A stretch of DNA of 64,000 nt from a virus, in IMG/VR virus record IMGVR_UViG_3300036766_001014, positions 16,841-80,840 of that record, one strand, 5' to 3'. This document shows positions 1 through 64,000 of the stretch, in pieces. A program made the translations under genes and the position numbers. Every line of letters begins with the position of its first letter. Position 1 is the stretch's first letter. The notes under the pieces are model-generated. The model was not told the DNA's origin. It ran no database searches and worked only from the letters and a program-made list of their open reading frames with translations.

Positions 1-107
1 AACCGGCCAGCATGTTCGGTTTGCGCAAGATGGCGGACGGCCTGATTCGCAATCAGGCCCAGTGCAAGCCGTGCCGCAATCGGCTCGTGAAGGCGACCGG
101 TGGCTGA
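1..107 (+). CDS. 3' end of a small CxxC protein (5' partial)
   Basis: The frame is open from the window edge to a TGA at 105-107. A complete 31-residue reading from the ATG at 12 is also possible. It ends in a CKPC pair followed by basic residues, like half of a zinc knuckle. The next gene starts at GTG 100 inside its last codons, which suggests translational coupling. Function unknown. Confidence 0.35.
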   Translation, partial: PASMFGLRKMADGLIRNQAQCKPCRNRLVKATGG

Positions 108-456
108 CCGCCGGATTGACTGGCGAGCATTCCTTGATCGACTGAAGTTCTGCTACGGATGCGGACGATTCGGGCTGCCCACCGGCAACCGTGTGCCCGC
201 AAACTGGAAGGTGCTTTATCAGCCGCATCAGGATGCGCCGCCAGCTCTCCTCGTCTGCTCGTCGGCATGTTCCGAGGAGGTTCGGGGCGCAATCGCAAAG
301 GGACCGGTACGACAGCCGCTGCGCGTCGCGACCGACGTCATGATGCCAGCCGAGCTACGCGAGACCATGATCTCGGAGGCAATGCAGCATGCTATCGACT
401 CCGGGCGAGCCGATGACTTGTTTCTGGCCGCGCTGGATGATGACGACGAGGGGTAA
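100..456 (+). CDS. Small zinc-finger-like hypothetical protein
   Basis: The 118-residue product starts at GTG 100, overlapping the previous stop by 8 nt. It has two cysteine pairs, CYGC near residues 18-21 and a CSSAC cluster near 53-57, which could bind one zinc. The C-terminus is acidic (DDDDEG). Small Cys4 proteins of this kind are common among phage early genes. No specific function can be assigned. Confidence 0.6.
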   Translation: MADRRIDWRAFLDRLKFCYGCGRFGLPTGNRVPANWKVLYQPHQDAPPALLVCSSACSEEVRGAIAKGPVRQPLRVATDVMMPAELRETMISEAMQHAIDSGRADDLFLAALDDDDEG

Positions 457-488
457 GCGGTGGCACTATGCCGCCAGGGAGACCAGGA

Positions 489-1184
489 ATGTCCGAGGCC
501 GAAATTCATCAACTGACGAGCACGGGGTCGCCGCCAATCGCAACGATCCCCACGCGAGAGCGCCTGGGCGTATTGATGGCCAGGTATCGCACGGCCGCGG
601 GCATGACCTCGGCCGATCTGGCCGAGCGCCTGGGCGTGTCCGAGGCCATCGTGCTCGACGTCGAACGGCATCAGCTCACCATGTCGGCCGGGATGCTCCA
701 GTCGGCGGCGGCGGCAATGGGCGTCCGGTACGAGCCGCTGCTCGACGCCGCGCGAGACTGGCATCGGGCCGTGTGGGCAGAGAACGGACGGGCGCAAGGG
801 GTGCAGCTGGAGTCTATGACGACCTCGACGCGGCCCCTCGGCGCCCGCGAGCGCGAGCTGGAGAACGCGCTGGAGCTGGAGCTGATTCAGTGCTCGGACG
901 AGTTGGTGTTCTTGGGCAATGTGCTGCGCGAGGCATCCATCAAGGCCGAGGCCGCAGCCGTGCGCTCGCGCGAACTACTGGCCGCCCGTGGCGTCGAAGT
1001 GCCGGGCGTCGAACCGCTGGACGGTCCCACCGAGGTCGTGTGTGATGGGCCTCGGCACGGCGTGACCGCGCGCCACATGGTGCGAGGCCGTGACTTGGTG
1101 ATCGTCTACCAGAGCGACGGCGGCGGCGACCGGAACTATTTCTGCTCTCATCGGTGCGGCCAGGAATGGGCGAACAGCCGATGA
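489..1184 (+). CDS. XRE-type HTH DNA-binding protein with C-terminal Cys/His domain
   Basis: The start ATG 489 is preceded by AGGGAGA at a good distance and is preferred over the upstream in-frame ATG at 468. Residues around 25-75 read as a Cro/C1-type helix-turn-helix (MTSADLAERLGVSEAIV). A helical, probably coiled middle follows, then a C-terminal domain ending CSHRCGQEW that resembles a zinc knuckle. The likely role is a transcriptional regulator or another DNA-binding protein. Its stop overlaps the next start as ATGA, so it belongs to the same operon. The HTH call is firm; the target is unknown. Confidence 0.7.
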   Translation: MSEAEIHQLTSTGSPPIATIPTRERLGVLMARYRTAAGMTSADLAERLGVSEAIVLDVERHQLTMSAGMLQSAAAAMGVRYEPLLDAARDWHRAVWAENGRAQGVQLESMTTSTRPLGARERELENALELELIQCSDELVFLGNVLREASIKAEAAAVRSRELLAARGVEVPGVEPLDGPTEVVCDGPRHGVTARHMVRGRDLVIVYQSDGGGDRNYFCSHRCGQEWANSR

Positions 1185-1537
1185 CGCAGCCGCAGTCGTG
1201 GTCGTTTCGAGCCCGGTACGGAAGCTCTGAGTCCAAGGGCACGCTGTACGTGTCCGGCACGGATCACGGTGGCTACCGCACGCGGTTCGTCGCCGACGGC
1301 AAAGCGGCCCTGGACGCCGAGTACGAGGTGGCGACGTTCGCGGATAAAGATGGCGCTGAGGTCGGCCTGCCAGATCCGGACAGCGCCGTCTCTCGCCAGC
1401 TCGGCCCGGTGACTCGGCTCGTCTTGCAGGCCGCCGCCGGGTCCGACTCATTCGAGCTGTTGCGTCGCCTGCCGTGCACGGGTGATATGATTCGTTCAGT
1501 GGTGGTTTCGGTTGCGGTCGGTCCAAGGATGGCGTGA
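1181..1537 (+). CDS. Hypothetical protein
   Basis: The product has 118 residues and starts at ATG 1181, which overlaps the preceding TGA (ATGA). The N-terminal half looks beta-rich. No recognisable motif, signal peptide or membrane segment was seen. The tight overlap on both sides (GTGA into the next gene) is the best evidence that it is translated. Confidence 0.5.
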   Translation: MTQPQSWSFRARYGSSESKGTLYVSGTDHGGYRTRFVADGKAALDAEYEVATFADKDGAEVGLPDPDSAVSRQLGPVTRLVLQAAAGSDSFELLRRLPCTGDMIRSVVVSVAVGPRMA

Positions 1538-1971
1538 CGATGACTCTTGCAGCCAGACTCAGCGAGGCCGCCGCGGTGACCAAGTACGTGGGGCTCATGC
1601 TGAACGTAGACAGCGTCAAGCGCTTGCGTGACTGGTGGGTCCAGGCGACTTCCCAGCCGCTGCTGCCAGTCGAGCGGCCCGACTTGCACGTGACGCTGCT
1701 GTACGATCCGACGCCGGACCAGATTGCCGGGTTCGAGATCAACGAGCGAATTTCCGTTCGAGTCATCGGGTGGGCGTCAAGCGACCGCATTCAGGCTGTT
1801 GTGGTGTCTGGGGTCGATGTCCCCGCCGGTCGCGTGGCACATGTCACGCTCGCCACGGCGCCGGGTGTCAAGGCGCAGCACGCGAGCGAGCTGATCAAGG
1901 CCGGTTACACGCGCGTCAGCGGCCCGACGCTGAATGGCACCGTAAATGTCATGCGTGCGCGGCCTCGCTGA
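1534..1971 (+). CDS. 2H phosphoesterase-like protein
   Basis: The 145-residue product starts at GTG 1534 (GTGA overlap); ATG 1540 is an alternative. It carries two HxT motifs about 50 residues apart, LHVTLLY near 51-57 and AHVTLATAPG near 102-111. That is the hallmark of the 2H (LigT/cyclic phosphodiesterase) superfamily, where the two histidines and two Thr/Ser form the active site. Known members hydrolyse 2',3'-cyclic phosphates in RNA repair or, as in T4 Acb1, cyclic oligonucleotides of CBASS defence. Which substrate applies here cannot be told from the sequence. Confidence 0.6.
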   Translation: MTMTLAARLSEAAAVTKYVGLMLNVDSVKRLRDWWVQATSQPLLPVERPDLHVTLLYDPTPDQIAGFEINERISVRVIGWASSDRIQAVVVSGVDVPAGRVAHVTLATAPGVKAQHASELIKAGYTRVSGPTLNGTVNVMRARPR

Positions 1972-1978
1972 TGCTATC

Positions 1979-2386
1979 GTGCCATCTGTGATAGCCGAGG
2001 ATCTCCAGCTCGCGATTGACCCATTCGAGCTACCGCGCCAGGTGCTCGAATGGTTGGCCCTCGTTGAGCGCGAGGGCGGCGCCGACAAGGGCACGCTGAG
2101 CAAGCTCCTGTTCAGCCTGGAGGCGTTCATCGAGCGCGTCGGGCCGGAGCTGCGGAAAGAGGCGGAGAAGGGCGACCCTGGCTGGTGGCCCGCCGTGCAC
2201 GAGGCCGAGAGGCTCATCCCGATTGGCCGCAGGCTCGGGCTGACCGACGTGAAGACGGAGCCCCCCGTCTACCGGGGCCGCTTCCTCCCAAAGCTGTTCA
2301 CCGAGCTGCTTTCTCGAATCAAGTCGATGACTGACAGCGCGTCGCTCCGCACGGCCGCGGCCGACGCCATGGAGCTATCTCCGTGA
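1979..2386 (+). CDS. Hypothetical helical protein
   Basis: The frame is open from ATG 1946 and ends at 2386. The GTG at 1979, just after the upstream stop, is a likely start, with GTG 1988 and ATG 1946 as alternatives; none has a clear Shine-Dalgarno. The product of about 135 residues is predicted mainly helical and has no recognised motif. Its stop overlaps the GTG start of the nuclease gene that follows. Confidence 0.5.
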   Translation: MPSVIAEDLQLAIDPFELPRQVLEWLALVEREGGADKGTLSKLLFSLEAFIERVGPELRKEAEKGDPGWWPAVHEAERLIPIGRRLGLTDVKTEPPVYRGRFLPKLFTELLSRIKSMTDSASLRTAAADAMELSP

Positions 2387-2775
2387 CCGCATACATCTAC
2401 GCGGGGACCGTTGCGAGGGTCATCGACGGGGACACCGTGGTCATGAACTTGGTTCGGGAGGTCGAGGTCAACGCCGACCTCGGCTTCAAGCTCTACCTCG
2501 ACAAGCTTCCGCTGCGCACGCAACAGACGCTGCGCATCATCGGGATCAACGCGCCTGAGACCCGTGGCGTTCCAGACCTCGAACCTGGCAAGGCCGCGAA
2601 GGCTGCGCTCGAACAGGTCCTGGGCATGGGCCCGATCACTGTCGAAACGATCAAGCCCGACAAGTACGGTTCGCGCTACGACGCTCGCATCACAGTGCAG
2701 GCGCCAGACGGGCCACTGGATGTCGGGGCGTGGCTTATCGAGCACGGATACGCGCGGCCCTACCTCGTCGGGTAA
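2383..2775 (+). CDS. Staphylococcal nuclease-like (thermonuclease) protein
   Basis: The product has 130 residues with the SNase fold signature: VIDGDTV (13-19), RIIGINAPET (51-60) and DKYGSRYDARI (93-103). Relative to micrococcal nuclease the Arg, Glu and second Arg of the active site are present, while the calcium-binding Asp40 position reads Asn (GINAPE). The family hydrolyses DNA and RNA using calcium. No signal peptide is visible, so it would act inside the cell, for example in host DNA degradation or nucleotide scavenging. It starts at GTG 2383, coupled to the upstream gene. The Asn change may alter metal use. Confidence 0.8.
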   Translation: MTAYIYAGTVARVIDGDTVVMNLVREVEVNADLGFKLYLDKLPLRTQQTLRIIGINAPETRGVPDLEPGKAAKAALEQVLGMGPITVETIKPDKYGSRYDARITVQAPDGPLDVGAWLIEHGYARPYLVG

Positions 2776-2807
2776 GGCGCCGGGCAGTTCGCCTGCCGGA
2801 GGTTGTC

Positions 2808-3107
2808 ATGCCCAGGTATCCGAAGCCGTCGGTCAGACGCATGGTGGACGCAATTCGCGAGCTGACCGCCCTCGGTTCGGATGAGCTGTCAGAGGTGATC
2901 GGCACGGTCACTTTTGACGCCGAGAGCATCCTCCGGCGCATCGTCACCCGCGCCGTCGAGCGCGGCGTCGAGCTTCAGCGGTCCGCCTGGCTGCTCGACA
3001 ACGACGACGCGAACACGCCGCTGCGCCCGCCGCCGATGTCTGACGCCCCGAGCCAGGGCTCGACGGAACCCATTACCCGTAAAACACGGATGCCTCCGAA
3101 GCCATGA
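2808..3107 (+). CDS. Hypothetical protein
   Basis: The 99-residue product starts at ATG 2808 behind a GGAGG at 2798-2802. The N-terminal 70 residues look alpha-helical, and the tail is rich in Pro, Arg and Thr and probably unstructured. No motif was recognised. Confidence 0.55.
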   Translation: MPRYPKPSVRRMVDAIRELTALGSDELSEVIGTVTFDAESILRRIVTRAVERGVELQRSAWLLDNDDANTPLRPPPMSDAPSQGSTEPITRKTRMPPKP

Positions 3108-3150
3108 CGAAGAATTTGCCTGCGCGCGCCGTTCGCGTGACACTGCGGCC

Positions 3151-4095
3151 ATGCGCACGCGGACCCAAGCCACCAGCGGCCAGATGACCAGGGCTACACT
3201 CGTCGAGGCCGCCAGAGAGGCGGGCGCCGATCCGTTTCGGGTCTCTCGGGCCCTGACAGAGGCGAAAGGCAACCCGATCGAGGTGCTGAAGGCTGCTGTA
3301 ACGGCGGCCAGTTCGTTCATGACAGTCGGTCACGAGCTGAAGAAGGCCGGACTGAAATACACCTTCGGCACAGAGCCTGTACCGGCATACATGGTCACCA
3401 TCGGCGGCAAGCGCTACGGCATCGTGAATCGCAAGTATGCCGATGAGTACGACGCCCTGGTCGGCGACATTGCGCTTGGCAAGCTGACGGAGGCGAGCGG
3501 CGAGCGCGCCGAGTCGGCCTTGAGCGGCATGACTCGCGCCCGAGCCGAGACGTTCTTGCGGAAGCTGCTCTCCGAGGGGACCTCCGGAATCAAGCGGGAC
3601 AACGGATGGAGCGCCATCAACGCCATCTTCGATCGCCTGCATCGCGCTGGCATCTCGATCGAAAATCTAAAGGCCGAGTATTACAAGGTCCCGAACTCAT
3701 CAAACTTGAATGACGGCAAGCGGTGGCGCTTCGAGATCCCGTTCGCCAAGGGTGGTTGGCACGTTACCATCACGGCGTCGTTCGCGGGCTCCGCGAAGGA
3801 TCCGTCAGATGCCTACGACATCACCGTCAATCTCGACTACTCAGCGTCGATTCGCAGTGCGCAGGAGGCGAGCGGCGAGGGTGTCGAGGACGGTATCGTC
3901 GAGGACGCTAGCCACCTCCTGCACGCGCTCAGCAATGCCTCGGCTGGGTGGCACAACGTCGCCCAGCTCAGCGCCAGCTACCGTGGCCGCATGACCAGCT
4001 ATGACTGGGACGCCGCCGCCAAGACGCTTGAGCGACAGGGCAAGGCCCAGCTCCGCAAGAAAGACGGCGTCACGCAGCTGCGGATGGCCGACTAG
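3151..4095 (+). CDS. Hypothetical protein
   Basis: The product has about 314 residues. The frame is open further upstream, but that part (from 2914) has the Arg/Ser/Pro composition of a shadow frame, so ATG 3151 is preferred; ATG 3184 is possible. The C-terminal third (YDWDAAAKTLERQGKAQLRKKDG) looks like a small helical DNA-binding or adaptor segment. The gene converges on the deformylase gene and the coding ends overlap by 4 nt. Function unknown. Confidence 0.55.
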   Translation: MRTRTQATSGQMTRATLVEAAREAGADPFRVSRALTEAKGNPIEVLKAAVTAASSFMTVGHELKKAGLKYTFGTEPVPAYMVTIGGKRYGIVNRKYADEYDALVGDIALGKLTEASGERAESALSGMTRARAETFLRKLLSEGTSGIKRDNGWSAINAIFDRLHRAGISIENLKAEYYKVPNSSNLNDGKRWRFEIPFAKGGWHVTITASFAGSAKDPSDAYDITVNLDYSASIRSAQEASGEGVEDGIVEDASHLLHALSNASAGWHNVAQLSASYRGRMTSYDWDAAAKTLERQGKAQLRKKDGVTQLRMAD

Positions 4096-4733
4096 CCCCG
4101 CTCGCCGCGAGCGATCTTCCCGATCTTCTTGAGCGCCATCCGCTTCTCCAGCCGACTCACGCGGTCGAGCATGATCATGCCATCGAGGTGGTCAATCTCG
4201 TGCTGGACGATCCGGGCTGGCCAGCCGTCCAGCGGTCGCGCCTGCGCGTGACCTTTCAGGTCCTCGAAGACCACTGTGATGCGCTCGGACCGGGTCAGCG
4301 CCACCTTGGCCCCCGGCATGGACAAGCATGCCTCGGTCATCCGGATGAATCCGGACTCAGCTTCCACGCGAGGGTTCACCAGCACTTCGGCGGCCCCGCG
4401 CTTCTCGCCCCAGTCAGCCACGATCAACCGGCGCATGTCGCCGACCTGTGGAGCGGCCAGCCCAACGCCGCCGCACAAATACATCGTGAACAACATGTTC
4501 GTTGCCAGTGATTCCAGCTCGGAGTCGAACTCGGTGACGGCGACGCACTTCTGCTTGAGCCGAGCATCCGGGTGGAAGACAAGCGAGATCGCATGGCCGC
4601 TCCGGTAGCGCTCAGGAATGCGCTCTCGCGCCAGCTCGGCGACTCGATCGCGAGATGCCTGGAGCTGTTTGTCGGCCTCGACGACTCGTCGCCTCTCCTC
4701 CAGCTTCATCGCCTGGATGGGATCGATAGGCAT
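4092..4733 (-). CDS. def: Peptide deformylase
   Basis: The 213-residue product has the three deformylase motifs: GGVGLAAPQVG (88-98), EACLSMPG (134-141, the metal-binding Cys motif with Ala where Gly is usual) and QHEIDHLDG (177-185). It removes the formyl group from N-terminal methionine of nascent proteins using Fe or Zn. A charged N-terminal extension of about 45 residues precedes the catalytic domain. Its start overlaps the stop of the upstream minus-strand gene (ATGA). Phage deformylases are known, especially in cyanophages, and are thought to aid synthesis of phage proteins. Confidence 0.92.
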   Translation of the reverse strand: MPIDPIQAMKLEERRRVVEADKQLQASRDRVAELARERIPERYRSGHAISLVFHPDARLKQKCVAVTEFDSELESLATNMLFTMYLCGGVGLAAPQVGDMRRLIVADWGEKRGAAEVLVNPRVEAESGFIRMTEACLSMPGAKVALTRSERITVVFEDLKGHAQARPLDGWPARIVQHEIDHLDGMIMLDRVSRLEKRMALKKIGKIARGERG

Positions 4734-5068
4734 CAGTGCATCCTCGTGATGACCGAGTCGTTGCCGACCATTTCGGTGAGAGCATGCATCTGCTCCTCGG
4801 TCGCGCGGCGCAAGCGCATGAAGCGAATGCTCTGCGGTATGATGATCGCTTTCTGAATCCCGGCGTCTTCCAGCAGGCGTGACAAGCCTTGAAGGATGTT
4901 GCCCTGTTGGGCCGACGTCACGCCTTCGAGGTCAACCTGGACCACGGTGATCTCTCCGACCGTGCCCCTGACCCAGACCTCTGGGTCGGTCCCAGGGAGC
5001 AGCTCTCCGCCGCTCTCGCGCAGAGAAACAATCTCGTACCATTCGTCTGTCAGGTTCTTGTTGTCCAT
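4733..5068 (-). CDS. Hypothetical protein upstream of def
   Basis: The product has 111 residues from the ATG at 5068; a TTG at 5077 would add three residues. The mix of beta and helical segments (GTVGEITVVQVDLEGV, GLSRLLEDAGIQKAIII) suggests a small alpha/beta fold. It is cotranscribed with def through an ATGA overlap. No known motif. Confidence 0.55.
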   Translation of the reverse strand: MDNKNLTDEWYEIVSLRESGGELLPGTDPEVWVRGTVGEITVVQVDLEGVTSAQQGNILQGLSRLLEDAGIQKAIIIPQSIRFMRLRRATEEQMHALTEMVGNDSVITRMH

Positions 5069-5082
5069 GGCCGCCAACTGTA

Positions 5083-5562
5083 TCAGAGGGTCCGCAAGTC
5101 GCCGATAGATGGCGGGGTTGGTTCGAGTGATCGACGCAGGCTTTTGTTCAGCCGATTGCGTGTGCGACTAGAGCCGATGACCAGTAGGCCGTCCTCCGTC
5201 GGCGGCGCGGCATCCGGCCCCTCCCATGGGCCAGAGTGCGAGTAAGCGAGACAAAATTGCTTGGCCTCCTCGGCCGTGTAAACCAGGTTGTTGCGGTAGT
5301 CGATTCTGCCAAGTGCGTAGAAGACGACTCGCGTGCCACGGAAGCCGGACGACGGATCGAACACGTCGTTGCCGCGCTCCAGCCAGGCATGGCCGTACTC
5401 GATGCGCGGATGGCAGCGCAGTGTCGGTCGGCCGTGCACAACATTCCAGAGCGCGCGCTCTTTGGCCGGGATGGGCGACGACGGCAGAATCAGAGCGCTG
5501 ATCACGTCGTGGTAGCAGGTCCCGGTCAGGAGCGCGTCGGCGGGGATGGTTTTGGTGGCCAC
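5083..5562 (-). CDS. Hypothetical protein, predicted leaderless mRNA
   Basis: The reading frame continues far upstream on the minus strand, but a promoter (-35 TTGACA at 5597-5592, -10 CATGTT at 5574-5569) sits directly in front of a GTG at 5562, so that codon is taken as the start (159 residues). The central part (YGHAWLERGNDVFDPSSG) resembles small phage proteins of unknown function. The tail is basic. The predicted transcript would begin at or next to the GTG, without a ribosome-binding site. Confidence 0.5.
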   Translation of the reverse strand: MATKTIPADALLTGTCYHDVISALILPSSPIPAKERALWNVVHGRPTLRCHPRIEYGHAWLERGNDVFDPSSGFRGTRVVFYALGRIDYRNNLVYTAEEAKQFCLAYSHSGPWEGPDAAPPTEDGLLVIGSSRTRNRLNKSLRRSLEPTPPSIGDLRTL

Positions 5563-5568
5563 GTCCCG

Positions 5569-5597
5569 AACATGAGGAGGTTGACAGAGTTTGTCAA
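5569..5597 (-). promoter_or_regulatory. Promoter, TTGACAAAC family, minus strand
   Basis: On the minus strand the -35 is TTGACA (5597-5592), continued as TTGACAAAC, then a 17-nt spacer and the -10 CATGTT (5574-5569). The -35 lies in the palindrome TTGACAGAGTTTGTCAA (5581-5597). It fires away from the + strand promoter at 5625, making a divergent pair. Confidence 0.6.
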
Positions 5598-5624
5598 GAG
5601 CCGTTACGCCCAAAAACACCCCGC

Positions 5625-5658
5625 TTGACAAACCGTCCCAATAACACCATATTGGTGT
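5625..5658 (+). promoter_or_regulatory. Promoter, TTGACAAAC family, with dyad over the -10
   Basis: The -35 is TTGACA (5625-5630), the spacer is 17 nt, and the -10 is CATATT (5648-5653). The perfect inverted repeat ACACCA-TAT-TGGTGT (5644-5658) covers the -10, as an operator would. The following gene has a Shine-Dalgarno (GGAAGGA) and a short leader of about 14 nt. Confidence 0.7.
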
Positions 5659-5673
5659 CGGAAGGAATCCCCA

Positions 5674-5862
5674 ATGAGCTACGACTGGAGAAAGGACCCC
5701 GCTGCCTACCACGAATGGGAGCGCCGCAATCGCGGCTTGATCATCGTCCCGGCCGTGCCGATTGAAACCGACTACGAAAAGGCGCACCGATACGAGCCCG
5801 CCCTGTGGGACATCGACGCCAACATCGGTCCCGCGACGAACGGCCCCGCGAGGAGCAACTGA
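5674..5862 (+). CDS. Small hypothetical protein
   Basis: The 62-residue product starts at ATG 5674 with GGAAGGA upstream. It is the first gene of the operon driven by the promoter at 5625. It is rich in Tyr, Trp, Arg and Glu, with no cysteine motif or membrane segment. Unknown early protein. Confidence 0.6.
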   Translation: MSYDWRKDPAAYHEWERRNRGLIIVPAVPIETDYEKAHRYEPALWDIDANIGPATNGPARSN

Positions 5863-5864
5863 CC

Positions 5865-6083
5865 ATGGATTACCCGGCATACATCGAGTGGGACGGCCGT
5901 CGGCGGCCGTGCACGACGGTGATGGACTTCGCGGGGCATAGGACCGGCGATGTCCTGGAGGCCGATGGCTGGGAGCCACGGTGGTACTTCGCTGGCAAGA
6001 CGGTGTTTCACCTGTCCAGGTTGGACGGTCTATTTTATCCGGCAACGCACTACGAGCGAGCGCCGGGATGGAGGAAGTCATGA
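5865..6083 (+). CDS. Small hypothetical protein
   Basis: The 72-residue product starts at ATG 5865 with AGGAG about 10 nt upstream, and starts 2 nt after the previous stop. It looks beta-rich (AYIEWDGRRRPCTTVMDF, WYFAGKTVFHL). It overlaps the next gene by ATGA. No recognised family. Confidence 0.6.
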   Translation: MDYPAYIEWDGRRRPCTTVMDFAGHRTGDVLEADGWEPRWYFAGKTVFHLSRLDGLFYPATHYERAPGWRKS

Positions 6084-6370
6084 GTGGGTACACATATTGT
6101 GCGTGCAGGGACTGTATGGAAATCGCCATCGGCGAATCTGGCAAGGCGATGTGCCACGCCTGCGAGGACGCGGGTTGCGAGACCAACGAAGGCGAGTGCC
6201 TCGCTGACGGCGCCTACGGCGGCGACGAGTCCGAGGATGAGCCCGAGGAGGAGGATCATCCCGCCTGTCCTCTCGACGGCGGAGAGGGCATGCCGCTTGG
6301 GGGACTCGGCAATCTGATGCACTACCGCTGCCGAGCTTGCGGCATGAACTTCTCTCGCGAAAAGGAGTAG
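6080..6370 (+). CDS. Zinc-ribbon-like hypothetical protein
   Basis: The 96-residue product starts at ATG 6080, overlapping the previous TGA. It has several cysteine pairs: CACRDC near residues 7-12, CHAC, a CPLDGG region, and a final CRACG. A Glu/Asp-rich stretch lies in the middle. The pattern suggests two zinc-binding sites joined by an acidic linker. The role is unknown, possibly in RNA or protein binding. Confidence 0.6.
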   Translation: MSGYTYCACRDCMEIAIGESGKAMCHACEDAGCETNEGECLADGAYGGDESEDEPEEEDHPACPLDGGEGMPLGGLGNLMHYRCRACGMNFSREKE

Positions 6371-6404
6371 CGGCAGCCAGGTTGCCGGAGCGGTCGCTGG
6401 CTGC

Positions 6405-6433
6405 TTGACAAACGATTACGGCGCTATTATCTT
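6405..6433 (+). promoter_or_regulatory. Promoter, TTGACAAAC family
   Basis: The -35 is TTGACA (6405-6410), the spacer is 17 nt, and the -10 is TATCTT (6428-6433). The downstream gene has a strong Shine-Dalgarno, GGAAGGAGA (6441-6449), so this transcript has a normal leader. Confidence 0.65.
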
Positions 6434-6455
6434 GGTTCTTGGAAGGAGAGAAGCC

Positions 6456-7181
6456 ATGACCTCGGTTCGCACAGAGTCTGACGCGGTTGCCTGCCTGTCG
6501 GCCCTTGGGGTCGCGCTGGGCGCGTTGAACGTGGAGACCGCGGCCGATGGCGGCTCGGTGGTTGTCGAGTCGTTTTCATGCGGCCGCTGCGGCGGCGCCG
6601 GGCACCTTGGGCGCGGGCTTTACGATGTCCCCTGGGGCATCTGCTATCGGTGCGGCAACGGCCCCAAGTGCCGTGGCATCAGCCGCACGCCCCTGATCGA
6701 GTACGCTCGCAAGGCCAAGGCAACCGCCGCTCGGCGCGCGAGCGTGGCAGCCAAGCGGGAAGCCAAGGCCAATGCCCGCGTCGAACGTCGCCTCGAAGGC
6801 GAGCGAACCTGGTGTGAGGCCAACGGGTACGGTCGGGTGACCTTTGCTGAGCGCGACGCCAAGCGGGCCGCTGAGCGAGCTGCCGCGGACGCCAACAGGG
6901 GCCACGTGGGCGTGGTGGGCGAACGCTCGATGTTCACGGCCACTATCAAGGCCATCCCGAGCTGGGACGGCGCCTATGGCAGGACCTACCTGGTCATCAT
7001 GGAGGATGCCGCCGGTAACTCCCTGGTCTGGAAGACGTCCAGCCCTGGCGAGGCCGAAGTCGGCGCGACGCTGACATTCAAAGCGACCGTCAAGGAACAC
7101 GGCGACTACAAGGGCGTCGCCAGGACCATGGTTACTCGGGTCAAGCCCGAGGCCGCCGTCACGGAAAGGATTGCTGCCTAA
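6456..7181 (+). CDS. Zinc finger and OB-like domain protein
   Basis: The 241-residue product starts at ATG 6456, after the Shine-Dalgarno. Residues around 41-70 hold CGRCGGAG and CYRCGNG, a DnaJ-like double-CxxC zinc finger. A long Ala/Arg/Glu-rich helix follows (about 85-150). The C-terminal 80 residues look beta-rich (YGRTYLVIMEDAAGNSLVW, ending GVARTMVTRVK), like small OB-type domains found in phage single-strand-binding or zinc proteins. A nucleic-acid-binding role is inferred. It overlaps the next start (TAATG). Confidence 0.6.
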   Translation: MTSVRTESDAVACLSALGVALGALNVETAADGGSVVVESFSCGRCGGAGHLGRGLYDVPWGICYRCGNGPKCRGISRTPLIEYARKAKATAARRASVAAKREAKANARVERRLEGERTWCEANGYGRVTFAERDAKRAAERAAADANRGHVGVVGERSMFTATIKAIPSWDGAYGRTYLVIMEDAAGNSLVWKTSSPGEAEVGATLTFKATVKEHGDYKGVARTMVTRVKPEAAVTERIAA

Positions 7182-7411
7182 TGGAAGCGGAGATCATTGT
7201 TGAGGTCGAGCGCGTGTGCTGCGGGGCACACAACTCCAGGCTCGGGACCGCGCGCATCACAAGTGGCGAGCCCTACGTGCTCAGGCACTTCGAGGGAACC
7301 GACCTGTCGAGCCTGACCACGGCGCTGGCCGAGACCGGCCATGCGTTTCGAGTCGTAACCGTCAATCGCTTCGTCTCGTTTTTGGAGTGGTACGAAAGCG
7401 GGGTGGACTGA
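7181..7411 (+). CDS. Small hypothetical protein
   Basis: The 76-residue product starts at ATG 7181, which shares a base with the previous TAA. It looks like a compact alpha/beta protein with a CC pair near residue 13. It ends one base into the next gene (TGATG). Unknown. Confidence 0.55.
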   Translation: MEAEIIVEVERVCCGAHNSRLGTARITSGEPYVLRHFEGTDLSSLTTALAETGHAFRVVTVNRFVSFLEWYESGVD

Positions 7412-7914
7412 TGTTCGTTTCCTCTGGTCGTGGTGGGTACACCAGGTCTGGTGAGCAGCGCGCAAGCGGGCGCTTCCTGATGCTGTTCTGCGTCAAGCCA
7501 GGCGGCGAGCTGCGTGTGCTCGTGCGGCACGTCCGGATGCGCCAGTGCGGCCACTGGATGATGGCCAACGTCACGGTCAAGTCCGCGGGCGCGCGCGAGG
7601 CGGCCGAGCCTGAGCCCGCGTACAAGTCGAGCTACTGGCGACGTCGAGTGTTCGACGGCCGGTTCGAGATCGGCCTGTCCGGAACCTATGGCTGCGACGG
7701 CTTGCCGATCAGCGCCGACGACTACCCAGGTCTCTGGGATCAGCTGCATCCCGTACCGGCCGAGCTGACCGAGGCGTGCTGGAAGGGCGGCGGACACAAC
7801 AGCGCGGGCTCCGAGGGCCCGGCCATGTTCGAGTGGGCGAAGCTGAACGCCCGCACGCTCAGCAAACTTGTTTCTGTCAGAGCTGCGGATGTCGCAGCGT
7901 CTACGGAGAGATGA
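7411..7914 (+). CDS. Hypothetical protein
   Basis: The 167-residue product starts at ATG 7411, coupled by TGATG to the upstream stop. It is beta-rich in the N-terminal half (FLMLFCVKPGGELRVLVRHV). The C-terminal WDQLHPVPAELTEACW region looks helical. No family was recognised. Confidence 0.55.
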   Translation: MFVSSGRGGYTRSGEQRASGRFLMLFCVKPGGELRVLVRHVRMRQCGHWMMANVTVKSAGAREAAEPEPAYKSSYWRRRVFDGRFEIGLSGTYGCDGLPISADDYPGLWDQLHPVPAELTEACWKGGGHNSAGSEGPAMFEWAKLNARTLSKLVSVRAADVAASTER

Positions 7915-7942
7915 TCATGAAACACGCACTGGAGAAGAAGTC

Positions 7943-9280
7943 ATGAAGCACGTCCTACCGATTTCAACGAGTTACGTGTCGTCCTGGGGGATCTGGGAAG
8001 CCGTCCGAGAGCTGATTCAGAATGCAGCCGACGAGGCTCAGGAGCGGCCCGAGCATGTGATGACCGTCGAGCACGTGGACGGCTGGCTCCACATCGCGAA
8101 CAAGGGCGCTGACCTCGGCATCCAGGCGCTGCTGATCGGCGGCTCCGACAAGGCTGGCAAGCGCGGCCTGCGCGGCCAGCACGGTGAGGGCCTGGATCTG
8201 GCGCTGCTGTGTGCCGCGCGCGCCGGTGTCGAGGTCCGAGTCTCGACCAAGACCGATGTCTGGACGCCGTGCGCTGAGTACGCCGAGCAGTACGGCGCGC
8301 GATGCCTGGTGGTCAACACGCGCAAGCACGTCAAACCGCGCGATGGCGTCAAAATCTCGATACACATCGACAAGGACTCATGGGAGTCGATGCGGTCGAA
8401 GTTCTTGTTCCTCGACCCGCCCAAGGAGCAGATCGAGTCGGACAGCGGAACGCTGATCCTCGACGCCAACCGCAAGGGCATGATCTACGTCAAGGGCATC
8501 TACGTGATGACCGGACACAACACCTCCTTCGGCTTCGACCTGCGCGACGTCACGCTGGACCGCGACAGGCGCGTGATCGGCAGCTTCGACCTCCAGTGGG
8601 CATGCTCGCGGATCATCCAGAACGCGCTCTCGCGCAACCCGGACACTTACACCGAGCCGGTGATGAATCTGCTCGAACAGGGCTCGGACGACGTTCGGTT
8701 CCTGCATAGCCACCTGGAGACGGGCGGCGAAGCGCGCAAGAGCCTCGCCAAGGCGTTCCGAGCCAGGCATGGCGAGGACGCGATGGCCGTGCAGTCGCTT
8801 GCCGAGAGCCAGCAGCTGGCGCACTTCGGCGTGAAGGGCGTCGTGGTCAACGAGGCAACGGCCAACGTGCTGGCCTCGGAGTTGGGGAGCTACAGCGATG
8901 CCGCGGCCAGGTTGCGGCAGCGTCCGACCGCGCTCTACGGATGGGACGATTTGACCGACGCCGAGAAGGCCGTCTACGAGGACGGCGTGAGGCGCATGGC
9001 GCCGGTGGCTGGCGAACACATGGCCGAGGCGTGCAAGCTCAAGGTTTGCGACTTCGCCGACAAGTCGATCGAGGGCACGTGCGACCTGGCTACCAGCGAG
9101 ATCCATGTATCTCGTCGCTGCATGGGCAACGTATTCGACCTGGTCGAGGTCATGGTGCACGAGCTGGCTCATGCCGTGAGCAGCGCTAACGACGGGACCG
9201 TGGGTCACATCCGGGCCATCGAGCGCATCTGGCGCAAGCTCTACGAGCACGCTTCCGCGCCAAAGACTGAGCCGGGGTGA
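7943..9280 (+). CDS. GHKL (HSP90-like) ATPase fused to an HExxH metalloprotease-like domain
   Basis: The 445-residue product starts at ATG 7943; further upstream the frame runs through the tail of the previous gene. The N-terminal domain has the GHKL ATPase boxes: ELIQNAADEA (23-32, the Asn box that holds Mg-ATP) and GLRGQHGEGLDL (76-87, the glycine-rich ATP lid). The C-terminal 45 residues carry HELAH (406-410) with another His 12 residues later, a zinc-metalloprotease pattern as in gluzincins and SprT-like proteins. GHKL proteins use ATP-driven dimer closure. Joined to a zincin this would be an ATP-gated protease or a decoy. The fusion is unusual. It is flanked by early genes, so an early host-takeover or anti-defence role is inferred. 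Confidence 0.75.
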   Translation: MKHVLPISTSYVSSWGIWEAVRELIQNAADEAQERPEHVMTVEHVDGWLHIANKGADLGIQALLIGGSDKAGKRGLRGQHGEGLDLALLCAARAGVEVRVSTKTDVWTPCAEYAEQYGARCLVVNTRKHVKPRDGVKISIHIDKDSWESMRSKFLFLDPPKEQIESDSGTLILDANRKGMIYVKGIYVMTGHNTSFGFDLRDVTLDRDRRVIGSFDLQWACSRIIQNALSRNPDTYTEPVMNLLEQGSDDVRFLHSHLETGGEARKSLAKAFRARHGEDAMAVQSLAESQQLAHFGVKGVVVNEATANVLASELGSYSDAAARLRQRPTALYGWDDLTDAEKAVYEDGVRRMAPVAGEHMAEACKLKVCDFADKSIEGTCDLATSEIHVSRRCMGNVFDLVEVMVHELAHAVSSANDGTVGHIRAIERIWRKLYEHASAPKTEPG

Positions 9281-9297
9281 GGCGCGTTGACGGTCTC

Positions 9298-9332
9298 TTG
9301 ACAAACCGAAAACAACACACCATATTGCGTGT
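9298..9332 (+). promoter_or_regulatory. Promoter, TTGACAAAC family, leaderless
   Basis: The -35 is TTGACA (9298-9303), the spacer is 17 nt, and the -10 is CATATT (9321-9326). The ATG at 9336 follows only 9 nt after the -10. An imperfect dyad, ACAC (9317-9320) with GTGT (9329-9332), flanks the -10. Confidence 0.7.
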
Positions 9333-9335
9333 CGT

Positions 9336-9761
9336 ATGAAACAGCCGCTCTACAAGGCCATCGCAGTCACGCTCCAGGCGCTCGTCAACTGTCGCGCGTC
9401 CGGCAACGCCGAGTGGGCCGAGCGCTGGCTCGATCGGCTCAAGCAGTTTGACAGCATGCTGCCGTCGGGCAGCGGCTTCGACAGCGGCTCGGTCATCCTG
9501 AAGACCGTGTCGTCGGCTCGCGAAATACTGATCGAGACCTCGTTCCATCACATGGACGAAAACGGCTCCTACGACGGCTGGACCGAGCACAGCGTGAAGG
9601 TGCGGGCGGACTTGGCGTGCGGCTTCGTGATCGAAGTCGGCGGACGCGACCGCAACGACATCAAGGACTACATCGCGGACACATTCCACGAGGCGTTGTC
9701 GGCCGAGGTCGGCGAAGACGACGAAGTCGCCGAAAGCGCAGATCAACATTATCGCGTGTAG
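9336..9761 (+). CDS. Hypothetical protein, predicted leaderless mRNA
   Basis: The 141-residue product starts at ATG 9336, about where transcription should begin, and has no ribosome-binding site. The N-terminal half is helical and the centre beta-rich (ILIETSFHHMDENGSYDGWTE). The acidic tail is probably flexible. The family is unknown. Confidence 0.6.
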   Translation: MKQPLYKAIAVTLQALVNCRASGNAEWAERWLDRLKQFDSMLPSGSGFDSGSVILKTVSSAREILIETSFHHMDENGSYDGWTEHSVKVRADLACGFVIEVGGRDRNDIKDYIADTFHEALSAEVGEDDEVAESADQHYRV

Positions 9762-9791
9762 CTCGAACCAACCAACAGAAGGAGAAGCAGC

Positions 9792-10751
9792 ATGGCTCAC
9801 GAAATTGAAAACATGTTCTCGGTTTCCGAGGTCCCCTGGCACGGCCTCGGGACGATCCTCGAAGACCCGCCCACGGTCGAGGACGCCATCCGGCTCGCGG
9901 GGCTCGACTGGAAGGTTGAGTGCCGACCGGTCTACGCCAAGCTCGACGGCCAGGAGATCGAAACCGATCACGTGGCCACGATCCGCGACAGCGACAAGAG
10001 CGTGCTCGGGGTGGTGGGCAAGAACTACAAGCCGCTTCAGAACGCGGACGCCTTCAAGTTCTTTCAGCCCTTTCTCGACAGCAAGGAAGCGGTGCTCGAT
10101 ACGGCTGGCAGCCTGCGCGATGGCAAGCGCGTCTGGGTGCTCGCCCGGCTCGCGCGTGACCCCGTGGAGGTTGTGCCAGGCGACGCAATCCGCAAGTACG
10201 TGCTGCTGAGCAACGGTCATGACGGCTCGCTCGCGGTGCGGGTCGGGTTCAGCGGGATCCGGGTCGTGTGTGCAAACACGATGGCCATGGCTCACGATGA
10301 CGCGGGCTCGAAGCTCCTGAGCATCCGGCACACCAAGCACGTCAACGACGCGCTCGACAAGGTGCGCGAGGCAATGGTCATGGCGGACCAGTCGTTCGAG
10401 GCCACCATCGACCAGCTCAAGGCGATGGCCCGCAAGGGCGTCGAGGTCGCCGACCTGAAGGCCCTGGTCACGGAGGTCTTCCGGCCCAAGGCGACGCTCA
10501 AGAACGCCGACGAGGAGGCAGCCGACTGCGAGCGGCTGATGGGCAAGATCATCCCCCTGTTCGAGCACGGCCGCGGCAACGACATGCCCGGTGTCGCCGG
10601 GACCGCCTATGGCGCCTACAACGCGGTTGTTGAATTCCTACAATACTACCGCGGAAAAGACGATGGCGGCCGACTGGACTCGCTGTGGTTCGGCGATTCC
10701 GCCAGGCTCAACCAGAGGGCCTTTCAGGCTGCCATTAGGATGAGCGCGTAA
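9792..10751 (+). CDS. DUF932 phage/plasmid-like protein
   Basis: The 319-residue product starts at ATG 9792 behind AGAAGGAGAAGC. The N-terminus (PWHGLGTILEDPPTVEDAI, then WKVECRPVYA), the VVGKNYKPLQNADAF segment, and SNGHDGSLAVRVGFSGIRVVCANT are typical of the DUF932/TIGR03299 family found in phages and plasmids. The length matches the family. The biochemical role is not established; the family often sits near recombination or plasmid-maintenance genes. Here it follows the GHKL/HExxH gene and one small gene. Confidence 0.85.
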   Translation: MAHEIENMFSVSEVPWHGLGTILEDPPTVEDAIRLAGLDWKVECRPVYAKLDGQEIETDHVATIRDSDKSVLGVVGKNYKPLQNADAFKFFQPFLDSKEAVLDTAGSLRDGKRVWVLARLARDPVEVVPGDAIRKYVLLSNGHDGSLAVRVGFSGIRVVCANTMAMAHDDAGSKLLSIRHTKHVNDALDKVREAMVMADQSFEATIDQLKAMARKGVEVADLKALVTEVFRPKATLKNADEEAADCERLMGKIIPLFEHGRGNDMPGVAGTAYGAYNAVVEFLQYYRGKDDGGRLDSLWFGDSARLNQRAFQAAIRMSA

Positions 10752-10885
10752 AGAGGCTCGAAAGAAAGTTCTCCATCTATCGCCAGGCCGTTCTGCTCAA
10801 CGATTTGTTGGATCTGAGAATCAAGAAGCGTTCGTTGGCCGATGGCTTTTGGCCTGAAGCCGTGAGACTTGCAACGAAGGCGTAG
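10739..10885 (+). other. Short open frame after the DUF932 gene, possible small gene
   Basis: A 48-codon frame runs from 10739 to a TAG at 10883-10885, overlapping the end of the DUF932 gene in another frame. Its translation (KFSIYRQAVLLNDLLDLR, ending WPEAVRLATKA) looks like real helical protein rather than shadow sequence. No ATG or GTG start exists, only TTG codons after residue 22. It may be translated by frameshifting or from a non-standard start, or may be a remnant. Confidence 0.25.
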
Positions 10886-10899
10886 TAGCCTGCCGCGCC

Positions 10900-11139
10900 A
10901 TGCTGACCACCATCGGATATTGCTCCGGCTGCGCAGTGCACTGGCACTGGCAGCCGTCCGATGGTCCGTCGCTGGCCGATGCGCGATGCCAGAACTGCAT
11001 CAAGCAGCTCGTGGCTAGCTCGGCGTCGGCGCCTGGCTTGCACCAGCACGGTCACCCGGTCACGCTCGGCGCGCTGTCCGTTGCTCGTACAGACCGAGCA
11101 AAGACGAGGCAAGCTGCCCGGACAGCGACTCGCTCTTGA
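10900..11139 (+). CDS. Small Cys-pair protein
   Basis: The 79-residue product starts at ATG 10900 with no clear Shine-Dalgarno. The N-terminal half has CSGC and CQNC pairs, a zinc knuckle. The C-terminal 35 residues overlap the minus-strand gene at 11060-11347 and have low-quality composition, so the true protein may be only partly conserved. Confidence 0.4.
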   Translation: MLTTIGYCSGCAVHWHWQPSDGPSLADARCQNCIKQLVASSASAPGLHQHGHPVTLGALSVARTDRAKTRQAARTATRS

Positions 11140-11347
11140 TCTTGTCGCACCAGCGCTTGGTGTAGTGACAGTCGAGCTTGTACCAGGTCTGCAACGCCTC
11201 ATCCCTGCTCGGGTAGCACCGAGGGCCAGCCTTGGTCTTGATGATCAGCTTGGTCGGCTCGTTGTGCACGCACCACTTGCCGTCTTCGCGCTGCTTCACG
11301 AAGCCTTCTGCCAAGCCCGAAGCGAATTCGAGTTGTCGCGAGAGCAT
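11060..11347 (-). CDS. Hypothetical protein with MLSRQL start
   Basis: The 95-residue minus-strand product lies downstream of the methyltransferase gene, starting 8 nt after its stop. It begins MLSRQLEFASGLAEGF, and its first six residues match those of the methyltransferase. The remainder (KWCVHNEPTKLIIKTKAGPRC, YPSRDEALQTWYKLDCH) looks like a real small fold with four cysteines. Function unknown. Confidence 0.55.
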   Translation of the reverse strand: MLSRQLEFASGLAEGFVKQREDGKWCVHNEPTKLIIKTKAGPRCYPSRDEALQTWYKLDCHYTKRWCDKIKSESLSGQLASSLLGLYEQRTARRA

Positions 11348-11355
11348 GCGGCGCC

Positions 11356-11949
11356 CTACGGCTTCCCAGTCATGGCGAGGACGAGGTCGGCGTGAAGTCC
11401 GCTCGCGGACTCCGACTGCTCGGCGGTCTGCCTGGCCTCGATGTTCCCGCCCTTCGTCACCACGTGCTTGAAGACCTTCTCGACCTCGGCGACGTAGCTC
11501 GCGAGCTTGCGGTTCTCCTGCCAGCCCTTCGTGGTTTCTTTGCCCTTGCCGGAGCCGTCGCCCTCGTAGACGGCGAAGTAGGCAATGCCATCCTGGCCGA
11601 CGCGGTTGGCCGCCTGGCGGATGACCTTCAGGCGCTCCTCCGGCTCCTTGATGACGTTCAGCACGTTGGCGACCGTGGCCGTGTCGGCCTTGCCGTTCTT
11701 CGTTGCGGCGGCGGCGGCTGCGTTCTCCTTGCCCGACCTGTTGTACGGATCAGCGACGTGGTTCTTGACGCCCTTTTTGGCCAGGTACTTGGTGGCGGTG
11801 TCGTACTTTCCGCCGCCGATGTCGGCGTTGATGTCGCCTCGCTCGAACTCGGCAGTCTTGAACACCCTCGGCAGCATATTCACGCTGGTGGCGGCCGAGG
11901 TGTGCGCCTGCTTTTCGGTCAGGCTGGCGGCGAGCTGTCTTGAAAGCAT
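11356..11949 (-). CDS. Putative class I SAM-dependent methyltransferase
   Basis: The 197-residue product starts at the ATG at 11949 (MLSRQLAASLTEKQAH); the frame upstream of it is non-coding in character. DIGGGKYDTATKYLA is a SAM-binding motif I, VADPYNRS an acidic motif II, and ATVANVLNVIKEPEERL a motif IV/post region. Similar proteins in phages are annotated only as methyltransferases. The substrate is unknown; no NPPY-type DNA adenine motif is present, so RNA, protein or small-molecule targets are as likely as DNA. Confidence 0.6.
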   Translation of the reverse strand: MLSRQLAASLTEKQAHTSAATSVNMLPRVFKTAEFERGDINADIGGGKYDTATKYLAKKGVKNHVADPYNRSGKENAAAAAATKNGKADTATVANVLNVIKEPEERLKVIRQAANRVGQDGIAYFAVYEGDGSGKGKETTKGWQENRKLASYVAEVEKVFKHVVTKGGNIEARQTAEQSESASGLHADLVLAMTGKP

Positions 11950-12005
11950 GCGCCATTCTACACCATGTAGCGCGACCGGATAGGCCGGTGGGCCTGGGCG
12001 ATTGC

Positions 12006-12350
12006 TCAGGCAGAAAGCGCCAGACCGGCATTCGTGTGCCGGAGCAGGAGCGGCAGCTCGCGCATGAGGCGCTTGGCCTCCTTGCCGGTAAGCGCTATCG
12101 CGGTGACCTGGTCGCCGAGGTCCGGCTCCAGGTTGACCGCGAACGGCGCCCCCGCGTGTGCAGCCGCGCGCGCGAGCGCATGCACGGCAGCCTCGTCTGG
12201 CACTCCGACGAGCACGAGCGTCTTGGAGCGCTCGAACCACTCTTGGTCCAGGTCAGGGTGGCGAGCCGTGAACTCGCGCACGGCGTGACACGCTTGCGCC
12301 GCTTGCAGGCCAGGCGGGAGGTCTTCTCGAACTGCGACGTAGAGCTTCAT
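12006..12350 (-). CDS. Peptidyl-tRNA hydrolase, PTH2 type
   Basis: The 114-residue product opens MKLYVAVREDLPPGLQAAQ followed by CHA, matching the PTH2 signature (VVRxDLxxGKxAAQxxHA) with the family's usual length of about 115 residues. The enzyme frees tRNA from stalled peptidyl-tRNAs. It sits directly downstream of the minus-strand tRNA genes and probably shares their transcript, which fits a role in tRNA supply. PTH2 is the archaeal/eukaryotic type and is known in some phages. Confidence 0.75.
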   Translation of the reverse strand: MKLYVAVREDLPPGLQAAQACHAVREFTARHPDLDQEWFERSKTLVLVGVPDEAAVHALARAAAHAGAPFAVNLEPDLGDQVTAIALTGKEAKRLMRELPLLLRHTNAGLALSA

Positions 12351-12379
12351 TGGTTTTTTCTTTCTTGGTTGGTTGGGAA

Positions 12380-12456
12380 TGGTGGGGCTGCTTGGAGTTG
12401 AACCAAGAGTCGTCCAGGCTTTCGGCCCGGCCGCTCTACCGTTGAGCTACAGCCCC
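12380..12456 (-). tRNA. tRNA, anticodon read as GAA (Phe), CCA encoded
   Basis: A full cloverleaf can be drawn on the minus strand: acceptor GGGGCTG/CAGCCCC, D arm GCTC-AACGGTA-GAGC, anticodon arm CCGGG-CCGAAAG-CCTGG, T arm CTTGG-TTCAACT-CCAAG, and an encoded ACCA end (12383-12380). The loop reads anticodon GAA (Phe), but position 33 is C where U is nearly universal, and the gap before the anticodon stem is 2 nt. The T arm is canonical. The anticodon should be treated as provisional. Confidence 0.75.
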
Positions 12457-12461
12457 TGGAA

Positions 12462-12543
12462 TGGCGCGCAGGGCTTGTGCTGCCCAAGCTACCCCCCAAA
12501 GCCCTGGCGGGCCTTGGTCGCTCTGCTGTTGAGCTACCTGCGC
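12462..12543 (-). tRNA. Degenerate tRNA or tRNA-like element
   Basis: The minus strand shows acceptor GCGCAGG/CCTGCGC with seven pairs, a D arm GCTC-AACAGCA-GAGC and an encoded GCCA end. The anticodon region instead forms one extended stem, CCAAGGCCC against GGGCTTTGG (one G-T), closing on GCCA, with no 7-nt loop. The T arm GCTTG/CAAGC carries a non-canonical loop, GGCAGCA. It therefore looks like a tRNA pseudogene or a tRNA-shaped RNA. It lies between two better tRNAs. Confidence 0.5.
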
Positions 12544-12553
12544 AAGAAACGGG

Positions 12554-12626
12554 CGCGGTCGGGCGGAGTTGAACCGCCGCTTGCTGGATCATTACTCCAG
12601 CCGTGCTGCCATAACACTTCGACCAC
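12554..12626 (-). tRNA. tRNA, anticodon read as AAT (Ile)
   Basis: The minus-strand cloverleaf has acceptor GTGGTCG/CGACCGC (one G-T), D arm GTGT-TATGGCA-GCAC, anticodon stem CTGGA/TCCAG with loop GTAATGA, and T arm GGCGG-TTCAACT-CCGCC. U33 is present and the anticodon reads AAT, which would decode Ile if A34 becomes inosine and is rare in bacteria. The 3' end is followed by CCC rather than CCA. It is first in the tRNA transcript. Confidence 0.7.
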
Positions 12627-12720
12627 AAACGGTAAGCGGACCACGCTGGGCCTTGCGGCGCGGGGTCTTTGGCGGGCGCCTTCCCGGCGCAACGGTCAAT
12701 GGCTTACGAGCATGAGCCAC

Positions 12721-12755
12721 ATAGTAAGCAGCCCTGGCAAGTCGTCAAGGGCTGC
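12721..12755 (-). promoter_or_regulatory. tRNA operon promoter with dyad
   Basis: On the minus strand the -35 is TTGACG (12748-12743), the spacer is 16 nt, and the -10 is TACTAT (12726-12721). The perfect repeat GCAGCCCT (12728-12735) / AGGGCTGC (12748-12755) spans the spacer and touches the -35. It would drive the three tRNA genes and the PTH2 gene. Confidence 0.6.
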
Positions 12756-12795
12756 CGCCAGGCACACATTTGAGCACGTGGTGGACAGGGCCAGC

Positions 12796-12824
12796 TTGAC
12801 AAACTGTGGCGGTACGATTAGATT
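12796..12824 (+). promoter_or_regulatory. Promoter, TTGACAAAC family, leaderless
   Basis: The -35 is TTGACA (12796-12801), the spacer is 17 nt, and the -10 is TAGATT (12819-12824). The ATG at 12833 lies 8 nt after the -10. Confidence 0.7.
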
Positions 12825-12832
12825 GAACGTGC

Positions 12833-13075
12833 ATGGAAAAGCTTTCTGGAAGGATGATGGCGATTCTGGTTCACGCCCGCGACAACGGCGATCGCACCAG
12901 TTCTGGCCGAGGCGGATGGAGTGGGTCTTCGATGCGCGCGCTTGAAAGCCGCGGGCTCGTGCGGCTCGTGGCCAGGTACACGTGGGATGAAAGCTGGGCG
13001 CTGACCGACGCTGGCCGCGAGGCGGCCGACGCCGATATCCGAGACAAGATCGAGAATGGGCTTCGGACAAGATGA
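12833..13075 (+). CDS. Winged-helix DNA-binding protein, predicted leaderless
   Basis: The 80-residue product starts at ATG 12833. The pattern SMRALESRGLVRLVARYTW, then WALTDAGREAAD, is a winged-helix recognition helix and wing as in MarR/PadR-type domains. It is probably a small transcriptional regulator and is the first gene of a coupled operon. Its last codons overlap the next start (ATGA). Confidence 0.6.
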   Translation: MEKLSGRMMAILVHARDNGDRTSSGRGGWSGSSMRALESRGLVRLVARYTWDESWALTDAGREAADADIRDKIENGLRTR

Positions 13076-13323
13076 GAGCCAACCATCTAACGCCGCGACG
13101 GGAGATTGGCACGGACGAGGCAGACAGAGCGTACGCCCTGGCGATCGAAAAGGCTGACCGCGAGTGGCTCTCCGCGAACGCTGCCGCATTCGCGAGAAGT
13201 CCCAAGGACTACGAGGCCGACGACCGCGGATATACGGCGCGAGCCGAGGCCCGAGTCGAGGCGCACCGCAAAGCACGAGCGGCGCTGACCAAGGCCGCGC
13301 CTGAAGGGGTGTTAGCGTCATGA
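13072..13323 (+). CDS. Small hypothetical protein
   Basis: The 83-residue product starts at ATG 13072 (ATGA overlap). It is predicted helical and highly charged, with many Ala, Arg and Glu residues. It overlaps the following micro-gene by ATGA. Unknown. Confidence 0.5.
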   Translation: MRANHLTPRREIGTDEADRAYALAIEKADREWLSANAAAFARSPKDYEADDRGYTARAEARVEAHRKARAALTKAAPEGVLAS

Positions 13324-13397
13324 TCCCGAGCGCCGTTGCTCAAGCCAAGGATGACGCGAACTACACAATCGATCCTGATTGGGAAGGTGGCTGCTGA
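13320..13397 (+). CDS. 25-residue micro-gene, coupled on both sides
   Basis: ATG 13320 overlaps the preceding TGA, and its own TGA (13395-13397) overlaps the next ATG. The short product ends in DPDWEGGC. Double ATGA coupling argues that it is translated, even if mainly to pass ribosomes on. Confidence 0.4.
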   Translation: MIPSAVAQAKDDANYTIDPDWEGGC

Positions 13398-14071
13398 TGA
13401 GAATCAATAGCGTCAAGAAATCGCGAGACGACCAGGGCGCCTGCGGAAGATGTGGCGAAGCGCTCCCGGCTGGCAGCGCGTATCGCTGGATCAAGGGTAG
13501 GTACGGTCCGCGCAAGGTCCGCTGCACGAAGCATGAATGTAGCTTCCGGCCGAGCGAGATGACCGAGAGCAAGATGGCGGACGTCTACGGGGCCCAGGAG
13601 TCGGTCGAGGACTTCATGGCCGGGTGGAGCCCAGACGCCGGTGTCGGCGACGTGCAGAGTGCGTGCAGCGATGCCGCGGAGGCAATCCGCTCGGTCGCGG
13701 AGGAATACCGCGAGGCGGCCGAGGCCATGGGCGGCGCTGGCAGTGAAATGGAGGACAAGGCCAGCGAGCTGGAGAGCTGGGCCGACGATGTCGAGAACGC
13801 GGCCAATGACTTCGAGGACTTTGAGCCGAGCTACGAGGCGGCAATCGAGTGCCCCAAGTGCCGGGACGGCGGCGCCAAAAACGCCGAGACCGCCGAGCTT
13901 CAGGAGCCGGTTGGCGGCGTCCCGGAGAGCGAGGGCAAGTACGTCTGCCGCGTCTGCGCGCACACGTTCACCTTGGATGAATGTGTGAATGCGGACGGCC
14001 AAACCATGGACGAATGGGCCGATGAAGTTCGGAGTGCGATCGAAGACGCCGTCGGCGACTGCCCGGTCTAG
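13397..14071 (+). CDS. Zinc-ribbon protein with acidic helical middle
   Basis: The 224-residue product starts at ATG 13397. An N-terminal CGRCGEALPAG and a later Cys form one zinc ribbon. The centre (about 60-150) is a long Ala/Glu helical region. A second ribbon follows, CPKC and CRVCAHTF, near 155-195. Such two-ribbon proteins are seen in phages as unknown structural or nucleic-acid-binding proteins. Confidence 0.6.
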   Translation: MRINSVKKSRDDQGACGRCGEALPAGSAYRWIKGRYGPRKVRCTKHECSFRPSEMTESKMADVYGAQESVEDFMAGWSPDAGVGDVQSACSDAAEAIRSVAEEYREAAEAMGGAGSEMEDKASELESWADDVENAANDFEDFEPSYEAAIECPKCRDGGAKNAETAELQEPVGGVPESEGKYVCRVCAHTFTLDECVNADGQTMDEWADEVRSAIEDAVGDCPV

Positions 14072-14131
14072 GTTGGCCGGACGACTGTCAGAAGGGACCG
14101 AGGCCGACCGTCTTGGGAGCAGGAGGATTCA

Positions 14132-14302
14132 ATGCCAGAGACCGAGATGCTGTTGTGGATTGCCCTTGAGGGGGACGAGGTCGCCGGGCGCACCGAGACC
14201 GAGCTGACTACCAAGCGCGGCTGGCGCTTCGTCCGCTCTCGGAACGGGCTCGTGCTCGACGGCAACGCCTGGAAGCCCAAGTACATCTGGAGCCGTGTTT
14301 GA
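14132..14302 (+). CDS. 56-residue hypothetical protein
   Basis: ATG 14132 is preceded by AGGAGG at 14121-14126. The product is beta-rich and has a compact, protein-like composition (LLWIALEGDEVAG, GWRFVRSRNGLVLDG). Unknown. Confidence 0.5.
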   Translation: MPETEMLLWIALEGDEVAGRTETELTTKRGWRFVRSRNGLVLDGNAWKPKYIWSRV

Positions 14303-14335
14303 CAAGAAGAAGGGCGCCGTAACGTCTGGCAGCTC

Positions 14336-14367
14336 TTGACAAACCATAACCAAGGCGTAGTGTACGC
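14336..14367 (+). promoter_or_regulatory. Promoter, TTGACAAAC family, leaderless, with dyad
   Basis: The -35 is TTGACA (14336-14341), the spacer is 16 nt, and the -10 is TAGTGT (14358-14363). The perfect repeat GCGTA-GTG-TACGC (14355-14367) covers the -10. The ATG at 14371 is 7 nt after the -10. Confidence 0.7.
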
Positions 14368-14370
14368 AAA

Positions 14371-15120
14371 ATGAGCGATCTAGAGCATACCGAATTTGAC
14401 CTGTCTAACATCGTCGATAGCCTGCAACGGGGGCGCGACGAACTGCTCGTGCGCCGGGAGGCCATCGTCGGGAGGCAAGCCTGGTTCGTCGCCGAGCTGG
14501 CCCGCATTGATGCAGACCTGGAGCGCATCGCCCTGATGCTGCCTGCTGGCTCCGCGCCGACTTCGCCGGAGCCGGAGCCGGAGCCGGTGCGCAAGACACG
14601 CCAGATGGGCGTTCAGAGCTTGGTCGAGCAGTGCGTCCGGGATCTGCCGTCGCCAGGCGCCGCGTTCAGTCTCAACGCCATCGTGACTCGCCTGGTCTCT
14701 GCGGGAGCCAGTCCCGAGCGCTCCTCGGTGCTGTCAGCCCTCAACAGGCTGGCCGAGCAGGGATTACTGGTGCGCGTCACCGCGGCTCGCGGTCGCAACC
14801 CCGAATACAAGATGACCAACGTCGCCGCCCTCGCCTCGAAGATCGCTGGCGTCGTCCAGAACCGGCCGGGCCCTGATGATGCACCGGCCGCCTCGGCCGC
14901 CGCGCCATCTGTCCCGCCAACGACGAACAGCGTGCGCGAGATGGTCGTGGCGCTGCTCAGGATGGCAGGGCAGGACGGCATGGCGCGCGTCGAGCTGGCG
15001 TGGCGCTTGGACGACGCATCGTTGCTCGATGACGCGCTCGCCGATCCTCGAATCATGAGCGCCGGTGCACCGGGCATGTTCAAGCTCTGTCCGGAGCAGG
15101 TGGAGTTGCCACTCACATGA
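14371..15120 (+). CDS. Coiled-coil and winged-helix protein, predicted leaderless
   Basis: The 249-residue product starts at ATG 14371. Residues 10-60 form a likely coiled coil (VDSLQRGRDELLVRREAI), followed by a Pro/Glu linker. Two helix-rich modules come next; the first (FSLNAIVTRLVSAG, then VLSALNRLAEQGLLVRV) has winged-helix character. It is a possible DNA-binding regulator. Its stop overlaps the next ATG. Confidence 0.55.
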   Translation: MSDLEHTEFDLSNIVDSLQRGRDELLVRREAIVGRQAWFVAELARIDADLERIALMLPAGSAPTSPEPEPEPVRKTRQMGVQSLVEQCVRDLPSPGAAFSLNAIVTRLVSAGASPERSSVLSALNRLAEQGLLVRVTAARGRNPEYKMTNVAALASKIAGVVQNRPGPDDAPAASAAAPSVPPTTNSVREMVVALLRMAGQDGMARVELAWRLDDASLLDDALADPRIMSAGAPGMFKLCPEQVELPLT

Positions 15121-15371
15121 CCGACCGAATCCGAACGCTGACCGTTACGGTCATCCTCGACCGGGACTACCGCGATGACGACGTGCAGAACATCGTCACC
15201 GCCATCGGAATGGTCCGGGGCGTTGAGTCTGCAACGCCGCACGTCGTGACCGGCGCAGATTTGATGAACCGAGAGGTGGCTCGCGGCGAGATTCGCCGAG
15301 AGATCATGCAGGCGCTGGAGCAGATGCTCCTGCCCGAGTGGCCAGGCCGCAAGGAAGGCGGACGTCGCTGA
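15117..15371 (+). CDS. Small alpha/beta phage protein
   Basis: The 84-residue product starts at ATG 15117 (ATGA overlap). The order beta-helix-beta (TLTVTVILDRDY, DDDVQNIVTAIGMVRGVESA) suggests a ferredoxin-like fold as in many short phage proteins. Unknown role. Confidence 0.55.
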   Translation: MTDRIRTLTVTVILDRDYRDDDVQNIVTAIGMVRGVESATPHVVTGADLMNREVARGEIRREIMQALEQMLLPEWPGRKEGGRR

Positions 15372-15410
15372 CGTCTGGTACACTCGCCGGACGCGACAAG
15401 GAGCTTGTTT

Positions 15411-16148
15411 ATGAGCATTTCAGCACAGCTCGACTCAGCCGTTTCACCGAACTCCGTCCTAGAGTCGAGCCTTGGCCGTATTTGGCAGCACCATGGCAAG
15501 ACCGGGTTCGCGATCCTCACGGCCTGGCTCGGTCATCGTCCGGGGGTGACGGATGCCGCCGAGCTGCGCGCCATGAACAAGAAGGCGATGGCCGAACTGC
15601 GCTCCGACATCAAGGCGGGCGGGTTTGGTTTCGTGCCCGTCGAAGGTGTCGGCCAAGAGGAGCGAGACGGCAAGATCGTCGAGGCGCCGGAACCGAGCTT
15701 CCTCGTGCCGAACAGCAAATCTTCCAAGTCCGGCAAAGCAGGCTTGCCAGCCGAACGTGACGAGCTGCGCAAGCTCGTGATGCGCCTCGGCAAGAAGTAC
15801 GGTCAGACGGCTGTGCTGGTCCACGACCCGGAGACGGGTTCTGAGATCGTCGCTCCGGACGGCGAGGTCCTCGACAAGTACAAGTCGTTCGGTCCGAACA
15901 CGGTCGCCAAGTTTTTTACCAGACTGAGCAAGGGCCGCGATGGTCGCGTGGATCGCCATGGCAACAAGGGCTTGGACCGCAAGGGCCGCACGTTTACGCT
16001 GGAGTCGCTGGTGTGGTGGGGACTGCGCTACGGCGACCCGCCTGGCGGCTGGCTCGAAGGCATGGCCCAGGACAGCCAGGGCCGAGTCAGGATCGCTGAG
16101 TGCAGCGATCGCGTCGAGGACTGGCTGGCCAAGATGGGGATTGCGTGA
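15411..16148 (+). CDS. Hypothetical protein of about 245 residues
   Basis: ATG 15411 follows AAGGAGC. The N-terminal part (SSLGRIWQHHGKTGFAILTAWLGHR) and the segment MNKKAMAELRSDIKAGGFGF resemble phage proteins of unknown function. The centre (KKYGQTAVLVHDPETGSEIV) is alpha/beta. It is coupled to the next gene by GTGA. Confidence 0.6.
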   Translation: MSISAQLDSAVSPNSVLESSLGRIWQHHGKTGFAILTAWLGHRPGVTDAAELRAMNKKAMAELRSDIKAGGFGFVPVEGVGQEERDGKIVEAPEPSFLVPNSKSSKSGKAGLPAERDELRKLVMRLGKKYGQTAVLVHDPETGSEIVAPDGEVLDKYKSFGPNTVAKFFTRLSKGRDGRVDRHGNKGLDRKGRTFTLESLVWWGLRYGDPPGGWLEGMAQDSQGRVRIAECSDRVEDWLAKMGIA

Positions 16149-16414
16149 AGTCGGACCAGGTCCGAGCGATCCTGGAAGACGAAAACCCCGAGGCATTGCT
16201 CGCCGACGGCTTCGAGGCCGCGCTCATCGGCGTTGCGCGGCGCTGCGGACAGCCGACGCTCGCGGTCTACGACTACGAGCTGGGGGTCAAGGTGCTCATA
16301 GAGCGAGACGGGATGACCTACGAAGAAGCCGTCGAGTACCTGGAGTTCAACACCGTCGGGGCCTGGGTCGGGGGGAACACGCCGATCTGGCTCGTGCGGC
16401 CAGAGGCGGAATAG
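16145..16414 (+). CDS. Conserved small phage protein
   Basis: The 89-residue product starts at GTG 16145, overlapping the previous TGA. The pattern AVYDYELGVKVLIERDGMTYEEA, VEYLEFNTVGAWVG, followed by TPIWL, is a widespread phage family of unknown function. Length and motif order are typical, so the gene is real. Confidence 0.7.
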   Translation: MKSDQVRAILEDENPEALLADGFEAALIGVARRCGQPTLAVYDYELGVKVLIERDGMTYEEAVEYLEFNTVGAWVGGNTPIWLVRPEAE

Positions 16415-16430
16415 CCGCCGAGCCGGGCCG

Positions 16431-16757
16431 TCAGCGATCGCGGTCGAAGTTGTCCACGCGCTTGTGTACGGCGTCGATCTTCGCCGACATGCCGATCCAG
16501 TCGCGCGTGTAAGTTTCCTTGTCCACGAACTGCTTCGTGGCCATCAGCTCGATCTCGACGAACCGGCGGTCGAAGCTGCGCAGGTCGGACCGGATCTCGT
16601 CGAGCTTCTCATCGAGCCCGCCGACCTTGTCGTCTTGGGCGACGAGCTTGGTGTTGGTGCTGGCAACCAGCGTCTGAATCAGAAATCCGATTGATGCCAC
16701 GAGGATGGCAACGATGCCGCCGACGGCGGATATGAGCCAGAGCGGTATTTCAATCAT
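16431..16757 (-). CDS. Membrane-anchored coiled-coil protein
   Basis: The 108-residue minus-strand product is read from the ATG at 16757; an ATG at 16784 would add nine residues. Residues 6-29 form one transmembrane helix (LWLISAVGGIVAILVASIGF). The remainder is a coiled coil (KVGGLDEKLDEIRSDLRSF). The layout resembles small membrane proteins of phage lysis cassettes, such as XhlA-type holin accessories, but no lysin gene is adjacent. It lies downstream of the pseudo-receiver gene. Confidence 0.55.
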   Translation of the reverse strand: MIEIPLWLISAVGGIVAILVASIGFLIQTLVASTNTKLVAQDDKVGGLDEKLDEIRSDLRSFDRRFVEIELMATKQFVDKETYTRDWIGMSAKIDAVHKRVDNFDRDR

Positions 16758-16771
16758 TGCAATGGCCGTGC

Positions 16772-17167
16772 TCAGCGTTCGCATGCCAGCCCATAGACCA
16801 GCTTCTCCAAGAAGTCTGGGCCGGGGTGAAGTGACCGGTCGAGAAACCGACTGGCACCAGCTCGAACCGCGGCCACTTCCAGCTCGTCCGAGTCGCCCAC
16901 GACAATAACAGGCAGGTCCTGTTCGCTCCACTTTTCGCGCAGTTGCCCGAGCCACTCCAGCTTCGGGTCGGAGCCCTGCTCTAGGACAATCACATGGAAT
17001 GGCGGTCGTACGCCGTTGACGTGCATCTCGTCCACGACGCTGACCTCGGCGCCGAGGCGATGCCTTAGCCATTCGATAATTTCTATCGGTGTCTTGCGGT
17101 CGCGGTCGATGACTACGACGCGAATGCAGCCGGGGCGACTCGACATGGTTACCATGGAGATCGTCAT
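16772..17167 (-). CDS. Receiver-like (CheY fold) protein without phosphoacceptor Asp
   Basis: The 131-residue product reads as a response-regulator receiver: VVVIDRD for the acidic pocket, VIVLEQG where the phosphoacceptor Asp should be, VIVVGDSDE where the conserved Thr/Ser strand lies, and RFLDRSLHP where the conserved Lys is expected. The Asp is replaced by Glu, which often mimics phosphorylation, and the Lys appears to be missing. This suggests a phosphorylation-independent signalling or binding domain. It overlaps or abuts the membrane coiled-coil gene. Confidence 0.55.
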   Translation of the reverse strand: MTISMVTMSSRPGCIRVVVIDRDRKTPIEIIEWLRHRLGAEVSVVDEMHVNGVRPPFHVIVLEQGSDPKLEWLGQLREKWSEQDLPVIVVGDSDELEVAAVRAGASRFLDRSLHPGPDFLEKLVYGLACER

Positions 17168-17421
17168 CGACTCTACGCGACCGGGCGCCGCGATGTCGAG
17201 AAGTCGGCCAGCGGCCTCATTGCCAGCAATCAGTCAAGCATTCGACAACCGTCGCGCACTTCTCGCTTGCAGGTCGCGCCGGGGAGTCTGTATAGCTCTC
17301 CGTTCACGCTTCCGGGCGGGAGCGCGCGTGACCAGTCCCGCGTGATCGAGAGCAGCAACTCTCAATCACGCAGTAGGGGGCGGCGCGCGCCCTGACTGGA
17401 AGCCACGGGACTGCAATCTCT
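17168..17421. other. Non-coding stretch between divergent genes
   Basis: These 254 bases separate the minus-strand receiver-like gene from the Rep gene. No convincing TTGACAAAC promoter was found. It holds the large hairpin at 17340-17371 described as part of the origin-like element. Confidence 0.5.
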
Positions 17422-17480
17422 GTGGCGGAACTCGATCTACGTCAAAATGACGCGGCACGCAACGTAGCGTCACGCAACGT
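17340..17480. repeat. Hairpin plus direct repeats, candidate Rep origin
   Basis: A 13-nt arm, GCGTGATCGAGAG (17340-17352), pairs at 12 of 13 positions with 17359-17371 around a 6-nt loop. Further on are CGTCA-AAA-TGACG (17440-17452) and two copies of CACGCAACGT (17456-17465 and 17471-17480). Such a hairpin with iterated sites directly at an HUH Rep gene is typical of rolling-circle origins. That it is an origin is inference. Confidence 0.4.
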
Positions 17481-18732
17481 CACAAGCGATGCCGTGCGCC
17501 GCGCGCGCCAGCGCACCGGCCGCGCCGCCCTCGACGGAATCGCCAACCCAAAGCGCCGTCCGCGGCTGCCCCTAGATCAAGAAGTAAAGAACAACACAAC
17601 AGACCGGGATGATTCAAGAATCCAGTGGTCCATTTTCGGACCAGTTCCCTTCGGAGGTTCATGGCTCTACCGAAGACGTCTATGGGAACGGTTGAGAGAT
17701 GAGGCCGCCGAATTGCCCAAGCCGATGAGGTCAGCGATGTACAAGAGAGCCGAGACAATGCGTACCTGCGGATCGACAGTGGATGTTCGCCAGTGCGGAG
17801 ACTGCGATATGGCCAGAAGCGGATCGGGCCGCTTTACCAAGACCTGCAAGAGCCGGTCATGTCCCGTGTGTTCGCAGACCAGGTCCTCGAACATCGCGGA
17901 CTTCCTTGAGCATGCCTACGACGAGGTCCCCGCCAGGGACGGCTACCGGTGGCAGTTCGTGGTGCTCACCACCAAGTACGATCCATCGGACACCGTTGAC
18001 GTCGAGCCCGCCGCCCTCCGATCGCGTGCCCTGCTTGCCGCCAAGCTCGCCCGCGTGGCCTGGAAAGCGCTCGGCGTACCCGGCGCCGCGATGCTTCGGA
18101 CGACCGAGGTCAGCGCCAGGGGAATGGTCCATGCCAACCTCGTGTACTACGGGCCGCTGATCGATGACCCGGCCGCCCGCGTCACCAAGTTCGAGCTGGA
18201 CGCCGAGCTGGCGGCAGTCGATTGCCGGGCAGGCCGGTGCAACGTCCAGATCCTCGACTCCGATCCGGTCATGGGACAGCCGGGTAAGCGCGTGAAGTCG
18301 GACGATCCACGTGGCTCGAAGTCGGCTGTGAAGCGCGCCGCGAGGTACGCCGCCAAGGGCGTTGCCGCCAAGCGTGCTGGCAAGACGACGTACGGTCCGA
18401 CCGCGCCCGGCGAAGGCTGGCTCGGAGAGCAGGAAATGGCCGTCGTCATCGATCCGCGCCTGGCCGCCCGTTGGGAGATCGCGGCCTACCGCCTCCAGCT
18501 CACGCAGCGGTACGGCGCACTACGCAAGCTCGACCTCGTCGAAGACGCGCAGCCGCTGCCCGAGGATGATGCGGAGACGCCGTGCGGCGGTTGCGGCGTC
18601 GTTGGCCATTGGAAGTGGGCGCGCTGCGATACGGAGGCGTGGGTCAGGACGAACCACGAGCGCGGACACGCGGCCCTACAGGGATCGACCTGGGCGCCGC
18701 GAGCGCGATCGTGCCTAGAAGGAGACGGATGA
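17422..18732 (+). CDS. HUH-type replication initiator (Rep) protein
   Basis: The product has 436 residues from GTG 17422. A zinc cluster occupies 116-150 (CGSTVDVRQCGDC, then TCKSRSCPVC). WQFVVLTTKYDP (177-188) fits Rep motif 1. GMVHANLVYYG (234-244) is the HUH motif with Asn in place of the second His. ARYAAKGVAAK (307-317) fits the tyrosine motif 3 (YxxK). Such proteins nick one strand to start rolling-circle replication of plasmids. A second Cys cluster near the C-terminus (CGGCGVVGHWKW) could bind DNA. It is unusual in a T4-like phage, and plasmid ancestry is likely. Confidence 0.65.
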   Translation: MAELDLRQNDAARNVASRNVTSDAVRRARQRTGRAALDGIANPKRRPRLPLDQEVKNNTTDRDDSRIQWSIFGPVPFGGSWLYRRRLWERLRDEAAELPKPMRSAMYKRAETMRTCGSTVDVRQCGDCDMARSGSGRFTKTCKSRSCPVCSQTRSSNIADFLEHAYDEVPARDGYRWQFVVLTTKYDPSDTVDVEPAALRSRALLAAKLARVAWKALGVPGAAMLRTTEVSARGMVHANLVYYGPLIDDPAARVTKFELDAELAAVDCRAGRCNVQILDSDPVMGQPGKRVKSDDPRGSKSAVKRAARYAAKGVAAKRAGKTTYGPTAPGEGWLGEQEMAVVIDPRLAARWEIAAYRLQLTQRYGALRKLDLVEDAQPLPEDDAETPCGGCGVVGHWKWARCDTEAWVRTNHERGHAALQGSTWAPRARSCLEGDG

Positions 18733-18746
18733 TGTAGGCTTGGTGA

Positions 18747-19601
18747 ATGTCGAAGCGGATCAGCAAGTTTGTCATCAAGGGAACCGAAAAGGTCCGCGAG
18801 GGCACGTACAAATTCGACGTCGATTTGGGCAAGACCTCGATCAGAGTCATCGTCTACCCAAACAAAAGAATGCAGGTGCTTGGCAACGATTCTGTGCAGT
18901 GGCTTCAGTCGGATCTGACGGATGCCCAGCAACAGAAGCTGCTCGCCTTGGTGGCGAAAGCGGAGCGCGTGGTGAAAGAAGAATCGTTGGTTGTGGAAGA
19001 AAGCCTGCCGGAGGACCCCTGGAGGTACTTCGTCAAGACGCCGGGCGCGCTCCTCGTGCCGATCTGCATCGGCAATCAAGATCGCCCGCTGTGCCTGCAC
19101 AATATCCGTGCTCGCCCCAAGGGGATCATGAACGCGGCCAAGTACATGCGCCTCGCGTACGAGGGCAAGAACAAGAAGCGAAAACCGATCAGTCTACGCC
19201 TAAGCCGCGACGGCGAGTTCTCGATCGTCGATGGCAACAGCACGTTTGCGATCGCTGTCGCCAACGGCTGGAAGCATATCCCGGCCGAGGTGGATAGTTC
19301 CGCGCTCATAGGGCTGGCGAAGGAGAACCGCGAGAGCATGGCCGCGACGCTGGAGCACGCGGCGTTCAACGCATGCCCAGCCTGCGGCACCAGGCTCACG
19401 GAGATGTCCGCCCGTGAACTTAGGCAGAAGCTGCGCAAGGAGGGCTGCATCGAGCTGCGACAAAAGGGCAGCCACCTGCAAGTGCAGTGCGGAAAGTGCC
19501 AGTCCACGATTCCGATGCACAAGGGTCGCGACATCAAGCGCGGGACACTGGGCGCGATCGAGCGGTCGTTGGAAGTCTGCCTCGGCGACGACTTCCTCTA
19601 A
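18747..19601 (+). CDS. ParB/Srx-like domain fused to a HicA-like domain
   Basis: The product has 284 residues. After a beta-rich N-terminus, residues 130-185 (DGNSTFAIAVANGWKHIPAEV) match the ParB/sulfiredoxin-like fold. Residues 221-277 match HicA: SARELRQKLRKEGCIELRQKG, SHLQV, then a TIPMH strand with its conserved His; GSH at 241-243 holds the catalytic-type His of HicA mRNA interferases. Two CxxC pairs (210/213 and 248/251) flank this domain. No HicB antitoxin follows. It could be an RNA-binding or RNA-cleaving effector. Confidence 0.6.
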   Translation: MSKRISKFVIKGTEKVREGTYKFDVDLGKTSIRVIVYPNKRMQVLGNDSVQWLQSDLTDAQQQKLLALVAKAERVVKEESLVVEESLPEDPWRYFVKTPGALLVPICIGNQDRPLCLHNIRARPKGIMNAAKYMRLAYEGKNKKRKPISLRLSRDGEFSIVDGNSTFAIAVANGWKHIPAEVDSSALIGLAKENRESMAATLEHAAFNACPACGTRLTEMSARELRQKLRKEGCIELRQKGSHLQVQCGKCQSTIPMHKGRDIKRGTLGAIERSLEVCLGDDFL

Positions 19602-19975
19602 CCGGCAGTCGTCTGCCGGTCACCGGTATCGAGCAGGCCCAAGTCCTTGGCCAGACTCTGAGCATGCCTGGCCGAGGCGATCTGGACGTCGGCGAACATC
19701 GTGGTCACTTCGGCGTTGGCGCGAGAGGTCGTTTTGCGAATCAGCTTGCGCTTGGCCTTGATCGAGGCGTCGATTTCGACCTTCTGTTGCTTGATGAGTG
19801 CGGCGTAGTCGCTCAGCTCGGCGTCCAGCTTGAGCTTCGACGCCTCCAGCTCCACGACGTCCGCGTCGAGCTTGGACACGGTGCCGATGATTCCTCGGCC
19901 CCAGTCGCCGCCTCCGTTGGGCAGGCGCTCGATCCATGCGATGTCAGTGTTCGGGTTCGTATTCGTGTTCGACAT
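19598..19975 (-). CDS. Coiled-coil hypothetical protein
   Basis: The 125-residue minus-strand product starts at the ATG at 19975, with AAGGAGAAG just upstream. Residues 35-80 form a heptad-like coiled coil (LDADVVELEASKLKLDAEL). It ends 4 nt inside the convergent gene. Function unknown. Confidence 0.6.
   Translation of the reverse strand: MSNTNTNPNTDIAWIERLPNGGGDWGRGIIGTVSKLDADVVELEASKLKLDAELSDYAALIKQQKVEIDASIKAKRKLIRKTTSRANAEVTTMFADVQIASARHAQSLAKDLGLLDTGDRQTTAG
19601..19620. terminator. Hairpin at convergent gene ends
   Basis: ACCGGCAG-TCGT-CTGCCGGT is a perfect 8-bp stem with a tetraloop exactly where the plus-strand HicA-like gene and the minus-strand gene end. There is no T-run on either side, so it would be a weak or Rho-assisted bidirectional terminator. 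Confidence 0.45.
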
Positions 19976-20052
19976 TCTGCTTCTCCTTCATGGGCGCTTT
20001 CCGCCTTGGGGTTGACCAGCGTACACTGTGCCGACGATAGGCTGATAGGACT

Positions 20053-20367
20053 ATGCGAACCGTGCCAGTCGAAAAAACTCAACCCAACGTGCCAGTGCAG
20101 GAACTGGAGTCGATGCTGTACGCGATCGCTCGCGGAATAGTCGATCACCCCGACGAGGTCGTGATCTTCCCGGCGTCCGGCCACGGCTTCGTGCACTTTG
20201 AGCTGCGCTGCGACAATAGCGACGTCGGAACGCTGGTTGGCAGGCGCGGGATGCATGCCGACGCCATCCGCACGCTCATGATGGCGGCCGGTGCCGTGAG
20301 AAAAATGAGAGTGACGTTGCAGATCCTGAGCCGCGACGGGGACGACCACTTTGCCACGGGTGGCTGA
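20053..20367 (+). CDS. KH-domain RNA-binding protein, KhpA-like
   Basis: The 104-residue product carries MLYAIARGIVDHPDEVVI, then ELRCDNSDVGTLVGRRG and MHADAIRTLM, matching the KhpA/YlqC family of bacterial single-KH proteins; GRRG at 63-66 is the RNA-binding GxxG loop. The N-terminus is about 15 residues longer than usual. Bacterial KhpA pairs with KhpB to bind many RNAs. A phage copy could modulate host or phage mRNAs. A weak promoter (TTGACC at 20012, GATAGG near 20036) lies upstream. It is coupled to the next gene by TGATG. Confidence 0.8.
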   Translation: MRTVPVEKTQPNVPVQELESMLYAIARGIVDHPDEVVIFPASGHGFVHFELRCDNSDVGTLVGRRGMHADAIRTLMMAAGAVRKMRVTLQILSRDGDDHFATGG

Positions 20368-21086
20368 TGTCCCGAAGACACCACTTCTCGCATGGGCTGC
20401 CAGGCATACTGGGCGTCATTCGCTCGAACCCGGAGGTCATCGCCGTGTTCCCTGAACTGAGCGCAACCATCATTCCACACGCCCAGGAAATTCGGATACG
20501 ACGAGGAGACTCGGCCGATATCGGCGTGCAGTTCCAGAACGACGCCGACCCTCCGGACGCCTTCCAGATTCCCGGCGGTAGCGTTTTGCGCTGGGCGGCC
20601 AAGATTGGGTTCGGCCAGACCGAGCGCGAGGGCGTGGTCGTCGGCAACGACGGCGCGCTCCTGGTCAAGCGGAGCTACTCCGCCGACGAGATCGAGATGC
20701 CAACCTCCTCCAGGGCCGTGATTCACATTGGTCGAGAGGAGGCGCTTTCCCTGCCGCTGACGTTCGCTGTATGGGACCTCGAAGCGACCATGCCCACGAC
20801 CCCGCTGGCAATCCCGCCGGGGGCCACGGCCATGTTGCTGGCTGGCAGCGACGTGGTAATTGCTGGCCCGATCACCAACTGGGAGGCGCTCGGGGCACGT
20901 GCCGGGTGCCTGATCACGATTCAGGGTCGGACGGTGCTCGTGTTGGAGCGGCTGAGCCAGGTGCACCTGCGCGTGGATTTCTCGGGCTGGATCACGGCGG
21001 CGGCTGCGATCTTCAGCCTGAGTCGATCGGTGACCAGGACGCTGGCCTCGGGGCCGTTCGTGGTCGAGGGCGACGTCGTGCTGTGA
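20367..21086 (+). CDS. Beta-rich hypothetical protein
   Basis: The 239-residue product starts at ATG 20367, sharing a base with the previous stop. Many short strands (VVVGNDGALLVKRSY, TAMLLAGSDVVIAGPI, LITIQGRTVLVLERL) suggest a beta-sandwich or repeat fold, as in virion decoration proteins. The position among early genes argues against that, so the role stays open. Confidence 0.55.
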   Translation: MSRRHHFSHGLPGILGVIRSNPEVIAVFPELSATIIPHAQEIRIRRGDSADIGVQFQNDADPPDAFQIPGGSVLRWAAKIGFGQTEREGVVVGNDGALLVKRSYSADEIEMPTSSRAVIHIGREEALSLPLTFAVWDLEATMPTTPLAIPPGATAMLLAGSDVVIAGPITNWEALGARAGCLITIQGRTVLVLERLSQVHLRVDFSGWITAAAAIFSLSRSVTRTLASGPFVVEGDVVL

Positions 21087-21099
21087 TCTTGTGTAAAAG

Positions 21100-21129
21100 T
21101 TGACAAACTTACGTATCGCCATCACAGTT
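21100..21129 (+). promoter_or_regulatory. Promoter, TTGACAAAC family, leaderless, poor -10
   Basis: The -35 is TTGACA (21100-21105). The best -10 is ACAGTT (21124-21129) with an 18-nt spacer, a weak match. The ATG at 21137 lies 32 nt after the end of the -35, the same geometry as other family members. Confidence 0.45.
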
Positions 21130-21136
21130 GATAAGC

Positions 21137-21370
21137 ATGGCAGACCTAACTAAGTGCCGAGGGTGCGGAAAGCCCCTGTTCGACACAAATGAGCGCAACA
21201 ACCGAGCCGTGAGTATCCAGTTCGGTACTCTCGAAGGAGACAAGGAATCTCCGCAGTGGAGCAGCCCAGCCCCCATGAAGAACACATGGGGACGGATGCA
21301 CGAGCGGTGTTTCCTGTTGGTCATCGGTGACCGCCGTGGTGTCGAGCTGGCGGCCCGTCACGCAGGCTAG
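21137..21370 (+). CDS. Small zinc-knuckle protein, predicted leaderless
   Basis: The 77-residue product starts at ATG 21137. An N-terminal CRGCG pair and a later HERC (residues 57-60) could bind one zinc, as in HNH-like or zinc-ribbon mini-proteins. No catalytic HNH residues are evident. Confidence 0.5.
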   Translation: MADLTKCRGCGKPLFDTNERNNRAVSIQFGTLEGDKESPQWSSPAPMKNTWGRMHERCFLLVIGDRRGVELAARHAG

Positions 21371-21382
21371 TAACAACGGGTA

Positions 21383-21418
21383 TTGACAAACTCTTGTGAC
21401 CCACTCATATTGTGGGTC
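21383..21418 (+). promoter_or_regulatory. Promoter, TTGACAAAC family, leaderless, perfect 7-bp dyad
   Basis: The -35 is TTGACA (21383-21388), the spacer is 17 nt, and the -10 is CATATT (21406-21411). The arms GACCCAC (21398-21404) and GTGGGTC (21412-21418) flank the -10, the second ending at the base before ATG 21419. Confidence 0.75.
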
Positions 21419-21928
21419 ATGGGAACCCGATTTGTAGACGTACCGGCTGACGCGATTCTGGGCGAGCTGCGAGCAATCGCGAGCGCTGTGCAGGGCAAGC
21501 GAGGCTACTCCAGCGAGGGCGTCGCGGGGCGCGAGATAGTGTTCGACATTGGGCCGCCGGGCGGCGTCGCAGTGGTGCGCGTGTATACGTCGCTCGCGCT
21601 CGGCGAGGACGCGGTGCGCGACTGCGGGGAAGACGCCGTGCGGCTGGTGTTGGGCGCGGTGATGCCCAGCGACACCGGGCTTCGCTTCAAGCCCCTGGGC
21701 GAGTCCAGGCGCATCTACCGGACGGCTCCCAAGGGCACGGCCGACGAGCGGGTTGCGGTCTTCATGAAGCGCCTGCGCGATGCCATCCGCGAGTTCTACG
21801 CGATGGCCCTGCGCGTGCCGTCATGCCCGAGCTGTGGGGGCCCGCTGGTCCGGCGCGAGAGCAGGGACGGGCGGGCCTTTCTGGGGTGCGCCAGGTACCC
21901 GGTATGTCGCGGAACGAGGCCCGCGTGA
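21419..21928 (+). CDS. Topoisomerase-type zinc-finger protein, predicted leaderless
   Basis: The 169-residue product starts at ATG 21419. The last 35 residues (CPSCGGPLVRRESRDGRAFLG, then CARYPVC) form the C4 zinc finger seen at the end of bacterial topoisomerase I and in stand-alone proteins; it binds single-stranded DNA. The N-terminal 130 residues are an unrecognised alpha/beta domain. Confidence 0.65.
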   Translation: MGTRFVDVPADAILGELRAIASAVQGKRGYSSEGVAGREIVFDIGPPGGVAVVRVYTSLALGEDAVRDCGEDAVRLVLGAVMPSDTGLRFKPLGESRRIYRTAPKGTADERVAVFMKRLRDAIREFYAMALRVPSCPSCGGPLVRRESRDGRAFLGCARYPVCRGTRPA

Positions 21929-21957
21929 GCCGGGTCATCGGGCGCTCAGTCAGCCTC

Positions 21958-21990
21958 TTGACAAACTGCCCTGATGGCATCATATTGATG
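21958..21990 (+). promoter_or_regulatory. Promoter, TTGACAAAC family, leaderless, with dyad
   Basis: The -35 is TTGACA (21958-21963), the spacer is 17 nt, and the -10 is CATATT (21981-21986). The perfect repeat CATCA-TAT-TGATG (21978-21990) covers the -10. The GTG at 21993 starts 6 nt after the -10. Confidence 0.7.
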
Positions 21991-21992
21991 GC

Positions 21993-22301
21993 GTGGCAAA
22001 GGAACACATCAAGATGAAGATCACCGTGAGCTACTCCTCTATCGACCGGTGCTACAAGACTCGGTCATTCGCGACCCTCGCGGGCGCGCGCAAGTTCGCG
22101 CACCGGTGCGTGGGCGCGCACCCAGAAATGGGCGGCTACTACGCCGTGTCCGGAGACGGCATCGGCAAGATCACCGTGAGAGGGGACGCGAGCCTCAAGG
22201 ACTTGTTCCCGGAGCCCGCTGAGGACGACGGCCCGGCCTTGGGCAGCGACGAATCGAAGTACGACGATCGAGGCTGGCCCAAGTCGAACTCCTACCTGTG
22301 A
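21993..22301 (+). CDS. Small hypothetical protein, predicted leaderless (GTG)
   Basis: The 102-residue product starts at GTG 21993; an in-frame ATG at 22014 is an alternative. The N-terminal 60 residues look alpha/beta (KITVSYSSIDRCYKTRSFAT), and the tail is acidic. Unknown. Confidence 0.55.
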   Translation: MAKEHIKMKITVSYSSIDRCYKTRSFATLAGARKFAHRCVGAHPEMGGYYAVSGDGIGKITVRGDASLKDLFPEPAEDDGPALGSDESKYDDRGWPKSNSYL

Positions 22302-22334
22302 CGATGATGCTCAACCCGAAAGGAATCCAGAGCG

Positions 22335-22526
22335 ATGAAGATCAAGATTGAAATCGGCACCGGCAACGAGGCTTTCTCGGACGAGAATCTGTGTCCAGAG
22401 GTAGCACGCATCTTGCGCAAGCTCGCGGACAGCATCGAGCGCGACGGCAAGCTGGAGCCCGGCGATAGCAGTCGGCTCATGGATTTGAACGGCAACGCCG
22501 TTGGCTTTTCCAAGGTAACCCGGTAG
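22335..22526 (+). CDS. Small hypothetical protein
   Basis: The 63-residue product starts at ATG 22335 with AAAGGAA upstream. It is a compact beta-helix-beta layout (KIKIEIGTGNEAF, VARILRKLADSIE). Unknown; it lies in the operon starting at 21993. Confidence 0.55.
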   Translation: MKIKIEIGTGNEAFSDENLCPEVARILRKLADSIERDGKLEPGDSSRLMDLNGNAVGFSKVTR

Positions 22527-22558
22527 CTCGCTGACCCGCCCAGAGAAGGAACAGAGCA

Positions 22559-23173
22559 ATGATTTACGGAAACAAGTATGACCGCTCCATCGACATCGTC
22601 GAGATTGCCAAGCGCGTGCGCGCCGACGTCAAGACCGCAGTGGCCGAGGGCAGGCTGCCTGCTCCGTTCGCGGTCGGCGTGCGCGTCCAAAAGTATTCGG
22701 GCGGCCGAAGCTTGCACGTGACCATCAAGGACATGCCCGGCGACATCTTCAGTTTGGACTTCATCGCCTGGTATGTCGCCAATCCGCACGAACCCTTCCA
22801 CGACGCTCCGGCCAGGTACACGCCCGAGGCCAGGGCTGCGCTCGACTGCATCGAGGAGATTGTGGGCGCGTACAACCACGACGGTAGCGACATCTCGACC
22901 GACTACTTCAACGTCAACTTCTATGAGCACATTTCGTTTGACGAGGCGCTCGAACAATCCAGTCGAGGGCGCATCCTCGCCCGGATGGCCGAGGCCGCGT
23001 CGGCCGGTCCCGAGCCGACGGTCGAGCCCGAAAAGGTGGCCGTGGGCGCCGAGCGCCCTGGCATGAACTTCACCGTCGGCGACATCGAGATCACCACGAC
23101 GCTGCGCGATATCTACCCGAGCAACGTCATCCCGTTTCCGGTGGGCGGCCGACGTGGCATGGCCCGTCGCTAG
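22559..23173 (+). CDS. Phage/plasmid LPD29-like protein
   Basis: The 204-residue product follows GAAGGA. The N-terminal region (DIVEIAKRVRADVKTAVAEG, then VRVQKYSGGRSLHVTIKDMPG) and the YNHDGSDISTDYFNVNFYEH segment resemble the large-polyvalent-protein-associated domain 29, common in phages and conjugative elements. The function of that domain is unknown. The family name is from memory and should be checked by profile search. Confidence 0.55.
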   Translation: MIYGNKYDRSIDIVEIAKRVRADVKTAVAEGRLPAPFAVGVRVQKYSGGRSLHVTIKDMPGDIFSLDFIAWYVANPHEPFHDAPARYTPEARAALDCIEEIVGAYNHDGSDISTDYFNVNFYEHISFDEALEQSSRGRILARMAEAASAGPEPTVEPEKVAVGAERPGMNFTVGDIEITTTLRDIYPSNVIPFPVGGRRGMARR

Positions 23174-23177
23174 CCTC

Positions 23178-23206
23178 TTGACTAACGCAAGTCTCCCGCT
23201 TAGATT
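23178..23206 (+). promoter_or_regulatory. Promoter, variant of the TTGACAAAC family
   Basis: The -35 is TTGACT (23178-23183, TTGACTAAC), the spacer is 17 nt, and the -10 is TAGATT (23201-23206). The following gene has a Shine-Dalgarno, GGAAGGA (23213-23219), so it has a normal leader. Confidence 0.6.
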
Positions 23207-23228
23207 GTGCTCGGAAGGACAAGGCATC

Positions 23229-25265
23229 ATGACCGATTTTCACCACAAGTTGCTCTCTGGGTTGAATCCCGAGCAACGCGAAGTCGTGCTCCACGACAAG
23301 GGGCCGTTATTGGTGGTCGCCGTCGCCGGGGCAGGCAAGACTCACGCCCTGGTCAACCGGTGCGGCTACCTAGTGCGCGTGCGCGGGGCTGACCCGTCGC
23401 GCATCTTGGCGGTCACATTCTCCAAGGCGGGGGCCTCGGAGATGCAAGAGCGACTCGAATCGCTAATCGGCTCGTCCGGCGCGCGCATCGGCACGTTCCA
23501 TTCGCTCGGACTGGAGATCGTCTTCTCTGAGCGGCCCGAGATGAAAAGCTGGAAGATCGACGACTCCGACCGTTACCGGCTCTGCCTCAAGGACGCTGTC
23601 GGCTACAAGGAGATGGACTGGAAGGACCACGACATCACCATGCTCAGCTCGTTCGTCGGCCTGTGCAAGGCGAACCTGGCGCGGCCCGAGAGCGACGTGG
23701 CCAAGGCCATCGCCGAGGACATCTACAGGCGCGTGCGAAAGCCTTGCGCGCATCCAGGCATGAGCCTGCGGGCGTACGCGCGCGCGGAGGAGCTGCGTCG
23801 GGAACGGCTGCTGCTGACCTTCGACGACATGCTCGTCGAGTCGGTCGAGCTGCTGCGTGATAACGACGCCGTGCGCTCGCGCTGGGCCAGCCGGTACGAC
23901 TACGTGCTCCAAGACGAGGCGCAAGATCAAAACCTGGCGCAGCTCCTGATGGGCGAGCTGCTGGCCCAAGACCACAAGAACTACATGCTGGTCGGCGATC
24001 CAGCGCAATGCATTTACACCTGGCGCGGGGCCAAGCCGGAAAAGCTGCTGAACTTCGAGTCCGCCTGGGGCGCCAAGGTGGTGCGGATGGGTCGCAACTA
24101 TCGCTGCGGACAATCGATCATCGACGTGGCGAACGCCTCACTCGACTCGATGGACCCGACCACCAAGCTCGATATCAGGATGATTGCGGAGCGTCGCGAG
24201 GCGGGTAGCGATGACGTGGTCGAAGGCGAGGTGACCTGTCGTCAGTACACGACCATCGACGACGAGGGCTTCGGGATTGTCGATCAAATCCAAGCGCTGG
24301 TCGAAGACGGCCGCAAGCCCAAGGACTTCGTGGTGCTCTATCGCGTGAACGCGCAATCGAGGTCGCCCGAGGAGGCGCTGATCACGGCGCGCATTCCATA
24401 CCGTGTCATCGGCGGCGTGAGCTTCTACGAACGTAAGGAGGTCAAGAACCTCCTGGCTTACCTGCGACTGGCCAACGGCGGTGGCACTCTCGACGACGTC
24501 GGACGCTGCATCAACACGCCCTTCCGATATCTCGGCAAGGCATTCGTGGACAAGGTTCGCGAGGAGGCCGAGAAGCGCGCCGCGATGACCGGCCCAATCA
24601 ACTGGTCCGATGTCGTTCGCGTTGTCGCGGATCGCGCAGGCATGCAAAGTCGGCAACGGCAAAGCGCGCTCGGTTGGGCCGACATCCTCGATCGCATGCA
24701 CGCGCGGATCGCAAAGGGTGTGACCGCGACGCCTGGAACGCCCGCCTATGAGGAGTCGCTGCCCGCGGCCATCCTTGAACGAATCGTTCTCGAAACTAGG
24801 TACTCCGAGGCGCTGCTCAAAGAGGAGGGCGAGGAGAGCACCGAGAACAGCCGTGTGAGCAACGTGCGCGAGATGATTCGAGCGGCTGGCCGATTCAACT
24901 CGGCCGCCGACCTGCTCGACTACGTGGATGTCACCATCAAGGCCAGCAAGGCCAACTCGAAGGACAAGGACCCAAACCAAGTCACGCTGTGCACGCTGCA
25001 CCGCGCCAAGGGCCTGGAGTGGCCCGTCGTGTTCCTGGCTGGCGTCTCGGACCTCATCTTGCCGCACGGCAAGGCTGAGGAGCCCGAGGAGGAGCGTCGG
25101 CTCTACTACGTCGGCGTGACGCGCGCGCGCGACATCCTGCACGTGAGCTGCGTGAGAACCATCGCCTTCGGGAGCAAGCTCCGCGAAGTGGCCCCGAGCC
25201 CGTTCTTGGCCGAGTCCGGGTTGACCCCGGTTCCGGTGGGCGGAAAGGCCGCGATGGCAAGCTAG
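23229..25265 (+). CDS. UvrD/PcrA-like superfamily 1A DNA helicase
   Basis: The product has 678 residues from ATG 23229 and all SF1A motifs: Q motif GLNPEQREVV (11-20), Walker A VAVAGAGKTHAL, motif II YVLQDEAQDQN, motif III GDPAQCIYTWRGA, motif IV RNYRCGQSIIDVAN, motif V TLCTLHRAKGLEWPVVFLAG and motif VI RRLYYVGVTRARD. The enzyme moves 3' to 5' on DNA and serves repair, recombination or rolling-circle replication. The last role is notable given the HUH Rep at 17422. The length is typical. It is transcribed from its own promoter. Confidence 0.93.
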   Translation: MTDFHHKLLSGLNPEQREVVLHDKGPLLVVAVAGAGKTHALVNRCGYLVRVRGADPSRILAVTFSKAGASEMQERLESLIGSSGARIGTFHSLGLEIVFSERPEMKSWKIDDSDRYRLCLKDAVGYKEMDWKDHDITMLSSFVGLCKANLARPESDVAKAIAEDIYRRVRKPCAHPGMSLRAYARAEELRRERLLLTFDDMLVESVELLRDNDAVRSRWASRYDYVLQDEAQDQNLAQLLMGELLAQDHKNYMLVGDPAQCIYTWRGAKPEKLLNFESAWGAKVVRMGRNYRCGQSIIDVANASLDSMDPTTKLDIRMIAERREAGSDDVVEGEVTCRQYTTIDDEGFGIVDQIQALVEDGRKPKDFVVLYRVNAQSRSPEEALITARIPYRVIGGVSFYERKEVKNLLAYLRLANGGGTLDDVGRCINTPFRYLGKAFVDKVREEAEKRAAMTGPINWSDVVRVVADRAGMQSRQRQSALGWADILDRMHARIAKGVTATPGTPAYEESLPAAILERIVLETRYSEALLKEEGEESTENSRVSNVREMIRAAGRFNSAADLLDYVDVTIKASKANSKDKDPNQVTLCTLHRAKGLEWPVVFLAGVSDLILPHGKAEEPEEERRLYYVGVTRARDILHVSCVRTIAFGSKLREVAPSPFLAESGLTPVPVGGKAAMAS

Positions 25266-25272
25266 TAAGCGT

Positions 25273-25301
25273 GGCTTGTCCGCCCCCCCCCTGGACAAGC
25301 C
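25273..25301 (+). terminator. GC hairpin with C9 loop after the helicase
   Basis: GGCTTGTCC (25273-25281) pairs perfectly with GGACAAGCC (25293-25301) around a loop containing nine cytosines. It starts 8 nt after the helicase stop. There is no T-run, so it may protect the mRNA 3' end or act as a Rho-aided terminator. Confidence 0.4.
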
Positions 25302-25310
25302 GTGCTTCTG

Positions 25311-25388
25311 CCCGCTTCCCCGCCCATGTACGCCTGCCTTTCCTTCCAGTTTCGGTCAAGGCGTCATGCGGGGGAGCGGGGTCTTTTT
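25311..25388 (+). terminator. Possible intrinsic terminator with long loop
   Basis: CCCGCTTCCCCGC (25311-25323) pairs at 12 of 13 positions with GCGGGGGAGCGGG (25368-25380), followed by TCTTTTT (25382-25388). The 44-nt loop is long, but stem and T-run are strong. It would insulate the helicase from the GroES gene. Confidence 0.5.
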
Positions 25389-25441
25389 ACGTTGTCGTCC
25401 AGGCCCAGGCGATTAGGCTGCTCGGGCACAAGGAGAAGTCG

Positions 25442-25732
25442 ATGCAGATCAGACCGCTCGGAGATCGCGTGCTCGTGTCCAGGATCGAAGCTGAGTCGGT
25501 GACGACTGGCGGCCTCCTGGTGCCAGACAACGCCAAGGAGAAGAAGGATCGGGCGACTGTGATCGCCGTCGGCGACGGCCGCGTGATGGACGACGGCGCG
25601 GTGATACCGCTCGACGTCAGAGCCGGAGACCTGGTGCTATTCGGCAGGTACTGCGGCACCGAGGTAGAGGTGGACGGCAAGAAGCTGCTGATGATTGGCG
25701 AGGACGACGTGCTCGCGATTATCGAGCCCTGA
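25442..25732 (+). CDS. groES: GroES-type co-chaperonin
   Basis: The 96-residue product starts at ATG 25442, 3 nt after AAGGAGAAG. It shows MQIRPLGDRVLVSR, TTGGLLVPDNAKEK (the mobile loop and GG-hydrophobic motif), VIAVGDGRV, VRAGDLVLFGRYCGTEV and a DDVLAIIE end. It caps GroEL to fold proteins; phages carry their own version to fold large capsid proteins (T4 gp31 is a functional analogue). A second GroES-like gene lies at 35486. Confidence 0.9.
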   Translation: MQIRPLGDRVLVSRIEAESVTTGGLLVPDNAKEKKDRATVIAVGDGRVMDDGAVIPLDVRAGDLVLFGRYCGTEVEVDGKKLLMIGEDDVLAIIEP

Positions 25733-25799
25733 CCGGACGAAAAGTAGACACGGGCCGAGTCTGGGCCCTATGCTGACCACCAGCGGAGGGTCTTCCCCC

Positions 25800-26324
25800 A
25801 TGTCGGTCTCACCAATCACGACTTTCGGTGTCTTCAAGAGCTTGCTCACGCAGGCCGTGAACAACGACAGCACGCTGTCGAGCACGGTCAAGTCTTCGAT
25901 GCTGGCGAGGCTCAACGAGCTGCCGCGCGAGGTCGGCATCGCGCTCGACTTCTCGACGGTGGAGAGCGTGGCTGGCTTCGTGTCGGTGAGCCAGATCACG
26001 CGCTCGGTCGAGGTCGCCATCGGCGCGTCCGGCTCGAACCGGGCGACCTGGGGACTACTGAGCTTCGGGGTGCCGCTGACCATCGGCGGCATGAAGACGG
26101 CTGCCGGGTTCTTCGCTGGCAACACTGGCGCGAGCGCCAACTCGCCGGTGGCCATCGCCGACGTGGCCCTGGAGTACCGTCTGTCAGCGACCGACTCCTG
26201 GAAGTCGTTCGACCGCAACACCGTGCTGTATGGCGTGACCGCGATTCAGTTCGCGGCGACCATTGCCGATCAGGTGGCGGCAGTCGCGTTGCCGGGGCTG
26301 CACCTGGGTGCCGTTCAGGAGTAG
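25800..26324 (+). CDS. Hypothetical virion-like protein
   Basis: The 174-residue product starts at ATG 25800 with GGAGGG upstream; ATG 25770 would add 10 residues. The region from 60 onwards (VAGFVSVSQITRSVEVAIGAS, LLSFGVPLTIGGMKTAAGF) is rich in Ala, Gly, Ser and Thr and lacks cysteine, like phage structural or secreted proteins. A possible promoter (TAGACA 25745, CTATGC 25768) lies upstream. Confidence 0.5.
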   Translation: MSVSPITTFGVFKSLLTQAVNNDSTLSSTVKSSMLARLNELPREVGIALDFSTVESVAGFVSVSQITRSVEVAIGASGSNRATWGLLSFGVPLTIGGMKTAAGFFAGNTGASANSPVAIADVALEYRLSATDSWKSFDRNTVLYGVTAIQFAATIADQVAAVALPGLHLGAVQE

Positions 26325-26347
26325 ACCGCGAGACATCGGGGACTGAT

Positions 26348-27349
26348 TTGGGGCGCTGGCTGAGGCGATGGTGGTGGTTGCTGTGGCTGGTCGTATGTGC
26401 CAGCTGCATGCGCCGCGAGGCCATGGCTCCACATGCCGACCACGGCGTTGCCGACGCCGATCGTGTGGAGCATCCAGCGAAAGCGGGACCCGTGGACGAT
26501 CGCCTTGACCTGGACAGGGCAGTCGTTGAGAGAGAGATGTCAGGGGCGGAGTCTTCGGCGATCGAGGGCACCGGAAACCTCGGCTCCGGCCACGGGCGTA
26601 TGGGTGGCGGATCCGAGGGCTCCGGTTTCGGCGCAGGCCACGGGCGCCTCGGTGGCTCCGAGGGTCTCGGCCTCGGTCACCGGCCCACGCCGCCAACCAC
26701 GGGGCTCGGTGCGCCCGCCGACCACGCCGCTGAAGACCCGGTCGAGAACCCATCGGCCACGCCGACGACCGCGGACCCGCTGGCAACGGTTCAGTCTGTC
26801 GTGGACAAGTTCGGCTCGGCGAACATTGCGTTCAATCCGCCGAAGTCGATGATCATGGGGGACAAGAAGCTGGTCGAGCTGCTGCTATCACCGGCGGAAA
26901 CCCAGGCTGCGCTACGGTCCGGGCTGCCAGCCGAGGACCAGGGCTCGGCCGAAACGGCTGCGGTCCAGGTTGCTCCACGCATGGAGGCGAGACTTACCGG
27001 TCTCGGCTTTGCGGTCGAGAGCCTGTCTCCGCCCGAGCAGGCTGTGGGCAAGTCGCAGCGCGCGCGTTGGTCGTGGCTCGTGGCGCCGACGGCGGAAGGA
27101 ATCCAGTTCCTGCACCTGTCGCTGTCCGCTCGGATTAGCGTCGAGGGGCACGATACCCCGTTCGTGGTCAGGACATTCGACCGGGAAATCGCGGTGAAGG
27201 TGACGACGATGCAGCGGCTACAGACGCTGATCTCGGAGCACGGTGGCTGGGCTTGGGGCGCAATCGGCGTCCCGGTGTTTGGCTATCTATTGGAGCGGTA
27301 CAGAAAGCGCCGCAAGCAACAAGGAAAGGTAGAGAGTGATCATGGGTAA
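26348..27349 (+). CDS. Predicted lipoprotein or signal-anchored protein with C-terminal membrane helix
   Basis: The product has 333 residues from TTG 26348, the only start that keeps the signal. WWWLLWLVVCASC (9-21) is a signal peptide with a lipobox-like end. A Gly/Ser/His repeat region follows (HGRMGGGSEGSGFG, HGRLGGSEGLGLG). Residues 210-310 form a beta-rich domain (MEARLTGLGFAVESLSP, RTFDREIAVKV). A single helix near the end (WGAIGVPVFGYLL) is followed by RYRKRRKQQ. A lipid-anchored N-terminus with a C-terminal membrane helix is the plan of a unimolecular spanin, though this protein is much longer. Confidence 0.5.
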   Translation: MGRWLRRWWWLLWLVVCASCMRREAMAPHADHGVADADRVEHPAKAGPVDDRLDLDRAVVEREMSGAESSAIEGTGNLGSGHGRMGGGSEGSGFGAGHGRLGGSEGLGLGHRPTPPTTGLGAPADHAAEDPVENPSATPTTADPLATVQSVVDKFGSANIAFNPPKSMIMGDKKLVELLLSPAETQAALRSGLPAEDQGSAETAAVQVAPRMEARLTGLGFAVESLSPPEQAVGKSQRARWSWLVAPTAEGIQFLHLSLSARISVEGHDTPFVVRTFDREIAVKVTTMQRLQTLISEHGGWAWGAIGVPVFGYLLERYRKRRKQQGKVESDHG

Positions 27350-27752
27350 GAGGCTGTTCGTAGGAAACCTGGCATGGGGAACAACCGATCAAGACTTGGT
27401 TGATTTCTTCGGCGCCGGGACGGTGAGCGCGAAGGTCATCATGGACCGCGAGTCCGGTCGCTCGCGCGGATTCGCCTTCGTCGAGGCGGAGTCTGATGCG
27501 GACGCCGAGCGCATCATGCACACGTTCGCCGGAGCCGATCTCCAGGGGCGCGAGCTGCGCATCAACGAGGCCGAGGAGCGGACGAGGTCGGATAGTCGGC
27601 CACGCTCAAGCGCCGGTGGCGGCGGCGGTTACAGCGGCGGCGGCCATGGCGGCGGCGGGCGTTATGCGCCTTCAGCAGCTCCGCCAGAGGTGCGACACGG
27701 CAAAGGCTCGCGGCGCCGCGGCCGAGGCGATCACGACGGCGACAGTTGGTAG
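27342..27752 (+). CDS. RRM RNA-binding protein with Gly-rich tail
   Basis: The 136-residue product starts at ATG 27342, overlapping the upstream gene by 8 nt. RNP2 is LFVGNL (5-10) and RNP1 is SRGFAFVE (41-48), with the normal RRM spacing. The tail is GGGGGYSGGGHGGGGRY and then Arg/Lys-rich. This matches the cyanobacterial/proteobacterial Rbp family of small RNA chaperones. Aromatic residues of RNP1 are present, so RNA binding is expected. Confidence 0.9.
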   Translation: MGKRLFVGNLAWGTTDQDLVDFFGAGTVSAKVIMDRESGRSRGFAFVEAESDADAERIMHTFAGADLQGRELRINEAEERTRSDSRPRSSAGGGGGYSGGGHGGGGRYAPSAAPPEVRHGKGSRRRGRGDHDGDSW

Positions 27753-27757
27753 GTCGC

Positions 27758-27786
27758 TTGCCAAACCGATGCAGTCGTATTACTAC
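27758..27786 (+). promoter_or_regulatory. Possible promoter, TTGCCAAAC variant
   Basis: TTGCCA (27758-27763) differs by one base from the family -35 and is followed by AAC. The spacer is 17 nt and the -10 is TACTAC (27781-27786). It overlaps a 15-codon reading frame starting at ATG 27769 that ends just before the methyltransferase start. Confidence 0.4.
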
Positions 27787-27816
27787 AGCATGCGCATCGG
27801 AGTTTCGGGAGGCTGA

Positions 27817-28428
27817 ATGGCGTACACGGACAAGCAGGTCGAGTTCCTCCCAACGTCGGCGTGGGCCGTGCTGCGTTTCCTCGAAGAAGTAAATCTGCCA
27901 GGTGGTCGCTGGCTGGAGCCGTGCGTGGGCGGCGGCTCGATCATCAAGGCGGTCAACAGTGTTCGCGACGACATCGAATGGGTGACGGTGGACATCAAGA
28001 GTCGCCCTGAGTTTCCGGCGCAGCATGTTGGCGACTACACGAAGCTCTACCGGGAGCTTGGGGCTTTCGACGTGGCGATCTTCAATCCGCCATTCAGCAG
28101 GGCGCTGGAGTTCGTGCAGTGCGCTGTTCGGCAGGCTCGACACGTGTGCATGTTCCAGCGCCTCAACTGGATCGCCAATGGCACTCGCGCCCAGTGGCTC
28201 AGGCCGAGGATGCCGGGGCTACACATACTGCCCAATCGCCCAGGTCACTTTGCCGAAAAGGGCAGCACGGACATGCAGGAGTACGCCTGGTTTTTGTGGC
28301 CTCGCCAGTACGACGAGGTTCGGATCCTGTCAAACACCAGCAGCGCCACGCGCAAGCAAGATCGACTGCTTGCGACGGCAGGGCAGGACTTGGCCGATCG
28401 ACAGATGGCGCTGTTCCCCGATCTGTGA
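27817..28428 (+). CDS. DNA N6-adenine methyltransferase-like protein
   Basis: The 203-residue product starts at ATG 27817 after GGGAGG. Motif I is EPCVGGGSIIKAV (34-46) and motif IV is the catalytic FNPPF (89-93), both typical of adenine-specific DNA methyltransferases; VTVDIK is the motif II acidic strand. The small size and lack of a clear target-recognition domain suggest a solitary phage enzyme that protects DNA from restriction. It is coupled to the next gene (TGATG). Confidence 0.75.
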   Translation: MAYTDKQVEFLPTSAWAVLRFLEEVNLPGGRWLEPCVGGGSIIKAVNSVRDDIEWVTVDIKSRPEFPAQHVGDYTKLYRELGAFDVAIFNPPFSRALEFVQCAVRQARHVCMFQRLNWIANGTRAQWLRPRMPGLHILPNRPGHFAEKGSTDMQEYAWFLWPRQYDEVRILSNTSSATRKQDRLLATAGQDLADRQMALFPDL

Positions 28429-28751
28429 TGAACCCCGGAATCACAAAGACAGTTGCGCTGCTGAACGCGCACGGGTTCGACACCTGTGACTCGGGCGATG
28501 GGGAGACGCACGATTACTCATGCGATCGCGAGCGCGGGTACGTGGTCGTGCGCCTGCGCTCGGACCAGCCGCTGGAGGCGTCTGCGGATAGCGTTGCGGC
28601 GCTACTGAAGGCGCACGGAGCGCCAGTCGGCGAGCCAGTCAGCGACTCTGGCGGTGTCATCATCCAGGCCAACTACTGCCCGCACGACGGGATTCGCCTC
28701 ATAGACGTGGAAGGAATACACGATCGGATGCTCACGACGCCGCCTGCTTGA
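28428..28751 (+). CDS. Hypothetical protein
   Basis: The 107-residue product starts at ATG 28428, sharing bases with the previous stop. The pattern TKTVALLNAHGFDTCDSGDGE and VAALLKAHGAPVG is alpha/beta and seems to contain two related helix segments (NAHG, KAHG). Unknown. Confidence 0.55.
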   Translation: MNPGITKTVALLNAHGFDTCDSGDGETHDYSCDRERGYVVVRLRSDQPLEASADSVAALLKAHGAPVGEPVSDSGGVIIQANYCPHDGIRLIDVEGIHDRMLTTPPA

Positions 28752-28777
28752 CAAACCGTATCTACGTCATGGATAAT
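28748..28777 (+). promoter_or_regulatory. Promoter, TTGACAAAC family, leaderless
   Basis: The -35 is TTGACA (28748-28753). The -10 is GATAAT (28772-28777) with an 18-nt spacer, the best -10 of the set. The ATG at 28786 is 8 nt after the -10. CTAC and GTAG flank the -10 region as a short dyad. The -35 overlaps the stop of the upstream gene. Confidence 0.7.
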
Positions 28778-28785
28778 GTCGGTAG

Positions 28786-29340
28786 ATGGACAACTCAAAC
28801 GCAAAAATCCTAGATGCAGCAGGCTTTGCGGCCGAGAAGCATGAGGGTCAATTCCGAAAGAATGCCGCCGGTAAGAAGGTTCCGTACATTGTTCACCCGC
28901 TGCGTGTAGCGGCCAGCCTCGCGCGCGCGGGCGCTCACGAGGATGTGATCGTTGCGGCCATCCTGCACGACACGTTGGAGGACACGGACACGACGCGCGC
29001 GGAGCTGATCGACCGGTTCGGGCGGTGGGTTGCGGACACGGTTTTAGAGGTGACTGACGACAAGATGTTGTCCAAGGACGAGAACAGAAATCGCCAAGTC
29101 GCCAAGGCTCCATACATGTCTGATGGAGCCAAGCTGATCAAGGTCGCGGACAAGGCCGACAACGTGATGAGCATAGTCGAGTCGCCTCCGAGATGGAGCG
29201 ACGAGAAAAAACTCCTGTATGTCGAGAGCGCGACTCGCGTAGTAATCGCGCTCGGGCTCGGGTTCGAGCACGCGGAGCTTGTGGGGAGATTCTGGTCTGC
29301 CGTAAGCGTGACCAGGGCGTCGATCGCCGCGGCCGCGTAA
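28786..29340 (+). CDS. HD-domain hydrolase, MESH1/SpoT-like
   Basis: The 184-residue product starts at ATG 28786. AEKHEGQFRK (16-25), PYIVHPLRVA (33-42), LHDTLEDT (60-67, the HD pair), EVTDDK and KLIKVADKADN (116-126) follow the order in RelA/SpoT HD domains and the small hydrolase MESH1. These enzymes remove pyrophosphate from (p)ppGpp using Mn; MESH1 also hydrolyses NADPH. No synthetase domain is attached. A phage copy could lower alarmone levels during infection. The transcript is predicted leaderless. Confidence 0.85.
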   Translation: MDNSNAKILDAAGFAAEKHEGQFRKNAAGKKVPYIVHPLRVAASLARAGAHEDVIVAAILHDTLEDTDTTRAELIDRFGRWVADTVLEVTDDKMLSKDENRNRQVAKAPYMSDGAKLIKVADKADNVMSIVESPPRWSDEKKLLYVESATRVVIALGLGFEHAELVGRFWSAVSVTRASIAAAA

Positions 29341-29378
29341 CTCCAAAGATGCCTGCTTCTACGGACAGCGGCAGGACA

Positions 29379-29900
29379 ATGGCAAGGTCGGCAGTCGCCG
29401 CGCTCTGCTTTGTCTCCTGGGTCTCTCTCGCGCTGGCGCAGTCTCCTGTCGCCGACGACTCGCGCAGCGAGTTGCTTCGAGTCCTGGTGGCCGAGTCTCG
29501 CTGGAACACGCCGCGCTCACATGCCGCGATGCTTCACGTTCTGCGTAGGTTCGCGGTCAGGCGTGGCGTGACAGCGGCGCAGGCCGCAGACAGGCTCGTG
29601 TGGGCATACAGTAACGCTCAATCGGATCACCCCTGGATCCGCTACCTCAATGGATCATGTGAACGACCTGACTACTACAAAGGCACATGGCCGAAGGACA
29701 AGTGCTTGAGAGTGGTTGATTTCATTGACTCATTCGAGTCTGGGAGGGTTGCAGATCCTTGCGCGGGCCAAGCAAGCGGGTGGCGTTCGCCAAGAAGCCA
29801 GGCTCTGCGCTACGCTTTGCGCCACGGGTTTCTGCGCGTGAAGTGCCGAGGGGGCACCTCGCTCGCCTTTGTGAAGGAGAAAAAGCATGGACGACAGTGA
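29379..29900 (+). CDS. Secreted hypothetical protein
   Basis: The 173-residue product starts at ATG 29379 (GCAGGA upstream); ATG 29349 is an alternative. Residues 1-21 form a signal peptide ending ALAQ. The mature part (LLRVLVAESRWNTPRSHAAML, HVLRRFAVRRG, and WAYSNAQSDHPWIRYL) resembles secreted phage or bacterial proteins of unknown role, with loose similarity to cell-wall hydrolases. The last 14 nt overlap the next gene. A lysis role is only a guess. Confidence 0.55.
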   Translation: MARSAVAALCFVSWVSLALAQSPVADDSRSELLRVLVAESRWNTPRSHAAMLHVLRRFAVRRGVTAAQAADRLVWAYSNAQSDHPWIRYLNGSCERPDYYKGTWPKDKCLRVVDFIDSFESGRVADPCAGQASGWRSPRSQALRYALRHGFLRVKCRGGTSLAFVKEKKHGRQ

Positions 29901-30345
29901 GCGCGCGAAACGCAGAGAGGCAATCAAAGCGTTGGGCAGAAACCCTCCGAGCAGCGCTGAAATCCGGGACAAACTTCGGCTAACACGCAAAGACTATGCG
30001 TTCCCGAAGATCAGATCCTGTTGGGGCCACGATTGTCGCACTGTTGTTTTCGGCGGCGGCCTCTGCACGTTCTGCTCTTTCACGCAGGCGGAGATTGAGA
30101 TCGCGGCCGCCCATGCGTGGGTAGAAAGGGCTCAGATCACACCCGAGGCAGAGGTCGATGTTGCGCACGCGACTCGGGCGAGAGATGCGCAAGAGGTGAA
30201 TGATCTGCCGAACAATCGCGGGCCGCGCGTGAGCCCGGTCGGACTCGCGGTCGTGTGCCTGATGATCGTGTTCTCGCTGGTCGCGGCATACGCGCAGAAG
30301 CACGAGGAATCGCGGGTATCTGCGCAGCAGATCGCCGGGGACTGA
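29887..30345 (+). CDS. Membrane-anchored Cys-rich hypothetical protein
   Basis: The 152-residue product starts at ATG 29887 with GAAGGAG upstream. CWGHDC and CTFC near 45-63 could bind zinc. A single transmembrane helix near 117-135 (GLAVVCLMIVFSLVAAY) is followed by a short charged tail. Unknown. Confidence 0.6.
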   Translation: MDDSERAKRREAIKALGRNPPSSAEIRDKLRLTRKDYAFPKIRSCWGHDCRTVVFGGGLCTFCSFTQAEIEIAAAHAWVERAQITPEAEVDVAHATRARDAQEVNDLPNNRGPRVSPVGLAVVCLMIVFSLVAAYAQKHEESRVSAQQIAGD

Positions 30346-30369
30346 CGGTGGTAAGCGGGACAAAAGCCT

Positions 30370-30789
30370 ATGTTATTCGTTGAGCCAGACGAGATCGAAA
30401 TCATCCCCGCCGGTCGCACGAAGTGCCAGGCGTGCGAGGGGCGCTACGCCTCGTGGCGCATGGGCACGACCGAGGCGCCAATGATCAAGCGTGACCTGTG
30501 CGGATGGTGCGCGCTCTACGACCAGAAGACGGCCTGGGCGCACGACAACCGCGAGGAGCTGGCTCACGTGGGCGAGATGGTGCTCGGATACGCGCGCAGG
30601 TCGGTCAACAAGAAGGCCGTCATTCCCGAGCTGGACGATCAACATCGTCTCGATCCGGACGCTGCCGATCGATTCTTCATGGGCGTGGTGTTCACCAGTC
30701 GGATGCTTGGTAGCGGGCCGCTCGGCCGAATGACCAAGGTCGGCGCAGCTGCGAGGGAGTTGCTTGATGACGACGAGCCCGCTGTCTAG
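30370..30789 (+). CDS. Zinc-knuckle hypothetical protein
   Basis: The 139-residue product starts at ATG 30370. CQACEGRYASW and LCGWCALY give two Cys pairs about 25 residues apart, a likely zinc finger. The remainder is helical. The next gene starts inside its last codons (30767). Confidence 0.55.
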   Translation: MLFVEPDEIEIIPAGRTKCQACEGRYASWRMGTTEAPMIKRDLCGWCALYDQKTAWAHDNREELAHVGEMVLGYARRSVNKKAVIPELDDQHRLDPDAADRFFMGVVFTSRMLGSGPLGRMTKVGAAARELLDDDEPAV

Positions 30790-31054
30790 CTCGTGGCCGC
30801 GCGTGCGCGTGGGCCAAAGGGTTCGGCTACTGAAGAATGGCGCTGATGGCGAGGTCGTTGGGGTTCGCCTAGCGCGAGACGTGCTGCGCACGATGACCGA
30901 GATGGACGCGATATTGCTTGGGCCCAAGTGCCAGGCGCTATACGGCGTAGGCTGGATCGACATCTACTACGAGGCGGACGTGAGGCTTGGAGAGGGCGCG
31001 CTCGTGACCGTGGGGCCGAATGGTATCGAGCGAGTGCTTCCCGATCGGCGTTGA
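30767..31054 (+). CDS. Hypothetical protein
   Basis: The 95-residue product starts at ATG 30767 and overlaps the upstream gene by 23 nt. It is beta-rich with an SH3-like look (VRVGQRVRLLKNGADGEVVGV). Unknown. Its end overlaps the -35 of the following promoter. Confidence 0.5.
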   Translation: MTTSPLSSSWPRVRVGQRVRLLKNGADGEVVGVRLARDVLRTMTEMDAILLGPKCQALYGVGWIDIYYEADVRLGEGALVTVGPNGIERVLPDRR

Positions 31055-31078
31055 CAATCTAGGCTGATACGATAGGAT
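31051..31078 (+). promoter_or_regulatory. Promoter, TTGACAATC variant, leaderless
   Basis: The -35 is TTGACA (31051-31056), the spacer is 16 nt, and the -10 is TAGGAT (31073-31078). The ATG at 31085 is 6 nt after the -10. It leads the replication block. Confidence 0.6.
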
Positions 31079-31084
31079 GTTTTG

Positions 31085-31516
31085 ATGCAGTCCGATCGCG
31101 ACAAGACACTTCGGGAGGCGATGGATGCAACCTCGGAGCGATCGAGGTCCGCAAGAGCTGGTAGACGATCCAAGATCCAGGTCACCAAGCCATGGCGTGT
31201 CCTGGAGGAGTCGTGGCACGAACAGATGCGGCTGACGTTCGGTAAGAAGTACCAGTCGTCGCCGTGGGGCGTGGCCGAGACGAGCCTCGCCAAGGCGCTG
31301 CTAAAGGAGGTCGATTTGGAGACGGCCACCAAGATGGTCCAGGCGTTCATCCCGGCCTGGAAGAAGGATGGGACGCCAGGGTTCGGCTACTTCTGGAAAG
31401 CGCGGGATTCGTACCGAGCCATCGCGCTCGGCCAGGTGAAATCGAAACGCGAGCGCATCAACCAAGACGAGTTCAACGAGGCCAGGGACGGCCATTTACC
31501 CGATATAGGATGGTGA
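31085..31516 (+). CDS. Hypothetical protein upstream of the helicase loader
   Basis: The 143-residue product starts at ATG 31085. A basic N-terminus is followed by a helical domain (WHEQMRLTFGKKYQSSPWGVA, ETSLAKALLKEVDLETATKMV, PGFGYFWKAR). Position before a DnaC-like ATPase and a DnaB-like helicase suggests a replisome-organiser or loader partner. That is inference from position only. Confidence 0.55.
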   Translation: MQSDRDKTLREAMDATSERSRSARAGRRSKIQVTKPWRVLEESWHEQMRLTFGKKYQSSPWGVAETSLAKALLKEVDLETATKMVQAFIPAWKKDGTPGFGYFWKARDSYRAIALGQVKSKRERINQDEFNEARDGHLPDIGW

Positions 31517-31518
31517 GT

Positions 31519-31547
31519 TTGCACACGACGTGACATGGCGTTACACT
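31519..31547 (+). promoter_or_regulatory. Possible promoter before the helicase loader
   Basis: TTGCAC (31519-31524), a 17-nt spacer and TACACT (31542-31547). If used, transcription would start near 31554, which makes ATG 31568 the first usable start of the loader gene. Confidence 0.4.
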
Positions 31548-31567
31548 ACAGGCGTGGCAGGCAATAC

Positions 31568-32212
31568 ATGCGAGTCGAGGGATACAGAAACCGGCTAACT
31601 GCCGATCACTTCGAGCTGATGCGAATTCCGCGTCGCTTCTGGGGCGCCTCTGTCTCCGAAATCGAGCCGCTGACCAGGAAAGTCATCGTCAGCTACCTCC
31701 GCCAGCTCGACGACATGCTCGACCGCGGTGCCGGTATCTTGCTCTGGGGCAGGAACGGTCGCGGCAAGACGAGCGCGGCGGTGTGCGTGGCCAAAGAGGC
31801 TCGCCGTCGCGGCGCATCCGTGTTGATGGTCACCGCAGCCGCCCTCATCGAGGCGGCCAGGGAACGGTCCACCGAGGATCGGCAACTTGTGGAGCGCGTG
31901 CGCGGCGTGGACTTTCTTTTGCTCGACGATCTCGACAAGGAGTACCCCGGCGACAGCGGGTACTCGGAGCGATTCCTGGAGAACCTGTTTCGCGAGCGCG
32001 GAGCGAACCGGCTCACGACCTGGATCACCTCGAACGCTGGGCGTGACGGTCTGATCGAGCGTTACAAGATTTCCATGATGGAAGTGCTCAAGGAGATGGT
32101 CGTGCCAGTGCGCATGAGGACGGGCATCGGCGAGAACGGTGACGAAGGCGAGAATCACCGCGACGACGAGCAGAAAAAACTGAGCGATCAGCTTCTGGCT
32201 AAGGTAGGTTAG
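31568..32212 (+). CDS. DnaC-like AAA+ helicase loader
   Basis: The 214-residue product starts at ATG 31568; ATG 31535 would add 11 residues but lies before the possible transcription start. Walker A is GRNGRGKTS (61-69), Walker B FLLLDDLDKEY (116-126), sensor 1 TTWITSN. The compact AAA+ core without a long N-terminal domain is typical of phage DnaC/IstB-type loaders that open DnaB rings. It directly precedes the DnaB-type helicase gene. Confidence 0.8.
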   Translation: MRVEGYRNRLTADHFELMRIPRRFWGASVSEIEPLTRKVIVSYLRQLDDMLDRGAGILLWGRNGRGKTSAAVCVAKEARRRGASVLMVTAAALIEAARERSTEDRQLVERVRGVDFLLLDDLDKEYPGDSGYSERFLENLFRERGANRLTTWITSNAGRDGLIERYKISMMEVLKEMVVPVRMRTGIGENGDEGENHRDDEQKKLSDQLLAKVG

Positions 32213-32226
32213 GCAGTCCTGGGCCT

Positions 32227-32284
32227 GACGTGGCCGATGTGAATTCGGCTGGCAGCCACGTCGCTGTTGGTCCTGACTTGTCAG
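32227..32284 (+). repeat. Inverted repeats between loader and helicase genes
   Basis: GACGTGGC (32227-32234) pairs with GCCACGTC (32255-32262), and CTGAC-TT-GTCAG follows (32273-32284). Both lie in the 88-nt gap before the GTG start of the helicase. They could form RNA hairpins regulating helicase translation or attenuating read-through. Confidence 0.4.
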
Positions 32285-32300
32285 CAATAGGGGTGCGGAC

Positions 32301-34916
32301 GTGGACATTGATGCGGCAATCCTTTGGTGCGCGACGCGAGACGACAGCGCGTTGAAGATGGCCAAGTCGCTCGGCGTAACCGATCGGCTGCTGAACGGTA
32401 ACGCCAAGGCGGCTTGGAAGTTCATCGGCGAGTACCAGGAAAAGTACGGCACGATCCCAAGCGTCGGACTCATCGTCGAGAACAGCGGCTGCGTCGTGAA
32501 GCCGCCGGACAGCGAGGAGGATCGCGTCGAGCTGCGATACGTTGTCGATCAGCTCTATGATCGCTTTCAGTTCAAGTCGCTCAACTACGGCCTCGGCAAG
32601 TCGAGCGAGGCGCTTGAGAACGGTAACCAGCAAGAAGCTGTAGACGAGGTCCTCAAGCTATCCGATCACCTACGCTCCGAGCGAAGGGATCAGCTTCAGA
32701 TCCACTCGCTCGGCGACGTGGCGCCGGACGTGCTCGCGATGTACGAGCGCGTAAAGCGCGGCGAGACTGGCGTGCCGTTCCCGTGGCAGACCATGACCGA
32801 CATGACTCTCGGCATGTGGCCAGGGACGCTGACGTTCTTCGTAGCTCGTCCTGGTGTCGGTAAATGCGTCCACGAAGACACCGAGATCATCGATCCGGTC
32901 ACCGGCGTGCCGACCTCGATTCGGCAGGTATACGACAGTCGCGGCTTTGCTCGCGTGGCGAGCTGGTCGAAGGAGCGTGGCGTCCACGCCGTGCCGATCT
33001 CGGCCAAGGTGGACACCGGGAGAAAGGAATGCCTGCGGGTCACGTTTCGCACAGGGCGAACGATCACGGTCACGCCAGAGCATCCATTCCTGTCGCCAGA
33101 AGGTTGGCTACGAGCCGACGCGATCAAAGTCGGAATGACCATGGCCTTGCCCGCCAGGATGCCAACGCCGGAGCAGCCCGTGTCGCTGAGTCCGCTCGAA
33201 GTGGATCTGCTCGCCGTGCTTCTCTCGGAAGGCAGCTATACCGGACACCACACCGGGTTCACCACGTCCGACGCGAGCATCCTTGAGATCGCGCGCGCGG
33301 CGGGCGAGTGGGCGGGTGCGCCGGTGAAGCATCGCAGTCGCTACGACTACGACTTTGTGCGTCCAGCTCAGTCTGCCGAACCGAACGCGGTCAGAGAGAT
33401 TCTGCGCCGTCACGGGATCGCCGGAACGCTTGCCAAGCACAAGGTTTTGCCGGAGGCGATCTGGCGATTGCCGCTTGAACAGCTGTCTCGTTTCTTGTCT
33501 GTGTTCTGGATGTGCGACGGGTACGTGGACGCGGCTCCAGGGGTCACGCTTGCATCTGAGAGGCTCGTTCGGCAGATCCAGTCGCTGCTGCTGCGTCTCG
33601 GTGTCCAGTCATCTGTCGGAGAAAGGACAGCAAAAATCGGAGAGGCTTCGTATCCGGCGTGGAGGCTGCGTGTTCACGCGGAGTGCTTCGAGGCGTTCGC
33701 GGCCGGGACGTCGCTCTGGGGAGACAAGAAGGACAGGCTCGACGCGCTTCTGACCATGGAGCGTAACCCAAACATCGGCTTTCCGAGGGTTAGCGACGAG
33801 ACGATTGAGGCGTTGCGGCGAGTCTCCGACTCAGGGACTGGCCGATGGCAGGGCGGCAAGCATGAGATGGTGGCCGCGGCGCTTGACAGGGTTCAGTTTC
33901 AGTTCCGAGACATGTTCGGAGCCAGCAACAGCATCAAGAAGACGGCTTTCGTTGGCTTCGCAGAGGTGTACGGGATCGCCGATCAGTATGCATGGTGGTG
34001 GAACTCCGACATCTTCTGGGACGAAGTGGTGACGATCGACTCGGTGGGCGAGCAGAAGATTTACGATCTCACGATCGCCGACACACACTGCTTCGTGGCC
34101 AACGATGTCATCGTTCACAACACTTGGACAGCGGTCATCATGGCCATGCACGTCTGGCAGGTGGCCAAGCTCAAGGTGCTAATCGTGTCGCCTGAGCTTG
34201 GCCGAGTTGAACTTGGCGAGCGGTGCGTGGCCAAGTACGGAGGGTTTTCGTACAAGGACATGGTCAGCGCCGAGTTGGGCGTGTTCGCCGAGCCCAAGTT
34301 CTACCAAGTGATCGAGGAGTTGAAGACCAACGGCGATGGCCTCTACATCCTCGACGATGAGGATCGGTTGCAGCCCGACTACATCGAGCAAGCGGTGGAG
34401 GCGGTTCGGCCGGACCTCGTGATCATCGACAGCCTCTACATGCTGCGCGTCGAGCGCGGCAAGGTGAAGTCGGGCGCTGGCAGCAAAGGCGACCGCATGG
34501 AGCGCGTGGTCGAGACCATCAACTGGATGCGCGGATTGTCACGCAAGAAGCGCTCGTTCGCCCCGGAGGGATTGCCGGTGGTTGGCATCCACCAGCTCTC
34601 GCGAGACGGCAAGGTGCGCTCCGACGCCGCGAAGTCCATCAAGTCCGGGCGTGGCACCGGCGGCCTGGAGGACACCGTAGCCCTGTCGGACGCCCTGTTC
34701 TGGAACGCGCACAACCTGTTCGCGATGTACCAGGACCAGTACATGATGCAAGATCATCAGCTCATGTACGTTCCGCTCAAAGCGCGCCGTCAGACGAAGG
34801 TGTCGAGCCTCGTGATCAACTGGGACTTGGTCACAATGGACTTCAAGGAGTTGGGCACGAAGGTTGGCGATCAGACCGCGGCGTATCAGGATGAGGAGAT
34901 GGAGGTTCCGTACTGA
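32301..34916 (+). CDS. DnaB-type replicative helicase containing an intein
   Basis: The precursor has 871 residues from GTG 32301; without the intein it is about 452 residues. The host part has a DnaB/gp41-like N-terminus and an RecA-type core: ARPGVGK joined after splicing to TWTAV (Walker A), PDLVIIDSLYML (Walker B), VVGIHQLSRD and SDALFWNAHN. It unwinds DNA 5' to 3' at the fork as a hexamer. The intein splits the P-loop between Lys and Thr, so splicing is required for activity. It follows its loader and precedes primase and SSB genes. Confidence 0.92.
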   Translation: MDIDAAILWCATRDDSALKMAKSLGVTDRLLNGNAKAAWKFIGEYQEKYGTIPSVGLIVENSGCVVKPPDSEEDRVELRYVVDQLYDRFQFKSLNYGLGKSSEALENGNQQEAVDEVLKLSDHLRSERRDQLQIHSLGDVAPDVLAMYERVKRGETGVPFPWQTMTDMTLGMWPGTLTFFVARPGVGKCVHEDTEIIDPVTGVPTSIRQVYDSRGFARVASWSKERGVHAVPISAKVDTGRKECLRVTFRTGRTITVTPEHPFLSPEGWLRADAIKVGMTMALPARMPTPEQPVSLSPLEVDLLAVLLSEGSYTGHHTGFTTSDASILEIARAAGEWAGAPVKHRSRYDYDFVRPAQSAEPNAVREILRRHGIAGTLAKHKVLPEAIWRLPLEQLSRFLSVFWMCDGYVDAAPGVTLASERLVRQIQSLLLRLGVQSSVGERTAKIGEASYPAWRLRVHAECFEAFAAGTSLWGDKKDRLDALLTMERNPNIGFPRVSDETIEALRRVSDSGTGRWQGGKHEMVAAALDRVQFQFRDMFGASNSIKKTAFVGFAEVYGIADQYAWWWNSDIFWDEVVTIDSVGEQKIYDLTIADTHCFVANDVIVHNTWTAVIMAMHVWQVAKLKVLIVSPELGRVELGERCVAKYGGFSYKDMVSAELGVFAEPKFYQVIEELKTNGDGLYILDDEDRLQPDYIEQAVEAVRPDLVIIDSLYMLRVERGKVKSGAGSKGDRMERVVETINWMRGLSRKKRSFAPEGLPVVGIHQLSRDGKVRSDAAKSIKSGRGTGGLEDTVALSDALFWNAHNLFAMYQDQYMMQDHQLMYVPLKARRQTKVSSLVINWDLVTMDFKELGTKVGDQTAAYQDEEMEVPY
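32865..34121 (+). mobile_element. Intein in the DnaB-type helicase, LAGLIDADG endonuclease
   Basis: The 419-residue intein starts at Cys 189 of the precursor (CVHEDTEIIDPVTG) and ends FVANDVIVHN before Thr+1. Block B is TVTPEHPFLSPEGW with its TxxH. Two LAGLIDADG-type motifs, LLAVLLSEGS and FLSVFWMCDGYVD, define the homing endonuclease in the same frame. Both junction residues (Cys 1, His-Asn end, Thr+1) are competent for splicing. Insertion lies in the Walker A lysine-threonine bond. Confidence 0.93.
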
Positions 34917-35329
34917 TGAATATAGAAACCATCATCGGCCTCGTCGGAGTGACGCTGGCGATTACCGTTGGCGGCGTGATCGACGAGCTGAGAGGATGGC
35001 TCGTTGGCTTCGCCGTGCCGTACAACCCGCTAAGAGTGCTCGGCAACATGCTGTCATCGACGATGATCGTTGGGTTCTTTTGCGGAGCCTTGTGGGCAGC
35101 GTTTGCCAGACACGACCCGGCGCTGTCGGGCGGCGTGGTGGCTATGGCCTCAGCTGTTGCCGATGAAGGACTCGCGCTGCTGCACGGCCTCGTCCGCAGG
35201 GTGATGCCGTATAGACCGCCGCAGCCGATGCCAATGCCTATTGAGATCCCGGCCAAGACAAGGGCGCCAAAAAACGAGGACGAGGCTCATGACGAAATGG
35301 ACCGCAGGGACGCGGAGCGAGAAGGGTGA
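34916..35329 (+). CDS. Small membrane protein
   Basis: The 137-residue product starts at ATG 34916, sharing bases with the helicase stop. Hydrophobic segments near 6-24 and 48-66 (MIVGFFCGALWAAF), and possibly 72-90, suggest two to three membrane helices, with a charged cytoplasmic tail. The size fits a holin-like protein, but the location in the replication block does not. It is coupled to the next gene. Confidence 0.55.
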   Translation: MNIETIIGLVGVTLAITVGGVIDELRGWLVGFAVPYNPLRVLGNMLSSTMIVGFFCGALWAAFARHDPALSGGVVAMASAVADEGLALLHGLVRRVMPYRPPQPMPMPIEIPAKTRAPKNEDEAHDEMDRRDAEREG

Positions 35330-35505
35330 GCGGGCCATCGCGTGGCGCGGTGATCCTTTCTGCACTGCGGTGGCTTGTGCGGCGCGAGATGAGTCGCTTC
35401 CCGGCTCAGGACGAGGGCGGCAGCGAGGTACTCCACGTCATCGACGCGGAGCTGGAGTTGGAGAAACAGGAGCGAGGAGAAGCAGATGACAGCAAGGAGA
35501 GCTAA
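35326..35505 (+). CDS. 59-residue hypothetical protein
   Basis: It starts at GTG 35326, overlapping the previous TGA (GTGA), and ends inside the start of the GroES-like gene. It has a helical, protein-like sequence (AVILSALRWLVRREMSRF, VLHVIDAELELEKQE). This frame is preferred over a competing open frame at 35289-35489. Confidence 0.5.
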   Translation: MSGPSRGAVILSALRWLVRREMSRFPAQDEGGSEVLHVIDAELELEKQERGEADDSKES

Positions 35506-35932
35506 AGGATTCCCGATCAGCCCCAGAGCGGATTTTGTGTTCGTGGCTGACTACGGCCAGCCGGACATGACGGAAGGCGGGCTCATGATCGGCGACAGTG
35601 GCACGGACTACTGGCGCTACAGAGCCAACGATTGGCGATTCGGGGAGGTGATCGCCATCGGCCCCGGTTCTTGGTCGGAGGACGGCAGTCGCCGACTGCC
35701 AATGCCTCGGATCGAAATCGGTGACGTGATCATGTTCAGCCGTAAGCACGGCACACGTCTGCCGGGAGACATGCGCTACAAGCATCCGCTGTACTCCAAG
35801 GGTCCCGCCGCCGACGGCTTGCTCATTCGCGTGCTCGATCCCATGAAGTGCCAGGCAGTCTGCGCCGACTTCAAGCCATGGTGGAACATCCACCTGAGCC
35901 AGCTCGAACCGTCCAACACGATGACGGGCTGA
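35486..35932 (+). CDS. GroES-fold protein (second co-chaperonin-like gene)
   Basis: The 148-residue product starts at ATG 35486 behind GAGGAGAAG. Features that match GroES: DFVFVAD for the first strand, MTEGGLMIGDS (GG-hydrophobic mobile loop), FGEVIAIGPGSW, RIEIGDVIMFSR and GLLIRVLDP. It carries an insert of about 20 residues and a longer C-terminus, as in phage gp31/CocO-type co-chaperonins. It could adapt host GroEL to a particular phage protein. Confidence 0.65.
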   Translation: MTARRAKGFPISPRADFVFVADYGQPDMTEGGLMIGDSGTDYWRYRANDWRFGEVIAIGPGSWSEDGSRRLPMPRIEIGDVIMFSRKHGTRLPGDMRYKHPLYSKGPAADGLLIRVLDPMKCQAVCADFKPWWNIHLSQLEPSNTMTG

Positions 35933-35933
35933 T

Positions 35934-37133
35934 ATGCAGGCCGACGAGCTGGCATCGCTGCTCCAGGGCGCGGGCGCAGAGCGCGTGCGCGTAATCTCTC
36001 ACTCCAAGGTTTCGTGCGCGTGCCCGCTCGCGCGATGGACGCACCCCAAGGGAGCGGACAATCACCCATCGTTTGTGGCCTTCACCGAGGGCAAGCACGG
36101 AGATCCGATCTACGCCTGCCAGGCGTGCCACGACGAAGGGTCGGTGCGCGACCTGTTGCTATTCCTCTGGAGCAAGGGCGTAGAGGTGTTCCACTGGATC
36201 GAGGTGCTCGACGCTGGCAAGGCGGTTACCAAGCAGGAGGTTGCTGAGGCAACGAAACGATCCGAGCGGCTGCTGGCGAGCGCTGCCAGGTCCGATGTCC
36301 AGGGGTTCCGTGTGATGGCGCCAGTACCGGCGCCGCTCACCCCGATCGTCGAGCGGCTTGCCACGGATAGGCCGTGGTACGACTACAAGTGCCTGGCCGA
36401 GGCCGATGCTGTGCCGGAGATTCCATGGGCCGAGTACGAGCCCTACGTCGGCAACGTGCCGCAGTACGCGCTGGATCGCGGATTGACCGAGGAGACGTGT
36501 CGCGTGTGGGAACTTGGACACGACGTCCAGGGCAAGCGCCTGCTCTTTCCGATTCGTGATCGCCGAGGGCGACTGATCACGATCTCGGGGCGGCTCTACA
36601 CCGAGCGCTGCCCGCGATGCGATGGCGGCTTTCGCACGGGCTGTGGACGGTGCGGGAAGCCGGAGGCCGATCATGCCGAGGGCGGCGACTGCGAGTTCAA
36701 ATCCACCAGGCCGGTGTGCGAGAAGTGCGGACTCGGTGAGCCGCCGAAATACCTGCACCGCAAAGGTTTCCAGCGGAACTTCACGCTCTACGGTGAGCAC
36801 CGCGACGACGACACTGATGGGCGCGTCTACGTGGTCGAGGGTCACCTGGACATGCTCAGGCTGTGGCAGGCCGGATACAGGCCGGTTGTGGCCGTGCTCG
36901 GAACCGGGGTTGGTGAAGCACAGATCGAGAAGATCGTAGCCAGGTGGTCGAAGGTCATTGTCGTGCCCGATGGCGACAAGGCTGGTCGAGACATGGGCGC
37001 TCGGATCAAGCACATGGTGGCCGACAGGATCGGCGTCACGGTCAAGGTCTTGCCAGAGGGCGCGGACCCTGGCGGGATGACCGATTTCGATCTGCAAGAG
37101 CTGCTCGGAAGGCCGCCAGCTCAGATAGCTTGA
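35934..37133 (+). CDS. DnaG-like primase with TOPRIM domain
   Basis: The product has 399 residues. The N-terminal zinc motif is CACPLARWTH, then ACQACHDEGSVRDLLLFLW. A middle domain includes KRLLFPIRDRRGRLITISGRL, and a second Cys-rich insert follows (CPRCDGGFRTGCGRCG, VCEKCG). The TOPRIM domain has VYVVEGHLDMLRL (catalytic Glu) and KVIVVPDGDKAGRD (DxD). Primase makes RNA primers at the fork. The extra zinc insert between the catalytic segments is unusual. Confidence 0.85.
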   Translation: MQADELASLLQGAGAERVRVISHSKVSCACPLARWTHPKGADNHPSFVAFTEGKHGDPIYACQACHDEGSVRDLLLFLWSKGVEVFHWIEVLDAGKAVTKQEVAEATKRSERLLASAARSDVQGFRVMAPVPAPLTPIVERLATDRPWYDYKCLAEADAVPEIPWAEYEPYVGNVPQYALDRGLTEETCRVWELGHDVQGKRLLFPIRDRRGRLITISGRLYTERCPRCDGGFRTGCGRCGKPEADHAEGGDCEFKSTRPVCEKCGLGEPPKYLHRKGFQRNFTLYGEHRDDDTDGRVYVVEGHLDMLRLWQAGYRPVVAVLGTGVGEAQIEKIVARWSKVIVVPDGDKAGRDMGARIKHMVADRIGVTVKVLPEGADPGGMTDFDLQELLGRPPAQIA

Positions 37134-37157
37134 CAAAGGCTTGTGCATGAGTAACAA
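37130..37157 (+). promoter_or_regulatory. Promoter of the ssDNA-binding protein gene
   Basis: The -35 is TTGACA (37130-37135), overlapping the primase stop. The spacer is 16 nt and the -10 is TAACAA (37152-37157). A leader of about 60 nt follows. Confidence 0.55.
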
Positions 37158-37161
37158 GTCA

Positions 37162-37208
37162 CGAACATTGGTTCGCTAAAGCAAACCTTCAAGTTGTTCC
37201 AAGGAACA
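37162..37208 (+). promoter_or_regulatory. Two hairpins in the SSB mRNA leader
   Basis: CGAAC-ATTG-GTTCG (37162-37175) and TGTTCC-AA-GGAACA (37195-37208) are perfect stems ahead of the Shine-Dalgarno CAGGAGA (37214-37220). T4 gp32 represses its own mRNA through leader structure; a similar role here is inference. Confidence 0.5.
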
Positions 37209-37226
37209 CGACACAGGAGATTCAGC

Positions 37227-37988
37227 ATGAGTTGGATGGGCACCGGATACAGTGGTCTCGACAAGGTTTACGAGGAGATGGGCGGCAAGGGCGGACCTCG
37301 CCGCGTGTGGATCCCGCCGGGGAAGACGAGCAGGTTCATGTTCCTGGATGACGATCCGTCGAAGTTCTTCGATCATCAGTTCTTCTACAACGGGAACTGG
37401 CGCAACTGGGAGCCGTGCATCGTGCGCAACAAGATCGGCCCGAGCTGCCCGATCTGCGATGCATCCGACAAGAACTACGCCGCCTACGTCGGCCTGCACA
37501 CCGTCATCAACATGACGCCGTGGTTCACGAAGAAGGACGTGGAGGTTTGCTTCAGTCGCGAAATCTTCGCGGCTCGGCTCGGCAGCGATGAGAAGCCGGG
37601 CGTGCTCAAGAAGCTGAAGAAGCTCTCCGAGAAGTACGGCCGACTGCGCGGCCTCGTGTTCGACGTTGAGCGCCCAGGCAAGAAGACCGAGGTCTGCGGT
37701 AGCGAGTTCGAGTTGGTCGAACAAGTCGATCCGAAGGGCATCCGCGAGTACGCGACGGCGCAGCTCAAGGACTACATCGATCGCGTGAACAAGAAGGCGC
37801 CGCCAGACAAGCAGCTCACGATGGAGCAGCAGTGGAAGCGCAACCCGTGGGAGCCGTACACTTTCGAGGAGGTTATCAAACCTCGATCGTACGAGGAGCT
37901 GAAGGGAATGTTCGCCCGCGGCGCTGGAGGCGGACGCGGTGATGGCGATGGCGATACCGGCACCGGTGACGACGAGATCCCGTATTGA
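37227..37988 (+). CDS. Single-stranded DNA-binding protein, gp32-like
   Basis: The 253-residue product starts at ATG 37227. The core has GPSCPICDASDKN, like the zinc site of T4 gp32 (SCPVC), set between beta strands (RFMFLDDDPSKFF, LHTVINMTPWFTK, KTEVCGSEFELVEQV). The tail is Gly/Asp-rich and ends DDEIPY, like the acidic tip (DDDIPF) of bacterial SSB that recruits partners. It coats single strands at the fork beside helicase and primase. High-level expression from its own promoter is expected. Confidence 0.8.
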   Translation: MSWMGTGYSGLDKVYEEMGGKGGPRRVWIPPGKTSRFMFLDDDPSKFFDHQFFYNGNWRNWEPCIVRNKIGPSCPICDASDKNYAAYVGLHTVINMTPWFTKKDVEVCFSREIFAARLGSDEKPGVLKKLKKLSEKYGRLRGLVFDVERPGKKTEVCGSEFELVEQVDPKGIREYATAQLKDYIDRVNKKAPPDKQLTMEQQWKRNPWEPYTFEEVIKPRSYEELKGMFARGAGGGRGDGDGDTGTGDDEIPY

Positions 37989-37998
37989 GCAGGCGGGA

Positions 37999-38196
37999 AT
38001 GATCTACCGGGCAAGCGCAAGATTCTTGGCGTGGTGGCAGAAGTTCGCTCACGACCGGCTCGGCTGGCCGGTCGTCACGCCAGGTCAGGCGGTCGGGTTC
38101 GACGGGTGTTCGCACATGACGAGATGCGAGGAGTGCGGCGCCCGCGTGCTGCAAGATAGCAACGGAGATTGGTTTCACGTGGCGGAGCAATGCTAG
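37999..38196 (+). CDS. Small Cys-pair protein
   Basis: The 65-residue product starts at ATG 37999. The C-terminal CEECGARVLQDSNGDWFHV region plus a final Cys looks like a single zinc ribbon. The N-terminus is basic and aromatic. A 100-nt gap without a gene follows. Confidence 0.5.
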   Translation: MIYRASARFLAWWQKFAHDRLGWPVVTPGQAVGFDGCSHMTRCEECGARVLQDSNGDWFHVAEQC

Positions 38197-38299
38197 TCTC
38201 CGCTGGCGCACCTACGCGGCCGAAGCGGCGGCGGTTTACCCCCCTAGATCGCCTCAACATGCGGCCCGTAGGTGCGTCTTTCAATTTGGTCGATCGATC

Positions 38300-41128
38300 A
38301 TGAGGGTTCGCGTGTCCGGACTGGTCTGGGTGCCGAAGGCAGAGCTGGGAAACAGCCTGGCCCAGCTCAAGAAGGCGCTGACCATCGTGCCGAGAAAGTC
38401 GGCGTACGCGGATAGCGAGCCGCCGACGCCGGTACCGTGCTGGGCGGAGACGCTCGATGAGTTCGGGTTGCCGAGGGACTACTTTTTTGGGAGCGCCAAA
38501 CAGCAGCACGACATCGTTTGGGAGCTGTCCGAGGGCAGCCCAATATCGATCCAAAGCAACCTGCGACAGACGGGCGACTACGCCGAGCAGGCGCTCGCGC
38601 TGGATACGCTGGAGGCATGGTTTCGCGGCTTCGATACCGCGGCCGATCCTATTTCCGCCGGTCTGCATCTTGGGGCCATCCTCCAGGCTGATCCTGGATT
38701 CGGAAAGACCGCGTCCGCCCTGGAGCTGGCGCGCAGGCTCGGGCGCACGACCCTGATCATCGTCCACAAGGAGTTCTTGCTGACGCAGTGGCAGCGACGC
38801 ATCGAAGCGTTCTTTCCGGACGCCAAGATCGGAATCGTGCGAGAGGACGTGTGCGACTTCGAGGGCAAGGACATCGTGCTGGCGATGGTGCAGTCGCTGG
38901 CGCTCGAAGGGGCAGATGGCAAGCAGCGGTATCCGCTGGCGTTATACAGGCACTTCGGGCTGATCGTGATCGATGAGTGCTTCGTTGCCGGAACCATGGT
39001 CGAGACGCCCGGTGGGCCACGGCCGATAGAGGGCATTCGGCCAGGAGACGCTGTCCTAAACGCCGTGGGGCTAGGTAGCGTTGACCGGGTTACGACCAAG
39101 CGCGTCGCCGTGGACCGGCTTGTCGTGGTTCGCATTGACGACGGCAGCGAGTTCGTTTGCACGGATGAGCATCCGTGGCTGACCCCGCACGGGTGGACGA
39201 AGGCCGCAGAGCTTACTCCTGGGGACGCGCTCGTTGCATTCTCCGAGAGCACTGATACCATGTCAAGACATGGATATAGCATGCGAGGTGTGCGGGACCC
39301 CTTGCAAACCGAGGCTCGACCGGCGTCCAAGGTTCTGCTCGCAGCGATGCTGCGGGTTGGCCAAGGCGAAGCGGCAGAGGCCATGCGAGGCGTGCGGTCA
39401 AGAGGTTGCGAGGAAGGGGAATCGGTTCTGTTCCGTTGTCTGTCAGAGGAGCTGTCACCAGCGGTTCATGGGAACGCCGGAGATGCGAGCGCGGATGTCA
39501 GAGAACGCGAGGCGCCAGCACGCGAAAGACCCAGGTCTTGCAAGGAGATCGTCGGAGCGCATGGTCACGCAGAACCCAATGGCAGATCAGGCGACCAGGA
39601 GGCTTGTGTCGAGCAAGCTCAAGGCAATGAAGTATCGCCCGGTGAGCCGAGGCGGGAACGGACGCGGTCTTACGGTTCCTCAGCAAGCTCTGTTGGAGGC
39701 GCTGGGCCACGGCTGGGCGCCGGAACTGGCGGTTCCAACCAAGATGTCGCGGGGGAGCGGCTATCCGACGTCCTACAAGCTGGATTTGGGGAACACGGCG
39801 CTGAAACTCGGGATCGAGGTGGACGGGCCCTCGCACGACAGCCCGAGAGCGAGAGCGAAGGATGGGAAAAAGAGCGCACTGCTGGCCACGCTCGGGTGGC
39901 GAGTGTTGCGCGTGCGGAACGAAGCGATCTTGAGCGACGCGGCATCCGCGTTGGCGACGATTCGCGTGTGGATGTCTTCAACCTGAGCGTCTCTGGCCAT
40001 CCGTCGTATGTGTTGGCGAATGGCTTGGTGGTGCACAACTGTCACCGCATCGGGGCTCTCACGTGGAGCCAGGTGCCGAAGATGTTCTCGGCGAAGTGGT
40101 TGCTCGGACTGACCGCGACGCCGAGGCGCAGAGATGGAGCGGACAAGGTGTTCTGGTGGAACATCGGCCAGATCCGGTACGCGGCCAAGACCAAGCGGCC
40201 GGTCCTCAGCGTGCGCATGGTGATGGCGAACGTATCGGGCCCGGACATCCTGCGCAGGGACGTCTCGCCGAGCATCATCGTCAACGTCCTGGCCAAGCTG
40301 TCTGGGCGCAACCGGATCATTGTGCAGGAGATCATCGGAGCGCTGAAGTCGCCGTCCGGGCGCAAGATCATGGTGCTGAGCGAGCGGCTCGAACATCTCC
40401 GTGAGCTTGACTCATTGCTGCGACAGGAAGCGGACAGGGCTGGGATCGAGGTCTCAACCGGGTTCTACACGGGCGAGTGGTTCACCGGCGATCGCAGCGA
40501 GAAGCTCGCGCAAGGCCACTGGGACATGAACAACGGCGGTCGCAAGAAGGCGGAGGACGCAATCTACACGTCTCTCTCCAGGCGGAAGCTGGAGTCAGAC
40601 GAGGCCAGGGCCGTGGACAAGGATCAGGACGGGACGAAAGTGATCGTCTTCAACGGCGGCGAACGGGTGCCGCTGAGCGACTTGCCCGAGCAGGCGCTGT
40701 ATTCCCTCGCGCGCAGCTATGACATCAAGCAGAAGGTGACCGAGAAGAAGCGTCGCAGGACCGAGGAGGAGCTGGCCGAGGCTGAGCGAGCCCGCGTGAT
40801 CTGGGCTACGTATCAGATGACTTCTGAAGGTATCGACATCCCGGCGGTGGACACGATCGGATTCGCGACGCCAATCAGCGACGTCGAGCAGTCATACGGC
40901 CGCGGTCGGCGCGTCTGCGTGCCCGTGGCGCACGGCGGCGACAAGACTCCGGAGGCATGTACGCGACTGTGTTCTTGGCGGGCGGCGACCTGCACCGGTA
41001 AGCCGGTTGGAATGGCATTTGACGTGGTAGACGTACAAGTCCCGCTCGCGACCAGGCGCAGCAAGTACCGGCGGGAGTTTTACGAGAGCGTAGGGGCTCG
41101 CGTCGTAGATATTGACACTCGCAAATAA
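38300..41128 (+). CDS. UvsW-like superfamily 2 helicase containing an intein
   Basis: The open frame has 942 codons; the spliced host protein would be about 588 residues. Walker A is LQADPGFGKTAS (near 130-141), motif Ib IIVHKEFLLTQW, motif II IVIDE|CH (DECH split by the intein), motif III LLGLTATPRR, and motif VI QSYGRGRRV. The overall plan matches UvsW-like and restriction-type ATP-dependent DNA helicases used in recombination and replication restart. Splicing must rebuild the DExH box. Part of the intein frame (about 39260-39960) is in the wrong frame for its endonuclease. Confidence 0.88.
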   Translation: MRVRVSGLVWVPKAELGNSLAQLKKALTIVPRKSAYADSEPPTPVPCWAETLDEFGLPRDYFFGSAKQQHDIVWELSEGSPISIQSNLRQTGDYAEQALALDTLEAWFRGFDTAADPISAGLHLGAILQADPGFGKTASALELARRLGRTTLIIVHKEFLLTQWQRRIEAFFPDAKIGIVREDVCDFEGKDIVLAMVQSLALEGADGKQRYPLALYRHFGLIVIDECFVAGTMVETPGGPRPIEGIRPGDAVLNAVGLGSVDRVTTKRVAVDRLVVVRIDDGSEFVCTDEHPWLTPHGWTKAAELTPGDALVAFSESTDTMSRHGYSMRGVRDPLQTEARPASKVLLAAMLRVGQGEAAEAMRGVRSRGCEEGESVLFRCLSEELSPAVHGNAGDASADVREREAPARERPRSCKEIVGAHGHAEPNGRSGDQEACVEQAQGNEVSPGEPRRERTRSYGSSASSVGGAGPRLGAGTGGSNQDVAGERLSDVLQAGFGEHGAETRDRGGRALARQPESESEGWEKERTAGHARVASVARAERSDLERRGIRVGDDSRVDVFNLSVSGHPSYVLANGLVVHNCHRIGALTWSQVPKMFSAKWLLGLTATPRRRDGADKVFWWNIGQIRYAAKTKRPVLSVRMVMANVSGPDILRRDVSPSIIVNVLAKLSGRNRIIVQEIIGALKSPSGRKIMVLSERLEHLRELDSLLRQEADRAGIEVSTGFYTGEWFTGDRSEKLAQGHWDMNNGGRKKAEDAIYTSLSRRKLESDEARAVDKDQDGTKVIVFNGGERVPLSDLPEQALYSLARSYDIKQKVTEKKRRRTEEELAEAERARVIWATYQMTSEGIDIPAVDTIGFATPISDVEQSYGRGRRVCVPVAHGGDKTPEACTRLCSWRAATCTGKPVGMAFDVVDVQVPLATRRSKYRREFYESVGARVVDIDTRK
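38978..40039 (+). mobile_element. Intein in the UvsW-like helicase, with endonuclease in another frame
   Basis: Hint-N starts at Cys 227 (CFVAGTMVETPGGPRP) with block B FVCTDEHPWLTPHGW. Hint-C is VDVFNLSVSGHPSYVLA followed by NGLVVHN before Cys+1. Between them, about 240 host-frame codons have the Arg/Gly/Ala/Glu composition of a shadow frame and no intein-like sequence, while another frame of the same DNA encodes an endonuclease. A GTG at 39968 could start a separate C-half, overlapping the endonuclease stop, but has no Shine-Dalgarno. Cis splicing across a nonsense-like linker, or a split intein, are both possible. Confidence 0.85.
39270..39986 (+). CDS. Nested homing endonuclease, Vsr/DUF559-like with zinc knuckles
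   Basis: The 238-residue product starts at ATG 39270; the frame is open from TTG 39234. It lies in a frame shifted by +1 relative to the surrounding helicase. N-terminus: CEVCGTPC, FCSQRCCG, CEACGQE and FCSVVCQ, two zinc knuckles typical of DNA-binding parts of homing enzymes. C-terminus: YKLDLGNTALKLGIEVDG, PSH, then LATLGWRVLRVRNEAIL, the core of the Vsr/DUF559 nuclease fold with its Asp, Glu-x-Asp and His residues. It would cut intein-free alleles of the helicase gene. No clear Shine-Dalgarno was found. Confidence 0.85.
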   Translation: MDIACEVCGTPCKPRLDRRPRFCSQRCCGLAKAKRQRPCEACGQEVARKGNRFCSVVCQRSCHQRFMGTPEMRARMSENARRQHAKDPGLARRSSERMVTQNPMADQATRRLVSSKLKAMKYRPVSRGGNGRGLTVPQQALLEALGHGWAPELAVPTKMSRGSGYPTSYKLDLGNTALKLGIEVDGPSHDSPRARAKDGKKSALLATLGWRVLRVRNEAILSDAASALATIRVWMSST

Positions 41129-41139
41129 TGATGTAAGTT
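41112..41139 (+). promoter_or_regulatory. Promoter downstream of the UvsW-like gene
   Basis: The -35 is TTGACA (41112-41117), the spacer is 16 nt, and the -10 is TAAGTT (41134-41139). It lies in the last codons of the helicase and leads into the HTH/RecA operon. A 30-nt leader precedes the ATG at 41172. Confidence 0.55.
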
Positions 41140-41171
41140 GGTGGGTAACAGCCAGATTCGGAGGTCGAGCG

Positions 41172-41717
41172 ATGCCGAACAAACCCGGCTATTTTGAAAA
41201 GTATTACGAGGAGAACAAGGGCAAGATCAGCTCCAATCGGAAGCGGAAGTACGAATCCGATCCGGAGTACAGATCGCGCGTGATGGCGGCCTCGCGCGAC
41301 TATCGCGAGACACATAGGTCAGAAGACCGCATCCGCATGCCGCGCTATCAGAAGCCGATCATCGAGAAGGCTGGCGACGAAAGCGACGTTGTGCTGTTCA
41401 GCGTTGGCGCGATGGCGGTATACCTGGACCGCAGCGTTCAGGCGATCAACCACTGGGAGCGCGCTGGAATTCTGCCTCCGACACCGTACCGCGACGAGCG
41501 CGGCTTTAGGTTCTATACGACCGACATGATGGCGGCCGTGCGCGATGCCGTGGGCAACAAGCGCCGTCTGTTCCCGGTCGATCCGCAGATGAGGGAGAAT
41601 GTGCTTAGGGCGTGGAAAGAGTGCGGCGTTCCGGTCAAGGCCCAGAGCATGAAGGCGGCCCTGGCGAACACGGTCGCTGTCCCGCAGCGTCGGCCCTCGC
41701 GCGCGACCGCGAAGTGA
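41172..41717 (+). CDS. MerR-type HTH protein
   Basis: The 181-residue product starts at ATG 41172 after GGAGG. A basic N-terminal part is followed by a MerR-like winged helix (SVGAMAVYLDRSVQAINHWER, AGILPPTPYRDERGFRFYT). This is the signature pattern of MerR DNA-binding domains. The C-terminal tail is helical and basic. It probably regulates this operon or acts in DNA transactions. Confidence 0.7.
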   Translation: MPNKPGYFEKYYEENKGKISSNRKRKYESDPEYRSRVMAASRDYRETHRSEDRIRMPRYQKPIIEKAGDESDVVLFSVGAMAVYLDRSVQAINHWERAGILPPTPYRDERGFRFYTTDMMAAVRDAVGNKRRLFPVDPQMRENVLRAWKECGVPVKAQSMKAALANTVAVPQRRPSRATAK

Positions 41718-41722
41718 ATGGC

Positions 41723-42067
41723 ATGGCAGAAGAAACAAAGAGCACGATCGCTGCGCCGATCGTTGTGACCGTTGATCATCGGTTTGTGCGAGCCAATGGC
41801 AGCACGCTCTGCGTGACCAAGAGCGAGGATCTGTCGGAGACAAAGGAGTTCGCGACGAGGCCAGCGGTTGTGCGCCGCGCGTTCGGAGTGACCCTGAACC
41901 AGGGCAACTACGAATCGTCTCGCATAGACGTCAGCGTGGAAGTTCCTTGCTACTTAGAGGATTTGGAGCGCGCCGATGAGTTCGCGCGTGACTTCTGTGA
42001 ACAGCGTCTGCGCGCCGAGGTCATGCTCATCAAGCCAGAGAAGAAGTCCGCAGCAGGGCCGTTCTAG
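41723..42067 (+). CDS. Conserved phage protein next to recA
   Basis: The 114-residue product starts at ATG 41723. The segment FGVTLNQGNYESSRIDVSVE, then VPCYLEDLERADEFAR, is a conserved phage family of unknown function often seen beside recombination or replication genes. A role as recombinase helper is inferred from position only. Confidence 0.6.
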   Translation: MAEETKSTIAAPIVVTVDHRFVRANGSTLCVTKSEDLSETKEFATRPAVVRRAFGVTLNQGNYESSRIDVSVEVPCYLEDLERADEFARDFCEQRLRAEVMLIKPEKKSAAGPF

Positions 42068-42076
42068 GAAAACTCG

Positions 42077-43348
42077 ATGACGGCAACAAAGCTCACGCAG
42101 GTAGCCAAGACGCTACAGGCCAAGTATGGCAGCGGCGCCATTGGCCGTGGCGACACGACTCCATCCGAGGATCGCAGAATGACCACCGGGTCATTGCGGC
42201 TTGACGCAGTGCTGGGCGGAGGCATCCGGGTCGGATGGGTGACGTCGTTCTATGGGGAGAAGTCCGGCGGCAAGAGCACGACCGCCATCCGCTGCATGGG
42301 GATCGCGCAGAACCATTGCCGCAACTGTCTGCGGCCGGTCAAGGACGTGCAGGCGGCTCCGCCAGAAGGGGTCGCGTCGGAGGACGTCAAGACATCTCGG
42401 TGGGGCGCAACCGGAACGTGTACCTGCTATGCCGAGGGGCTCTATCAGCCAGATCCTCCGCCAAAGGAAACCGGCGAGTCGCCCAAGGTCTACCGCGAGC
42501 GGGTCGAAGCCTGGATAGAGAAGCTCAAGGACAACTCCTACGAGGAGATGGTCTGTGCCTGGATCGACATGGAGCACTCGTTCGACAAGGGTTGGGCGGT
42601 CAGGCTCGGCCTCGACACGCGCCGCTTGCTCTACGTGAGGCCGGAGTCGGCCGAGGAGTCGCTCGACATCATTGCTGCCCTGATTGGCACGATCGAAGTG
42701 GACATGCTGTGCATCGACTCGATCGCGAACCTCACTCCGACCAAGGAGCTGACGGACTCGATGGAGCAATGGCAGCAAGGTCTCCAGGCGAGGCTGGTCA
42801 ACAAGGGCATTCGCAAGCTCATCACCGGATCGTCATCGGTAGCCAACGCGCATCGGACAATCACGCAAATCTGGATCAACCAGGTGCGTGACAAGATCAC
42901 GATGTTCGGCGATCCGACCGTGAAGCCGGGCGGCAAGGGCCAGGAGTTTGCGGTTCATGCAGAGGTGAAGTTCAGCAAGTCCAAGATCGAAATGGACACC
43001 GAGCAGTACGGCGCGAAGGACGAGGTTATCAAGATCCCGCGCATGGAGACGTTTTCGTTCAAGTGCACCAAGAACAGGACGGCCGGTACGAAGGACTCGG
43101 AGGGATTCTACATACAGCGCGTGCGAGACACCGAGGCCGGGAAAGCTGGCGAGATCGTAGATGGCGAGGAGGTCTACGCGCTTGCGATGCACTACCTCGT
43201 TGATTCGAGCAAGAAGGGCGCCTATCGGCTCGCCGATCGTGAGTACACGAGTCAGAAGGCCATTGCCGTCGATCTTCGAGATGACGCCGGTCTCTATTCG
43301 GCCGTACGCGCCGCACTGCTAGCCAAGCTGATCAAGGGCGCGCGGTGA
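42077..43348 (+). CDS. RecA/UvsX-type recombinase with a Cys-rich insertion
   Basis: The 423-residue product has Walker A GEKSGGKST (60-68), AWIDMEHSFD with the catalytic Glu (about 166), Walker B VDMLCIDSIAN (208-217) and a DNA-binding loop region NQVRDKITMFGDP. An insertion after Walker A, about residues 80-150, contains CRNC and TCTC and could bind zinc. RecA-type proteins pair and exchange strands. It is followed by nuclease and resolvase genes. Confidence 0.9.
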   Translation: MTATKLTQVAKTLQAKYGSGAIGRGDTTPSEDRRMTTGSLRLDAVLGGGIRVGWVTSFYGEKSGGKSTTAIRCMGIAQNHCRNCLRPVKDVQAAPPEGVASEDVKTSRWGATGTCTCYAEGLYQPDPPPKETGESPKVYRERVEAWIEKLKDNSYEEMVCAWIDMEHSFDKGWAVRLGLDTRRLLYVRPESAEESLDIIAALIGTIEVDMLCIDSIANLTPTKELTDSMEQWQQGLQARLVNKGIRKLITGSSSVANAHRTITQIWINQVRDKITMFGDPTVKPGGKGQEFAVHAEVKFSKSKIEMDTEQYGAKDEVIKIPRMETFSFKCTKNRTAGTKDSEGFYIQRVRDTEAGKAGEIVDGEEVYALAMHYLVDSSKKGAYRLADREYTSQKAIAVDLRDDAGLYSAVRAALLAKLIKGAR

Positions 43349-43351
43349 CAC

Positions 43352-43798
43352 GTGGTAGATCGATCAAAACCACGGCACGTGCCGCCGCTGCTCCAGGATC
43401 CGGCTGCGGTCAGCAAGCGCGACTCGAACATCCGTAAGCCGAGCCGACAAGAGAAGTCCGTGGCCGTGGCCGTAGGCGGCAGACGTCAGCCTGGGTCCGG
43501 CGCCTTCTCTGGATTGAAGGGCGACGTTCGGCGCTCAGGCCGGTTTCCAATGCTTGTCGAGTGCAAGCGGGTATCCGGCCAGGAAAGCATCCGCGTCGAG
43601 CTGAAGCATCTGGCCAAGATCACCGCCGAGGCCCTCGACAAGGGAGCCAACCCGGCGCTGTCCATTCAGTTTGATGAGGATGTTACCAGGGCGCTCTCGC
43701 TAAGGCTTGGTTTTGCGCCAGCGAGCGCTGACTGGATCGCGGTGCCGCTGTCCGTGTTCAGAGCAATGCTCGAAACGCTTGGCGAGGAGGCGCTGTGA
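43352..43798 (+). CDS. PD-(D/E)xK nuclease-like, putative Holliday junction resolvase
   Basis: The 148-residue product starts at GTG 43352. RRQPGSGAFSGLKGDVRR followed by FPMLVECKRV gives the Asp and Glu-x-Lys of a PD-(D/E)xK core, in the order found in Hjc-type resolvases (KGD then ECK). The basic N-terminal tail fits DNA binding. It sits between recA and other recombination genes. The stop overlaps the next GTG. Confidence 0.6.
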   Translation: MVDRSKPRHVPPLLQDPAAVSKRDSNIRKPSRQEKSVAVAVGGRRQPGSGAFSGLKGDVRRSGRFPMLVECKRVSGQESIRVELKHLAKITAEALDKGANPALSIQFDEDVTRALSLRLGFAPASADWIAVPLSVFRAMLETLGEEAL

Positions 43799-44169
43799 GC
43801 ACGCTGGTAGAAGACATGCTTGGCAAGGCCGTGAAGCGGGTAGGGCGCATCAAGAAGCCGGACTGGTTGGCCTACCATCTCCATGGCGACCACTGGGAAC
43901 AGGTGTCGGCCGCAATGATGGTCGTGCTCGACGAGGCAAAGGGACATGGGGCGAAAAAACCGCTCGCCCTTCTGCAAGAGCTGGCGTTTTCCAAGTCTCT
44001 TGAGCCGTCCGAGCGGGGGAGCGTGGCGCTGCAAACAGTTGCGCTGTGGCTCACGAGCACGCGCATCCACGCCGAGTCGTACGCGAAAGACAAGAACGAA
44101 ACCGATCGTCGAGTGCTTGAACAGCGCGGGCTGATCAAAAGGAGCGAGGATGCTGAAGGACGTCCTTGA
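43795..44169 (+). CDS. Hypothetical protein in recombination operon
   Basis: The 124-residue product starts at GTG 43795 (GTGA overlap). It is mostly helical (WEQVSAAMMVVLDEAKGHG) with no known motif. It overlaps the downstream exonuclease-like gene by 20 nt. Confidence 0.5.
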   Translation: MSTLVEDMLGKAVKRVGRIKKPDWLAYHLHGDHWEQVSAAMMVVLDEAKGHGAKKPLALLQELAFSKSLEPSERGSVALQTVALWLTSTRIHAESYAKDKNETDRRVLEQRGLIKRSEDAEGRP

Positions 44170-45022
44170 CGAGATCGCGGCTCACCGCGAGAACCATCGC
44201 TGGCTACTGCCGCCGCTGCTGGAATCGATCGCGCATAGCCGCGAGGTCCCGCCGCCTAAGCACGACTCCTGGTTCAGCGCATCACGAGTGCCGACTATGT
44301 GCCCGAAGGCATTGGTCCTGGCTGCCAGGATGGGCTTGCCGATGGCAGACAACACCGATGCTAAGGCCAGGTGGTTCATGGACCGCGGCTCGGCGTTGCA
44401 CGCAATGTTCCAGAGCTACTGGCTTGGGCCGACCGGTTGGCTGCTCGGTGGGTGGGCATGTAGGGCATGTGCGAAGCTGCATGGCGGCTCCGGCGATGAT
44501 CGTTGGTCAATCGTTCTGGAAAACGCTGTCGCCTTGCCCGAAAAGTGTGACAGGTGCGGAGCTGTGCCGCGTAGGCAAGAACCGTGGCAGTTCGTCGAGC
44601 CGTACGCGGCCGACAACGATCTGCGCGTGCGCGGCCGCACGGACGGGTTCCTGCGGATGCCAGGGCGCGGCTTCGAGGTCATGGACCTCAAGTTCATATC
44701 CCGGCTCGATCTGATTCGGGTCGCACCAAAGGCCGATCACGTAGCTCAGCTCCATTGGTATCTCGATGCCTCGTCGCTGAAGACGGGTCGAATCGTCTAC
44801 GTTGACCCTGGAGCAAAGAGCGTCGAGGAGGCTATGGTGGAGCATCTGGTGGCGTTCGACGCGGCATTGATGCAACGGGAGAAGGAGAAAGTCCGTGCCA
44901 CGCGCCAAGCGCTCAGCGACGAAAGAAGACCTGTCCCAGCTTGTCCGTATGGTGGAAAAGGCGCGTATGGGGAGTGCCCATGCGTCGAAGTGGCGGTGCT
45001 CTGGGCCCGTTCTCGGCGTTGA
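44150..45022 (+). CDS. Cas4/RecB-family PD-(D/E)xK exonuclease-like
   Basis: The 290-residue product has RGSALHAMFQSYW (His of the RecB motif), RGRTDGFL and EVMDLKFIS (Gly-x-x-Asp and Asp-x-Lys) as the PD-(D/E)xK centre. Cysteines flank it: CPKA near 51, CRAC, CDRCG and the C-terminal CPYGGKGAYGECPC, a layout like Fe-S or zinc-stabilised Cas4/AddB nucleases. It probably resects DNA ends for RecA. The last 128 nt overlap the RuvC-like gene. Confidence 0.65.
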   Translation: MLKDVLDEIAAHRENHRWLLPPLLESIAHSREVPPPKHDSWFSASRVPTMCPKALVLAARMGLPMADNTDAKARWFMDRGSALHAMFQSYWLGPTGWLLGGWACRACAKLHGGSGDDRWSIVLENAVALPEKCDRCGAVPRRQEPWQFVEPYAADNDLRVRGRTDGFLRMPGRGFEVMDLKFISRLDLIRVAPKADHVAQLHWYLDASSLKTGRIVYVDPGAKSVEEAMVEHLVAFDAALMQREKEKVRATRQALSDERRPVPACPYGGKGAYGECPCVEVAVLWARSRR

Positions 45023-45515
45023 CCTGGCGCTGGATTACACGGGCCTGTCGATCTACACGGCAGACGGGCACCACCAGCGGTGTCTGACAATCCAGGAGAA
45101 GCTGGCTCGGCGCACCAAGAACGATCCGCCAGTGGCGGAGGTCGAGCGCATCATGCGGATGCTCCGCGTGGCCAACGAAATTGTCCACGTAGTAGAGATG
45201 TTCAAGATCCGGCACGTCGGCATCGAGGGACCGGCGCACAACGCCAGGTACCAGTCTCATCAGCTCGGCGAGGTGGCAGGCATCGTAAAATCTCAGCTCT
45301 GGCTGAAGTTCAAGATCGTGCCGCGGATCGTCCCGCCGTCTAGCGCGCGCAAGCACGTGTTGGGTTATGGTGGCTCCATCCCGAAGGACCGGGTGACTGC
45401 CGCGGTTCGTGAGGGATTGGGAATCGCGGCTGCAAACGATCACGAAGCCGATGCCACCGTTGTCGCGCGCTATACGTTCGATTCGGTAGTGGCAGAGGAG
45501 AAGGAGCTGGAGTGA
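44895..45515 (+). CDS. RuvC-like Holliday junction resolvase
   Basis: The product has 206 residues from GTG 44895, preceded by AGAAGGAGAAAG. GVDLALDYTGLSIY, HVGIEGPAHNARYQ and NDHEADATVVARYTF supply the acidic residues of the RuvC/RNase H-like active site, and VPPSSARKHVLGYGG is the usual variable helix. It cuts four-way junctions before packaging. The 128-nt overlap with the upstream gene is long; a later start such as ATG 44949 would shorten it. Confidence 0.75.
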   Translation: MPRAKRSATKEDLSQLVRMVEKARMGSAHASKWRCSGPVLGVDLALDYTGLSIYTADGHHQRCLTIQEKLARRTKNDPPVAEVERIMRMLRVANEIVHVVEMFKIRHVGIEGPAHNARYQSHQLGEVAGIVKSQLWLKFKIVPRIVPPSSARKHVLGYGGSIPKDRVTAAVREGLGIAAANDHEADATVVARYTFDSVVAEEKELE

Positions 45516-46504
45516 TGGCAATGACCGATGGCGATGGGGACGACTTTTCTGGACTGGCTGTTGTGAGTGGCGGGGCGGCCGTGGTGGACATAGGCAGCGC
45601 GGCGCTGCGCAGGGGCGATTTGGACAAGCTGAGATCGCGCGTGCTCGTGCTGCGCGACGAGATGGGCGAGGCGTACTTCGAGCTTGGTCGCCTGCTGCAC
45701 CGGATCAACAAGGACGGGCTCTACGTTCATTGGCTTGGGCCAGACAGCAAGCCGTACGAGAGCTTTCACGACTACGTCGAGCACGAGGTCGATTTCGAGT
45801 TCCGCAAAGCGAAGTACCTCATGTCGATCTGGTGGTGGTTCGCCGAGGAGCTTGGCGACAAAGAGGTCATGGAAAAGGTAAAGCAGATTGGCTGGACGAA
45901 GGCCGCGATGCTCGTGGGCGTGGTGGACAGCAAGAATGCTGACGTGTGGATTGGCAAGGCCAAGGCGCTGAAGGTCAGGGATCTGCGTGAGCAAACGCGC
46001 TTTGCGATCGAAGCGGCTCAGCGCGGCCGCAGGCCGGACAGGCTTCGCGACGCAGGGCAGACCAATGGCGATCGGGAGCCTCTGCCGCTTCCGCAGCCTC
46101 TTGTCGCAGCTCCAGATCAGGCGAAGGACGAGCGCAGGGGCATCGATCCGCTGACGCCGGAGGAGGAGAAGGAACACACGTCGTTGTGGGCCGTGAAGGT
46201 CACCGGCGATCAGCGTGTGAACATCGAGTTGGCAATCGACGCCGCCCATCACATCGCGGAGAGCGATCCGGATACCAAGGGGTACCTGCTCGACCTCGTG
46301 GCTACGTCGTTTTTGGCAACGCGCGGCGGAGCGGTAGGGAACAACAACAGGGAGGACAAGATCAACTTCCGCAACGACGTGCTGCGCGCTATCGAGCGGA
46401 CGTTCGCAGTGGATCTGATCGCCGTGGAGCGCGGGACCGACAGGCCGCTGTTCGGCAAAGCCGTGATTGATCGACTGGCAGGCGGAGGCGACGATGCAAG
46501 TTAG
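45515..46504 (+). CDS. Hypothetical protein, 329 residues
   Basis: It starts at ATG 45515, overlapping the previous TGA. The helical domain near 35-150 (MGEAYFELGRLLHRINKDG, VDFEFRKAKYLMSIWWWFA) resembles uncharacterised phage and plasmid proteins with a Trp-rich helix. A proline-rich linker and a second helical domain follow (VNIELAIDAAHHIAE). Unknown; it lies between recombination and packaging genes. Confidence 0.55.
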   Translation: MAMTDGDGDDFSGLAVVSGGAAVVDIGSAALRRGDLDKLRSRVLVLRDEMGEAYFELGRLLHRINKDGLYVHWLGPDSKPYESFHDYVEHEVDFEFRKAKYLMSIWWWFAEELGDKEVMEKVKQIGWTKAAMLVGVVDSKNADVWIGKAKALKVRDLREQTRFAIEAAQRGRRPDRLRDAGQTNGDREPLPLPQPLVAAPDQAKDERRGIDPLTPEEEKEHTSLWAVKVTGDQRVNIELAIDAAHHIAESDPDTKGYLLDLVATSFLATRGGAVGNNNREDKINFRNDVLRAIERTFAVDLIAVERGTDRPLFGKAVIDRLAGGGDDAS

Positions 46505-46736
46505 CCGGGAGTACGCGCTCAGGGAGCTTGAATCAATAGCAGCCACGCTCGCTGAGTGGGGCAGAGAGCTGCATTGTCCAGCCGAGCTGACGGCCGACGC
46601 CGTGGAGCGATCTGTCTACCCGGACGGAGTCCCCGCTGGGCTGAGCGTGGACGATGTCGAAGGCTTTCCGGGGACACAGTTTCGAGCAGAGCTGATGGCA
46701 ATCGCGGGAAGACTCGAAGCGCTGGCCTCGTTCTGA
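46494..46736 (+). CDS. Small hypothetical protein
   Basis: The 80-residue product starts at ATG 46494, 8 nt inside the previous gene. Helical, no known motif. A GAGCC-TTCGGT-GGCTC hairpin (46735-46750) starts at its stop codon and may end transcription before the packaging operon. Confidence 0.5.
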   Translation: MQVSREYALRELESIAATLAEWGRELHCPAELTADAVERSVYPDGVPAGLSVDDVEGFPGTQFRAELMAIAGRLEALASF

Positions 46737-46811
46737 GCCTTCGGTGGCTCGCTTGTAGGCGGTCCTTGCTATACCACTGTGTTTTGTCAACAATGGTGGT
46801 CAGGGAAGTAT

Positions 46812-47537
46812 ATGGCAAATGAGAAAGGTCCGCCCGCGTCCAGGGCTTCGGTGGCCAGGCTGATTGAAAGCCTGGACTGCCTCGATACCGTGGACACGAT
46901 GCTGCTGGAGGGTACGCCCGCAATCGACGTGGCCAGGTTCATACAGCAGGATCAGGGCGAGCTGGCTCAGATCAACGAGAAGACCCTCGCAAACGCTCTG
47001 ATTGCTAGGCGGCACCAGAAGCAAGAGGTGATCGGAATGGCCGGTCGCCATGACGTGACCGGGTCCGGGGCTGGAACGGCGGCGCCTCGGCAGGCGTCCA
47101 AGACACCGGGAACATTGATTCACAGCCTTTACAATCGAACCAAGGGCGGCATCCAGGAGATGCTGGAGATGGAGGCGCTGTTCCTGGCCCAGCGCGATCG
47201 TGTCGATCGAGCGATGGAGACCGAGAACGAGCTGGGCGCTCTCAGCGAGGACACCGGCAAGGAGATCGAGCGCGCGGCCAGCATACTCATGGATCGCTTC
47301 AATATCACCCACAAGCTCGGGCTGACCGAGAACGGCGACAACTTCAGACTCAACCTCGATATTCGAGGCTATAGCGAACGAACGGCAGAGATCCTGAACA
47401 ACCCGGAGTCCAGGCATCGCGTCATCTCAATCGTGGAGCGCATCGCGGCTCATGCGAAGCGAGCCATGCCAACGGAGCCTGAGATTGCGCTTCCGTTGCC
47501 GAGGTCGCTGAAGACCGGCGACGGCAACAAGGAGTAG
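46812..47537 (+). CDS. Putative small terminase subunit
   Basis: The 241-residue product starts at ATG 46812 after AGGGAAG. The N-terminal helices (SVARLIESLDCLDTVDTMLLE, VARFIQQDQGELAQINEKTLA) resemble the DNA-recognition domain of TerS proteins, and the middle (MLEMEALFLAQRDRVDRAMET) the oligomerisation coiled coil. Its position immediately before the large terminase supports the call. No strong TerS signature exists to confirm it. Confidence 0.55.
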   Translation: MANEKGPPASRASVARLIESLDCLDTVDTMLLEGTPAIDVARFIQQDQGELAQINEKTLANALIARRHQKQEVIGMAGRHDVTGSGAGTAAPRQASKTPGTLIHSLYNRTKGGIQEMLEMEALFLAQRDRVDRAMETENELGALSEDTGKEIERAASILMDRFNITHKLGLTENGDNFRLNLDIRGYSERTAEILNNPESRHRVISIVERIAAHAKRAMPTEPEIALPLPRSLKTGDGNKE

Positions 47538-47538
47538 C

Positions 47539-49647
47539 GTGCCAATCATCGATCGCAATGGCCGCCCGAGGTCTGTCAGGACCGACGACGAGGACCGTAG
47601 CGTTCTGCTGAAGGACATCGCGCGCCTGCCGCCGATGGAGCAGATCGCCGTGATGGAAATGTACGAGGAGCTGCGCCTTGGGCAGATCGACTCGTTCGAG
47701 TCGGTTGCCAAGATTGAATACACGTCTTCTCCGGTGGACATACGGACCTTCTTGACCAACCCGTACTTTCTTGGCGAGACAGGTAGCTCCCTCTGGCCAC
47801 AGCTCGTGGAGGACATGGTCGAACTGTTCGAGGGCCACTATCACGAGGTTGCGCTGACAGGCAGCCTTGGTTGGGGCAAGAGCTTCTTTGCGACCACGGC
47901 GTTGGCATACGTGCTCTATCAGATGAGCTGCCTACGCGATCCGCAGAAGGCGTACGACCTCGACGGCGGATCGCACATCTACCTTGCGATGCTCAGCGTG
48001 ACCGAGAAAGTCGCCAGGCGCGTAGCCATCAACGAGTTCGTTGGAAAGGTTTCGCACAGCCGGTACTTCAAGGAGAAGTTCCCGCCGCAGGCGGCCCCGA
48101 GCGCGTTGGAGATTCGCTTTCCGCGTCAGATCCAAGTCGTGGCCGGTTCCACCGGCAGTTCGGCGATTATTGGCCTGAATGCGTTCGCCGGGTTCATCGA
48201 CGAGTCAAGTTTCATGGGCGCCGTCAAGGAAATCGATCGCGGCGGCCGCGTCATCAGCGTGGACAAGGGCGAGGCTATCTACAAGTCGATCATTCGCCGC
48301 ATGAAGTCTCGGTTTCAGAAGGCTGGACGCTTGCCTGGTCTCATGATCATCGCATCGTCGAAGGAGCGCCCGAGCGCGTTTGTTGAGCAGCGAATCCAGC
48401 AGGCTCGCGAGCAGAACGACTCGGAGTTCTTCGTGCGCGAGTACAGCACGTGGGACGTCAAGCCGTCGTCAGCGTTTACCGGTCGGTTTTTCAAGGTTGC
48501 CGTTGGTGACGAGAAGCTCCACTCGCGCATCCTCTCCGGCGATCCGGATGAGGAGATCAGACTGCTCGACAGCGGCATGCGCGTCATGGACGTGCCAGAG
48601 GAATACCGCCAGGACTTCGAGCGTGATCTCGAAGGCAGTCTTCGAGACATCGCGGGGGTGGCGACGGTTTCAGTCAGCCCGTATATCCAGCGCTCGGAGC
48701 AGATTTACGGAGCGGTTGACGACTCGTTGCCATCGCCCGTCGGCGGCGAGGATAGTGGGGACATGACGCAGGAATGGACGGCCGGGACGCCATTGACGAT
48801 CCACTGGGGCCGCATCGCGACCCCCAGGGAGATGCGCCTTCCGGGCGGCTACACCGAGATCAAGTGGAGACCAAAACGCAATCCGACGACCACGCGCTAC
48901 GCACATATCGACCCGTCGCTAACCGGCGACAGTACGGGGCTCGCAATCGGCCACATCTCCGGGTGGACAGAGGTCGTGCGCAGAGACCCGGCTGGCGAGG
49001 AATACAACGAGCTGGCGCCGGTCATTGAGACGGACCTGCTGCTGCGAATCTCTCCCCCTCCTGGCGACGAGATCCTGCTGAGCGATGTGCGCTCGATCCT
49101 TTACCAGTTCCACGATCATGGCTTCGCCCTGGGTTACGTCACGATGGATCAGTACCAGTCGGCGGATGCGATTCAGCAGTTCCGCAAGCGTGGAATCGAG
49201 TCCGAGGTCGTGTCGGTGGATCGAACCACCGAGGCGTACGACGTGCTCAAGACGGCGCTGTACGAGGGCCGCCTCCGGCTGCACAGGAACGATCATTGTT
49301 TGCGAGAACTGAGTCAGTTACAACGAGTTCCCAAGCCAGGTGGCCGCGGCATCAAGATCGACCACCCGAGGATAGGGGCAGACGGAATGCCGGGCTCCAA
49401 GGATCTCGCCGATGCCCTGGCAGCTCTCGTGTTCAACTTGACCCAGCGGACTCCCGGAATGCCTGTCGCGCCTCAGCTCGGCGTGAGCACGGACGGGCGC
49501 GGAGAAGTCCGTGACGACTCGTGGGTCAACAATGGCCGACTGATTGCCATGCAAGAAACTAGCCCGCGTCGCCCAGGCAGAGGTATCGTTGACGGTGGGA
49601 CGCCGAGTGCGGGTACTATGCCGCCGATGCCCTTCATCAAAGGCTGA
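47539..49647 (+). CDS. Terminase large subunit
   Basis: The 702-residue product starts at GTG 47539. Walker A is GSLGWGKSFF (108-117), Walker B AGFIDESSF (217-225). The nuclease domain has YAHIDPSLTGDSTGLAIGH (first catalytic Asp), YVTMDQYQSADAI and GSKDLADALA (later acidic residues), as in T4 gp17. It powers DNA into the prohead and cuts concatemers. It is followed by the portal gene. Confidence 0.93.
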   Translation: MPIIDRNGRPRSVRTDDEDRSVLLKDIARLPPMEQIAVMEMYEELRLGQIDSFESVAKIEYTSSPVDIRTFLTNPYFLGETGSSLWPQLVEDMVELFEGHYHEVALTGSLGWGKSFFATTALAYVLYQMSCLRDPQKAYDLDGGSHIYLAMLSVTEKVARRVAINEFVGKVSHSRYFKEKFPPQAAPSALEIRFPRQIQVVAGSTGSSAIIGLNAFAGFIDESSFMGAVKEIDRGGRVISVDKGEAIYKSIIRRMKSRFQKAGRLPGLMIIASSKERPSAFVEQRIQQAREQNDSEFFVREYSTWDVKPSSAFTGRFFKVAVGDEKLHSRILSGDPDEEIRLLDSGMRVMDVPEEYRQDFERDLEGSLRDIAGVATVSVSPYIQRSEQIYGAVDDSLPSPVGGEDSGDMTQEWTAGTPLTIHWGRIATPREMRLPGGYTEIKWRPKRNPTTTRYAHIDPSLTGDSTGLAIGHISGWTEVVRRDPAGEEYNELAPVIETDLLLRISPPPGDEILLSDVRSILYQFHDHGFALGYVTMDQYQSADAIQQFRKRGIESEVVSVDRTTEAYDVLKTALYEGRLRLHRNDHCLRELSQLQRVPKPGGRGIKIDHPRIGADGMPGSKDLADALAALVFNLTQRTPGMPVAPQLGVSTDGRGEVRDDSWVNNGRLIAMQETSPRRPGRGIVDGGTPSAGTMPPMPFIKG

Positions 49648-49655
49648 ATTGATTC

Positions 49656-52577
49656 GTGGCTAAACGACGACCGATCGCAGAAGGCTTCGTCTCCGGGGTC
49701 AGCAATTCGATCCGGCAGTTCTTTGCCCGATCTGAGATCGCGCAGGCGTCGGAAATTCAGCGCGGCGGTTCGCCGAGCGTCGAGCGGGCGGGGTTGCCGT
49801 TCAACCTGGTCAACCAGTTCGGATATGACTCGCTCGCTGAGCACCTGCGCATCGACCAAGACCTCCAAGCTCGGTACACCGACTACGAGGAAATGGACGA
49901 ATATCCCGAGATTTCCTGTATTTCCGGACACTTACGGCTACCGAACCTGACTGTATCCGGAAACATAGAGGAGATGGTGAAGGGGAAGACCGTCGCCGTC
50001 AAGGACTTGTGCGAAGCCGTGGAGTCGGGGCGCGTGCAGAGGTTCTTCGTCTACGCGATCGACCACGCCGCTGGCCGCGTGGTGGCGGCTGAGGCTAAGG
50101 GCATCAGGCGCACGGGCGAGAAGGTCCCGGTTGTACGGGTTGTCTACGAGGACTACCGCCGCAGTGGGCAGTGGGAGCTGGTGGTGACCGCCAGTCATCT
50201 CTGCATGCTGCGCGACGGCTCCTACCGGGCCGCAGGCGATCTCAGGCCCGGCGATCGGATGATGCCCTGCACATTCCGGCTGGAAAAGCCTGGGTACTTG
50301 TCGATCTACGAGCCGTTGAGGAAGACGTCCGGCGGGAAGGCGGTCTACCAAACTGCGCATGCGCTCGTGATGCGTGCCATGGTCGGCAGTCCGCTGTCCG
50401 CGGACGAAGTCGCGCACCACAAGGACGAGGACAAGGCCAACCCGCATCCCATGAACCTCGAACTGAGGGGCAAGGGCGAGCATGCGGCCGGGCATGTCGC
50501 TGGTCCCGGCGACGCCAAGCGTCGCAAGGCCATCCGGCAGACGGTTGCCGGGAAATGGAAGGACCCGAGCTTCAAGCTCCAAGTGGCCAAGGCGCACCAG
50601 GGCTCGCCGAAGTGGCTACAGCGCGAAGCTGACGGGGAGCACAAGCATCGCGAAGCCACCGGCACTATGTCCGACGCCCACCGGCAAGCGATCTCCGATG
50701 GACGCACGATCGATCTGTCGCCGTCCGTGGTCGAGGCCGCCGTCAGATCGTCGGCGTCGTTCAACGATGCAGCGCGCAAGGTCGGCGTGTCGTGGAACAC
50801 GCTCATGCGCCGCATGGATCAGTTTGGTTTCGACCGAGGCATGCTCGGATCATTGCTTGGCGGTCCCGTAGAGGGGCAAGCCAGCTACGCCAACCATCGC
50901 GTCGTGTCAGTGGAACCGGCAGGCGTAGAGGATGTCTACGACATCGAGGTTCCGGGGTACCACAACTTCGCGGTGGGCGACGAGAACGGCGAAGGCATGG
51001 TCTTCGTCCACAACTCGGCTTACGACATTTACGCCGACGACTCTGCGATGCCCAATGAGAAGGGCCAGTCGATCTGGATCAGCTCCGACAACCGTGCCAT
51101 CGAGTCCGACCTGATGGAGATGTTGCACAAGCGCATCCGCATCGAGGACGACATCTGGGGCTTGGAGCGCACGATCGGCAAGTACGGCAACGCCTTCGGC
51201 GAGCTGCTTGTCGGCAAGGAGGGGCTGGTCGGGATCAACTTTCTGCCGCCGCCCACGGTCCGCCGTGTCGAAGGCCCACAGGGGCAGCTGATCGGCTTCA
51301 TCCAGGACATCCGAGGCGAGTTCAACGTCGGCCTGGAGGATTTCTACAAGCTTGCGGCCGAGCGCGGAGCGGACGGAGAGCGCCGTCGCCCGCCTGGCGA
51401 GCTGACGGTGTTCGAGGACTGGGAGGTCGTGCACTGGCGCCTCCGAGGCAAGCATCTGCGCTCGGTGTACGGCCATGGCGTGGCGGATGGCGCGCGTTGG
51501 ATCTGGAAGCGCTTGTCGCTGCTCGAAGACGCGCTGCTGATCTACAAGCTCTCGCGCGCGCCCGCGCGCTACGCCTTCTACGTAGACATCGGCGAGTACG
51601 ATCACGAGCGCGGCCTGGCCTACGTGAACAGGGTCAAGAACCAGTTCGTGAAGCAAAAATTCGTCAACCCGAACACGGGCAAGATGGACATGCGGCACAG
51701 TCCTTTAAGTCATGACGAAGATTTCTTCATCCCATCGCGTGGTGGCAAGGACTCAACACGCATCGAGATGCTCCAGGGTCCGGATTACGCCGAGACCGAC
51801 ACGGTCGAGTACCATCGCGACAAGCTGGTGAGCGCAATCAAGGTGCCGAAGGCGTACCTCGGCTATGGCGGCGAGGCATCCAAGTCGTCGCTGTCGTCCG
51901 AAGATATTCGGTTCGCGAGAACGGTGATGCGCGTTCAGCGCGAGACCCGCACCGGCGTTCGCAAGGCGTGCCGCGTTCACCTCGTGGCCAAGGGGGCCGA
52001 TGTGGATCGCTACGAGTACGACGCGGTCATGTCCGTGCCGTCGGCCATCCTGGAGCTGGCCCGACTGGAGGTCTTGTCAGCCACGGCTGATCTTGCTCAG
52101 CGGACCGGCGAGATTCTGTCCACGAAGTGGGTGCTCACGACCTTGTTCAAGTATTCCGAGGAGGAAGCCGAGAGGTTGATCCTCGAAAAGGACGGCGACG
52201 CCCTGCGCAAGGCCAAGGTTGAGGCCGAGTCTCAGCGGTTGTTGGCTCTTGCCCAGCAAGCGGCCCAGCCACCAGAAGAAGGTGGCGGCGAGGCCCCCGA
52301 GGCGGGCGCCGAGCCGGAGCCGGAAGCCGCCCCAGAGTCGATCGGCCGACGCGGTCTCCGGCGCGCTGACCAGATCATGCTGGAGCGCAGACTCGGCGAC
52401 ATGATCAAGCGACAGGGCGACGACACCCGCAGGTCGCTGGAGCGGAAAATGGATTCTCGTTGGCGGGCCGAGGACAAGATCGCCGAGGCCGTGAGGGATC
52501 CCAAGATAGCCAACCGTCTGCGGCGCATCGAAGGTCTGCTTGGCGACGTGCGCGCTGCGATGCGTCCTGTCGAATAG
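49656..52577 (+). CDS. Portal protein containing an intein
   Basis: The precursor has 973 residues from GTG 49656; the spliced form is about 607. The host part reads MDEYPEIS joined to SAYDIYADDS, the conserved portal N-terminal motif (PEIxxAxDIYADE), then RIRIEDDIWGLERTIGKYGN, FEDWEVVHWRLRG, VADGARWIWKRL and HRDKLVSAIKVPKAYLGYGG, all typical of T4-like portals. The C-terminus is coiled. It forms the 12-fold ring at the packaging vertex. Confidence 0.9.
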   Translation: MAKRRPIAEGFVSGVSNSIRQFFARSEIAQASEIQRGGSPSVERAGLPFNLVNQFGYDSLAEHLRIDQDLQARYTDYEEMDEYPEISCISGHLRLPNLTVSGNIEEMVKGKTVAVKDLCEAVESGRVQRFFVYAIDHAAGRVVAAEAKGIRRTGEKVPVVRVVYEDYRRSGQWELVVTASHLCMLRDGSYRAAGDLRPGDRMMPCTFRLEKPGYLSIYEPLRKTSGGKAVYQTAHALVMRAMVGSPLSADEVAHHKDEDKANPHPMNLELRGKGEHAAGHVAGPGDAKRRKAIRQTVAGKWKDPSFKLQVAKAHQGSPKWLQREADGEHKHREATGTMSDAHRQAISDGRTIDLSPSVVEAAVRSSASFNDAARKVGVSWNTLMRRMDQFGFDRGMLGSLLGGPVEGQASYANHRVVSVEPAGVEDVYDIEVPGYHNFAVGDENGEGMVFVHNSAYDIYADDSAMPNEKGQSIWISSDNRAIESDLMEMLHKRIRIEDDIWGLERTIGKYGNAFGELLVGKEGLVGINFLPPPTVRRVEGPQGQLIGFIQDIRGEFNVGLEDFYKLAAERGADGERRRPPGELTVFEDWEVVHWRLRGKHLRSVYGHGVADGARWIWKRLSLLEDALLIYKLSRAPARYAFYVDIGEYDHERGLAYVNRVKNQFVKQKFVNPNTGKMDMRHSPLSHDEDFFIPSRGGKDSTRIEMLQGPDYAETDTVEYHRDKLVSAIKVPKAYLGYGGEASKSSLSSEDIRFARTVMRVQRETRTGVRKACRVHLVAKGADVDRYEYDAVMSVPSAILELARLEVLSATADLAQRTGEILSTKWVLTTLFKYSEEEAERLILEKDGDALRKAKVEAESQRLLALAQQAAQPPEEGGGEAPEAGAEPEPEAAPESIGRRGLRRADQIMLERRLGDMIKRQGDDTRRSLERKMDSRWRAEDKIAEAVRDPKIANRLRRIEGLLGDVRAAMRPVE
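49917..51014 (+). mobile_element. Intein in the portal protein, HNH endonuclease
   Basis: The 366-residue intein starts at Cys 88 (CISGHLRLPNLTVSG) and ends GMVFVHN before Ser+1. Block B is VVTASHLCMLRDGSY (TxxH). The insert has an HNH motif, VAHHKDEDKANPHPMNLEL plus a later His, and a NUMOD-like HTH (VEAAVRSSASFNDAARKVGVS). Block F is VEDVYDIEVPGYHNFAVG. All splicing residues are present. The insertion splits the conserved PEIS-SAYDIYADD motif. Confidence 0.92.
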
Positions 52578-52588
52578 CAGTCGTTTTC

Positions 52589-52617
52589 TTGACACCAAGT
52601 TTCAGCAGCGAATACCG
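52589..52617 (+). promoter_or_regulatory. Promoter between portal and next gene
   Basis: The -35 is TTGACA (52589-52594), the spacer is 17 nt, and the -10 is ATACCG (52612-52617). GTG 52628 follows 10 nt later, again close to a leaderless start. Confidence 0.45.
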
Positions 52618-52627
52618 TGGCTACTCA

Positions 52628-53572
52628 GTGAACGTGTCTACCGAAAAGCTTGTTGACGGCGACTTCCTTGCCAAGCTGATGGCTGGGTCGATGGAATCAG
52701 CCGTTGGCTCCGTTGAGGAAGCTGTGGCCGCTAACGCCGCGCTGTTCGGCGCGGAGTCGTGCGAGCTGAGTACGGTTGCCACGTACCCCGACCATTTCAT
52801 CGTGGTCAACGAGCACGGCGAGTTCTATCGGGGACGCTGGAAGATGGGCAGCGACGGCGTTGAAATTTCCGAAGTCGAGGAGATCGACGTCCCGGTGTTC
52901 GAGGCGGCAGCCATGGGTGCACAGGTCCGCCAAGAGGCCCGCGAGGCCGTCAAGGCTCTGCTCACGGACGATGTCGAGACGGCCGAGGACAAGATCCGGT
53001 CGCTGTACCGTCTGGTTCGGGCTGGCGTACGCCTGACCGCGGAAGGCGTTGAGGACCTGTACTCGAAGCGTGACTACGCCGACGACGACTGGTTCCAGGC
53101 CGTCCAGGAAGAAGGAATCAAGATCCGGGCGTTTCTTGGATCGGAGGCAGACCGTGTGCCGGTGTTCAAGCACCGGTTCTTCTCGGCTGCTGACGAGGCA
53201 GTAACCGAGGCCCAGGCGGAGAGTCAGCGCGACGGCCTGAAGCAGGGGCTCGCTGAACTGCACCGCGGTTTCGTGGGGATGCGCAATCAGATCGCGTTGG
53301 CGCGTCAGATCGACGGCACGCGCAAACTTCGTGACGAGTCCGCCGAAATGGCGCCCTCGGACTTCGTCGAATTCGTGAGCGGCCTCAGCGCCGCCCTCGA
53401 CGAAGTGATCGGCATCCTGGGCGACGCTCAGGCGGTGGCCGAAGACGGTTCTATCAAGTGCTTGGCACGGGTCCATGACGGGATCGCGGGTCAGGCGAAT
53501 GAATGGGCTCTGGCGTCAGCGTTCTGCGAAAAGCTCGCAAGGCGCTTCGTGGCCGCACAATCGGAGGGTTGA
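52628..53572 (+). CDS. Hypothetical head-region protein
   Basis: The product has 314 residues from GTG 52628; GTG 52634 is equally possible, and the open frame upstream belongs to portal shadow sequence. The N-terminal half is beta-rich with an acidic surface (FIVVNEHGEFYRGRWKM), and the rest is helical (LKQGLAELHRGFVGMRNQIAL). The position between portal and protease suggests a core, head or injected protein. Confidence 0.55.
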   Translation: MNVSTEKLVDGDFLAKLMAGSMESAVGSVEEAVAANAALFGAESCELSTVATYPDHFIVVNEHGEFYRGRWKMGSDGVEISEVEEIDVPVFEAAAMGAQVRQEAREAVKALLTDDVETAEDKIRSLYRLVRAGVRLTAEGVEDLYSKRDYADDDWFQAVQEEGIKIRAFLGSEADRVPVFKHRFFSAADEAVTEAQAESQRDGLKQGLAELHRGFVGMRNQIALARQIDGTRKLRDESAEMAPSDFVEFVSGLSAALDEVIGILGDAQAVAEDGSIKCLARVHDGIAGQANEWALASAFCEKLARRFVAAQSEG

Positions 53573-53575
53573 GAC

Positions 53576-54517
53576 ATGCTGAATCGGAACACGAAGGTTC
53601 GTTCGCTGGCTGAGGAGCTGACCGAGATTGGCTTGGACGCCGATAAGACGATCGGCCAAATCACTCGCACCACGAAACTGGTCGAGTCTCGCATGGGTGG
53701 CAACAGCGGCGGAGGCGCCCCGACGTATCTGCGCCGGGTCAAGCCGACCGAGCCAGGGGGCGCTCCGAAGGATGAGCTGCAAGAATCCGCTGACGACGAG
53801 GGCGGCGTCGAGCTGTCGGAGGCGCTCAAGATCATCAAGGTGAAGCGCCTTTCATCCTCGCAGAAGGCCAAGGGGCGGCGGCTGCGCCGAAAGACGCGCA
53901 GCAAGCGCAAGGCGGCAGGCAAGATGTACCGCAAGCGCTCCAAGCGCCGCATCAAGCGCGTGGCAGCCATGAAGGCCAAGCGTTTCGGCACGTCCGGCCT
54001 GAAGAAGCTTCACAAGGGTCGTCGCAAGGTGATGATGCAGGGCGACAGCCCGCTGTCGAACCTCCGTGAGGAACTGAACAGTGTCGAGGAGGGCGTCCGG
54101 TCCGATTCGTCGAATGCCTTCGAGGATGCGGCGCTCAACGCCAGCTGGCTCGCCATGTATCTCGGCGAGATGTTCGAGGCGGCCGGAGACCTCCAGTCCG
54201 CGGACACGATGTACGACGCGAGCGATGCGTCGGCCGACTTGGCCGAGCAGCTCTCGGGCGACCTCACCGAGGAGGATCTCTCCGAGGAGCAGTCGCAGAT
54301 GCTGGAGCGCGTGCTCGCAACGCTTGTGAAGGCGCTGCGCATGTACGAGGCCATGGGTTCCCCCTCGCTTTCGGAAGCGTTCGACCTCGCCGAGGAAGAA
54401 GACGACGAGGGAGACGACGAGGAAGAAGACGATGACGAGGACGCTGAGGACGACGAGGAAGACGACGAGGAAGACGACGACGAGGACGATGGCGACAAAG
54501 CCAACAAGAACAAGTGA
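53576..54517 (+). CDS. Highly charged head-region protein, basic centre and acidic tail
   Basis: The 313-residue product starts at ATG 53576. Residues 95-155 are extremely Lys/Arg-rich (GRRLRRKTRSKRKAAGKM, RKRSKRRIKRV). After a helical part, residues 270-308 are almost pure Asp/Glu. Such charge separation suggests nucleic-acid binding with an acidic masking tail, fitting an internal head or scaffold protein. The acidic repeat DNA could also slip during replication. Confidence 0.6.
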   Translation: MLNRNTKVRSLAEELTEIGLDADKTIGQITRTTKLVESRMGGNSGGGAPTYLRRVKPTEPGGAPKDELQESADDEGGVELSEALKIIKVKRLSSSQKAKGRRLRRKTRSKRKAAGKMYRKRSKRRIKRVAAMKAKRFGTSGLKKLHKGRRKVMMQGDSPLSNLREELNSVEEGVRSDSSNAFEDAALNASWLAMYLGEMFEAAGDLQSADTMYDASDASADLAEQLSGDLTEEDLSEEQSQMLERVLATLVKALRMYEAMGSPSLSEAFDLAEEEDDEGDDEEEDDDEDAEDDEEDDEEDDDEDDGDKANKNK

Positions 54518-54726
54518 GCGATGGGCGGATACTGATCCGTCTCTCGGATCTGATCGAAGGCAAGAAACGGAGGTCAGCGTATAGGAGCGCGAGACGGGAA
54601 CTTATCGGATTCGAGCTGCCCAGCTCTGGGATCAGCAAGAAAAAGAGAAAGTCCCCCAAGGACAAACCAGGGCGCTTGATTGCAAGAACGCCCTTCGCAT
54701 CCAAACAACGCTGGCGAAAGTGGTGA
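54514..54726 (+). CDS. Small basic hypothetical protein
   Basis: The 70-residue product starts at GTG 54514, overlapping the previous TGA. It is very basic (GKKRRSAYRSARREL, SKKKRKSPKDK) and could bind DNA or other acidic proteins such as its acidic-tailed neighbour. It ends 1 nt before the protease ATG. Confidence 0.5.
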   Translation: MSDGRILIRLSDLIEGKKRRSAYRSARRELIGFELPSSGISKKKRKSPKDKPGRLIARTPFASKQRWRKW

Positions 54727-54727
54727 C

Positions 54728-56374
54728 ATGACCGAACTCCTGATCGATTCGATGCCGATGCTCAATGTCCATCTCCAAGAGGATGCTGGACATCCGGGCA
54801 AGATCATCATTCGTGGCCAGTTCGCCCGGTCGGACAAGGCGACGGAAAACAAGCGCCTGTATCGCGAGCGGCTTTGGCGGCGGGAGTTCGGCCGACTGTC
54901 GGAGTCGATCGCGCACCGGCGCATGTTCGGCGAGTTGGATCATCCGTCGGATGGCCGCACCAAACTTGCGCGCGTGAGCCACATCATCACGAAGCTCGAC
55001 ATCAACGGCAACGAAGTCATTGGGGAGGCCGAAGTTCTCGACACCCCTAACGGCCGCATCATGAAGGCGCTCGCCGCGGCGAATGCTCAGGTCGGTGTCA
55101 GCAGCCGTGGCTTTGGGTCTACCAAGTCGTTGCCGGATGGCACCCTGGAGGTCCAGGAAGACTTCCGGCTCGACACGTTCGACTTCGTGGCCGATCCAGC
55201 CACCAAAACCGCTTACCCCAAGGTATTCGCCGAGGAGCGCGAGCGGATGTTCGCGGGAGACGACATGACGCTGGAAGACCTCAAGCGCAACTATCCCGGT
55301 CTCGTCGAGGAGCTGTCCAAGCAACTCGTCGAGCAGACCTCTGGCACAAACATCTCTCGCGTCATCCAGGAGACCGAGGAGCGGACCACGCAGCGGCTGA
55401 CCGAGGACTTCGGCATCAAGCTGCGTCGGGCGACCGAGGTGCTTGAGGACGAGATCACCTCTCATGTCAGGAGCGACCTGCTCAGTGACCCGATGGTGGC
55501 TGGCGCCAAGCAGGTCGTCGAGCAGATCGTGGGCCTGGTGAAGTCGTACGGACTGGATCCGCAGGCGCGCGAGGACCTGGACAAGCAGACCGAGGAGATT
55601 GCCTCGCTGAAGACACGCCTGGCCGACCGTGAGCTGGAAGTGCAGAAGCTCCAGGCAGAGTCCAACGAGCTTCGCTCGCTGGCAAAGGAAGCCGCCTACC
55701 GGCTGCACCTGGAGCGTCTGGTCGGTGGCGATCCGTCGCGCGAGGCCATCGAAGCCCTCATCGGCGACGTGACGAAATTTGATACGAAGGAGGAGATTAC
55801 CTCCAAGGTCGAGACCGTGAAGGCGGAGCTGGACAAGCGCGGCGGAGCAGTGAAGCCGTCGGTGGACAAGGCTGCCGAAGAAGCGGCCGAGAGCATCGCC
55901 GCGAAGGACGATGAGATTGCGTCGCTGAGGTCGCGTCTCTCAGTGGTCGAAGCAGACAAGGCGAAAGCGTTGGATCGTGCCATGAAGGCCGATGGCACAG
56001 CTCGCAAGGCCGTGCGCGTCGCCGAGGACCTTGAGATTCAGCTCCACGTGGAAAGGCGCGTGAACGATCAGCCGTCAGAGGAGCATCGCCTTGCTCTGAG
56101 AGAGCTGTGCGAGGACGCGGCTTCGACGACAGAGGTTGATCGCATCGTGAGCCGTTTCAAACCGGCCCGGAGCATCGACGAAGATGAAGCGAGTCGGATT
56201 CGAGCCAGGGTTTCCCGTGGCAAGGGTCGCGACTTGGTGGAAGACACCAGCGGTGCCAAGGGCACCAAAGGTGTGAGCGGATCGAATGGGCGAGGGAGCG
56301 GCCCCCTCACCGAGGTCGGTCTGGACAGGGATACGTTTGAGCGACTCGCCGGTACCGGAAAAGGCCGGGCCTGA
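54728..56374 (+). CDS. Prohead protease fused to coiled-coil scaffold region
   Basis: The 548-residue product starts at ATG 54728. Residues 1-170 match T4 gp21-type prohead protease: GELDHPSDG (catalytic His 72), HIITKLDINGNEVIGEAEVLD and QVGVSSRGFGS (catalytic Ser). Residues 180-500 are long coiled coils (SLKTRLADRELEVQKLQAES) as in internal scaffolding cores. The fusion of protease and scaffold is common in some phages, though T4 keeps them separate. It precedes the capsid gene. Confidence 0.85.
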   Translation: MTELLIDSMPMLNVHLQEDAGHPGKIIIRGQFARSDKATENKRLYRERLWRREFGRLSESIAHRRMFGELDHPSDGRTKLARVSHIITKLDINGNEVIGEAEVLDTPNGRIMKALAAANAQVGVSSRGFGSTKSLPDGTLEVQEDFRLDTFDFVADPATKTAYPKVFAEERERMFAGDDMTLEDLKRNYPGLVEELSKQLVEQTSGTNISRVIQETEERTTQRLTEDFGIKLRRATEVLEDEITSHVRSDLLSDPMVAGAKQVVEQIVGLVKSYGLDPQAREDLDKQTEEIASLKTRLADRELEVQKLQAESNELRSLAKEAAYRLHLERLVGGDPSREAIEALIGDVTKFDTKEEITSKVETVKAELDKRGGAVKPSVDKAAEEAAESIAAKDDEIASLRSRLSVVEADKAKALDRAMKADGTARKAVRVAEDLEIQLHVERRVNDQPSEEHRLALRELCEDAASTTEVDRIVSRFKPARSIDEDEASRIRARVSRGKGRDLVEDTSGAKGTKGVSGSNGRGSGPLTEVGLDRDTFERLAGTGKGRA

Positions 56375-56444
56375 GTACGAAAAGTTGAAAGACTGAAACG
56401 GGTACTGTAGGCCCAAAATAGGCCGGTTCATCGGAGGACAGCAG

Positions 56445-57935
56445 ATGGAAGCGCGAAATATGACTGAAGCCAAGTCCGTGCGAGATGACTCGTACGGTGC
56501 GTTACTTGAAGACAAGTGGGGCAACTTTCTCGAAGGCGTCAACGAGCCGTACACGCGGCGCGTCATGTCGTTGCTGTACGAGAACCAGTTCGAGGACATG
56601 CGGCACCAGCTCCAGGAAGACACCCTCGCGTCCAACGCGGGGACGTACACCAAGTACATCTTCCCGGTCCTGCGGCGCGTGTTCCCGAACCTGATCGCCA
56701 ACGAGATCGTCTCGGTGCAACCGATGACGGCACCGGTCGGCGCGGTGTTCTTCTTTGAGTACAAGCACGGCAAGAGCAAGGGCAGGACGGCGGCTGGCAC
56801 CAACCTGATCCAGAACTTCGACCGCGACTTCTCATCGGAAAAGGTGAGCGGCGAGCAGCTGGCGGTTCCGGATGGCGTCAAGTTCGGCGGCGCAGGCGCT
56901 GCGCTCTCGGTGATCCTCCAGTACAGCCCGGTTCGACCGCTCGACGCGGCCAACGGGATCGCACTGGTGATCGAAGACCTCGACGCGGACGGCACTGTCG
57001 TGCAGTCGGCGACCGACGACGGCGCGGGCGGGTTCACCGGCGATGTGGCAAGCGGCTCGGTCAACTACGCGACCGGCCAGGTGACCAACTTCAAGTTCAC
57101 GGCCGCTCCGACCGCGGGCGCAGGTCGTTCCATCAGGACCACCTACGTCTACGACTCTGAAGCCAACAAGCAGGTGCCCGACATCTTCTTGGACATCGAC
57201 TTCCAAGAAATTCGCGCCACAACGCGCAAGCTCAAGGCTCGTTGGTCGGCAGAAGCGTCGGATGACCTTCGCGCGTTCCATGGTGTCGATGCAGAGACCG
57301 AGTTGGTGGCTGGTATCAGCCAGGAGATCGGCCTTGAGTTGGACCGCGACATCCTGAACCAGCTGTTCCAGGCGTCGGCTTCAACCATTTCGACCTTCGA
57401 TTTCACCGTGCCAGCTGGCTTGGCCGAGGTTGACCATATTCGCGCCTGCTTGACGCGGATGTCGGCGGTCAGCTTCCTCATCCACAAGAAGACCTTGCGC
57501 GCTCCTGCCAACTGGTACGTGACCTCGCCCGAGGTTTCGGCCAAGCTCGTGCAGCTCCAGAGCCACGGTGACTACCGTGCGAACTGGACCTCGGGCAGCG
57601 AGAATCCGTATGGACCGTTCGATGGCGTCCAGACGCCGCCGAGCTACGGACCGATCAGCAGCCACCAGGGCATCCTCAAGATGGGTATGCTGAGCAACAA
57701 GTGGTGGGGCTACCAGGATCCGTTCTTCGCGTTCAACCAGATCATGCTCGGCCTTCGCGGTCAGAGCTACCTCGACGCTGGCTTCGTCTTTGCGCCATAC
57801 GTGCCGCTCCAGATGACGCCGACGTTCCTCGACCCAGAGGACCAGACCTATCGTAAGGGCATGCGCACGCGCTATGCGACCAAGCGTCTTCGTGACGAGT
57901 GGTACGGCCGCGTGACGATCACCGGCGGCCTCTGA
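56445..57935 (+). CDS. Major capsid protein, gp23-like
   Basis: The 496-residue product starts at ATG 56445 behind GGAGGACAG. FPVLRRVFPNLIANEIVSVQP, then MTAPVGAVFFFEYK, is the signature of T4 gp23-like capsid proteins, with SYLDAGFVFAPYVPLQMTPTF near the end. The fold is HK97-like. The N-terminal segment may be removed by the prohead protease. An upstream region contains TTGAAA (56385-56390) and two TAGGCC repeats (56409, 56420), a possible late promoter. Confidence 0.93.
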   Translation: MEARNMTEAKSVRDDSYGALLEDKWGNFLEGVNEPYTRRVMSLLYENQFEDMRHQLQEDTLASNAGTYTKYIFPVLRRVFPNLIANEIVSVQPMTAPVGAVFFFEYKHGKSKGRTAAGTNLIQNFDRDFSSEKVSGEQLAVPDGVKFGGAGAALSVILQYSPVRPLDAANGIALVIEDLDADGTVVQSATDDGAGGFTGDVASGSVNYATGQVTNFKFTAAPTAGAGRSIRTTYVYDSEANKQVPDIFLDIDFQEIRATTRKLKARWSAEASDDLRAFHGVDAETELVAGISQEIGLELDRDILNQLFQASASTISTFDFTVPAGLAEVDHIRACLTRMSAVSFLIHKKTLRAPANWYVTSPEVSAKLVQLQSHGDYRANWTSGSENPYGPFDGVQTPPSYGPISSHQGILKMGMLSNKWWGYQDPFFAFNQIMLGLRGQSYLDAGFVFAPYVPLQMTPTFLDPEDQTYRKGMRTRYATKRLRDEWYGRVTITGGL

Positions 57936-57973
57936 TCAAGAGGCGGTCCCTGACGGGGCCATGAGCCTGGAAG

Positions 57974-58008
57974 CGGGAGGGCGTCGGACAACCGGCCCCT
58001 CCCGTTTT
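57974..58008 (+). terminator. Intrinsic terminator after the capsid gene
   Basis: CGGGAGGG (57974-57981) pairs with CCCTCCCG (57997-58004), followed by TTTT (58005-58008). Loop of 15 nt. It is typical in strength and place for ending the capsid transcript. Confidence 0.75.
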
Positions 58009-58036
58009 CATGTCCTGAAGATGCGAGGAGAGTGAC

Positions 58037-58393
58037 ATGGGCAAGCAAATTGATGAGAAGTCCGGTTTTGATCCCAGCTTCATGATGAAGCTTCACGACA
58101 TGCGCAAGCAGTCGGAGAAGGCTGACAAGGAGAAGGAAGCCAAGGGGAAGAAGAAGCCTCCGGCGTCGGCGAAGAAAGAGGAGCTGCTGCGCGAGCTGGA
58201 GCGCCTCGAATCGACACCGTCGCCCTTCCCCGAGGCGCGCGAGCGTCGCATGGAGCAGCTGCGCACCATCCTGGAGCGTGGCGGCGGCATGGATCCCAGC
58301 TTCATGATGAAGCTGAGCGATCTGCGCAAGAAGAAGGAAGCTGAGGACGAGAAGGAGGCCGCCAAGGCCAAGGGCGGCAAAAAGAAGAAGTGA
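58037..58393 (+). CDS. Small charged protein with internal repeats
   Basis: The 118-residue product starts at ATG 58037 after GCGAGGAGAG. DPSFMMKLHDMRK near residue 12 recurs as DPSFMMKLSDLRK near 86, on either side of ERLESTPSPFPEARERR, EQLR. The rest is Lys/Glu-rich coiled coil. The central block is repeated in the next gene. Unknown head-associated role. Confidence 0.55.
   Translation: MGKQIDEKSGFDPSFMMKLHDMRKQSEKADKEKEAKGKKKPPASAKKEELLRELERLESTPSPFPEARERRMEQLRTILERGGGMDPSFMMKLSDLRKKKEAEDEKEAAKAKGGKKKK
58202..58264 (+). repeat. 63-bp repeat, copy 1 of 2
   Basis: This 63-bp coding block recurs at 58930-58992 with one base difference. It encodes RLESTPSPFPEARERR in two adjacent genes. The near-identity at DNA level implies recent duplication or gene conversion. 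Confidence 0.9.
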
Positions 58394-59319
58394 TGGGCCA
58401 GACTCGGGAACAGATGTTGGCCGAGGCCCTCGCGCGCGTGAATGCGCCGGGGGAACTCGTTCCGTTCGTCGCCGAGGCCCTGGGGGTGCCAGAGAGCGTT
58501 GCCGAGTACGCGATCGATGAGGCGCTGTGCGAGCCAGGGGAATCTGCGGGCCTTCAGGAAAATTTGATGGCCATGGCGGTCATACACCAGCTCGCCAAAT
58601 CGGCAGCGAAGCGTCCGGCAGACAGCGCCTTGTCCGACCGGTCGTGGAAATCGCGTACCAAGTACAACGACCTCGAACGAAAGCATAAAAATGCGCGCAA
58701 GGCCGCGTCTGGGCGGAGCCTTTCCTTCGTGGGCAAAGGCAGCGAGGGCGAGGCCAAGAAGGTCTTGAGCCGATACGACCGGTTCAAGCGGCACATGGGC
58801 GTCAAGCATGTGGCCGGAAAAGCGCGCGAGCTGGCTGGCAAGATCAGCTCCGCCGCCAAGCGCGGCATGAAAATGGTCTTCGGGAAGTGGCAGAAAGTGG
58901 AAGCCGCTGAGATGCGCCGAGAGCTTAGACGCCTCGAATCGACACCGTCGCCCTTCCCCGAGGCGCGCGAGCGTCGCGTGGAGCAGCTGCGCGAGGACCT
59001 GAAGGAGTGGGATCCCGGCGCTTACAAAAACAGCGCTCCGCCAGCAGGCAGCATCATCATCGACAAGGGATCGTATACGGGATGGGTCTCAAAGACCGGG
59101 TTCTATCTTGAATACGACGACCTCGACCACGTGCTTGAAGCCAAATCCAAGCAAGACGCCGCAAAGCTCTATGCGATCGTGTCGAAGGACAAGAAGGCGT
59201 TCGCGGACATCTGGAAACACGAGCAGCACTCCACCGATCCTTCTAAGCGGAAGCCTGGGATGAGGGAGTGGCTGGAAAGCAAGGGCATCGACTACTATTT
59301 CAACAAGGGTTACCACTGA
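58393..59319 (+). CDS. Hypothetical head-region protein sharing a repeat block
   Basis: The product has about 308 residues from ATG 58393; GTG 58390 is possible. The N-terminal helical domain (FVAEALGVPESVAEYAID) is followed by a Lys/Arg-rich region, the shared block RLESTPSPFPEARERR near 181-196, and a C-terminal alpha/beta domain (GSYTGWVSKTGFYLEYDDLDH). Unknown; probably virion-associated by location. Confidence 0.55.
   Translation: MGQTREQMLAEALARVNAPGELVPFVAEALGVPESVAEYAIDEALCEPGESAGLQENLMAMAVIHQLAKSAAKRPADSALSDRSWKSRTKYNDLERKHKNARKAASGRSLSFVGKGSEGEAKKVLSRYDRFKRHMGVKHVAGKARELAGKISSAAKRGMKMVFGKWQKVEAAEMRRELRRLESTPSPFPEARERRVEQLREDLKEWDPGAYKNSAPPAGSIIIDKGSYTGWVSKTGFYLEYDDLDHVLEAKSKQDAAKLYAIVSKDKKAFADIWKHEQHSTDPSKRKPGMREWLESKGIDYYFNKGYH
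58930..58992 (+). repeat. 63-bp repeat, copy 2 of 2
   Basis: Matches 58202-58264 with a single A/G difference, in the same reading frame sense. See copy 1. Confidence 0.9.
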
Positions 59320-59336
59320 AGGGCAAGGCCGGAGAT

Positions 59337-60239
59337 ATGCTGATCGAACGAAAAACATACGGCGCTGGTTACGGAATCGCGTCGATGGAGCGCGATCTGT
59401 TCGAGGAGGCTCAGGCTGCCCGTGAGCTGCGCGAGGGCATGGCCAAGCCGCGCACCGGCGACACCGTCTGGTACGGCGGCGAAAAGGCCAAAATCACGGA
59501 CGCTCGCCCGGATCCGCAGTACGGCGGCTGGAAGGTTGAGCTGGACGTCGGCGGGCAGACGGTCACCGTCAACCCTGGCCTCAGTTTGGAGTTCGGCTCA
59601 AAGAACGACCAGCAGACCAAGAGGAAGCGCCAGACGCTCTTGCAGGCGCTCCGCGGCGCCGTGAGCAAGGGTGGCCAGGGCATGCCGGACAGCGCGTTTT
59701 CGGTCAACCCAGTGGGCGAGGCGAAGCCCTCGACGGCCGATCAGCACCAGCTCAGGATCCTCAAGGACACGGTGAAGAATCCGCTGAAGGGCAAGTTCTT
59801 GGGCGGGCCGAGCGCTGACGAGGCCGAGAAGACCCTTCGGTCGAAGTTCGGGTTCACGGACGCGCAGATCAGCAAGCTGAAGGAATCGACGGGAGCTGGA
59901 CTGGCCTCGAAGATCCGTCGGTTGATGGACGAAGGCACGCCCGGCGTAGCTGGCGAGCATCCCGGCAAGCAGCCGCAGCCGAGCCCGACCGACTACAAGG
60001 AGAAGTCGATCGGCGAGATCGCCTCGGTCATCCGCAAGCAGTGGCAGTCGGTCAACTTCGCGGCCAAGCCGTACCTCGATGCGATGATGGGCATGGAGAA
60101 GATCGATGACACGTATGGCGACGACCAGGGGCGCAGCATTGTGTCCTACTTCCTCGGCAACGCCAGTCAGTTCAAGGGACCCGAGGCCAAGGTCATCAAG
60201 GCGGAGTTGAGCCGCCGCGTGAAGTCTCGGCCGCGATAA
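59337..60239 (+). CDS. Hypothetical head-region protein
   Basis: The 300-residue product starts at ATG 59337 with CGGAGAT upstream. A beta-rich SH3-like stretch (GDTVWYGGEKAKITDARPD) is followed by helical segments including a short EF-like SADEAEKTLRSKFGFTDAQI and a C-terminal helical domain. No known family. Confidence 0.5.
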   Translation: MLIERKTYGAGYGIASMERDLFEEAQAARELREGMAKPRTGDTVWYGGEKAKITDARPDPQYGGWKVELDVGGQTVTVNPGLSLEFGSKNDQQTKRKRQTLLQALRGAVSKGGQGMPDSAFSVNPVGEAKPSTADQHQLRILKDTVKNPLKGKFLGGPSADEAEKTLRSKFGFTDAQISKLKESTGAGLASKIRRLMDEGTPGVAGEHPGKQPQPSPTDYKEKSIGEIASVIRKQWQSVNFAAKPYLDAMMGMEKIDDTYGDDQGRSIVSYFLGNASQFKGPEAKVIKAELSRRVKSRPR

Positions 60240-60251
60240 ATAGGAGCGAGC

Positions 60252-60683
60252 ATGCCGACATACAAGAAAGCACCAGCCTTCCGAGGCAAGGACGTTGTCC
60301 TGAGCATCGGAAGAACACAGATTCGGGTCGAGGATGACAGGGAGTACACCGATCAGCGATTCGGCAAGTTCGTTCGCTACGGCTTCGTGGTCGAGGTTCA
60401 GTCCGCTCCGTTGGTCGAGCCAGCGGTGGCAGAAGATCCTCCGTCACCGGCGCCGAGCGCCGACACGGTTGAACCGAACCAGAGCGCCGACACGGTTGAG
60501 CCGAATCAGGGCGACGACGCGATTGACTCGAACCAGGGCGCTGAGTCGGATGAACTCGATGGCGAAGACGATGACATCGCAAGCGACGACAGCGCAGGCG
60601 CTGACGAGGATCAGTCTGCGCAAGATGGCGCATCAAGTGCGGTTGAGAAGCCGCGCAAGAGGCAAAAGAAGCCAAAGAAGTAG
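60252..60683 (+). CDS. Small protein with SADTVEPNQ repeats
   Basis: The 143-residue product starts at ATG 60252 after TAGGAGCG. The N-terminal 55 residues form a beta-rich domain (DVVLSIGRTQIRVEDDREY). The rest is an acidic low-complexity tail with SADTVEPNQ twice and related QGDD/DSNQG units, then a basic end (RKRQKKPKK). The tail looks like a flexible tether. Confidence 0.5.
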   Translation: MPTYKKAPAFRGKDVVLSIGRTQIRVEDDREYTDQRFGKFVRYGFVVEVQSAPLVEPAVAEDPPSPAPSADTVEPNQSADTVEPNQGDDAIDSNQGAESDELDGEDDDIASDDSAGADEDQSAQDGASSAVEKPRKRQKKPKK

Positions 60684-60698
60684 TAGGCTGGTCGAGCG

Positions 60699-61487
60699 AT
60701 GACGCCGTCCTTCGATCCACTGAACAGGGCCGATGCGATTAGCTGGCTCAAGAGGAGCCTTGGCGGCGGCATTGTGGTCATCGAGCTGTGCCAGGATCAC
60801 TTCGAGGATTCCTTCGCGGACGCCATCCGCTGGTACACTGGTCGCAACGGCATCAAGCGACGAGCGGCTCAGAATATCGTCGGCGGCATCCAGGAATACC
60901 AGATGCCGGACGACTGCGATGAGTTGCTGGAGGTCTGGTTTCCTGGTGTCCAGATCGACCTCATCGCCGCGATCAACCCATACGCTTTCATCGACGTCGA
61001 TCAGCTGCCGATCGCCTCGCAGTCGCTGACCGGAGTCCCAGGTGGGTCGTTTTACGGCACGCTGGAGCTGATGCTGGCGCACGCCTCGACGGCGCGGCGC
61101 GTTACTGGCAGCGAACCGGCGTGGGAGTATTTCAAGGACACCAACACGTTGCACATTGCCCCTCGCAATCAGCGCGGAGGGCTGGCGATCGCCAAGTACA
61201 TCAGCACAACGCTTGTGTGCGACGATCCGATCCCTCCGGCATTGATTCCGAAAAACGACTTCAGGCGCCTGCGATACAGGCACCGTGAGCTGATCCTGCG
61301 CTACGCGCTTGCCAAGGTGAAAGAGCGCCTGGGCAGGGTGCGCGGCAAGTACAGTGATCTGCCGTCCTCTGGCGGAGCCAGGACGCTCGACGGGGAGACT
61401 TTGCTGGCCGAGTCGAAGGAGGAAGTGACCACGCTCAACGAGGAGATCATGGAGCTGAACGAAGGCGTTCCGTTCCTGATCGGCTGA
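60699..61487 (+). CDS. Putative neck or head-completion protein
   Basis: The 262-residue product starts at ATG 60699. It shows DHFEDSFADAIRWYTGRNGIK, IQEYQMPDDCDELLEVWFPG, and RLRYRHRELILRYALAKVKERL, which resemble head-tail connector proteins of myoviruses placed after the capsid gene. The order and length support a neck role, but the match is by eye. Confidence 0.6.
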   Translation: MTPSFDPLNRADAISWLKRSLGGGIVVIELCQDHFEDSFADAIRWYTGRNGIKRRAAQNIVGGIQEYQMPDDCDELLEVWFPGVQIDLIAAINPYAFIDVDQLPIASQSLTGVPGGSFYGTLELMLAHASTARRVTGSEPAWEYFKDTNTLHIAPRNQRGGLAIAKYISTTLVCDDPIPPALIPKNDFRRLRYRHRELILRYALAKVKERLGRVRGKYSDLPSSGGARTLDGETLLAESKEEVTTLNEEIMELNEGVPFLIG

Positions 61488-61490
61488 GCC

Positions 61491-62150
61491 ATGAATCCAA
61501 TCTCGATCGCAGACCTGATCGACGAGGCTGATAAGGCAGCTTCGCCAGAGTACAGAGCTGGCTACGATCGAATCTTCGGCAAGAAGAAGCGACCAAAGAA
61601 AGCCGTCGCGCCACCGGACACAAAGAAGGCCGCTAAGCCGAAGACGCCGGAAGCCGAGAGAGCGAAGGCTCTCAAGCAGCAGCAGTCTCGACAGAAGGTT
61701 GCCAAGACGCGCGATAAAAAGGTGCGCGCGAAGGAGAAGTCCGGAGCCGAGCAAGCGAGCGCAGCTCGACTCGCAAAGCAAGCCGAGATCAAGCAGTCCG
61801 CCGCGAAGAAGTCTGGGGTGGAGAAAAAGCAGGGCCTCAACACGATCCCAGCTCAGATCGCGCACTGCATGATGGCGCTGCACGTGAAGCGCAAGAAGTC
61901 GAAGGAGGCCGCGTGGAACATCTGCCGATGGGCCATGACCAAGTACGGCTATCTCAGCGGCCCATACAGGGTCAACACCAAGATGCCAAAGGCCGTGAAG
62001 CAGACCGGCAAAGGCAGCAGGCGATCGTTCCAGCACGGCATGGAAAAGAAGCCACTGAATGGCGGCGTCCCTGGGAATGGCGGGACCAAGTTCGCGAGGT
62101 TTGTTACGATGTTCAAGACCCTCGAACCCAAGATTCTTCTGAAGAAGTAG
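61491..62150 (+). CDS. Highly basic virion-region protein
   Basis: The 219-residue product starts at ATG 61491. Residues 30-120 are Lys/Ala-rich coiled coil. The C-terminal 100 residues (AQIAHCMMALHVKRKKSKEAA, WNICRWAMTKYGYLSGPYRV) look folded. It may be a DNA-binding or connector-associated protein. Unknown. Confidence 0.5.
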   Translation: MNPISIADLIDEADKAASPEYRAGYDRIFGKKKRPKKAVAPPDTKKAAKPKTPEAERAKALKQQQSRQKVAKTRDKKVRAKEKSGAEQASAARLAKQAEIKQSAAKKSGVEKKQGLNTIPAQIAHCMMALHVKRKKSKEAAWNICRWAMTKYGYLSGPYRVNTKMPKAVKQTGKGSRRSFQHGMEKKPLNGGVPGNGGTKFARFVTMFKTLEPKILLKK

Positions 62151-62540
62151 ATGCCCAAGACATACCACTCCACGAACGGCCGATTCTGTCCGCCGGATTC
62201 CGCGAAGACGGTCATCAAGGATGGCGAGCGCTTCAAGGTCGTGCGTCAGCACCGGCGAATGAAGCCGAAGAAGGAGGCGCTGGAGCGACCATCCGGGTCT
62301 GACCGGTGGATTCCGCTGCCGGAAGTGATCGCGGCCTTTGGCGTGGTGGAGCGCAGCGATCGGCCGATGATCTCTCGCCCCCAGAAGTGTAAATACTGCG
62401 ATTCGCCAGCAAACAAGGCGATGATCTGGGCCGATGGCAGGGCGTACGTTCCAGTCTGTGGCGATGAACATCTTGCCAAGGCTCGCAAGCAAGTCGGCGA
62501 TCACGGTGTCACCACTCGGCCGATCCCGGTGGACCAATGA
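62151..62540 (+). CDS. Zinc-knuckle hypothetical protein
   Basis: The 129-residue product starts directly after the previous stop. CKYCDSPANKAMIWADG, then PVCGDEHL, forms a C3H-like zinc site. The N-terminus is basic. It overlaps the next ATG by 4 nt. Confidence 0.55.
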   Translation: MPKTYHSTNGRFCPPDSAKTVIKDGERFKVVRQHRRMKPKKEALERPSGSDRWIPLPEVIAAFGVVERSDRPMISRPQKCKYCDSPANKAMIWADGRAYVPVCGDEHLAKARKQVGDHGVTTRPIPVDQ

Positions 62541-63160
62541 GCTGCAAGGACACATCGCTCCAGATCGCGTGCCAGGACACGACCCTCGGCGGGACCGGTG
62601 CAGGCGGCGCCGCCAACGTGCCAAACATCTTTCCCGGCGGCGGGGGCGGCGTTCCAGCCGAGCTGCCGCTGTGGGACTCGGTTGCCACGGAGCCCGCGAA
62701 GCTATCCGGCGCATCGTTCCGAATTTACTCGGTGCGCAGGGCCAAGAACCGACACCCGCTGTACGCAGAATCGTCGGCCAACGGGAACTGGGAGTACCAC
62801 GGCCCATGGGAGATGATGGGCGCGTTCATGTTCGATCAGACCGGCGACACGCAGGCCGCCGCCGAGGACTCTGGTCTTCAGCGTAGCGCAACCGCGACGC
62901 TCTCTGTGTCGCGCAAAGAGTTCGAGCTGGCCGATGCTCCGGAGCCGAAGATTGGCGACGTCATTCACCTTTGGAACAACAGGCCGTTCAGTTCCGATTA
63001 TCAGTTCTGGGACGTAGTGAAATCGGATCGCGACGGCGGCATTTTCACGAGCGAAGCGTTCGTGCAGTGGACGCTTGCGCTTGCGCGCAGGACGACGTTC
63101 GATCCTGGTCGCAAGATTCTTGGCCTGGACGTCGTTACGCCGACACACGAGGACCGATGA
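62537..63160 (+). CDS. Putative neck or virion protein
   Basis: The 207-residue product starts at ATG 62537 (ATGA overlap). The Gly-rich N-terminus is followed by a beta-rich domain (SFRIYSVRRAKNRHPLY, KIGDVIHLWNNRPFSSDYQ, FWDVVKSDRDG). Position in the neck/tail-completion region suggests a structural role. Confidence 0.5.
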   Translation: MSCKDTSLQIACQDTTLGGTGAGGAANVPNIFPGGGGGVPAELPLWDSVATEPAKLSGASFRIYSVRRAKNRHPLYAESSANGNWEYHGPWEMMGAFMFDQTGDTQAAAEDSGLQRSATATLSVSRKEFELADAPEPKIGDVIHLWNNRPFSSDYQFWDVVKSDRDGGIFTSEAFVQWTLALARRTTFDPGRKILGLDVVTPTHEDR

Positions 63161-63468
63161 GCTGGGCGTGTCAGCTCGACGCTGCGATGGCAGAAGGCTT
63201 TCATCTGCCGTACGCGGCTGGTCAAGAAGTCGAGATCCGCACGCGCGCAGGCGCGTTGGTAGCTCGGGGCGTTGTGCTCGGCGTCTCGGATGAGACCAGG
63301 TCGGTGATGATCATGGACAGGGCGTCTGGCACCGATCTCCAGATCGAGCTGGATCCGAAAATGTACGACATCCGCAAGATGACACGGGGAGGCTCGGCGG
63401 ACGTTCCGTCGCTGGGAATTCAGCCGAGCCTATCGTCCGCCCCGAGTCGGCCCGGCCGAGACGCTTGA
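63157..63468 (+). CDS. Small beta-rich virion-region protein
   Basis: The 103-residue product starts at ATG 63157, overlapping the previous TGA. AAGQEVEIRTRAGALVARGV, then VLGVSDETRSVMI, is SH3/OB-like and beta-rich. It may be a head-tail joining accessory. Unknown. Confidence 0.5.
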   Translation: MSWACQLDAAMAEGFHLPYAAGQEVEIRTRAGALVARGVVLGVSDETRSVMIMDRASGTDLQIELDPKMYDIRKMTRGGSADVPSLGIQPSLSSAPSRPGRDA

Positions 63469-63496
63469 GGCGGCACCGGAATGAGCTGAGCAAAGG

Positions 63497-63847
63497 ATGA
63501 GCGACAACGCGAAGAAATTCATGGCGCAGGGGTACGCCTTCCCATGCGCGTGCTGCGCGAAGCTCTGGCGGGCCATGGCGCGCGGCATGGAAACGTGCGA
63601 GGCCGTCTTCGGCAACCAGGACTGCGGCGGCCCAGTCTCCGGGATGTCCTATCCGCTGTATGAAGGCCCGCTTAGCGAGTCAGCGTTGGCAACCTATTGC
63701 TGCTTCTGCGGAGAGCGTGCGGCCGAGGCCGTGACGTCGGTCTGCCAGCCGACGCGGTTCGTTGGCATTTGTTCGCGCCATGCCCCGACCATCGATCGGT
63801 TGGTGGTGGCGACCGAGCTGTCGCGCAGAAGGGTGTCCAATGGCTAA
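63497..63847 (+). CDS. Cys-rich hypothetical protein
   Basis: The 116-residue product starts at ATG 63497. CACC near 18-21, a middle Cys, and CCFCGERAAEA suggest two zinc sites. It overlaps the next gene by 8 nt. Confidence 0.5.
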   Translation: MSDNAKKFMAQGYAFPCACCAKLWRAMARGMETCEAVFGNQDCGGPVSGMSYPLYEGPLSESALATYCCFCGERAAEAVTSVCQPTRFVGICSRHAPTIDRLVVATELSRRRVSNG

Positions 63848-64000
63848 GCCAGCGCTCCAGTTCACGGTGAAGCCAAATAACCGGAACCGACAGATCCGGG
63901 TGATGGTTGGCGAGCTGGACGAGAGGATCGCGGCGATCATCGAGTGGTTGCCGTTCTTGGTCGCCGAGCAGGCACTTGCCGACGTCGTGAGCAGAGCGCC
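63840..64000 (+). CDS. Virion-region protein, 3' partial
   Basis: ATG 63840 opens a frame that runs off the window. The first 53 residues (IRVMVGELDERIAAIIEWL, PFLVAEQALADVV) resemble N-termini of HK97 gp10-like neck proteins. Only the N-terminal part is visible. Confidence 0.45.
   Translation, partial: MAKPALQFTVKPNNRNRQIRVMVGELDERIAAIIEWLPFLVAEQALADVVSRA

What the first reader, a model, noticed from the sequence alone, without database searches (positions are those of the whole stretch)
17340..18732. Rolling-circle type Rep with an adjacent hairpin and iterated sites in a T4-like phage
The 436-residue protein has zinc cluster, motif 1 (VVLTTKYDP), an HUH-type motif with Asn (VHANLVYYG) and a tyrosine motif 3 (RYAAKGVAAK). 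Just upstream and within its first codons lie a 12/13-bp hairpin, an inverted repeat and two direct CACGCAACGT repeats. A UvrD-like helicase, the usual partner in rolling-circle replication, is encoded at 23229. The phage may have captured a plasmid replicon or may use a phage-plasmid stage.
Basis: partly seen in the sequence, partly recalled or inferred. Interest (0 to 1): 0.62.

Follow-up and report, generated by a model that had tools for sequence, protein, structure and literature searches.

The report
Altered plasmid replication protein in phage
A large bacterial virus carries one gene descended from the proteins that small plasmids use to copy themselves in a 'rolling circle', but two of its key catalytic residues are changed and the usual start site is absent, so it has probably been put to another use rather than giving the virus a plasmid lifestyle.

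Summary
The ORF at 17422-18732 (436 aa) is real and is a very diverged rolling-circle initiator related to the Rep_1 (pC194/pUB110) family. A profile of 12 relatives scores residues 86-186 (zinc cluster and motif 1) at 43.5 bits; the best of 2000 shuffles scores 3.4. The catalytic half matches only in motif order and spacing. Two family catalytic positions are changed: the HUH motif reads H-A-N (12/12 relatives H-x-H), and the glutamate at Tyr-4 (pC194 Glu210, used for termination) is Arg305 (12/12 Glu). Tyr309 and Glu229 (pC194 Tyr214, Glu142) are kept. The family nick site CTTGATA, found 68-275 bp upstream of rep in 14/17 relatives, is absent. The hairpin and repeats exist, but neither exceeds chance for the genome. 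No partition or integrase family was found among the predicted genes scanned. The UvrD-like helicase also occurs in 78 phage records where no relative of this Rep was found. So 'captured Rep gene' is supported; 'captured replicon or phage-plasmid' is not. Listeria phage LIS04, with a related head, carries an independent Rep_1 gene that has lost nearly all catalytic residues. Best guess: a single captured gene co-opted as an origin-binding protein or one-way nickase, perhaps against rolling-circle competitors. Function is inferred.

The parts
17422..18732 (+). rep-like gene, 436 aa, GTG start
   Evidence: ORF; Pfam Zn_Tnp_IS91 4.8e-5 and Rep_1 1.4e-4, both below curated cut-offs; 43.5 bits to a profile of 12 Rep_1 relatives
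17767..17871 (+). zinc cluster, residues 116-150 (C116, C142, C147, C150 invariant in the alignment)
17956..17973 (+). motif 1, FVVLTT (residues 179-184), 37 residues after the Cys motif as in 11 of 12 relatives
18097..18111 (+). R226-x-x-E229-V; E229 aligns with pC194 Glu142
   Evidence: role from PMC5703833
18130..18138 (+). motif 2, H237-A-N239 in place of H-x-H
   Evidence: 12 of 12 relatives have H-x-H
18334..18336 (+). R305, in place of the catalytic Glu at Tyr-4 (pC194 Glu210)
   Evidence: 12 of 12 relatives have E; role from PMC5703833
18346..18357 (+). motif 3, Y309-A-A-K312 (aligns with pC194 Tyr214)
17340..17371 (.). hairpin upstream of rep, 12/13 pairs, loop CAGCAA; no CTTGATA nick site in it
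17456..17480 (+). two CACGCAACGT repeats, inside the first codons
17168..17421 (.). divergent intergenic region where an origin would be expected; no family nick site
18747..19601 (+). next gene, 14 bp after rep: C-terminal HicA-like domain (residues 223-274)
   Evidence: Pfam HicA_toxin 8.6e-10
23229..25265 (+). UvrD/PcrA-like helicase, not specific to this Rep

Best explanation
The gene is a single, strongly diverged Rep_1-type rolling-circle initiator, captured by a T4-type-head phage that has its own DnaB helicase, primase and UvsX. It is not a complete plasmid replicon. Most likely it has been co-opted as an origin-recognising DNA-binding protein: the zinc domain and HUH-type core recognise an origin-like site (inferred), and Tyr309 with Glu229 and His237 may still make a one-way nick (inferred), but with Arg305 for the termination glutamate and Asn239 for a metal-binding histidine it should not run the full initiate-and-terminate cycle (inferred from pC194). 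The likeliest use is interference with rolling-circle competitors such as plasmids, filamentous phages or satellites. Shown: homology of residues 86-186, motif order, the two substitutions, absence of the family nick site and of plasmid-maintenance families in the genes scanned. Not shown: binding, nicking, target or benefit.
For: Profile homology 43.5 bits against 3.4 for the best of 2000 shuffles. Motif order R..E[VI][ST]-H.[HNQ]-[KR]Y..K in 0 of 200,000 shuffles of the C-terminal half (pattern chosen after seeing the sequence). HxN and R at Tyr-4 against HxH and E in 12 of 12 relatives; in pC194 RepA Tyr214, Glu142 and Glu210 are essential and conserved in the family (PMC5703833). Family nick site upstream of rep in 14 of 17 relatives, absent here. 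Own DnaB, primase, UvsX. Only RCR initiators bear a name among the 50 best fold matches in BFVD (ranks 9, 27, 32: two Microvirus initiators and a Vibrio phage replication protein). Lytic Listeria phage LIS04 (head 27.7% identical over 96%) carries an independent Rep_1 ORF without recognisable motif-1 threonines, Glu142, first His or Tyr, so altered Rep_1 genes do persist in such phages. Precedent: phage ICP1 Odn borrows a satellite's RepA DNA-binding domain to attack its origin (PMC8263062). Satellites with Rep_1-like genes exist.
Against: No target site or target replicon is known. Tyr309 and Glu229 are kept, which a pure binding decoy would not need. The catalytic half shows no profile similarity beyond shuffles, so residue matching there rests on motifs; another alignment places N239 opposite the first HUH histidine, which would remove both. 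AlphaFold models are poor (pLDDT 43 and 44) and no PDB match is significant. No close relative was found, so selection on the gene cannot be measured.
Confidence: 0.38

Rival explanations
1. One-way initiator for the phage itself: the protein nicks a site in the phage genome with Tyr309, a UvrD/PcrA-type helicase unwinds, and because the termination glutamate is missing, synthesis continues into concatemers that are useful for headful packaging.
For: Tyr309 and Glu229 kept, termination Glu lost (roles from PMC5703833). Phage-encoded UvrD/PcrA-like helicase 4.5 kb away; UvrD drives RCR of CTXphi and of some Gram-positive plasmids (PMC4439123; PMC5703833). Structured region beside the gene.
Against: The phage has its own DnaB, primase and UvsX, and UvsX suggests recombination-dependent concatemers. 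No family nick site near rep. None of 37 kin phage records reached through the head protease has this Rep (many are fragments). HUH reduced to HxN.
Confidence: 0.22
2. A captured plasmid gene without function, in decay or passing through.
For: Two catalytic substitutions; atypical codon use and lower GC at 17572-17871; no kin phage with it; origin absent.
Against: Intact 436-codon ORF; the C-terminal two thirds has the phage's own codon use and GC3, which suggests long residence; zinc cysteines, Tyr, Glu229 and spacing are kept.
Confidence: 0.22
3. A working plasmid replicon or phage-plasmid stage: Rep plus the hairpin/repeat region form an origin.
For: Rep homologue next to a hairpin and two repeats; UvrD-like helicase nearby.
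Against: No family dso; hairpin and repeats within chance; repeats lie in coding sequence; no partition or integrase family found; catalytic residues changed.
Confidence: 0.08
4. An IS91/ISCR-like rolling-circle transposase inserted in the phage.
For: Pfam Zn_Tnp_IS91 4.8e-5 and NCBIfam transpos_IS91 5.3e-4, both below cut-off and zinc domain only.
Against: One Tyr in YxxK, not the two-Tyr motif; gene ends 14 bp before its neighbour; no second copy in the record.
Confidence: 0.04
5. Assembly chimera: plasmid DNA joined to phage DNA.
For: No other record found covers the 1 kb on the right of the gene or the left side; the nearest kin starts at window 19758.
Against: Phage families on both sides (phrog_6077 and phrog_1221 at 7943-10751, UvrD and capsid to the right); C-terminal codon use matches the phage.
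Confidence: 0.03

Closest known systems
Rep_1 (PF01446) initiators of pC194/pUB110-type plasmids and of some filamentous phages
   Same: Zinc cluster, motif 1, R..EV, single Tyr with YxxK, same order, 37-residue zinc-to-motif-1 spacing
   Different: HxN for HxH, Arg for catalytic Glu at Tyr-4, no CTTGATA dso, about 20% identity, C-terminal half below profile detection
Rep of lytic Listeria phage LIS04 (WJZ23591.1)
   Same: Rep_1-derived gene in a tailed phage with a related head; catalytic residues changed; not next to other annotated plasmid genes
   Different: 251 aa, scores 107.9 bits to plasmid Rep_1, loses almost all catalytic residues; not detectably similar to the window protein, so a separate capture
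IS91-family transposases
   Same: Zinc-binding domain resemblance
   Different: No second Tyr; full-length model not met
ICP1 Odn (origin-directed nuclease)
   Same: Conceptual only: a phage protein that reuses an initiator's DNA-binding part against a competitor's origin (PMC8263062)
   Different: Odn has a RepA_N domain plus a T5orf172 nuclease; no sequence relation claimed or tested
P2-type gpA (Phage_GPA, from general knowledge)
   Same: HUH initiator in a tailed phage that replicates by rolling circle
   Different: No match to Phage_GPA in Pfam

Membership tests
Rep_1 (pC194/pUB110) initiators | Score above the curated Pfam cut-off | tested here: not met
   21.8 bits against 33.2
Rep_1 (pC194/pUB110) initiators | Sequence homology of zinc domain and motif 1 | tested here: met
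   43.5 bits, best shuffle 3.4
Rep_1 (pC194/pUB110) initiators | Sequence homology of the catalytic half | tested here: inconclusive
   Profile score not above shuffles, but motif order and spacing kept
Rep_1 (pC194/pUB110) initiators | HUH metal-binding motif | tested here: not met
   H-A-N; 12 of 12 relatives H-x-H
Rep_1 (pC194/pUB110) initiators | Catalytic Tyr with YxxK (Tyr214) | tested here: met
   Y309-A-A-K312
Rep_1 (pC194/pUB110) initiators | Metal-linked Glu (Glu142) | tested here: met
   E229 in LRTTEV
Rep_1 (pC194/pUB110) initiators | Termination Glu at Tyr-4 (Glu210) | tested here: not met
   R305; 12 of 12 relatives E
Rep_1 (pC194/pUB110) initiators | dso with CTTGATA nick site just upstream of rep | tested here: not met
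   14 of 17 relatives have it, phage does not
Rep_1 (pC194/pUB110) initiators | Site-specific nicking and joining | not testable with these tools
   needs purified protein
IS91 transposases | Two catalytic tyrosines | tested here: not met
   single Tyr in RYAAK
IS91 transposases | Zinc-binding domain above cut-off | tested here: not met
   23.7 bits against 26.3; 19.1 against 125
Phage-plasmid | Partition or plasmid-maintenance genes | tested here: inconclusive
   No Par or integrase family in the predicted genes scanned; record is a fragment
Phage-plasmid | Circular extrachromosomal prophage | not testable with these tools
   metagenome contig without end repeats

The most novel reading that the evidence does not exclude
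Large lytic phages repeatedly capture rolling-circle initiators and change their active sites, turning them into weapons that bind or irreversibly nick the origins of competing rolling-circle plasmids, filamentous phages or satellites. This phage (HxN, Glu to Arg) and Listeria phage LIS04 (active site largely lost) would be two independent cases.
Probability: 0.2. Interest if true: 0.75.

Novelty: new variant of a known kind. Interest (0 to 1): 0.45.

Why it matters
Rolling-circle initiators define how many small plasmids, filamentous phages and satellites copy themselves. Finding altered versions kept by large dsDNA phages that have their own replisome suggests a use outside replication. If the interference reading is right, it would extend the ICP1 Odn principle to HUH-type initiators and give a direct test: does the phage protein bind or cut Rep_1 origins? 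The natural HxN/Arg variant also asks which active-site residues separate initiation from termination.

Tried and rejected
Sequence searches with the whole protein in viral contigs, genome contigs and phages gave no relative, nor did the C-terminal half in phages or plasmids. Flanking genes gave no record covering the locus; the 95% kin G001 starts 1 kb downstream. A sweep of 398 Pseudomonadota genomes found only the Gluconacetobacter entanii hit already known. Profile sweeps of 385 and 398 genomes of two groups gave ordinary Rep_1 proteins, with HPHxH where I read them. An alignment that included a Y-x-x-x-Y relative was too variable to search with. Two AlphaFold runs were low-confidence; PDB fold matches are not significant. 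No Rfam family at the locus. Genome laying was not available. A TTCTTGAT on the minus strand at 17576 resembles the nick core, but the 7-mer TCTTGAT occurs 21 times in the record, so it was dropped. IS91 membership rejected on the single Tyr. UvrD as a diagnostic partner rejected.

Full report
What is there. The window is bases 16841-80840 of an 80,840-bp viral record without end repeats, so a fragment. Head genes are T4-type (portal phrog_213, protease phrog_207, major capsid phrog_138), and the phage has its own DnaB-type helicase, primase and UvsX. The hairpin, the repeats and the UvrD/PcrA-like helicase are also where it said.

Is it more than chance? The protein is. A profile of 12 Rep_1 relatives, built without the phage protein, scores it at 43.5 bits over residues 86-186, against 3.4 bits for the best of 2000 shuffles. 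Residues 187-436 do not exceed shuffles by profile, but the family's motif order R..E[VI][ST] - H.[HNQ] - [KR]Y..K occurred in 0 of 200,000 shuffles of that part (the pattern was widened to admit the phage motif, so this is a post-hoc figure). The zinc-to-motif-1 spacing of 37 residues equals that of 11 of 12 relatives. A low-confidence model (pLDDT 44) has strands and helices in HUH-like order, and the only named entries among its 50 best BFVD matches (ranks 9, 27, 32) are two Microvirus replication initiators and a Vibrio phage replication protein. PDB gave nothing significant.

The DNA features are weaker. The hairpin is the best of the record, but each of six shuffled genomes had one at least as good, and it ranks 13th of 4037 windows by folding energy. 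Close 10-bp repeats are expected a few times per genome, and these two are inside the ORF.

Catalytic residues. In pC194 RepA, Tyr214 (nucleophile), Glu142 (metal) and Glu210 (termination) are essential and conserved throughout the family (PMC5703833). The phage protein keeps the first two (Y309, E229) but has Arg305 for the third, where 12 of 12 relatives have Glu, and H-A-N for H-x-H, again 12 of 12. One other alignment would even remove both metal histidines; I prefer H237/N239 because it keeps the following hydrophobic strand and the proline in register.

Origin. As a positive control, 14 of 17 Rep_1 relatives have a CTTGATA-type nick site on the rep strand 68-275 bp upstream of the gene (two of the 17 are near-identical). 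The phage has none near the gene; the only three in the window are at 6944, 43027 and 53452, all minus strand. Three relatives, including the alpha-proteobacterial one, also lack it, so a different site cannot be excluded.

Context. No partition or integrase family was found in the predicted genes scanned. The next gene, 14 bp downstream, ends in a HicA-like domain. The UvrD-like helicase has relatives in 78 phage records, while this Rep has none in that collection. None of the phage's kin records has the Rep (many are fragments), and the nearest kin, about 95% identical, starts 1 kb to the right. Codon use is atypical at 17572-17871 and phage-like in the C-terminal two thirds, compatible with an old capture.

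A parallel. Searching phages with plasmid-type Rep_1 proteins found filamentous phages, Streptococcus satellites and one large tailed phage, Listeria phage LIS04, lytic, 181.6 kb. Its head protein is related to ours (27.7% over 96%). Its 251-aa Rep scores 107.9 bits to the family, but motif 1 reads LKLE, Glu142 is Gln, HxH is TxH and the Tyr motif is not recognisable. It is not detectably similar to our protein, so the two look like separate captures with altered active sites.

Interpretation. A single captured and diverged initiator gene is well supported. A captured replicon or phage-plasmid is not. I think co-option as an origin-binding protein or one-way nickase against rolling-circle competitors is the likeliest function, by analogy with ICP1 Odn (PMC8263062) and because satellites and filamentous phages with Rep_1 genes exist. 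This is inference: no target, binding or activity is shown. A one-way initiator for the phage's own concatemers, and plain decay, remain serious rivals.

Noticed in passing
window 49656-52577: Portal protein carries an HNH-endonuclease-like stretch at residues 207-314 ahead of the portal match at 496-840; looks like an intein or inserted homing nuclease.
   Followed up: no
window 32301-34916: DnaB-type helicase of 871 aa with PHROG matches in separate pieces (370-616 and 608-858); possible fusion or insert.
   Followed up: no
window 18747-19601: 284-aa protein with a C-terminal HicA-like toxin domain and zinc-finger-like stretch, 14 bp after rep; no HicB was recognised among the neighbours scanned.
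   Followed up: partly
window 15546-16148: Protein with weak matches to DUF3293 (4.6e-5) and S-adenosylmethionine lyase (0.0018), both below cut-off.
   Followed up: no
window 25442-25732: Phage GroES co-chaperonin (phrog_3188, 5.7e-27).
   Followed up: no
L002 and left part of the window: Among the left-half genes scanned are a peptide deformylase (1.2e-42) and a PTH2 peptidyl-tRNA hydrolase (4.5e-7); the scan does not say which gene each belongs to.
   Followed up: no
L091:5953-6705 (OQ999172.1, Listeria phage LIS04): Annotated 'protein Rep' is a Rep_1 relative with its catalytic residues largely replaced; kept by a lytic phage.
   Followed up: partly
window 12551-12627, minus strand: tRNA-Ile called with anticodon AAT beside tRNA-Phe; unusual anticodon for bacteria, not checked.
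   Followed up: no
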